IMG/VR virus record: IMGVR_UViG_3300029448_008288
Location: 1 to 23,376 of that record
Reading direction: 5' to 3' (one strand)
DNA: 23,376 nucleotides
Origin: a virus
Part shown: positions 1-23,376 of the stretch, one piece after another
Layout of the letters: each line of letters begins with the position of its first letter
How positions within the stretch are numbered: position 1 is the first letter of the stretch
Made by a program: the position numbers and the translations under genes
Notes under the pieces: model-generated
What the model was told of the DNA's origin: nothing
Databases searched by the model: none
What the model saw: only the letters and a program-made list of their open reading frames with translations

Positions 1-40
1 CTTCATTAAAAAGAATTAGTTGTAATTTTTCATCTACCAT
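1..40 (-). CDS. Start of an unidentified gene, cut by the window edge
   Basis: An open frame starts with ATG at 40, inside the last codons of the gp46-like gene, and continues off the left edge (MVDEKLQLILFNE visible). The frame shift against the upstream gene and the overlap match the coupled gene junctions seen throughout this strand. A GGAA stretch lies about 15 to 20 bases upstream. Another ATG at 6 is possible, and the frame opened by the ATG at 33 stops after five codons. Too little is visible to name a product. Confidence 0.4.
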   Translation of the reverse strand, partial: MVDEKLQLILFNE

Positions 41-1836
41 TCAAGTTTACTCACGTTTCCTTCTTTGACAACCTCTATTTTTTCCAACAGAGGATGAGTC
101 CAGCCGTGTGACACTACATAGGTATTTAAATCCTCTTGTAGTAATACTTCTACCATCTTTTCTCTACCACTCTCATCAAGAACATTTATGACTTCGTCCA
201 AGAAAAGTATGTTAATTCTAGACTTTGATATGCTACTCATTAGTTTACGAATAGCTATAAGAGTTGCAGTATTTACTCTTGCAAGCTCTCCAGAAGAAAG
301 TGCTAGAATATCTACAATGTTTTCATTATCAGTAATTTGCACATTTAACTTATCGTTTGATACAATAAACTCTAACGTAAACCTACCGTCGGATAGTTCT
401 GCAAGATAACTATTTGCTAACTCTTCCAGTTCTTTTACTAGATTTTCAATTTTATATGCAAGAAGTCCATTTGTACTAAATGCTTTCTTTAGAATCTCTA
501 AGTTAGAGTCTAAGTCTTTTTGCTGATCTAAAACTTCCTGTGCTGCAGCTAGTTTTTCTATAAAACCATCTGTCTGGGCCTGAATTATTTCAATTCTAGT
601 ATTTCTCTTTGTAATTGCTTCATTTTGTGAAGCAATATTAGCTAGTTCTGCTTTTGCTGTTTTTAGTTTTGCACTTACTTCGTCTAACTTTTCTTGCAGC
701 TCTTCTGCGTTAAGAAGGTTAGTGGGTAAAGTATTATCTATACTTCTGAAAAGGTCTTCCCACTCTTTCTGCGCATTAGATAAATTAGTTCTAGCAGCAT
801 TGTTTCTTTTTATCTGTCGTATAATATCTTCGTTATCTTCTTTCTTTGAAGCTAGAAAATCGAGAGTTTTTCTCTCGGCTTTGATTAACTCATTTTTAAA
901 CTCTGCATCTATATCTTGCTCGCAAGTAGGGCACTTATCACCTAGCTGCTCAAGCTTTTGCATCATATTATCAGATGCTCTTTTAGCACCTTCTACCTGT
1001 CCTATGATACTCTGATACTTGTCATAGGACTCTACCTGTGGAAGTGTTTCTAAAGAGGATTGTATTTTGTTAATATCTATCGCACTCAGCATTTCTTTAT
1101 ACTGATTATTTTTTAGAATTTTTTTATTTTTTTCGGAAATATTTTTAAGTTCTATTGAAAGAGAACGGAATGTTTTCTCATCTTCTTCCGTGTTAATTTC
1201 TAAATTTAATAGTGGTAGTATATTGGTAGCCTCAAGTTTATTGTTTGATAACCATTTTTCAATAGTTGTAATTTCCGAGGATACCTCTATCATCTTATTT
1301 GACGACTCCCGTGATGCTTCTTTAAATACTTCAAATAACTGAACGTACTCTTCCAGCCTTAACAGATCAATTAGAAACTTTTTCCTATTAGTATCCGTCG
1401 CGGTAAGAAACTGTAAGCTAGCATTTGTATTTTGATAAACAAGCTGTGAAAAAGTCTTAAAGTCTACTCCCACTATCTCTTGTATACTTTTATATGTATT
1501 TGTAGCCGTATGGCTCGATATATCTTCTCCATCTTCTAGTAAAGCAACTTTTATGTTGTTTTTTCTATTTATACGAATTAGGTACTCTTTGCCAGACTTT
1601 TCAAACTCCAACTCAATATCATAGCCATCGTTTATATACCTATTTGGTATGTCTGCTTTCTTGATGCCTTTTGAGTTTTTATTATATAGCGCCTCCTCAA
1701 TAATTAAGGGTATAGACGATTTGCCCATACCATTTGTACCAATTATTTGAGTGACAGTGTTGTCGTCTAGCTGTAGCTCATTGTCTGGGCCATAGCTAAA
1801 GCAATTACTCCACTTGAGCTTTTTGAGCGTAATCAT
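34..1836 (-). CDS. gp46/SbcC/Rad50-like recombination nuclease ATPase subunit
   Basis: 600 residues with the layout of an SMC-type ATPase. Walker A GTNGMGKS is at 33-40, a long Lys/Glu-rich coiled coil is interrupted by a zinc-hook CPTC at 302-305, the ABC signature SSGELAR is at 514-520, Walker B ILFLDE is at 543-548 and the switch His is at 577. Known family members (T4 gp46, SbcC, Rad50) dimerise through the hook and gate a phosphoesterase partner that resects double-strand ends for recombination-dependent replication. The length is close to T4 gp46 (about 560). The partner gene lies directly upstream and overlaps the start by 32 bp, so the two are probably coupled and co-expressed. All ATPase motifs are intact. 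The alternative, a RecN/SMC protein, is unlikely because of the gp47-like neighbour. Confidence 0.93.
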   Translation of the reverse strand: MITLKKLKWSNCFSYGPDNELQLDDNTVTQIIGTNGMGKSSIPLIIEEALYNKNSKGIKKADIPNRYINDGYDIELEFEKSGKEYLIRINRKNNIKVALLEDGEDISSHTATNTYKSIQEIVGVDFKTFSQLVYQNTNASLQFLTATDTNRKKFLIDLLRLEEYVQLFEVFKEASRESSNKMIEVSSEITTIEKWLSNNKLEATNILPLLNLEINTEEDEKTFRSLSIELKNISEKNKKILKNNQYKEMLSAIDINKIQSSLETLPQVESYDKYQSIIGQVEGAKRASDNMMQKLEQLGDKCPTCEQDIDAEFKNELIKAERKTLDFLASKKEDNEDIIRQIKRNNAARTNLSNAQKEWEDLFRSIDNTLPTNLLNAEELQEKLDEVSAKLKTAKAELANIASQNEAITKRNTRIEIIQAQTDGFIEKLAAAQEVLDQQKDLDSNLEILKKAFSTNGLLAYKIENLVKELEELANSYLAELSDGRFTLEFIVSNDKLNVQITDNENIVDILALSSGELARVNTATLIAIRKLMSSISKSRINILFLDEVINVLDESGREKMVEVLLQEDLNTYVVSHGWTHPLLEKIEVVKEGNVSKLEW

Positions 1837-2764
1837 TATATGTCCCCAAAATATTACTTATTTTCTCTTCTGGAAGCTCCAAAATATACTTTAGGTACTC
1901 TACCAGCTCTTCGTCTAAAGTCATATCCTTTTCAATAATTAAGGATGCTTCAGAATTTCTTTTTACAACTTTCTTGTCGAGTAACTCTGTGTTTTCCACC
2001 GAAGCTAATTCTTGTATATCTCCTTCTATCTCATAAATCGTGTGATGATAATTAGTAGGTATCATATCTGCTGGATTAGTTACTGTTTTTCTCAGTAACT
2101 GAGGCAGAGTAAAGGGCCACCAATCCCACGACCAATCTTTGGGATTGATAAGAAGGTAGCCTGTTTCAACCTCTTGTCTATGAAAAGAAGTAGTCATTGG
2201 GCTACCTGGATATACAATATTTCTTTGTGTATTACTATGTGCATGTAAGTCTCCTGCAAACACTACAGGAAAATCAGCAAAACGATCTAGGTCTACCTCT
2301 GGTTTTACATGAGGGGGAATCTCTCCTCTCACATGAGTAAATAGAGGTTGTTTTGTATCAAAATGCTCTATGCTATCTTTTCTGTGCAAGTCAGCATATG
2401 GCAATACTCCAAATCCTAAATCTTCATCAACATAAGAAATATCAACCACATTTACTAATGGGTTGATATCTCTTGATGCTTGTTTGAGTTGTGAAAAGAA
2501 TGTTCTATTCTTACGAGTTGCTTCATGGTTACCGTCATATACTAGAGTGGGCTTCTTTACCTTTCGTATAAAGGAAAAGTAAAGAGAAAGCTCCTCCATT
2601 GTAGGTATGCGATCAAACAAATCTCCTCCAATGATGTGCATGTCACAACTCTCTGATTGTTGATGCACTTGGTCAAAAAATTCGTTATATCTTTTGGTTG
2701 CCCACTCAACTGGGACATTCTTCTGTCCCAGTTTAATGTGCCAATCAGCCGTAAATAAAATCAT
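1805..2764 (-). CDS. gp47/SbcD/Mre11-like recombination nuclease subunit
   Basis: 319-residue calcineurin-type metallophosphoesterase. The metal-binding motifs come in the expected order: DWH at 7-9, GGDLFD at 46-51, GNHE at 78-81, then FTHVRG and AGDLHAHS for the later histidines. Mre11/SbcD/T4 gp47 proteins are Mn-dependent exo/endonucleases that act with the gp46/SbcC ATPase on DNA ends. The start codon is an ATGA overlap with the stop of the SSB-like gene, and the 3' end overlaps gp46 by 32 bp. The SSB-47-46 order supports a recombination/repair operon. The C-terminal 80 residues would be the capping and ATPase-binding region, by analogy. The family is certain; the name gp47 comes from context. 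Confidence 0.93.
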   Translation of the reverse strand: MILFTADWHIKLGQKNVPVEWATKRYNEFFDQVHQQSESCDMHIIGGDLFDRIPTMEELSLYFSFIRKVKKPTLVYDGNHEATRKNRTFFSQLKQASRDINPLVNVVDISYVDEDLGFGVLPYADLHRKDSIEHFDTKQPLFTHVRGEIPPHVKPEVDLDRFADFPVVFAGDLHAHSNTQRNIVYPGSPMTTSFHRQEVETGYLLINPKDWSWDWWPFTLPQLLRKTVTNPADMIPTNYHHTIYEIEGDIQELASVENTELLDKKVVKRNSEASLIIEKDMTLDEELVEYLKYILELPEEKISNILGTYNDYAQKAQVE

Positions 2765-3387
2765 GCAATTTTAAACTCGTCTTCAATAGTTTCATCAATT
2801 TCATCGCCTGCACTTTCACGAACACGATCTAGTAGCTCTTTTTGGGCATCTGGCGTTGGACGAGGCATAACTTCATCCATAGATTTGAGATCTGCAATCA
2901 AAGCAAGCTCATCTTCGCCTAGAGCACGCGGCTTGCACTTAAGAGCCTGTAGCTGATACTCTACGTTATAAGGCAGAGGACCCGTTTTTACTCGCTTAAA
3001 CTGTACATCCCAGCCTGTTTCGGGATCTGTTGGATCTCCTAAATCTTCTGCGGCAGTAATAATCTGTTCCCACAGCTTTTTCTTGAGGTTTACAACCTTG
3101 ACTTGACCATTATCAATACATTGAGTTGCATAGCTCCAGCCACACTTTAGGTCAGGATAGTACTCACGAACCCAGTCTTTTTCCATGTTGTTAAAAGACT
3201 CTTTATTACGATCAAAAGACAAACACTCCAGGGGAATGTTTTTGTCATTCTCGCCTTTAATCCAGTATACATAGCGAGCAAGAATGTCGCCTACTAATCG
3301 AAACTTGTTATCACCGTCTGTATACTGAAAAGAAGTGATATTTGATTTTTGTGCAGCACCTTTGTGCTGGTTGAATTTAATAGCCAT
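2761..3387 (-). CDS. Single-stranded DNA-binding protein, gp32-like
   Basis: 208 residues. The N-terminus is basic and polar (MAIKFNQHKG), followed by an OB-like mixed region. A conserved central stretch includes YYPDLKCGWSY and GWDVQFKRVKTG, which I recall from marine phage proteins annotated as ssDNA-binding. The tail is strongly acidic (DEIDETIEDEF), typical of SSBs that recruit partners through the C-terminus. It sits directly upstream of the gp47/gp46 pair with a 4-bp ATGA overlap. An AAGGAG ribosome binding site lies about 10 bases before the ATG. T4 gp32 is longer and binds zinc; no clear CxxC zinc site is visible here, so the fold assignment is by resemblance and context. Confidence 0.7.
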   Translation of the reverse strand: MAIKFNQHKGAAQKSNITSFQYTDGDNKFRLVGDILARYVYWIKGENDKNIPLECLSFDRNKESFNNMEKDWVREYYPDLKCGWSYATQCIDNGQVKVVNLKKKLWEQIITAAEDLGDPTDPETGWDVQFKRVKTGPLPYNVEYQLQALKCKPRALGEDELALIADLKSMDEVMPRPTPDAQKELLDRVRESAGDEIDETIEDEFKIA

Positions 3388-3389
3388 TA

Positions 3390-3797
3390 TTAATGTATCT
3401 CCTTTGGATTGACTTCTTCATATCGAAAATAAACTTTATCTTCATCTATTATGAGTAGCCTATTGTTTTCTATAATTTTTTCTGGATCTAATCCCGGCAA
3501 CAAAATTACATCAAGAGACGGGTCTTGTGTCGAGATAAAATCCGCTGATGAACGCAGAGCGCACAAACTTATGTACTGTGCAATTTCACGGTACTTATAC
3601 TTAAATGAATGGTATAGAAGAACGTCAGGATGTAGCATGAAACTAATCCCAGAAAAGTTTTTCTGCGAATATCTATAGATAGGATCATACTTGTTTTTAG
3701 GAATTTGTTTTTCAACAATCATCCTAAAAATTCGCACAATTTCTATCACGCTACCTTGCGATGCGTCATAGATTTTCGGCCAGTCATAAAAGAACAT
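3390..3797 (-). CDS. Unknown phage protein at the head of the SSB/gp47/gp46 unit
   Basis: 135 residues, mixed alpha/beta, with no motif I can assign. The N-terminus MFFYDWPKIYDASQG and the aromatic-rich centre (YHSFKYKYREIAQYISL) suggest a globular soluble protein, and no membrane segment is seen. It is the first gene after a sigma70-like promoter and ends two bases before the SSB-like gene. The start is odd: the ATG at 3797 lies only two bases after the promoter's TATAAT, upstream of the expected transcription start near 3793. Either it is translated from read-through RNA, or transcripts from this promoter use an internal start such as GTG 3749, which has an AAGG just upstream. Confidence 0.7.
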   Translation of the reverse strand: MFFYDWPKIYDASQGSVIEIVRIFRMIVEKQIPKNKYDPIYRYSQKNFSGISFMLHPDVLLYHSFKYKYREIAQYISLCALRSSADFISTQDPSLDVILLPGLDPEKIIENNRLLIIDEDKVYFRYEEVNPKEIH

Positions 3798-3799
3798 AT

Positions 3800-3840
3800 A
3801 TTATACTAAAAAATACCATAAATGTCAAGAACTATTTTTT
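3800..3840 (-). promoter_or_regulatory. Sigma70-type promoter P1
   Basis: On the minus strand, TTGACA at 3828-3823, a 17-bp spacer and TATAAT at 3805-3800, preceded by the shared block AAAAAATAGTTC up to 3840. The block directly abuts the TAA stop of the helicase gene (3842-3840). It drives the unit running to the left edge. The match to the consensus is perfect. Confidence 0.88.
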
Positions 3841-5123
3841 TACAGTTGTTTAATTGCATAGCCCTGCTTCATATAATGACCCATGCGATTGGAAGCCTGC
3901 TTTCTAGCAGTGTTTCCTTTTAAGTGTATATCTATAATCACGGGGTCTCTCTTATTCTCCTCTTTTCGTATTACTCGTCCAATAAGTTGTGTGAGGAGAG
4001 GCTCATTATTGATAGGTGTACCAAGAATAAGACAACTTAAGTTATTTACCGAGATTCCTTCAGAGAAGATAGCTTGCGTACCAAATAGAATTTTCTTTTT
4101 TCCACTCCTGATTTCGGATATGTACGTTTCTCTGTCTTCATGCGAAACCTCACCCGTAACACATATTGCATCTTCTCCAGCCAGTTCGGCGCAGGCTTTC
4201 AAGAAATGCACTCTATCGCTCACTACCAGTACCTTATGGCCTTTTGCGGCGTAGGCGGCAGCAGTCAAAGCAACGGTGTGGCGATATTCTTCATTATTAG
4301 CTAGAGCAGTGACTCTATTAGCCCAAGGTATTCTGGCTCCATCCATAAACCTTATCTCTGAGTTCAAAATATGAACACTTGGAGGCATAAAGTTTTCTTT
4401 TGGTGGTTTGAATACATTGTGACCAAAGTAGTCTCGAAAGACTACATGCTTTCCATCTTTTCTTTCTATAGTTCCTGATAAACCTATCTTATATCGCGCA
4501 TAGTTTGTATCTATAATTTTAGAAAACGTCGGAGACGAGACATGGTGCATCTCATCCAAGATAACTGTCCCAAATACTCGACGTATTTCTGGTATATTAC
4601 GATAAAGAGTTTGAGTATTGCCAATAACCACAGGACCAGAAGTATCAAAGCTACCGCTTCCAATAATACTTGGTTTAATTCCATAGACTTTCTCTACCTC
4701 CTTTGCCCACTGATTACGCAAAGGAACTGTGTGGGTAACCACAAGTGTTTTTAGGCCTAGCTTGCCTGCTATTGCAAGACCTGTAAAAGTCTTGCCCCAG
4801 CTGACCCAAGCGTTTACTATAGCATTATCATTCAAATCATCATAGACTGCTTTTTGGCTTTCTCGTAATTCAAACTTAAAATCTGGAAAGTCTGCTTTTA
4901 TAACCTCTCTTTTGTCTACAACCTCATAGTCTTTCGGAATTAGATCAACTCTACCAACAGGAATGCTAACCAAGCCAGATTTTATTCGTGACATATTTTT
5001 TATTACGAGAGGCGGGTCTTTAGGATTGTAAGACGGAATTGTATACGTTAGTTCTTTGCTGAGAAAGTCCTTATACTCGTCCGTTACTTCTAGGTAAATC
5101 CTATTACTTATTACTGCCTTCAC
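3840..5123 (-). CDS. UvsW-like superfamily 2 DNA/RNA helicase
   Basis: 427 residues with SF2 helicase motifs: a Q-like LRESQ at 86-90, motif I WVSWGKT at 106-112, motif II DEMH at 190-193, motif III SGT at 216-218 and motif VI QLIGRVIR at 379-386. Motif I has Ser where most helicases have Gly, which resembles the TSAGRS form of T4 UvsW as I recall it. The N-terminal 80 residues would be the small substrate-recognition domain. UvsW unwinds recombination intermediates, R-loops and stalled forks, which fits the gp46/47 and SSB neighbours. The start is GTG, overlapping the phoH stop as GTGA. The stop lies against promoter P1. A general DEAD/DEAH helicase is the alternative. Confidence 0.88.
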   Translation of the reverse strand: MKAVISNRIYLEVTDEYKDFLSKELTYTIPSYNPKDPPLVIKNMSRIKSGLVSIPVGRVDLIPKDYEVVDKREVIKADFPDFKFELRESQKAVYDDLNDNAIVNAWVSWGKTFTGLAIAGKLGLKTLVVTHTVPLRNQWAKEVEKVYGIKPSIIGSGSFDTSGPVVIGNTQTLYRNIPEIRRVFGTVILDEMHHVSSPTFSKIIDTNYARYKIGLSGTIERKDGKHVVFRDYFGHNVFKPPKENFMPPSVHILNSEIRFMDGARIPWANRVTALANNEEYRHTVALTAAAYAAKGHKVLVVSDRVHFLKACAELAGEDAICVTGEVSHEDRETYISEIRSGKKKILFGTQAIFSEGISVNNLSCLILGTPINNEPLLTQLIGRVIRKEENKRDPVIIDIHLKGNTARKQASNRMGHYMKQGYAIKQL

Positions 5124-5833
5124 AGACCCAAATCCGTTTTTGCAGTAATGTAATCTCTCACAAAATTACTGCGTACAATATCCTTTATTTCAAACTCTAT
5201 TAGATCAAATTGATCCATAGCTTTGAGTATTCGTATAAATTCCTGCAAGCCATTTTTCTGTAGATCTGCTTGTCGAAAGTCACCACAGAAAATAATTCTA
5301 CAGTTTTCTCCTACCCGAGTTACTATAGAATCTAGCTCATGAAAAGACATATTCTGGCACTCATCTACGATTATAATTGCATCTTTAAGAGTAATTCCTC
5401 TTAAATATGATGTAGTCATAAAGTGTACTAGTGCTTTTGTTTTTAGTATCTCATAGGCATCTCCCCGCTGGAATAGCTCTACTGCAATATCCTTGTAGGG
5501 CTCTTCATATACAGAGGCTTTTTCTTTTTCACTTCCAGGTAAAAAACCAATATCTCGAGTTGGAACCGCACTTCTTATGATAATAAGCTGTTTATACAAA
5601 CTTTTTATCATATCATCAAATGCAAGATAGCAAGAGATAAATGTTTTTCCTGTACCCGCTACACCATGAAGAATCATGTTTTTTTCGCTTTCAAAAGCTA
5701 AAACTTGATTTCGTGTTAAAGGCTCTATATCATGTAGAGTCAGTCCAGAAGAATTTAGTGTTTTGTTTTTTCTGTTTGCCATAAATTTATACTTTTCTTC
5801 GAGTGTCAGCTTTTTTAGTTTCTGAGTACTCAT
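5120..5833 (-). CDS. phoH: PhoH-like P-loop ATPase
   Basis: 237 residues. Walker A GVAGTGKT at 57-64, the PhoH hallmark PTRDIGFLPGS at 91-101, Walker B IIIVDECQN at 153-161 and the sensor GDFRQADL at 184-191. PhoH-like ATPases are very common in marine phages; RNA helicase/RNase-associated roles are proposed but the phage function is not settled. The start is uncertain. ATG 5833 overlaps the previous gene by 47 bp and lacks a good Shine-Dalgarno sequence. ATG 5782 (MANRKNK) lies just after the previous stop, with AAGAAAAG about nine bases upstream. The core domain is unaffected. The 3' end overlaps the helicase by 4 bp. Confidence 0.92.
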   Translation of the reverse strand: MSTQKLKKLTLEEKYKFMANRKNKTLNSSGLTLHDIEPLTRNQVLAFESEKNMILHGVAGTGKTFISCYLAFDDMIKSLYKQLIIIRSAVPTRDIGFLPGSEKEKASVYEEPYKDIAVELFQRGDAYEILKTKALVHFMTTSYLRGITLKDAIIIVDECQNMSFHELDSIVTRVGENCRIIFCGDFRQADLQKNGLQEFIRILKAMDQFDLIEFEIKDIVRSNFVRDYITAKTDLGL

Positions 5834-6284
5834 ACAGTAACCAAGGAATTTCTTTTACATGTAAAACTCCTGCCCAGCTAAGGCCGTCTTTAGGAGGGCG
5901 AGGAACTTTAAAAGGAAACGATACTCCATTTAACCACAAAACAGAAGCGACATCTTTTAATTCTATCTTTCTTATTTTGTAGTATTTTAAGGAACTCGAT
6001 GTTGTTTTTTCATAGATAAATGGAGTTCCGACATTATCTATGAAAGTTTTGATTCTAGTTTGGCGAATTAGAGATATGGGAGCTGCGATAGACCCGCGCA
6101 ATGGGTACAACTCTTTTACTGGAGTCTGTAAACGTCTCATGCCAAGAGTTTTTCCTGGCATATTTTTATCGTCTACTATTTGGTTATCAACATATAATAA
6201 CCTGTCCTGCTCCTCCCAATTTGAAGAGGGAAGAGCAAATACAGGAAACTGTATATTACTGAGCTGTTTCCAGGTTATGACCAT
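5787..6284 (-). CDS. Unknown phage protein between Pol A and PhoH
   Basis: 165 residues, no recognised domain. The ATG at 6284 (MVITWKQLSN) sits inside the last codons of the polymerase gene with GAGAAG just upstream, giving a 29-bp overlap. The longer upstream open frame only shadows the polymerase. The sequence is basic overall and rich in Pro in the C-terminal half (FPFKVPRPPKDG), with no membrane segment. Its constant position between polymerase and phoH and its coupling to the polymerase suggest a replication-associated role, but nothing in the sequence proves it. Confidence 0.72.
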   Translation of the reverse strand: MVITWKQLSNIQFPVFALPSSNWEEQDRLLYVDNQIVDDKNMPGKTLGMRRLQTPVKELYPLRGSIAAPISLIRQTRIKTFIDNVGTPFIYEKTTSSSLKYYKIRKIELKDVASVLWLNGVSFPFKVPRPPKDGLSWAGVLHVKEIPWLLYEYSETKKADTRRKV

Positions 6285-8541
6285 ACATCTTCTCAAATTT
6301 ACCCAAGGAGTAATCTTCATGTACATCAAAATCACAGCCAACAGGAGCACCTGGTATAGATACACCGCGATCGAGTTGAATAAACATTTTGAGGGCTCTA
6401 CTGTACTGTTCAACTTCTTCGTCTGGAACTTCTGCAAGTATTGAGTCATGCACAAGTGCAAAGATACGAGATTTCATCTTTTCTACTCGTATATAGTCAT
6501 TCATATCAATTGCACCTAGAAGATTAATATCTGAAGCAGGCGATTGTACCAAAAAATTAAGCCCAGACCGAATACTATGACTACGAATAGCAGCATCTTC
6601 AGATAATACGTTTGGAAGTCGTCGTTTCCGTCCAAAAAACGAATAAACGAACCCATTCTGTTCAATAAACTTTTGATTTGTCTCCAGCCACTTTTTAAGA
6701 CGGTGAAAAGAGCCGAAATAATCATCAATAACTTCTTTAGCTTCTGATACACTGAATAATTTTCCTGAGTCTTTTGTAACTTGTTGACTGATCTTTGAAG
6801 GACCAGCCCCATACATAATACCAAATGTTACTGCTTTTGCAGCTTGTCTTTGAGTTCCGTAAAGCTCGGCAACATCTTCTACAGCACATGGTAGCTTGAA
6901 CACTGTTTTAGCAATCGTACTATGAAAGTTTCCGCCGCTGCGGAATACATCCATAAGTGCTTCATCATCTGCAAGTTTTGCTGCAACATATACTTCTGCG
7001 GTAGTTAAGTCCATTGCAACAATTTTATTGCCGGGTGCTGCTTTGATACACCCTTTTACAATTGGATTGTCGCGAGGCAGCTGCTGCATATTTAGCTTGC
7101 CAGAACTACTAAGTCGGCCGCTAGTAGTGCCATGAAGATTGAAATTAGTCCGAAGGCGAGAATCTCTATCAAGCTGCGGAATGATTTTATCAAGATATGT
7201 ATTTTTGATCTTTGATTTTTGTCGGATGCTAAGTATGTGTTTTGGAACTTCATGTACTTCTCCAAGCTGTTGTAGCACTTCTGCATCAGTAGAGTTTGCT
7301 CCTGTTCCCGTCTTTTTGCCGGTAGGCTTGAGACCTATATAATCAAACAAAAGAGAACGCAGCTGTACAGTGCTGTTAGGGTTAAACTGTTTGCCCTGTG
7401 CTTCCTCAAATCTTTTTATTTCGGGTACATCATACAAAGATTGAATAGCTTCATCAATATCATCCTGCATTAAGCCCTGAGAAATTAGGAGTCGTTGGCG
7501 ATCAAACGGTACTCCATTGTCCTGTGCATCAATTAGAAAACGACAGCCAGGAATAAGAATATGATCATATACCCATTTAAGCTTTGGGTTTTCTTTAATT
7601 TTCTTGAATTTTTGGTAGAGCAGAAAAGTACACACTGCATCCATTGCTGCATATGTTTTCATTACGTCAAACGGAATCATATCCCATTGAAAACTTTCTT
7701 GATTTAGTCCGTTTGCTCTTTTGTAGTCTTGAATCCAATCATACATTGGTTTTTCATAATCACCGAATGCAGTAAACTTTAGGGAGAGCTGTTTGAGGCC
7801 ATGTCCTCCAGGATTCTCGTCTATGAGGTAATGGAGCAACATGGTATCTTCAAATCGAGGAAACTCAAATCCAAAGTGATACTGAAAAAATGCCATATCA
7901 AACTTAGCGTTGTGGAAGATTACTCTGCGTTTTAGAAAAAGCTCATGCAGCATCTTTTCTATTTCATCATCAAAACACTCAGTATCAATATAGATACCGT
8001 TTTTTCCGTTATAGGACATAGAAATACCGATCATATGTCCATTTCGGGGATACAAACCGTTTGTTTCTGAGTCAAGAGCAATATAGTCACCGCTGTGTGC
8101 TAACGCTCCTCGAATCCATTCTTTTGCTACTTCAGTATCCTGAGTGCCCATAGCAATGCTTTCATCAATAACAACATCCTCTATCTCACCATTGATGTAG
8201 GCAATAATATTTTTCTTGGAGTCTTCCCAGGTCTTGCGGGCTTCTGGCTTAAATGCAAGCATCGCAGGATTTATAACAGGCAGGAACTTTTCCTCCACTT
8301 TCTTCCCAGAGTACTCTGTAACTGAGTTTATTTTTGTAAAGTATTTTAGAGCATCACTTCCGACGAGTACAACCCAGTCATACTCATCGGTGTCAATTGA
8401 AATATCGCAATCTCGTTTTAGAACTTTTTTGAGTGTAGGATCAGAACAAAGTTGATACTGATCAAAGTCAAAAGCCCCATCAAACTCACGAGTAAAGTCT
8501 GTGCGGCTAGGTTTTGTTTCTACTAATGCAACTTTAGGCAT
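6256..8541 (-). CDS. Family A DNA polymerase with 3'-5' exonuclease and N-terminal UDG-like domain
   Basis: 761 residues from ATG 8541, chosen because GGAGAA lies ten bases upstream and the ATG overlaps the primase stop by 8 bp; an open extension to 8586 is not needed. Residues 57-95 (VVLVGSDALKYF, FLPVINPAML) resemble the uracil-DNA glycosylase superfamily fold but lack an evident catalytic motif. Exonuclease motifs: ALDSETNG (D157, E159), FHNAKFD (D215), YAAMD (D301). Polymerase motif A is MDLTTAEVY (D511, E516), motif B RQAAKAVTFGIMYG, with Phe at the E. coli F762 position, and motif C VHDS (698-700), Ser replacing the usual Glu. The replicative polymerase role follows from the primase and helicase neighbours. 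Confidence 0.96.
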   Translation of the reverse strand: MPKVALVETKPSRTDFTREFDGAFDFDQYQLCSDPTLKKVLKRDCDISIDTDEYDWVVLVGSDALKYFTKINSVTEYSGKKVEEKFLPVINPAMLAFKPEARKTWEDSKKNIIAYINGEIEDVVIDESIAMGTQDTEVAKEWIRGALAHSGDYIALDSETNGLYPRNGHMIGISMSYNGKNGIYIDTECFDDEIEKMLHELFLKRRVIFHNAKFDMAFFQYHFGFEFPRFEDTMLLHYLIDENPGGHGLKQLSLKFTAFGDYEKPMYDWIQDYKRANGLNQESFQWDMIPFDVMKTYAAMDAVCTFLLYQKFKKIKENPKLKWVYDHILIPGCRFLIDAQDNGVPFDRQRLLISQGLMQDDIDEAIQSLYDVPEIKRFEEAQGKQFNPNSTVQLRSLLFDYIGLKPTGKKTGTGANSTDAEVLQQLGEVHEVPKHILSIRQKSKIKNTYLDKIIPQLDRDSRLRTNFNLHGTTSGRLSSSGKLNMQQLPRDNPIVKGCIKAAPGNKIVAMDLTTAEVYVAAKLADDEALMDVFRSGGNFHSTIAKTVFKLPCAVEDVAELYGTQRQAAKAVTFGIMYGAGPSKISQQVTKDSGKLFSVSEAKEVIDDYFGSFHRLKKWLETNQKFIEQNGFVYSFFGRKRRLPNVLSEDAAIRSHSIRSGLNFLVQSPASDINLLGAIDMNDYIRVEKMKSRIFALVHDSILAEVPDEEVEQYSRALKMFIQLDRGVSIPGAPVGCDFDVHEDYSLGKFEKMYGHNLETAQ

Positions 8542-9361
8542 ATAATTTATTCTCCAGTTTTCTAACTTGGGTTTCGGTAAGTGCACCAGGATCTAAGTCT
8601 TTAAGATAGACATTCCTAGCTATGAGACCAACTTTCTCGCACATAACCTGTATATTTGTGGCACCTTTTTGGCCTGCCTCATCTCCATCAAGAAAAACAG
8701 CTACTCTACTAATTCCCTGCATTTGCAGCATACGTAGCTTATCTTCATTTATATTATTTGTGCCAAAACAGCACATTGCATTTTTAAGACCTTTATCATG
8801 TAAATTTATTACATCATAAATACCTTCAACAAGGATAATCTCTCCTAGCTTGGGAGATACCTGTGGAAAGAGCGGCAGCTTTGCACCAGGAGGGGTAAAT
8901 TTATACTTAGGCTCCCCACCTGCAGTGTGTCTACCTTGAAAAGCTACTATCTTTCCAGATATATCTCGAATAGGAAAGTTTATTCTACTAATGTAGTCTC
9001 TTCCTGTATGCTCAAAAGCTTCAAACCTTTTATATGTTTTGGGTGAAATATTACGCCAATTTCCAACATAAGGCATATAGTTAGCTGGGAAAGTAAGTCC
9101 GATATTTTCTGCACGCTTTTCCTGTATTTTTCTTTTTACTACTTCTCGCTTCATTTGCATCATAGATGCTTTTTCACCGAAATGAACAAAAATACTACCC
9201 TTATATCCGCACGAAAAGCAGTTGAACCGACCATCAATCTGGTCGATTCTCATGCTTGGATTGCGGTCTTCGTGTTCAGGGTTAAGACATCTAACTACAT
9301 AGTCTTTTCCCTTCTGTATAAAGTGTACCGATTTTTGCTCTAGTAGTTCTTGTACGTTCAT
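8534..9361 (-). CDS. DnaG-type DNA primase
   Basis: 275 residues. A CHC2-type zinc site is formed by C25, H30, C48 and C51 (CLNPEH and CFSC). The RNA-polymerase-like core is compact, and the Toprim domain has VEGIYD at 178-183 and the metal-binding DGDEAG at 225-230. This is much shorter than bacterial DnaG (about 580) and lacks the helicase-interaction C-terminal domain, as in many phage primases. It makes RNA primers for the neighbouring Pol A and DnaB-type helicase. The start ATG overlaps the MazG-like stop as ATGA, and the 3' end overlaps the polymerase start by 8 bp. Confidence 0.93.
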   Translation of the reverse strand: MNVQELLEQKSVHFIQKGKDYVVRCLNPEHEDRNPSMRIDQIDGRFNCFSCGYKGSIFVHFGEKASMMQMKREVVKRKIQEKRAENIGLTFPANYMPYVGNWRNISPKTYKRFEAFEHTGRDYISRINFPIRDISGKIVAFQGRHTAGGEPKYKFTPPGAKLPLFPQVSPKLGEIILVEGIYDVINLHDKGLKNAMCCFGTNNINEDKLRMLQMQGISRVAVFLDGDEAGQKGATNIQVMCEKVGLIARNVYLKDLDPGALTETQVRKLENKLYA

Positions 9362-9606
9362 TCGTAGTGAGGGTTTACCATTTTTTCTAGTCTCTTATCA
9401 ACTAGTTTTTCTATATAATCAGGACTAAAACTAGCAGCACTTACAACTAAATGTATCATTGCTTGCACATCCGCTAGCTCTTCCATGAGATTGTTTCGAT
9501 ACTTACGATCCTCATCCATGCCATGACGTACTACTTTAGCACAGGCACGAGTAAGCTCACCACACTCCTCCATTGTTACTATCAGAGTTTTGTTTAGTGT
9601 CATCAT
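9358..9606 (-). CDS. MazG-like nucleotide pyrophosphohydrolase
   Basis: 82 residues from ATG 9606, preferred over the upstream in-frame TTG 9618 because GGTAA lies about eight bases upstream and the previous gene stops at 9608. The all-alpha NTP-PPase signature is present: EECGEL (ExxE) near residue 14 and EELADV (ExxD) near residue 43, which bind Mg. MazG-fold enzymes hydrolyse (d)NTPs to monophosphates and PPi; phage versions may clean the dNTP pool or tune alarmones. It is coupled to the primase by a 4-bp overlap, consistent with a replication role. The substrate cannot be read from the sequence. Confidence 0.82.
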   Translation of the reverse strand: MMTLNKTLIVTMEECGELTRACAKVVRHGMDEDRKYRNNLMEELADVQAMIHLVVSAASFSPDYIEKLVDKRLEKMVNPHYE

Positions 9607-9607
9607 A

Positions 9608-9913
9608 TTATTTACCAATATTTTTTATTTCGTCATTTGGAACAACTTGGTATGCACCTTTGTTGTATGGAATACTTACAGTATACTTTTTACTTACTTC
9701 TTCTCTATATGAAGTATCCTCAATCTGCTTTGGCTCAAAAGGAAGAAATGGAGTAGACTTCATCTCTTTTTTCTTCTCTTCCCACCACGCAGGCGAAAAC
9801 GAGTGCTTCTCTCTACTGAGAGGCACAAACTTTGCTTGTTTTTGTTTTCTTGTTTTCAATTTCTTTTTACGTCTACCAGAATAGGTATGATTCATGCTGC
9901 CGTGTATAATCAA
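9608..9913 (-). CDS. Unknown basic phage protein, first gene of the primase/polymerase unit
   Basis: 101 residues starting with TTG at 9913, chosen because GGAGAA lies seven bases upstream; an ATG at 9895 (MNHTYSGRRKKK) has no convincing ribosome binding site. The N-terminal third is extremely basic (RRKKKLKTRKQKQAK), suggesting nucleic acid binding. It is followed by SPAWWEEKKKEM and a C-terminal PYNKGAYQVV that looks folded. Promoter P2 lies 27 bases upstream. No family is recognised. Its place ahead of mazG, primase and polymerase hints at an accessory replication factor, which is inference only. Confidence 0.72.
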   Translation of the reverse strand: MIIHGSMNHTYSGRRKKKLKTRKQKQAKFVPLSREKHSFSPAWWEEKKKEMKSTPFLPFEPKQIEDTSYREEVSKKYTVSIPYNKGAYQVVPNDEIKNIGK

Positions 9914-9939
9914 TACAATTCTCCGAAATGTGAACGTAT

Positions 9940-9979
9940 ATTATACAGGCTTTCAACAAAAATGTCAAGAAATATTTTT
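9940..9979 (-). promoter_or_regulatory. Sigma70-type promoter P2
   Basis: On the minus strand, TTGACA at 9968-9963, a 17-bp spacer and TATAAT at 9945-9940, preceded by CAAAAATATTTC adjoining the helicase stop codon. Transcription should start near 9933, giving a 20-base leader with a GGAG site before TTG 9913. The downstream segment TATAATATACGTTCA is shared with promoter P3. It drives the 9913 to 3840 unit. Confidence 0.88.
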
Positions 9980-9980
9980 G

Positions 9981-11381
9981 TTACAGATCGTCAATGTCTT
10001 CGCCAGTTTTGTGCTCAGACTGTTCTCGTTCAGAAGGAGTCATTGCAGAGTCTGGACCAATTTTCATTGTTTCCCAATCGACAGTAGAAGTAAAAGAACG
10101 CATAGCGGCAGAACGCATTTTAGTACAGTTGAACGTGATGGCTGCATCCTCTTGGTCATAAGTTTCAAGAGCATAAGCAGCATCCGCTGCATCAAGTATA
10201 CCTTTTGCAAAACGCGCTTCACCGCTTGCGTCAGTTTGATATGGAGTCACAACAGTACATTCGTACTCTTGCGCCATAGATTTGAGGGCTTTGCTCACTT
10301 CTATCTGCTCAGTCCAATCATATTGTCCCATACGGGAAGGTACTGCAGAGCGTTTGACCTGATTGATATAGTCAACAAGAACAACCGCAACATTAAGAGA
10401 CTTCACTTTTTTGTCCATTTCTGCTTTGATTTTTGCAAGAGTCAAAGCTGGATCATAAATCACATCAACCTGTTGAGTCGGGAGAAGCTCACAGTTTGTT
10501 GTTAAATTATGATGAAATTTCTCAAAGTCACGGTGTTCGTTGTACTCCATCAATCTATCTTGGCCTTGCTGAAACCTATTGGCCCACCAGCCTGCTACTA
10601 GCTGCCACTCTGTCACGCTCAGATTCTTTGTCCGAAGTCGTGAAAAAGGTACACCAGTAGCGATAGAACATATGCGCTGAAGAATGGATCGACTATCCAT
10701 TTCAATAGTGAAATACATAGCCGACTTGCCACTCTCAAACACACTATGAGCAATATTTGCACAAGTTAAAGATTTACCAGCCCCGCGACGACCCCCAATA
10801 AGAACCAAGTCTCTGGGAGAGAACTGAATCTCACGGTCGTAGTCTGCATTTAGACCAAGAGGCAGATATTTACCAATCTCAGTATCATCTTCAAATAAAG
10901 TTATGCGCTGCATACTTTCTTGAGGTTCTTGTAAATCGACTTTTTTCTCAACGTCGAGTACAATCTGATGTAAATGTGCAACTGACTCCTCTGCATCTTC
11001 AAAAGCTACAGAGTTGTCGATATACGTTTCAAGAGAGTCTAAAATCTCTTTCTGCGTATACTCATTTTTAAGGTACTGTAGAAGCATGAAAGCATCAGCC
11101 TCCACTTCTATACTCTCTATTGCAAAGAGTTTTTCTACTGTTGCAGTGTCTCGTACCTCAAACTTGAGATCCTCGAAAGTGGGAAGTGAATGAAACTTTT
11201 CACAATGCTTATCCACAACATCAAAGATAGTGTGGTATTCATTAGGTAAATAGTCTTTGCGAACGGACGTCCAGGTCTCAAAGTCCTGCAGCGTCAACAC
11301 CTGCTTGATTAAAGCACTCGCAATATTCAACACTTCCCCCGAAGATAGATGAGGCAGGGTACAAGGAGTAGCCTTGTCCAA
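9981..11381 (-). CDS. DnaB-type replicative DNA helicase
   Basis: Up to 466 residues. Walker A GGRRGAGKS is at 196-204, Walker B VLVDYIN at 334-340, and DAADAAYALE at 397-406 corresponds to the DnaB/gp41 AD loop. The usual SQLNR sensor is replaced by PYQTDAS. The N-terminal 150 residues are helical, like the DnaB collar. The start is uncertain. No ATG is available, an in-frame stop lies upstream, and candidates are TTG 11381, GTG 11333 and GTG 11300, none with a strong ribosome binding site. It would be the fork helicase working with the DnaG-type primase and Pol A. The stop adjoins promoter P2. Confidence 0.92.
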   Translation of the reverse strand: MDKATPCTLPHLSSGEVLNIASALIKQVLTLQDFETWTSVRKDYLPNEYHTIFDVVDKHCEKFHSLPTFEDLKFEVRDTATVEKLFAIESIEVEADAFMLLQYLKNEYTQKEILDSLETYIDNSVAFEDAEESVAHLHQIVLDVEKKVDLQEPQESMQRITLFEDDTEIGKYLPLGLNADYDREIQFSPRDLVLIGGRRGAGKSLTCANIAHSVFESGKSAMYFTIEMDSRSILQRICSIATGVPFSRLRTKNLSVTEWQLVAGWWANRFQQGQDRLMEYNEHRDFEKFHHNLTTNCELLPTQQVDVIYDPALTLAKIKAEMDKKVKSLNVAVVLVDYINQVKRSAVPSRMGQYDWTEQIEVSKALKSMAQEYECTVVTPYQTDASGEARFAKGILDAADAAYALETYDQEDAAITFNCTKMRSAAMRSFTSTVDWETMKIGPDSAMTPSEREQSEHKTGEDIDDL

Positions 11382-11424
11382 GCATCCGGTTGAGGTCTTC
11401 TGTCACCAAAAGACCGTACCTCAC
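11278..11424 (-). CDS. Small ORF, DUF1737-like, overlapping the helicase start
   Basis: A 48-codon frame opens with GTG 11424, seven bases after the stop of the HTH gene (AGG about ten bases upstream), and ends at TGA 11278. The product begins VRYGLLVTEDLNRMLGQGYS and contains the pattern Y-x-LL...DLN..L.QGY.LY...QAGV. This resembles the small DUF1737 fold as I recall it (a short beta strand, a helix ending in EGW/QGY, then more strands). It overlaps the first 104 bases of the open frame assigned to the helicase in another frame. It fills the gap between two genes, as a real gene would, but could be a chance frame. Confidence 0.42.
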   Translation of the reverse strand: MRYGLLVTEDLNRMLGQGYSLYPASSIFGGSVEYCECFNQAGVDAAGL

Positions 11425-11430
11425 AAAAAA

Positions 11431-12156
11431 TTAACCTGCTGCTTTTTCTTTTCGAGCAGCACCGTCATAGTCCTCTGCAACAAGGCCACGACGAGTAAGC
11501 ATGGTTTTTACACCACGTGCAGTTTTGCCGATAGCTTCGGCAATCTCTTCAACGGTCATTGAAGAGAGGTCACCCAGGTCTGCTAAAGGATCTTCTTTAG
11601 TAGAACCTTTGGTGTGCTCTTGGCGAGGAATAGCGTCAATATGACCAGAGCGCAGCAAGCTAAGAGCTTTACCACGAACACTGTTTACTTCTCGACCCAG
11701 AGCTTCAGCGATAGCTTCTACATAGGCTCCATCGTTGACCATTTCGATAAAGGTAACCTCTTCGTCTTCGCTGTAGGTACGTACTGCTTCTACTTTTGGA
11801 GCAGGCTTAACATGAGAGGTCAATTCCATAGAAAGAATCTTTCCTTGGATTTGCTTGGCGTCGAATGCGCCTCCCTCAAAGTTTTCAGCGATTTGAGCAT
11901 AAGTATACTCACCGCTATTGTCTTGCACAAATGTTGCAAGAGTAGCTTCTTGTGCTTCAGAAAAAGCACGAGTGCTAGAAGCAGAGGCAAGCTCTACCTC
12001 GAATCCCATCTTTCGCAGTTTGCTAGAGATAGAACGAGTTGAAGTCTCAAGCTGCTCTGCTGCTTCTGCAACAGTTGCTTGAGAGATAGGTGACTCGTCA
12101 CCTACAAATGATACGAGCTCTTCGGTTCGCTCGTCGGTCCACTTAGGCAGTGCCAT
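11431..12156 (-). CDS. Four-repeat helix-turn-helix/SANT-like DNA-binding protein
   Basis: 241 residues made of degenerate repeats of a three-helix HTH unit. The approximate bounds are 6-53, 65-115, 127-173 and 197-228. Each repeat has an acidic/aromatic helix start (W or Y/F followed by S/T-x-E), then a recognition-like helix (RSISSKLRKMG, KQIQGKILSME, NSVRGKALSLLR, RGVKTMLTRRG). Linkers of Lys/Pro/Ala separate them and the C-terminus is basic. I recall related proteins in marine phages, without known function; a sequence-specific or architectural DNA-binding role is inferred. AGGAGAAAACT precedes the ATG, which overlaps the ligase C-terminal gene by 14 bp. Confidence 0.82.
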   Translation of the reverse strand: MALPKWTDERTEELVSFVGDESPISQATVAEAAEQLETSTRSISSKLRKMGFEVELASASSTRAFSEAQEATLATFVQDNSGEYTYAQIAENFEGGAFDAKQIQGKILSMELTSHVKPAPKVEAVRTYSEDEEVTFIEMVNDGAYVEAIAEALGREVNSVRGKALSLLRSGHIDAIPRQEHTKGSTKEDPLADLGDLSSMTVEEIAEAIGKTARGVKTMLTRRGLVAEDYDGAARKEKAAG

Positions 12157-12898
12157 AGTTTTCTCCTAAAAATTCAAGTAAATTTTCCACAATTGTTAGC
12201 CCATCATTTCGGGCTTTGATTGTCTTTTGTGACTCAATACCACTTTCATTGACCAATACAGTTACGTCTTTTGTGACACTACTTTTTACTGTGTAGCCGT
12301 GTTGTTCTAATGCTTTCGTAGCTTCAGCCTTCGTTTTGAAACTCTTTAGCTTACCAGTAATACATACCGTACCAGCAATATCTCTTTGCACTGGCTTCTC
12401 AAATATCATAGACTGAGGGAGGAAAAAAGGAAGTCCCCCGTCAAGATACTTAAGCAGACTCTCAGTAGCCGCTGGGCCAAGACCTGCTTTACTACAAACT
12501 TCCTCGTCGACTTCGTGAAGTCCATTACATATTTTGGAAAGTTTTTCAGTAGCTGTCCTACCGATCAAACGAATACTTAGTGCTGGTAATACCATATTTA
12601 GTGGTGCATTTCTAGAGTTTTGTATTTCTGCAAACAATTTCTCAGCTAACTTTCTTGATCCCAGAGATTCTCCAATATCATCTTGTGTAAGAAAATAAAG
12701 ATCGCCAGGATTATTCAACTCAAGTTTTTCGATGGCAGCTGGGCCTAGACCTTTAATCTTCAAAGTCTTGGCAAAGTGCTCGATTTTCTTTTGTGATTGG
12801 CTACCACAATGGACATTGCGGCAGTAGAGGATATGATTCTCCCACTTCAGAAACTCACCACAACTAGGGCAAGTGCTGGGTGCAAGTATCTTCTCCAC
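12143..12898 (-). CDS. NAD+-dependent DNA ligase, C-terminal half (zinc finger, HhH, BRCT)
   Basis: 251 residues matching the C-terminal half of LigA. A Cys4 zinc finger (C10, C13, C26, C31) is followed by helix-hairpin-helix repeats from about 43 (KIKGLGPAAIEKL, then AGLGPAATESLL at 138-149) and a BRCT domain at about 170-246 (GTVCITGKLKSFKTK). No adenylation domain is present; it is encoded by the next gene upstream, so the two products would act as a two-subunit ligase. The start is GTG 12898 with AAAGGAG eight bases upstream, and its own promoter P3 precedes it. The zinc finger and HhH clamp DNA in known LigA. Split ligases are known in T5-like phages. Confidence 0.9.
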   Translation of the reverse strand: MEKILAPSTCPSCGEFLKWENHILYCRNVHCGSQSQKKIEHFAKTLKIKGLGPAAIEKLELNNPGDLYFLTQDDIGESLGSRKLAEKLFAEIQNSRNAPLNMVLPALSIRLIGRTATEKLSKICNGLHEVDEEVCSKAGLGPAATESLLKYLDGGLPFFLPQSMIFEKPVQRDIAGTVCITGKLKSFKTKAEATKALEQHGYTVKSSVTKDVTVLVNESGIESQKTIKARNDGLTIVENLLEFLGENYGTA

Positions 12899-12927
12899 TA
12901 AAAGTACTCCTTTGAAATTGAACGTAT

Positions 12928-12967
12928 ATTATATATAAAATCAGGTTGTGTGTCAAGAACTATTTTT
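12928..12967 (-). promoter_or_regulatory. Sigma70-type promoter P3
   Basis: On the minus strand, TTGACA at 12956-12951, a 17-bp spacer and TATAAT at 12933-12928, preceded by GAAAAATAGTTC. Predicted transcription start near 12921; leader of about 23 bases carrying AAAGGAG. It separates the two ligase halves. Confidence 0.88.
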
Positions 12968-12984
12968 CGGTTGGTAGGTTTAAT

Positions 12985-13009
12985 CCTACATTTTCAATGA
13001 AATTGTAGG
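12985..13009 (-). terminator. Hairpin after the ligase N-terminal gene, weak terminator candidate
   Basis: One base after the TAA of the ligase N-half, the minus-strand RNA can form CCUACA/UGUAGG with an inner four-pair extension and a three-base loop. No U-tract follows (AUUAAACC), so intrinsic termination would be poor. It could equally be an mRNA 3' end stabiliser. A direct repeat GTAGGTTTAATC (12974-12985, 13005-13016) contributes one arm. Confidence 0.4.
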
Positions 13010-13010
13010 T

Positions 13011-13934
13011 TTAATCAATACGTCGCAAAATTCGTGGTATAATTTCACCACTACGAATTACTTCAACGCTGCAGCCAACCTCAAGATTTAGTCCCCGAAT
13101 ATACTCGATATTATGCAGGGTAGCTCTTTCAACTACTGCATCACCAATTTTTATTGGTGATAGAATAGCTACAGGACTTACAACCCCGCTCTTGCCAACC
13201 TGCCACTCCACCCCGAGTAGTTGAGTAACTACTCCTTTCTTTTGTTCTTTGAGAGCAAAGGCTCCACGAGGATGATGCGCTGTGTATCCCATCTTTTCAA
13301 ACTCTTTATAGTTATCTTTTCGATAAACTACTCCGTCTGTTGGGTATACTCCGTCTTGAACATTCCATACTGTGCCAAACCCTAGGAATAATAAGTTATT
13401 CATGGCACCTGTCCAGGTCGCACAAATAGCGGGCTCTGTATTATAAGCAATAAAATTAACTGCTCTTTCTTGAAACTCTTCATCACTTTTTAGATTAAGA
13501 GCACCCGCAGCGTAATTCCTTGAGTTAGGAATAGATGCAGGAGCAACCACCTCTCCAGTAATTTGAAGTGTCCAAGCAGTATCAGTAAGCCCAATAGTAT
13601 TGGGAACCAGATGCTTTAGCTTACTTGTAACGTCTTTACCTACTTTACCATCGCCTCTTGTAAGTGCTTGTTTTAGCTCTCCTCCAACATAAAGAAGAGA
13701 GACAGCAGCTCCGTCTAGCTTGGGGCTATAGGCATACGTTAGTCGGTCAAAGTCAGGTAGGGTAGTAAACTTCTGTAATGAATACATCTGAAAATAATGA
13801 GGAATACCGTCCGTTACTTGGTAGCCCACACTATCTGTTCGATATACAGAAGCAAGGCGATCAAACTCTTCGTCAGAGATGACTGGGTTGCCTTCGTAGT
13901 ATTTCTTAGCAGCGTTTTCTAAAAAGTCGCGCAT
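13011..13934 (-). CDS. NAD+-dependent DNA ligase, N-terminal half (Ia, adenylation, OB)
   Basis: 307 residues. The NAD-binding Ia region is at about 10-30 (KYYEGNPVISDEEFDRL). The nucleophile motif is KLDG with Lys72, then LTRGDG at 91-96, ITGEVV at 125-130, RNYAAGALNLKS at 139-150, TDGVVYR at 199-205 and the OB-fold WQVGKSGVVSPVA at 244-256 with ATLHN at 271-275. It ends right after the OB motif GEIIPRI, where full-length LigA would continue into the zinc finger. That part is encoded downstream as a separate gene. It seals nicks with NAD+ via lysyl-AMP. ATG 13934 has GAGGAA upstream and promoter P4. Confidence 0.93.
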   Translation of the reverse strand: MRDFLENAAKKYYEGNPVISDEEFDRLASVYRTDSVGYQVTDGIPHYFQMYSLQKFTTLPDFDRLTYAYSPKLDGAAVSLLYVGGELKQALTRGDGKVGKDVTSKLKHLVPNTIGLTDTAWTLQITGEVVAPASIPNSRNYAAGALNLKSDEEFQERAVNFIAYNTEPAICATWTGAMNNLLFLGFGTVWNVQDGVYPTDGVVYRKDNYKEFEKMGYTAHHPRGAFALKEQKKGVVTQLLGVEWQVGKSGVVSPVAILSPIKIGDAVVERATLHNIEYIRGLNLEVGCSVEVIRSGEIIPRILRRID

Positions 13935-13958
13935 AGTTTCCTCATTTATTTACAGTAT

Positions 13959-13997
13959 ATTATAGAGGATTTTATTATAAAAGTCAAGAATTATTTA
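13959..13997 (-). promoter_or_regulatory. Sigma70-type promoter P4
   Basis: On the minus strand, TTGACT at 13987-13982 (one mismatch to TTGACA), a 17-bp spacer and TATAAT at 13964-13959, preceded by ATAAATAATTC, which overlaps the TAA stop of the PC4-like gene. Predicted start near 13952, with an 18-base leader carrying GAGGAA. Confidence 0.85.
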
Positions 13998-14290
13998 TAG
14001 ATTTCATCAATAAAATCTTTGAAGTGCTCTTCCAGTATTTCTTTACTTTCTGCCAATGAAAGTATCTCTACTAGTCCAGAAAAAAGTTCTCGTGAGTTAT
14101 CAAAGTCTAACTCCATTGCAATTCCATCGGCGGAGGGTAGCCACTCTTCATCAAAACCTAAGTAATACTTGCGAACATGCAAGTATTCAATTCCACGAAA
14201 AGAACTTACAGTTAGACGTATCTGTGTCTCTTTAACTTCATCATAGTGTATTATTTTCTCATACACAGGGGCTGCTTCATGTAATTCCAT
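13991..14290 (-). CDS. PC4-like single-stranded DNA-binding/transcription cofactor protein
   Basis: 99 residues. The core IRLTVSSFRGIEYLHVRKYY followed by WLPSADGIAMELD and a helix SRELFSGLVEIL follows the PC4/Sub1 pattern as I recall it: curved beta strands with a G-x-x-Y-x-x-(I/V)-R-x-(Y/F) motif, a P-T/S-x-x-G-I segment and a closing helix. PC4-fold proteins dimerise to bind ssDNA or melted promoters, so roles in replication or host RNA polymerase control are possible. It is the last gene of its unit and begins one base after the preceding stop. The assignment is from pattern only. Confidence 0.6.
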   Translation of the reverse strand: MELHEAAPVYEKIIHYDEVKETQIRLTVSSFRGIEYLHVRKYYLGFDEEWLPSADGIAMELDFDNSRELFSGLVEILSLAESKEILEEHFKDFIDEIYK

Positions 14291-14291
14291 G

Positions 14292-14558
14292 CTATCTTCC
14301 GTTTTTTAATATGGAAGCTAGAGGAACTACACTTGTAACGTGCTCTGGCTTGAGTAGTCTATATGAGTCTGTATCCCAACAAAAAAGCAAAAGAGTCCGG
14401 TCAGACTCTTTTGCCCGATTTTTCTTTGTTTGGATATAGGGGGTGCTAAAGTCAAGTGTACACACATTGTACTTTAGCTTTTTGGAGTTTTCGCTTCGAT
14501 AGGTAATGATTGCATCACCGTACTCAACTACTAGCTTTGCTAAATCCTCTTTTTTCAT
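14292..14558 (-). CDS. Small DUF2693-like phage protein
   Basis: 88 residues from ATG 14558, chosen because AAGGAG lies just upstream; the frame stays open to TTG 14582 but that codon lacks a site. The pattern is ITYRSENSKKLKYNVCTLDF followed by LLLFCWDTDSYRLLKPEHVTSV: a beta-rich protein with a W-D-x-(D/E)...R/K...V/I core. The same arrangement appears in the product of 16254-16496. This matches my memory of DUF2693, a small phage domain of unknown role. The Shine-Dalgarno sequence can pair with CTCCTT about 40 bases upstream. Confidence 0.68.
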   Translation of the reverse strand: MKKEDLAKLVVEYGDAIITYRSENSKKLKYNVCTLDFSTPYIQTKKNRAKESDRTLLLFCWDTDSYRLLKPEHVTSVVPLASILKNGR

Positions 14559-14618
14559 TTGGCTCCTTAGGTGGGTTAGCAAAATATTTTTTACTTTCCC
14601 AACTCAAAGGAGAAGAGC

Positions 14619-15062
14619 CTAGCTATTTACTTGAGTAATCACTCCAGCGAAATACTGTGCAGCTTTACCTGTCAGCTTTTCTACTATATCATTATCGATC
14701 TCTACGCCTGCATCTGTGAGAGCTGCAATCAAGGTTTCTTGTGCTGCTGCTTTTGAAACTCGACTACCACCACCGGAGGACTGGCTCGATCCACTTCCAG
14801 CTGCTGGTGTCTTTTTTACATACACACCCGCTTTGCTTAGAATCATTCGCACACCGTTTGCAGACTCTTCAAACTCATCTGCAATCTCTTTTACAACTTC
14901 CATTGAAGTTTCGGGAGTTGGGTTTGCTTCTTCGTATGCTGCAATAACAGCAGCTTTTTTGTCATCATCCCACGCCATTCTGCGTTTCCTTTTTGTTGTT
15001 GATCTGGATCCTGGACAACTGCCCAGGGTTTCTAGTTGTTGCTGATAAAATCGGTCGCCCAT
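14619..15062 (-). CDS. HTH protein with Gly/Ser linker, related to the four-repeat HTH family
   Basis: 147 residues. A short basic N-terminus contains CPGS and TTKRKRR. An HTH/SANT-like unit follows at about 30-83 (AWDDDKKAAVIAAYEEAN through GVRMILSKAGVYVKK), closely matching a repeat unit of the 11431-12156 product. Then come a flexible Gly/Ser linker (87-100) and a helical C-terminal segment (ETLIAALTDAGVEIDNDIVE) that may dimerise. No known name is recalled; DNA binding is inferred. ATG 15062 has AAGGAAAC seven bases upstream and promoter P5 immediately before it. A later ATG (codon 29, MAWDDD) could also start translation. Confidence 0.78.
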   Translation of the reverse strand: MGDRFYQQQLETLGSCPGSRSTTKRKRRMAWDDDKKAAVIAAYEEANPTPETSMEVVKEIADEFEESANGVRMILSKAGVYVKKTPAAGSGSSQSSGGGSRVSKAAAQETLIAALTDAGVEIDNDIVEKLTGKAAQYFAGVITQVNS

Positions 15063-15087
15063 TGGTTTCCTTCATTTTGTGAATACT

Positions 15088-15126
15088 ATTATAGGCGATT
15101 TTAACAATCATGTCAAGATTTATTTT
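15088..15126 (-). promoter_or_regulatory. Sigma70-type promoter P5
   Basis: On the minus strand, TTGACA at 15116-15111, a 17-bp spacer and TATAAT at 15093-15088, preceded by AAAAATAAATC. The stop codon of the methyltransferase gene (TGA, 15115-15113) lies inside the -35 hexamer. Predicted start near 15081. Confidence 0.88.
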
Positions 15127-15688
15127 TAATATCCTCGTATAATTCTTGTGCTAATTCGTTTGCGAAACTATTTTGTTCTTTTGTTGGAGGAGGCACAAAA
15201 AATATACCTTTTTCCATTCTTCCAGTATTATCCCAAACATACCAAGCATAGTCCGTTGCATCTGTACCCTTTCCAGTAAAACTAGGCCGCTTACTGAGTA
15301 TATGCAATGCTATTGGAGTATTTTCTTTCCACCAAGCATGCCTACTTATACTTCCTAAATAGTTTATACGAAGTAGCTGAATACAGGTATTAGAGATTGC
15401 AAGAGAGTGATCTATAAACTCTTGTGCAATACTAAATGGAGGATTTGTAAGAATTAAATCTGTTTTTTCAGTCCAGTCAAAGAAATTTTTTCCTTCTGTA
15501 ATTTCTGAATAAGTACAAGGTATTTTCTTCTCTTCTTCAAGAAAAAATTGTATACGGCCATCTCCTCTACAGGGTTCATGTGCCGTGGAGAACATTGACC
15601 AGTCTATTTCTAGATTTTCGTAACACCAAGGAGGTGTTGCATAAAAGTCTGTTGTATTAAGTCTCTTACCGGCTATTTGTCTGCTCAT
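15113..15688 (-). CDS. N6-adenine-type DNA methyltransferase
   Basis: 191 residues from ATG 15688, which overlaps the nuclease stop as ATGA; the open frame extends to TTG 15706 without a better start. The AdoMet motif I is EPCRGDGR at 39-45, and the catalytic motif IV is NPPF at 82-85, typical of adenine (N6) methyltransferases in the motif I-then-IV order. The C-terminal 90 residues would hold a small target recognition region. It probably methylates DNA, either protecting it from the neighbouring nuclease or as an orphan methylase that evades host restriction. The last codons (KNKS then TGA) are formed by promoter P5 sequence. The target site is unknown. Confidence 0.82.
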   Translation of the reverse strand: MSRQIAGKRLNTTDFYATPPWCYENLEIDWSMFSTAHEPCRGDGRIQFFLEEEKKIPCTYSEITEGKNFFDWTEKTDLILTNPPFSIAQEFIDHSLAISNTCIQLLRINYLGSISRHAWWKENTPIALHILSKRPSFTGKGTDATDYAWYVWDNTGRMEKGIFFVPPPTKEQNSFANELAQELYEDIKNKS

Positions 15689-16083
15689 AAATTTGCTTCT
15701 AACCAATCTACAAAGTTATCAAAGAAGCACCAGTCAAAGGTGTCGCTCTTTTTACTGTCTAGATATTTGTGAATTCCTTCCTCTTTCTTGTAATGGTCTC
15801 CATCCAAGATAATTAATCCTCTTGGAAAAAGCTGTAAGTCTTCAAATACGAAGGGGAGCTTTTGATCAGCTGTTCCACGGACCATTTGACGTTTGCACTC
15901 AATTGCTAAATCATCTACTACGAAATCGATTCGAGCATTATTGTTATAGCAATTAGTGAATTTAACCTCCTTTTGAAAATTAATTCCAAAAGAGTTAAAA
16001 ACTGCTTCTACGTCTCTTTCAAGACGCTGTCCTGATTTGTTGGCTGCTGCACCTTGCGAGATATTCATAGTGAACTTTCTCAT
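15685..16083 (-). CDS. PD-(D/E)XK family nuclease
   Basis: 132 residues. The restriction-nuclease-like core has an N-terminal acidic helix (SGQRLERDVEAVF, E22), then RIDFVVDD with D53, then IECKRQ with E62 and K64, forming D-x8-E-x-K, and GTADQK at 70-75. Other PD-(D/E)XK nucleases use these residues to bind Mg and cut DNA. Candidate roles are the cutting half of a phage restriction-modification pair, a Holliday-junction-type resolvase or a host-DNA degrading enzyme. The size is small, consistent with a dimer. The following methyltransferase overlaps by 4 bp. No Shine-Dalgarno is evident before ATG 16083, and a terminator-like hairpin lies between the promoter and the gene. Confidence 0.78.
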   Translation of the reverse strand: MRKFTMNISQGAAANKSGQRLERDVEAVFNSFGINFQKEVKFTNCYNNNARIDFVVDDLAIECKRQMVRGTADQKLPFVFEDLQLFPRGLIILDGDHYKKEEGIHKYLDSKKSDTFDWCFFDNFVDWLEANL

Positions 16084-16088
16084 TGGTT

Positions 16089-16126
16089 AAAAAAAAATGC
16101 TTATGGCAATTTCTCACCATAAGCAT
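16089..16126 (-). terminator. Strong intrinsic terminator/attenuator overlapping the start of the P6 transcript
   Basis: The minus-strand RNA forms a perfect 10-bp stem ATGCTTATGG/CCATAAGCAT (16126-16117 with 16106-16097) with a 10-base loop, followed by eight U (16096-16089). The 5' arm lies only two bases from the TATAAT of P6, so read-through RNA has the whole hairpin while P6 RNA may lack part of it. Confidence 0.75.
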
Positions 16127-16128
16127 AT

Positions 16129-16168
16129 ATTATACACGGATCGAGGATCTATGTCAAGATTTATTTTT
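16129..16168 (-). promoter_or_regulatory. Sigma70-type promoter P6
   Basis: On the minus strand, TTGACA at 16157-16152, a 17-bp spacer and TATAAT at 16134-16129, preceded by GAAAAATAAATC. The TGA stop of the 35-residue ORF lies inside the -35 hexamer. The expected transcription start (about 16124-16120) falls inside the 5' arm of the terminator hairpin. Confidence 0.87.
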
Positions 16169-16261
16169 CTCAAGCCGTCTATAAAATGCAATATACTCGC
16201 TCCAAGGGTAATACTCTCTTCTCAAGTAACACCAAAAACGTCCTATATATTTTTCACTCAT
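16154..16261 (-). CDS. 35-residue basic aromatic ORF
   Basis: The frame starts with ATG 16261, overlapping the end of the DUF2693-like gene by 8 bp, and ends at TGA 16154 inside the P6 -35 box. The product is rich in Tyr, Trp, Arg and Lys (MSEKYIGRFWCYLRREYYPW...FYRRLEKNKS). The pattern of alternating aromatic and basic residues looks like a small folded or amphipathic protein rather than random sequence. The ribosome binding site is weak (GGAT), so expression would rely on coupling. The ending KNKS is shared with the methyltransferase because both are written by the promoter block. Confidence 0.5.
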   Translation of the reverse strand: MSEKYIGRFWCYLRREYYPWSEYIAFYRRLEKNKS

Positions 16262-16496
16262 CTGGTAATCCTATCCAATAATTTATTGTACTTACTCTTA
16301 TGTCCTGCCAACAGTCATTGTCAACATCCCAAACAACAAGAGTATCTGATTCGTTTGATTGTCTTTCTATAAGTTTCTTTTTGAGAGTGTAGTGTCCTTC
16401 GTGTATTTTTCCTTCAGAAGTTAAACTGTAAAAAGACATATACACCTTACTACAGCTATAGAGTGTGTTCAATATTGTTGCTGTTTGAATACTCAT
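16254..16496 (-). CDS. Small DUF2693-like phage protein
   Basis: 80 residues. The pattern YMSFYSLTSEGKIHEGHYTL followed by LVVWDVDNDCWQDIRVSTI strongly recalls the DUF2693 layout (strand, DG turn, TL, then vWD...WR...RV.SI), a small beta-rich phage domain without known function. The same layout occurs in the product of 14292-14558, suggesting paralogues. ATG 16496 overlaps the HTH gene stop as ATGA. Four Cys-poor N-terminal residues and no membrane segment are seen. Confidence 0.7.
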   Translation of the reverse strand: MSIQTATILNTLYSCSKVYMSFYSLTSEGKIHEGHYTLKKKLIERQSNESDTLVVWDVDNDCWQDIRVSTINYWIGLPDE

Positions 16497-17212
16497 AGTT
16501 TAGTTAAATCAATTCCATACTGCTCTAAATGACTAAGTTTACCTAGATCATAAGCAGTAGCATAGCTATAAAACCCACCAATGTCAGCCGAGTGGTAAAA
16601 GTCCTCCAAATCGCCAGACGGCTTTTGACGAACATAAATAGAAAATACAGAGCATCCATAAGTTTTCTCATAGTCCTGAGTCATGAGACCAGGCTTGGAG
16701 TCTTGGTACTCCTTTGTATATTTCCTTTCAACAACTGCAGGTGCGTGATTTGCTGCTGACCAAACAATCTCTCCTTCTTCAAAAGCATCAGAAACACACT
16801 GCTCGGGTAGATACATAGGTGTTTTTCTATCTTCTACTGAAACAGGTCTTTGTGGAACTCCTACTTTCTCAAGAATGTTTTTTACAAAAGACGCAGATCG
16901 GTATAAACTTTTTGCAATATTACTTACATTCTCTCCGGCTAGATACTCTAAAATAATATCTTTAATCTCATCTGGTCTTGCTGGTCTGCCACGATTTTGT
17001 GAGACTCGTCTTGAGCGATATTCTCTTTGCTCGTGAAAGTCTTCAATTATCTTATCAAGTCTTGTAGTATTGTACGAGATGTTTAATATGTTGCATGCTT
17101 CTCTTTTTGTAATCGGCTTCGACTTCTTGTCTGTAGGCTTCAAGAGCTTTATCACATGGTCTATATTCTGTGATGTTAGTTTCTCGTGGCTTTTCTTCTT
17201 TAATCTTGGCAT
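16493..17212 (-). CDS. Two-HTH DNA-binding protein with C-terminal phage domain
   Basis: 239 residues. A basic N-terminus (MPRLKKKSHEK) is followed by an HTH at about 36-58 (KREACNILNISYNTTRLDKII) and a second HTH at about 81-118 (DEIKDIILEYLAGENVSNIA...SASFVKNILEKVG), with a basic hinge RGRPARP between them. The C-terminal half (130-239) contains GEIVWSAANHAPAVVE and VFSIYVRQK, a beta-rich domain I recall from marine phage proteins with unknown function. The ATG lies inside the preceding gene; the first 52 codons overlap that frame. A transcription regulator or DNA-structure factor is inferred. Confidence 0.8.
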   Translation of the reverse strand: MPRLKKKSHEKLTSQNIDHVIKLLKPTDKKSKPITKREACNILNISYNTTRLDKIIEDFHEQREYRSRRVSQNRGRPARPDEIKDIILEYLAGENVSNIAKSLYRSASFVKNILEKVGVPQRPVSVEDRKTPMYLPEQCVSDAFEEGEIVWSAANHAPAVVERKYTKEYQDSKPGLMTQDYEKTYGCSVFSIYVRQKPSGDLEDFYHSADIGGFYSYATAYDLGKLSHLEQYGIDLTKL

Positions 17213-17489
17213 CTTCTAATTCAATCTCCAACTTAAACAATAAACAACAAAGAGCGTGCGCTAAATGAGACAGCTCTGTTTCTGGATCTAACTGCTCTCC
17301 ATCCATGTGTGCAAATATGTGCCGAAGTGCACCGGCAGTGTATCTGTTTTGTAGATCCTCTAGCTTGCGCCAGTTTTCTGCATCATACTTCTCGGCTCCA
17401 AAAGTAAGCACTTTTGATACTTCTACAATAGCTTTCGGCGGAAGAAGATTCATTCTTGGCTTTGCACTATCATACTTAATACCGGTCAC
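17055..17489 (-). CDS. dATP/dGTP diphosphohydrolase-like protein (DUF5664 type)
   Basis: 144 residues. Residues 4-90 match a phage family annotated as dATP/dGTP diphosphohydrolase N-terminal domain: KYDSAKPRMNLLPPKAI, VLTFGAEKYDAENWR, TAGALRHIFAHMDGEQLDPETELSHLAHALCC. The conserved E-H-x-A-H region suggests a metal-binding MazG-like helical bundle. The start is GTG 17489 with GGAGAG about five bases upstream and a 14-bp overlap with the gene before. The C-terminal 52 residues are read from the same DNA as the N-terminus of the HTH protein, so this tail may be a late extension. Likely role: trimming the dNTP pool. Confidence 0.75.
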   Translation of the reverse strand: MTGIKYDSAKPRMNLLPPKAIVEVSKVLTFGAEKYDAENWRKLEDLQNRYTAGALRHIFAHMDGEQLDPETELSHLAHALCCLLFKLEIELEDAKIKEEKPRETNITEYRPCDKALEAYRQEVEADYKKRSMQHIKHLVQYYKT

Positions 17490-17646
17490 AAATTCTCTCC
17501 ATACACGCTTTTGCTTCTTTTTTCTTATGAAACATTCGAGTAGAGAGTATTCGTCCCTCTTTATTCAGCTCTACTACTCTCCAAAGCTTTTTGTTTGCTT
17601 CTCCGTAGTAGGCTCTCCACATTTCAACTATTTTTTGTTCTGTCAT
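17476..17646 (-). CDS. Small basic phage protein
   Basis: 56 residues from ATG 17646, an ATGA overlap with the upstream stop; the frame extends to 17688 but only inside that gene. The sequence MTEQKIVEMWRAYYGEANKK, LWRVVELNKEGRILSTRMF, then a basic helix, suggests a compact strand-turn-strand plus helix protein. The W-R-V-x-E-x-(D/N)-x-x-G pattern is common in small phage proteins with a double-stranded beta unit. No function is recognised. GAGGAG lies about 12 bases upstream. Confidence 0.66.
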   Translation of the reverse strand: MTEQKIVEMWRAYYGEANKKLWRVVELNKEGRILSTRMFHKKKEAKACMERICDRY

Positions 17647-18215
17647 CTTGTTATTCGCTCCTCGTAGTCTGCTTCTCCTTCGTTCCACCAGGCGGGCTTT
17701 TCACGATACTTCCAGCTAGCAAATGTGGCTTTGTCTTTGTGGTAGAATCGTCTGTAGGCTTCAATAGCGTCTTCTCCTTTAAGCTCCTCTGGCATTGCCT
17801 GAGCAAAAGGAGTAAGTCCGATTCTTGGTATATGTAAGGGCTCTGGAAGTTTAAGGATGACCTCATGCACTGATTTATGGCTTTTTCCATATCTGTATCG
17901 GTACTCGTCATCGAGTGCAACTGCATAGCAGTGTAGCCACTCATGGTTATCCATGCTAGTACGAGCCCAGATAGTGCAAGGGTGGTTGTGCATTGTAGGA
18001 AGGTAGGGGAAGTCTCTTGGTTCATTTTTCTTTGCCTCTTTTAACACTGCAAGCTGTTCTTTGGATACTTTTTCGGGTACATGCCCAAAATATTTGTCTA
18101 TCCACATATTTGTGCAAAGCATCTGAGCTGCTTCAAGTGGCATTTTTACAATGTGCTTATCTACATGAGCTTCTGCACATTTGTCTAGGTCTTCGTCAAG
18201 TACAAAAATATTCAT
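17643..18215 (-). CDS. Conserved phage protein, distantly like pyrimidine-dimer glycosylase family PF03013
   Basis: 190 residues. The N-terminus MNIFVLDEDLDKCAEAHVDKHIVKMPLEAAQML, quoted only in its key parts, has the pattern MN-F--D-D----A---D-K---K---EA-Q-L. It is followed by MHNHPCTIWAR and YRYRYGKSHKS, then a C-terminal W-rich end (KPAWWNE). This resembles the PF03013 family as I recall it, but the similarity is weak and no catalytic residue can be confirmed. Related genes are frequent in marine phages. The ATG lies seven bases after the promoter TATAAT, so the mRNA is probably leaderless. The stop overlaps the next gene as ATGA. Confidence 0.72.
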   Translation of the reverse strand: MNIFVLDEDLDKCAEAHVDKHIVKMPLEAAQMLCTNMWIDKYFGHVPEKVSKEQLAVLKEAKKNEPRDFPYLPTMHNHPCTIWARTSMDNHEWLHCYAVALDDEYRYRYGKSHKSVHEVILKLPEPLHIPRIGLTPFAQAMPEELKGEDAIEAYRRFYHKDKATFASWKYREKPAWWNEGEADYEERITR

Positions 18216-18222
18216 AGTGAGT

Positions 18223-18262
18223 ATTATACTCGTTTAAGTTAAAATTGTCAAGAATTATTTTA
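18223..18262 (-). promoter_or_regulatory. Sigma70-type promoter P7
   Basis: On the minus strand, TTGACA at 18251-18246, a 17-bp spacer and TATAAT at 18228-18223, preceded by TAAAATAATTC, which includes the TAA stop of the 40-residue membrane ORF. ATG 18215 follows TATAAT after seven bases, at or next to the expected start site (leaderless). Confidence 0.88.
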
Positions 18263-18382
18263 TGATAAAGCAAGCGATATCATAAAGATTGCTGCTGCCA
18301 TAAAGCAACCGGCAAGACCGATTACCAAAGTAGGTAGAAGTATAAAAGAAAGAAGAGGATGCTCTTCCATAAATTTTTCCAT
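18260..18382 (-). CDS. 40-residue single-pass membrane protein
   Basis: The frame runs from ATG 18382, five bases after the LpxH-like stop, to TAA 18260 at promoter P7. The N-terminus is charged (MEKFMEEHP), followed by a continuous hydrophobic stretch from about residue 10 to 40 (LLSFILLPTLVIGLAG, CFMAAAIFMI), long enough for one membrane pass or a hairpin. Such small proteins are common at the end of phage operons. Any part in lysis or envelope remodelling is inferred from neighbours only. The ribosome binding site is weak (AGG about 14 bases upstream). Confidence 0.62.
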   Translation of the reverse strand: MEKFMEEHPLLSFILLPTLVIGLAGCFMAAAIFMISLALS

Positions 18383-18387
18383 TATAG

Positions 18388-19134
18388 TTATTGCCTGTTA
18401 ATAATTTTCCACTCACCGTCCTGAGTCTCTACAAGTGCTGTACAAGATTCACACCAATCTCCATCATTCATGTACTTTATGCCATCATATTCTACTATTT
18501 CGGCGTGATGTATGTGACCGCAGATAACCCCGTCATAACCTTTACGCTTACAGTATTTAGACATTTCAAGAGAAAAATGGTTTATATAGTTTGAAGCTGC
18601 TTTTGCTTTTCTTTTTAGATACTTGGCAAGACTCCATGGGGGTAGATTAAATAGTTTACGAAATCCTATTACCAGTCTATTTATATACAATAGCCCGTCG
18701 TATGCAAAGTCACCTAGGTGCATTATAAATCGACCGCTTTTTGTTCTCATTAGATTGTCAAAAATATCTCCGTGTGTTACAAGATATTTTTTTCCATCCA
18801 ACCCTAAATAGCTTACTCGATTTTCTATTGAAATGTTTCCAAAAGACATTCCAGGAAGAGCCCGTAAGAACTCATCATGATTTCCTGTTATGTAAACAAC
18901 TTCAATGTCTTTAGATATTTTTAGAATTTTTTGTAGGATACGATTGTGTTTGTTTGGCCAAAACCATTTTTTCTGTAATCTCCAGCCATCAATAATATCC
19001 CCCACTAGGAAAAGTTTTTCTGTATTTATATTTGTAAGAAACTCCAGCAGTGCGTCTGAGTTACAGTGCTTTGAACCTAAATGTAAGTCTGATATAAATA
19101 CTGCTCTATACTTAGTCCCAGTACTTGCTTCCAT
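18388..19134 (-). CDS. LpxH-like UDP-2,3-diacylglucosamine diphosphatase-family phosphoesterase
   Basis: 248 residues. Metallophosphoesterase motifs: SDLHLG (D16, H18), VGDIIDGW at 44-51, TGNHDEFL at 83-90, HGDIFD at 121-126 and ICGHIHHAEI at 204-213. Family-specific features are KKWFWP at 55-60, PPWSLAKYLKRKAKAA and GDWCESCTALVE near 225-236, which I recall from the COG2908 lipid A branch. The enzyme cleaves UDP-2,3-diacylglucosamine to lipid X in the inner membrane pathway of lipid A. In a phage it could alter host lipopolysaccharide. ATG 19134 has GGGAG upstream and overlaps the glycosyltransferase gene by 23 bp. A general nucleotide phosphoesterase remains possible. Confidence 0.85.
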   Translation of the reverse strand: MEASTGTKYRAVFISDLHLGSKHCNSDALLEFLTNINTEKLFLVGDIIDGWRLQKKWFWPNKHNRILQKILKISKDIEVVYITGNHDEFLRALPGMSFGNISIENRVSYLGLDGKKYLVTHGDIFDNLMRTKSGRFIMHLGDFAYDGLLYINRLVIGFRKLFNLPPWSLAKYLKRKAKAASNYINHFSLEMSKYCKRKGYDGVICGHIHHAEIVEYDGIKYMNDGDWCESCTALVETQDGEWKIINRQ

Positions 19135-19819
19135 CCATTTGCTCCCAATACTTTGTGTTGTCTCTATTTATAAAGTTTTTAATTAAATACTTTGCCATTC
19201 CAAAGTATCCCATCTTTTTCAGTCTACGACTGTCTTGTCCGAAATAGTGATTTGCTAGTTTGAAATGTTTGGGGTCATACATCTTGGATAAAAAGAAATC
19301 TTCCGAGGTTTTGTATTTCTCAGGAAATCCACCATACTCTCTAAACTTATCCGTGCGTGTTAGCATGTATGCACCAACTGCAAAAGGAATCTTTTTGCAC
19401 ATAATTTTATTTATAAAGTTAAATACTTTATAACCGAGTATAGCAAGTCTATCATCGTCATAACACTTTGCTTTTAATCCAAGTAAGTGTAGATCTTCTT
19501 TCTCCATCATTCTGCAGGTTCGTGCAATACAAGTAAGCTCAAAGAAACGAACATCAGCATCAATAAATAATAAGTACTTACTTTCTGCAAGCTTTGCGCC
19601 TTTGTTTCGTGCCTCTGAGACAGGCCCGCCTTCAATAACTTTTACATTTAGGCGGCCTTTATGCTCTTCAATTACAGCTCTAGTATTGTCTGTAGAACAA
19701 TCCGCTATATAAATAGGTGTGTCTCCTAAAAACTGCAGCTGTAAATCATCTAGTAGATGTCCAATGTACTCCTCTTCATTTTTGGAGGGAATAACTATTG
19801 TTAAGTTAAGATTGAACAT
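19112..19819 (-). CDS. Family 2 glycosyltransferase
   Basis: 235 residues with a GT-A fold. The N-terminus LTIVIPSKNEEEYIGHLLDD is the usual nucleotide-binding start. It is followed by IADCSTDNT at 38-46, the acceptor-side SEARNKGA at 68-75, the metal-binding LFIDADV with DAD at 87-89 and, later, KTSEDFFLSKM (catalytic-type ED). There is no membrane segment, so it is a soluble or peripheral inverting transferase. It is coupled to the LpxH-like gene (overlap of 23 bp) and overlaps the lysozyme gene by 14 bp. Possible targets are host LPS, phage DNA or a virion glycan; the LpxH neighbour favours the envelope. The sugar donor is unknown. Confidence 0.9.
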   Translation of the reverse strand: MFNLNLTIVIPSKNEEEYIGHLLDDLQLQFLGDTPIYIADCSTDNTRAVIEEHKGRLNVKVIEGGPVSEARNKGAKLAESKYLLFIDADVRFFELTCIARTCRMMEKEDLHLLGLKAKCYDDDRLAILGYKVFNFINKIMCKKIPFAVGAYMLTRTDKFREYGGFPEKYKTSEDFFLSKMYDPKHFKLANHYFGQDSRRLKKMGYFGMAKYLIKNFINRDNTKYWEQMDGSKYWD

Positions 19820-20258
19820 TTTCTAGCCTTGACATTAGCCGTTCGGCGCGATTAGTTACTTGGCGATACCATAAAGAGTCTCGTCCCTCTATTGCAGCTA
19901 ACTTCCAATCACCTATATTTAAGGCTGCTCGCATATTTTTGAATTTTGATAGGCGAGGACGACCAAGATTAAACATCATGTTTACTAAAACTTCTTGTAC
20001 TTCTTCTGGAAAGTCTTCAAAGTAAGACTCTCCATAAAGTGCATAACACTCTCGTATTGCAATTTGAGTATCTTCCCGAAAGCACTGCATTACACGCTCT
20101 TCGGTAATAGGAGTGCCACAAGGCCAGCCATGCTCTTCATCTGTTTCTTTTACAAGATGACCAATGCCAAAAGTTTTATACCCAAGATGATCGTCATAGA
20201 TTTCAAACTTACAACCTTCGTCTATCTTGAGTCTTTCGTACAATCTATCAAATTTCAT
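19806..20258 (-). CDS. T4-type lysozyme (GH24 endolysin)
   Basis: 150 residues from ATG 20258, chosen because AGAGGAAG lies just upstream; the frame stays open to 20420 only inside the preceding gene. Catalytic residues align with T4 lysozyme: E14 in KIDEG (T4 E11), D23 in YDDHLGYKTFGIGH (T4 D20) and T29 (T4 T26). The C-terminus has WYRQVTNRAERL, matching the substrate-binding end of the family. It cleaves peptidoglycan at the end of infection and has no signal peptide, so it needs the holin encoded two genes upstream. The 3' end overlaps the glycosyltransferase start by 14 bp. Confidence 0.93.
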   Translation of the reverse strand: MKFDRLYERLKIDEGCKFEIYDDHLGYKTFGIGHLVKETDEEHGWPCGTPITEERVMQCFREDTQIAIRECYALYGESYFEDFPEEVQEVLVNMMFNLGRPRLSKFKNMRAALNIGDWKLAAIEGRDSLWYRQVTNRAERLMSRLENVQS

Positions 20259-20556
20259 AGCTTCCTCTTCGTGGCTTTTTAGTGCTATCAACTTCGTCTT
20301 CTGCGCCCGTTGCATCCTCCTCATCTTCGACCCCGTACCAATTCCAGCGGCCATCCTCTTGAGTGTCTTCATACCTAAAGAAAAAAGGTTCTGCTTCTTG
20401 TTGCTGTTTAATAAGCGCATCTAACTCCATATAGTGTTCTCCGTCATTTCCATTTTGACCAATTCTATCCATTCTTATTTCATCTTCGTCTTGCACATAA
20501 GCGTGTGCTTGACAAGGTCCAAGCCTTTTACTCTTTATTCTTTGCTTCTTTGTCAT
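20248..20556 (-). CDS. Unknown acidic protein between holin and lysozyme
   Basis: 102 residues. The N-terminus is basic (MTKKQRIKSKR), followed by a Q/E-rich helix (ELDALIKQQQEAEPFFF), an aromatic patch DGRWNWYGVEDEEDATG and an acidic-to-basic tail (DSTKKPRRGS). It has no membrane segment and is low in hydrophobic residues, so it is probably partly disordered. It starts immediately after the holin stop (TAG then ATG) and overlaps lysozyme by 11 bp. A spanin or antiholin is not supported, since neither a lipobox nor a membrane anchor is seen. Confidence 0.74.
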   Translation of the reverse strand: MTKKQRIKSKRLGPCQAHAYVQDEDEIRMDRIGQNGNDGEHYMELDALIKQQQEAEPFFFRYEDTQEDGRWNWYGVEDEEDATGAEDEVDSTKKPRRGSYEI

Positions 20557-20967
20557 CTATTTCTCTCTTGCTTTTCCTTTGACTTTCTCAAATGATCTCA
20601 TGCCACCCAGCCCTAGCATACCCAGAAGCACCGGCATCATTGTTTGTAAATCAATAAGAGGCACTACAATAGGGCTGCCTGTGAGGGCTAGAACAAAGTT
20701 TGTCATGGGCACTATAATAAAGTTAGAGAGCATACCTAGTCCACAGATCCACCCAATAGCTGGTCTCCACCCTGCGACAAAAAGAGACTTATGTGCTGCC
20801 TCTGTTTTATTTACTTCTACTTGGGCCATGACTTCAGCATGGTGTTGTTTTTCTGCAAGAGTAGCAATTTCGTGTGCTAATCTATTTCTTTCATCTTTGT
20901 CTTCGATAAATTCTGATACTAGACCGCTGACTGGTCCAACTAGCTCTTTAATAAATGATAGTGCCAT
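20557..20967 (-). CDS. Holin, 3TM/GTA type
   Basis: 136 residues. An amphipathic charged helix (25-58, ERNRLAHEIATLAEKQHH) is followed by hydrophobic segments at about 66-96 (GWRPAIGWICGLGML, NFIIVPMTNF) and 106-124 (LQTMMPVLLGMLGLGG), and a basic tail (KVKGKAREK). The KTEAAHK...AGWRPAIGW motif with a C-terminal GLGGMRSFEK is typical of the holin family first named from alphaproteobacterial gene transfer agents. It would form the membrane lesions that release the lysozyme encoded downstream. A short AGG site precedes ATG 20967, seven bases after the rubrerythrin stop. Confidence 0.88.
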   Translation of the reverse strand: MALSFIKELVGPVSGLVSEFIEDKDERNRLAHEIATLAEKQHHAEVMAQVEVNKTEAAHKSLFVAGWRPAIGWICGLGMLSNFIIVPMTNFVLALTGSPIVVPLIDLQTMMPVLLGMLGLGGMRSFEKVKGKAREK

Positions 20968-20973
20968 AACTTT

Positions 20974-21390
20974 TTAACCTAAGGCATCAAATGCCTTCTG
21001 GAATCGGTTAGCATGAGAGCGCTCTGCTTTTGCAAGTGTCTCAAACCAATCTGCGATTTCATCAAATCCCTCTTCTCTCGCGGTCTTTGCCATTCCTGGG
21101 TACATATCTGTGTACTCATGGGTTTCACCTTCGATAGAAGCCATTAAATTTTTACGAGTATCTCCCATAGGCAACCCCGTTGCTGGATCTCCTACTGCTT
21201 CAAGATACTCAAGATGTCCGTGTGCGTGGCCTGTCTCACCTTCTGCAGTTGAGCGAAATACTGCTGCCACGTCATTCTCGCCCTCAATGTCAGCTTTTGC
21301 TGCAAAGTAAAGGTATCTGCGATTTGCTTGTGATTCACCTGCAAAAGCATCTTTTAGATTTTGAACTGTTTTACTGTCTTTTAATTCCAT
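20974..21390 (-). CDS. Rubrerythrin-like diiron protein (ferritin-like domain only)
   Basis: 138 residues forming a four-helix ferritin-like bundle. Di-iron ligands are recognisable: E19 in AGESQANRRY, E52 and H55 in EGETGHAH, E92 in ETHEYTDMY, and E123 and H126 in KAERSHANRF. The C-terminal rubredoxin domain (CxxC) of classic rubrerythrin is absent, as in erythrin-type short forms. The family reduces peroxide using electrons from a partner. In a phage it may protect the infected cell from oxidative damage or bind iron; this is inference. AGAGAAGGAATTT precedes ATG 21390. A GC-rich hairpin lies 26 bases upstream. Confidence 0.9.
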   Translation of the reverse strand: MELKDSKTVQNLKDAFAGESQANRRYLYFAAKADIEGENDVAAVFRSTAEGETGHAHGHLEYLEAVGDPATGLPMGDTRKNLMASIEGETHEYTDMYPGMAKTAREEGFDEIADWFETLAKAERSHANRFQKAFDALG

Positions 21391-21415
21391 AAATTCCTTC
21401 TCTTTTGATAGAAAT

Positions 21416-21433
21416 GGGCGGGTTTCCCCGCCC
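21416..21433 (-). terminator. GC-rich GAAA-tetraloop hairpin upstream of rubrerythrin
   Basis: The minus-strand RNA forms a perfect 7-bp stem GGGCGGG/CCCGCCC closed by a GAAA loop. The next bases (AUUUCUAUC) are U-rich but not a clean U-tract. It could be a partial terminator after hsp20, a processing/stability element or both. It is the most GC-rich spot in this unit. Confidence 0.6.
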
Positions 21434-21438
21434 TCTAG

Positions 21439-21549
21439 TTAGTGTGTAGCGGCTGCTAATAGCATTCCCCAAAATATGGCTTGACACCATATGGCTTCGC
21501 ATAGTAAACCGTCGCAATTATCTAGATAATTTCTGACCTTTTTGTACAT
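21439..21549 (-). CDS. 36-residue membrane ORF after hsp20
   Basis: The frame starts with ATG 21549, three bases after the hsp20 stop, and ends at TAA 21439 just before the GC-rich hairpin. The N-terminus is polar and basic (MYKKVRNYLDN), and the rest is hydrophobic (LLCEAIWCQAIFWGMLLAAA), with three Cys and three Trp/Phe. It looks like a short membrane or membrane-associated peptide. There is only a weak GAG upstream, so coupling to hsp20 would be needed. It may be a chance frame. Confidence 0.42.
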   Translation of the reverse strand: MYKKVRNYLDNCDGLLCEAIWCQAIFWGMLLAAATH

Positions 21550-21552
21550 TTA

Positions 21553-21963
21553 TTACTCGATATTTATCATCTTGGGTCTTTCTTCGTCTGGTACTACTTC
21601 ATCCAGATCAATACAGAGTAGACCCCTGTTCATGTAAGCTTTCTTGAGCTGCACATGCTTGTGTAACGTAAACGTTCTCACAAACTCTTTTCCGCTCAAC
21701 CCCTTATAGACATATGACTCGCCTTCTTTTTCCGTCAGCTTACATAAACCTTTTACGGTCAAGACATCTTTATGCTGTGATATTTCGATATCGGATTTGT
21801 TCCAGCCTGGAACTGCTATCTCGACTCGATACCCAGTGTCTGTCTTTACGATATTATATCGAGGGTATGCCCCATCAATATTTGGGTTTACATTCTCAAA
21901 ACGGTCAAACCCCAAAAAGAATTTTGGGAAGTCTGCCACATTCAATCTTGCTAGATTGTTCAT
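21553..21963 (-). CDS. Hsp20/alpha-crystallin small heat shock protein
   Basis: 136 residues. An N-terminal arm (MNNLARLNVADFPKFFLGFD) is followed by the alpha-crystallin domain at about 36-125 (YRVEIAVPGWNKSDIEI, LTVKGLCKL, then YVYKGLSGKEFVRTFTL and GLLCIDLDE) and the IxI-type tail (KMINIE). Small heat shock proteins hold unfolding clients. Phage copies, common in marine phages, are thought to help capsid or tail assembly or stabilise the host proteome. AAGGAG precedes ATG 21963 by about five bases, directly downstream of a bulged hairpin, so translation may be controlled by RNA structure. Family certain; role inferred. Confidence 0.95.
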   Translation of the reverse strand: MNNLARLNVADFPKFFLGFDRFENVNPNIDGAYPRYNIVKTDTGYRVEIAVPGWNKSDIEISQHKDVLTVKGLCKLTEKEGESYVYKGLSGKEFVRTFTLHKHVQLKKAYMNRGLLCIDLDEVVPDEERPKMINIE

Positions 21964-21975
21964 AGTTTTCTCCTT

Positions 21976-22014
21976 GTGCCCTTTCGGTACACTCTGTGGA
22001 TCCTTTCGGCATCC
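21976..22014 (-). promoter_or_regulatory. Tandem bulged GAAA-tetraloop hairpins in the hsp20 leader
   Basis: Two 17-base RNA hairpins, 5 bases apart, at 22014-21998 and 21992-21976 on the minus strand. Each has four outer pairs, a bulged purine on the 5' side, two C-G pairs and a GAAA loop. The outer pairs differ (GGAU/AUCC versus GUGU/GCAC) but pair in both. The second ends directly at the AAGGAG site of hsp20. Confidence 0.72.
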
Positions 22015-22046
22015 GATTTAGTTGTGGGCGTTAAAGGTGCTCCGAC

Positions 22047-22190
22047 CTAATCTTCAGTAAACTCAATAACTCCTTGAGCCTCTAAGTAATCCAGGGCATG
22101 CTCAATGCCGGCCTTGTGGCCTGCTTTGAAGCTGCCGTAGGCACAGCCTATCATACAAAGTATTACTGTTAGTATTTGTAACTCTAACAT
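22047..22190 (-). CDS. 47-residue membrane-anchored phage protein
   Basis: First gene of the minus-strand unit. The frame runs from ATG 22190 to TAG 22047. An N-terminal hydrophobic segment (ILTVILCMIGCAYGSF, about 6-21) is followed by a basic/amphipathic stretch KAGHKAGIEHALDYLEA and an acidic end (VIEFTED). The arrangement suggests a single-pass membrane anchor with a short cytoplasmic helix, commonly seen in phage small proteins. Only a loose GTGGAA lies about 14 bases upstream. Promoter P8 lies 54 bases upstream. No function is recognised. Confidence 0.62.
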   Translation of the reverse strand: MLELQILTVILCMIGCAYGSFKAGHKAGIEHALDYLEAQGVIEFTED

Positions 22191-22243
22191 GTTAATTGGT
22201 TCCACTACTTAATTCCTTAAGGCTGTTACTATCACGTTTATAT

Positions 22244-22283
22244 ATTATACACGCAAGGACTTTTGATGTCAAGAATTATTTTT
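22244..22283 (-). promoter_or_regulatory. Sigma70-type promoter P8 (minus strand of the divergent pair)
   Basis: On the minus strand, TTGACA at 22272-22267, a 17-bp spacer and TATAAT at 22249-22244, preceded by AAAAATAATTC. Expected start near 22237, giving a leader of about 47 bases. It drives the Hsp20-lysis unit. Confidence 0.88.
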
Positions 22284-22298
22284 ACTAGGAGAGAAATA

Positions 22299-22338
22299 AA
22301 AAATAGTGCTTGACATGAAACCTCAATTCCATTATAAT
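22299..22338 (+). promoter_or_regulatory. Sigma70-type promoter P9 (plus strand of the divergent pair)
   Basis: TTGACA at 22310-22315, a 17-bp spacer and TATAAT at 22333-22338, preceded by AAAAAATAGTGC. The start codon of the next gene begins six bases after TATAAT, at the expected +1. About 37 bp separate the two -35 boxes of the divergent pair. Confidence 0.88.
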
Positions 22339-22344
22339 AATACA

Positions 22345-22521
22345 ATGAGAATTTATAAGAAGCGACCATGGAGTCATGAAGAAAGAACCCTTTTGACTCA
22401 GAAGTACTATTTTTGTAAAGAAAAAGAACTTGCAGAGCTATTTCCGGATCGCAGTTATAATTCTTGTGTTAAACAAGCTAAGTACTTGAGGGAAAGAGGA
22501 TGGGTATTCAAAAAGCCCTAG
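22345..22521 (+). CDS. Small Myb/SANT-like HTH protein
   Basis: 58 residues from ATG 22345. The upstream ATGs of the open frame (22306 and 22315) lie inside the promoter -35 region, before any possible transcript. The sequence KRPWSHEERTLLTQKYYF, then ELAELFPDRSYNSCVKQAKYL and RGWVF, has the Trp-led three-helix pattern of Myb/SANT units, related in style to the other HTH proteins in this window. It is first in the plus-strand unit and probably leaderless, with AUG at +1, so it may be an early regulator. DNA binding is inferred. The 3' end overlaps the SleB-like gene by 22 bp. Confidence 0.75.
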   Translation: MRIYKKRPWSHEERTLLTQKYYFCKEKELAELFPDRSYNSCVKQAKYLRERGWVFKKP

Positions 22522-23000
22522 CTGCAACACTTGGAGTAGCTTTAATGTTTACTCCAAAAGTGGTAGCAGAAGAACTAGATGTTCGAGAAGAAATTTACTG
22601 TCTTGCAACAAATATCTACTTTGAGAGTAGAAATCAGCCACAGGTTGGTAGAGTTGCTGTAGGACAGGTAACAATGAATCGTGTGAACTCACCAAAGTTT
22701 CCAAATACTGTGTGTGAGGTGGTGAAACAAGCTAGATATTATCCAAGCGGAGGAATTGATCTACACTCTTGCCAATTTAGTTGGTACTGTGATGGGAAGT
22801 CAGACGCAATACGAAATCAAAAAGCTTGGGATGATAGTATGTACTCTGCTTTATTTGTGTACAGCTCAGACCCACTTCTGGATATTGTAGATGGAGCTCT
22901 TTGGTATCATGCAACATACAGCAGCCCTGCATGGGCAAAACATTTTGAAAAAACTGTTCAAATAAATGAACATATCTTTTATAAGGAGAGAAAACAATGA
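22500..23000 (+). CDS. SleB-family cell wall hydrolase with signal peptide
   Basis: 166 residues. A signal peptide (MGIQKALAATLGVALMFTPK, cleavage likely after VVA) is followed by the Hydrolase_2/SleB domain. Seen are CLATNIYFESR with the catalytic-type Glu at about 42, GRVAVGQVTMNRVNSPKFP, TVCEVVKQ and CQFSWYCDGK. SleB-type enzymes cleave peptidoglycan glycan strands. Because it is exported, it can reach the periplasm without the holin, so it may be a second lysis enzyme or a wall-remodelling enzyme acting earlier in infection. GAGG lies just before ATG 22500. It overlaps the next gene by 4 bp (ATGA). Confidence 0.9.
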   Translation: MGIQKALAATLGVALMFTPKVVAEELDVREEIYCLATNIYFESRNQPQVGRVAVGQVTMNRVNSPKFPNTVCEVVKQARYYPSGGIDLHSCQFSWYCDGKSDAIRNQKAWDDSMYSALFVYSSDPLLDIVDGALWYHATYSSPAWAKHFEKTVQINEHIFYKERKQ

Positions 23001-23158
23001 TAGGCCCAGAACAAATGGAACTATTTGATGAAGATACGACTTTTGACGTATACCCACTAGAGACTGATGAAGAAGCACTAGCTTCCGTTGGGTTTGGGAT
23101 GAACGAAGACTATAATAGCTGCGAGCAAGATTGGGATAATATAGTCTACGGTAAATAA
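22997..23158 (+). CDS. Small acidic phage protein
   Basis: 53 residues from ATG 22997 (AAGGAGAG upstream; ATGA overlap with the SleB-like gene) to TAA 23158, which shares its last base with the ATG of bS21. The product is strongly acidic (ELFDEDTTFDVYPLETDEE, MNEDYNSCEQDWDN) with few hydrophobic residues. It may be disordered or a nucleic-acid mimic. No family is recognised. Its tight coupling between the hydrolase and a ribosomal protein gene is consistent across both junctions, which supports it being real. Confidence 0.72.
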   Translation: MIGPEQMELFDEDTTFDVYPLETDEEALASVGFGMNEDYNSCEQDWDNIVYGK

Positions 23159-23361
23159 TGAAAATATCAGTTAGAAATGGTAATGTAGAAAGCGCTTTGC
23201 GTGTACTCAAAAGAAAAACTAAAGACTCACTTATTGATCTTCGGTCAAAAGAGCACTATGAAAAGCCTTCTGCAAAAAGGAATCGAATGAAACAAGCTGC
23301 AGCAGTACGCGAGCAAAAGAGGCAACGAGATGAAAATAAGAAGCAACCCAAGAGCCACTAA
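23158..23361 (+). CDS. rpsU: Ribosomal protein bS21 (phage-encoded)
   Basis: 67 residues, close to the bacterial length (71 in E. coli). ISVRNGNVESALRVLKRKTK matches the N-terminal strand and helix, and LRSKEHYEKPSAKRNRMKQA matches the bS21 signature (R-x-x-EYYEKP-s-x-x-R-x-R). The C-terminus is a basic helix ending in KKQPKSH. bS21 sits near the anti-Shine-Dalgarno end of 16S rRNA in the 30S subunit and aids initiation. Phage copies known from marine phages are proposed to enter host ribosomes. The start codon overlaps the previous stop by one base (TAATG) with GGTAA upstream. It is the last gene before the window edge. Confidence 0.93.
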   Translation: MKISVRNGNVESALRVLKRKTKDSLIDLRSKEHYEKPSAKRNRMKQAAAVREQKRQRDENKKQPKSH

Positions 23362-23376
23362 TTTTGAGTTAGTAGG
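23362..23376 (+). other. Right edge, no feature visible
   Basis: The 15 bases after the bS21 stop show no further start codon, hairpin or promoter. Confidence 0.6.

What the first reader, a model, noticed from the sequence alone, without database searches (positions are those of the whole stretch)
21976..22014. Two tandem hairpins with identical architecture and compensating pairs before hsp20
Both 17-base units fold as four pairs, a bulged purine, CC/GG and a GAAA loop, spaced 22 bases start to start. The outer stem sequences differ but stay paired, an internal covariation signal that the structure matters. A purine bulge two pairs below a tetraloop is also the layout of the MS2 coat-protein operator, so a protein-bound translational operator is conceivable. 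A temperature-sensing or stability element next to a heat shock gene is the other idea. The second hairpin ends at the AAGGAG site.
Basis: partly seen in the sequence, partly recalled or inferred. Interest (0 to 1): 0.66.

Follow-up and report, generated by a model that had tools for sequence, protein, structure and literature searches.

The report
Twin-hairpin RNA switch before phage hsp20
Marine viruses of bacteria carry two small, precisely shaped RNA hairpins just before their small heat-shock protein gene; the hairpins are kept in shape across a large virus clade while their letters change, and they look like a landing pad by which the protein probably turns its own production down.

Summary
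The two hairpins are real and form a conserved RNA family. The same element (4-bp stem, 1-nt 5' bulge, CC/GG, GNRA loop, twice) occurs before phage hsp20 genes across IMG/VR. Over 101 non-redundant leaders, 401/404 (hairpin 1) and 379/404 (hairpin 2) outer-stem cells pair, against at most 250 and 241 after shuffling. An RNA-only search of viral contigs led to hsp20 in 96 of 96 paired cases (94 directly, 2 through a small inserted ORF). A leader-blind protein survey gave two leader types. Named cyanophages, pelagiphages and methylophages have a two-hairpin ROSE_3-like leader whose second hairpin pairs the Shine-Dalgarno site (thermometer layout). The window's clade keeps a bulged first hairpin, but its second hairpin is another bulged GNRA hairpin that leaves the site open. 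The two clades differ most sharply at Hsp20 positions 36 (P/R) and 93 (R/K); position 93 is the residue by which E. coli IbpA binds its own leader. Best explanation: an operator for Hsp20 self-repression, derived from a ROSE-type leader that lost its thermosensor. Structure and gene specificity are shown by sequence; protein binding is inferred. The type is absent from Rfam matches and from the papers searched.

The parts
21998..22014 (-). Hairpin 1 (HP1): GGAU-G-CC-GAAA-GG-AUCC
   Evidence: covariation; resembles hairpin I of the Rfam ROSE_3 consensus gGAUGCCGAAg..CGGGUCc
21993..21997 (-). 5-nt spacer ACAGA (5 or 6 nt in 68 of 101 relatives)
21976..21992 (-). Hairpin 2 (HP2): GUGU-A-CC-GAAA-GG-GCAC
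21970..21975 (-). Shine-Dalgarno site AAGGAG, outside both hairpins and predicted open
21553..21963 (-). hsp20, 136-aa small heat shock protein (PF00011), YPRY motif and K at the IbpA-R93 position
22047..22205 (-). 52-aa ORF upstream of hsp20 on the same strand, probably first gene of the operon (inferred)
22244..22272 (-). Sigma-70 consensus promoter (12 of 12), probable operon promoter (inferred)

Best explanation
The element is a translational operator of the phage hsp20 gene. Two bulged GNRA hairpins, 22 nt apart and next to an open Shine-Dalgarno site, form a two-site binding platform for the Hsp20 protein, an oligomer of dimers. When free Hsp20 is plentiful it sits on both hairpins and blocks ribosome entry; when unfolded client protein occupies Hsp20, the leader is released and translation starts. 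It derives from, or shares an ancestor with, ROSE_3-type two-hairpin leaders: a bulged first hairpin is kept, while the thermosensing second hairpin is replaced by another bulged hairpin, so control passes from temperature to the protein alone. SHOWN by sequence: hairpins, covariation, exclusive link to hsp20, two leader classes, loss of SD pairing, protein residues that track the class. INFERRED: Hsp20 binding, repression, titration by clients, direction of evolution.
For: An RNA-only pattern in viral contigs leads to hsp20 in 94 of 96 paired cases directly, and in the other two (L127, L136) through a small ORF with hsp20 next. The covariance model finds exactly one element in each of 16 records of 10-95 kb. 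Stem letters change freely while pairing, bulge, CC/GG and GNRA loops stay, the mark of shape recognition. Class T leaders leave the SD open (mean 0.64-0.75 unpaired at 10-45 C), class R leaders close it (0.09-0.23), so class T needs a trans factor to regulate. E. coli IbpA binds its own 5' UTR, represses its translation and is titrated by clients; R93, R97, K98 and an aromatic Y34 matter (PMC10474464). Of all Hsp20 columns the two that best separate class T from class R are IbpA positions 36 (R 40/40 v P 81/81) and 93 (K 40/40 v R 79/81). Hairpin I has the same bulged core in class R (187/200; bulge G in 186) and in Rfam ROSE_3.
Against: In E. coli IbpA the change R93K abolishes repression, and class T has K at that place, so RNA binding could have been lost rather than re-tuned. 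K98 is not kept (T in the window). Class T is one clade (support 0.897), so the protein-RNA association is a single evolutionary contrast; K93 also occurs in 8 class R leaders, so only P36R tracks the class strictly. No binding or expression data exist.
Confidence: 0.52

Rival explanations
1. Constitutive booster: the hairpins keep the region before the Shine-Dalgarno site clear of other structure and protect the mRNA or a processed 5' end, giving steady high Hsp20 output without regulation.
For: SD stays open; HP2 ends 0-5 nt from GGAG in most leaders; stable GNRA hairpins can protect mRNA (general knowledge); R93K would fit a loss of autorepression.
Against: A booster should be found before other highly expressed genes; the model finds only the hsp20 copy in 70-95 kb phage records. 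It does not explain the fixed single bulge, CC/GG and near-uniform GNRA loops in both hairpins, nor the use of two hairpins.
Confidence: 0.22
2. Operator for another protein: a phage or host RNA-binding protein, not Hsp20, reads the two hairpins.
For: The layout (bulge two pairs below a tetraloop, two sites) is typical of RNA-protein operators such as MS2; many contigs from diverse phages carry it.
Against: No candidate RNA-binding protein was identified in the window genes examined, and exclusive hsp20 linkage favours self-regulation. RegA lies near hsp20 in several cyanomyoviruses, but those have class R leaders.
Confidence: 0.13
3. RNA thermometer: the hairpins open with heat and raise hsp20 translation.
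For: Gene is hsp20; the sister class is ROSE-like and pairs the SD.
Against: In class T the SD is not in either hairpin, lacks the U(U/C)GCU partner and is predicted open at all temperatures tested; no ROSE match even at E = 5.
Confidence: 0.05
4. RNA-RNA docking element: the GNRA loops dock in CC/GG helix grooves, within the leader, between two mRNAs or with the ribosome.
For: GNRA loops and CC/GG pairs are almost invariant in both hairpins; CC:GG is a known kind of GNRA helix receptor (general knowledge).
Against: Would not need the bulge or restrict the element to hsp20; in class R hairpin I the loop varies widely while the bulge is kept.
Confidence: 0.06

Closest known systems
ROSE_3 (Rfam RF02523), short two-hairpin ROSE-like thermometers of Pseudomonas ibpA (PMC3669281)
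   Same: Upstream of a small heat shock gene; two hairpins; first hairpin with the same core (NNNU-G-CC..GG-NNNN); the window's HP1 is close to the ROSE_3 hairpin I consensus.
   Different: Second hairpin lacks the U(U/C)GCU anti-SD and leaves the SD free; GNRA loops in both hairpins; no Rfam match.
IbpA self-repression through its own 5' UTR (E. coli, Cedecea, Vibrio; PMC10474464)
   Same: Small heat shock protein of the same family with a structured leader before its own gene; aromatic residue at 34 and R97 kept.
   Different: R93 is K, P36 is R, K98 is not kept; leader is not a thermometer; binding untested.
Class R leaders of cyanophages, pelagiphages and Melnitz methylophages (this work)
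   Same: Orthologous gene; bulged hairpin I.
   Different: Hairpin II pairs the SD in ROSE fashion; below Rfam gathering (34.1, 27.8 and 21.6 bits v 43).
MS2 coat-protein operator
   Same: Bulged purine two pairs below a tetraloop; next to a ribosome binding site.
   Different: Loop is GNRA, not ANYA; two tandem copies; no coat or replicase gene downstream (general knowledge).

Membership tests
ROSE_3 RNA thermometer (RF02523) | Match to the Rfam covariance model | tested here: not met
   No match at gathering, none at E <= 5 for the leader, none at E <= 1 in the record
ROSE_3 RNA thermometer (RF02523) | U(U/C)GCU motif in the 3' hairpin pairing the Shine-Dalgarno site | tested here: not met
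   SD lies outside both hairpins and is open; class R has the motif in 198/200
ROSE_3 RNA thermometer (RF02523) | Bulged first hairpin of the ROSE_3 consensus | tested here: met
   GGAUGCCGAAAGGAUCC compared with gGAUGCCGAAg..CGGGUCc
IbpA-type leader autoregulation | Downstream gene is a small heat shock protein of the IbpA/Hsp20 family | tested here: met
   PF00011, E 3e-14
IbpA-type leader autoregulation | Arg at position 93 of the alpha-crystallin domain | tested here: not met
   Lys in the window and in all class T proteins examined
IbpA-type leader autoregulation | Aromatic residue at 34 and basic residue at 97 | tested here: met
   Tyr and Arg in the window
IbpA-type leader autoregulation | Protein binds the leader and represses translation | not testable with these tools
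   Needs binding and reporter assays
MS2-type coat-protein operator | ANYA loop | tested here: not met
   GNRA in 101/101 HP1 and in nearly all HP2 loops
MS2-type coat-protein operator | Bulged A two pairs below the loop | tested here: inconclusive
   HP2 has A, HP1 has G in the window; A, G or U in relatives

The most novel reading that the evidence does not exclude
A previously undescribed viral RNA-protein switch: a small heat shock protein that reads a two-hairpin GNRA operator and senses protein aggregation without any thermometer, evolved from a ROSE-type leader, with the protein's RNA-contact residues (36 and 93) re-tuned together with the RNA.
Probability: 0.45. Interest if true: 0.85.

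Novelty: new variant of a known kind. Interest (0 to 1): 0.72.

Why it matters
The role of the stable first hairpin of ROSE-like leaders is described as not fully understood (PMC3669281). Here nature kept a bulged hairpin of that kind, added a second one and dropped the thermosensor, which points to this hairpin as the protein-reading part. That makes the question directly testable and separates temperature sensing from aggregation sensing. It would also give a viral example of chaperone self-control and a compact, modular RNA-protein pair.

Tried and rejected
DNA-level homology to isolate phages: none. Thermometer for this class: rejected on SD accessibility. Generic booster in front of many genes: only hsp20 units carry the element. 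Apparent exceptions L127, L136 and L232: resolved, a small ORF sits between element and hsp20. Strict R93/K93 rule: rejected as exclusive, because 8 class R leaders have K93; P36R is the strict marker. Script labels 'o' are mostly class T leaders with UC/GA inner pairs or class R leaders with the motif, checked by eye. Bacterial origin of class T: the genome-contig scan gave only two real cases (L519, L559), both with phage-type hsp20 proteins. A two-class alignment (A2) was too diverse to search with. Rfam SMAD5-AS1_2 hit on the other strand (17.5 bits v 50): chance.

Full report
OBSERVATION. HP1 is 22014-21998 and HP2 is 21992-21976; AAGGAG follows at once and the ATG of hsp20 is at 21963. 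The leader's minimum-energy fold is these two hairpins with the Shine-Dalgarno (SD) site open (-12.9 kcal/mol, z -2.48). CCGAAAGG occurs only at these two places in the window. Rfam finds nothing there.

IT IS A CONSERVED RNA FAMILY. Every relative of this Hsp20 in IMG/VR with enough upstream sequence has both hairpins, with different stems. I then searched viral contigs with an RNA-only pattern (CCGAAAGG N12-16 CCGNRAGG N4-10 GGAG). Of 116 matches 95 form both bulged hairpins. The downstream ORF is hsp20 in 94 of 96 cases; in the other two, L127 and L136, an 81-85-aa ORF sits first and hsp20 is the next gene. L232 shows the same arrangement. In bacterial and archaeal genomes the same pattern gave 125 matches, 4 with both hairpins, 2 of them phage-type hsp20 leaders.

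COVARIATION. In 101 non-redundant leaders anchored on the loops, 401 of 404 outer-stem cells pair in HP1 (shuffle maximum 250) and 379 of 404 in HP2 (maximum 241), with four to six standard pair types per position. On an independent MAFFT alignment of 40 leaders, 98.5% of cells pair, 9 of 12 pairs have changes on both sides, and the covariation score is 0.832 against 0.186 for shuffles and at most 0.160 for slid partners. Loops are GNRA in 101/101 HP1 and nearly all HP2. The base 5' of the HP1 bulge is nearly always a pyrimidine. Spacing between hairpins is 5 or 6 nt in 68 of 101. The covariance model R1 finds one and only one copy in each of 16 viral records of 10-95 kb.

TWO LEADER CLASSES. 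Sampling by protein, blind to the leader, gave 313 hsp20 loci with 231 distinct leaders. Class T is the window's type. Class R, found in named cyanophages, pelagiphages and the methylophage Melnitz, has a bulged first hairpin (187 of 200 leaders; bulge G in 186, loop variable, UUCG commonest) and then an SD-pairing hairpin with a ROSE-type anti-SD motif (198 of 200). Some class R leaders hit Rfam ROSE_3 just at the leader but below gathering (34.1, 27.8 and 21.6 bits v 43). The ROSE_3 consensus hairpin I is gGAU-G-CCGAAg..CGG-GUCc, very like the window's HP1 GGAU-G-CC-GAAA-GG-AUCC. Predicted SD openness separates the classes: mean 0.64 to 0.75 for class T and 0.09 to 0.23 for class R between 10 and 45 C. 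The short Pseudomonas thermometers have the same plan: a stable hairpin I of unclear function and a melting hairpin II (PMC3669281).

THE PROTEIN TRACKS THE RNA. E. coli IbpA binds its own 5' UTR and represses its translation; R93 is irreplaceable, R97 and K98 must be basic and Y34 aromatic (PMC10474464). Over 40 class T and 81 class R representatives, the two columns that separate the classes best out of the whole protein are 36 (R 40/40 v P 81/81) and 93 (K 40/40 v R 79/81). One is the RNA-binding residue; the other is two positions from Y34. Caution: class T is a single clade (support 0.897), so this is one contrast, not repeated coevolution, and K93 also occurs in 8 class R leaders.

MECHANISM. 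An element with fixed shape, free stem sequence, two sites, an open SD and a link to one gene is best read as an operator for a protein. The only protein always present with it is Hsp20, whose family has a known self-repressing member that reads ROSE-type leaders. I therefore favour Hsp20 self-repression relieved by client proteins (0.52). The main rival is loss of regulation with the hairpins as an enhancer or stabiliser (0.22), which the R93K finding in E. coli would fit. A thermometer is unlikely for this class.

NOVELTY. I found no description of hairpins before phage hsp20 in the papers searched, including studies that treat cyanophage Hsp20, cyanophage genomes and Melnitz. One 2010 survey notes manA RNAs before ibpA genes in marine data; the window does not match that family. 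The library holds open-licence papers only, so absence is not proof. No class T isolate turned up among the phage records I examined; leaders of only 18 of the roughly 500 records with an Hsp20 match were fetched. I rate it a new variant of a known kind: a ROSE-related small-heat-shock leader that fails the ROSE definition.

Noticed in passing
window 22272-22244 (-) and 22310-22338 (+): Two divergent promoter-like sites, each matching the sigma-70 consensus 12 of 12 with a 17-nt spacer; one would drive the hsp20 operon, the other the cell-wall hydrolase side.
   Followed up: partly
window about 22020-22050 (-); L164, L174, L178, L179, L183-L187 leaders: Between the upstream ORF and HP1 several close relatives can form a short H-type pseudoknot whose two stems change together (e.g. 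AGGCU/AGCCU with UGAGC/GCUCA; GGGC/GCCC with UGGGC/GCCCA). The window has a conserved AGGUCGGAGCACCUUUAACGCCC there that fits only with a bulge.
   Followed up: partly
L145-L158, L239-L477: Phage hsp20 leaders of class R look like unannotated ROSE_3-type thermometers, in hundreds of marine phage contigs and named cyanophages, below the Rfam cut-off.
   Followed up: partly
L152 (S-TIM5) about 1465-1482: The SD reads AAGGTGG and the facing arm reads CACGCTT, a compensated change that keeps the SD-pairing hairpin.
   Followed up: no
L127 8002-8256 (-), L136 493-738, L232 882-1172: A small ORF with a signal-peptide-like start is inserted between the twin hairpins and hsp20; it has no Pfam match in the two cases tested.
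   Followed up: partly
L147, L150, L151, L155, L156: The translational repressor gene regA lies just upstream of, or near, hsp20 in several cyanophages.
   Followed up: no
window 12143-12898 (-) and 13011-13934 (-): NAD-dependent DNA ligase appears split into two ORFs (read from the translations; no family search done); L136 8832-9791 shows a similar first half.
   Followed up: no
L601 (record OQ572409, Pseudomonas phage Y7, unverified): The record carries an IbpA-type gene with a ROSE-like leader; it may be bacterial sequence in a phage record.
   Followed up: no
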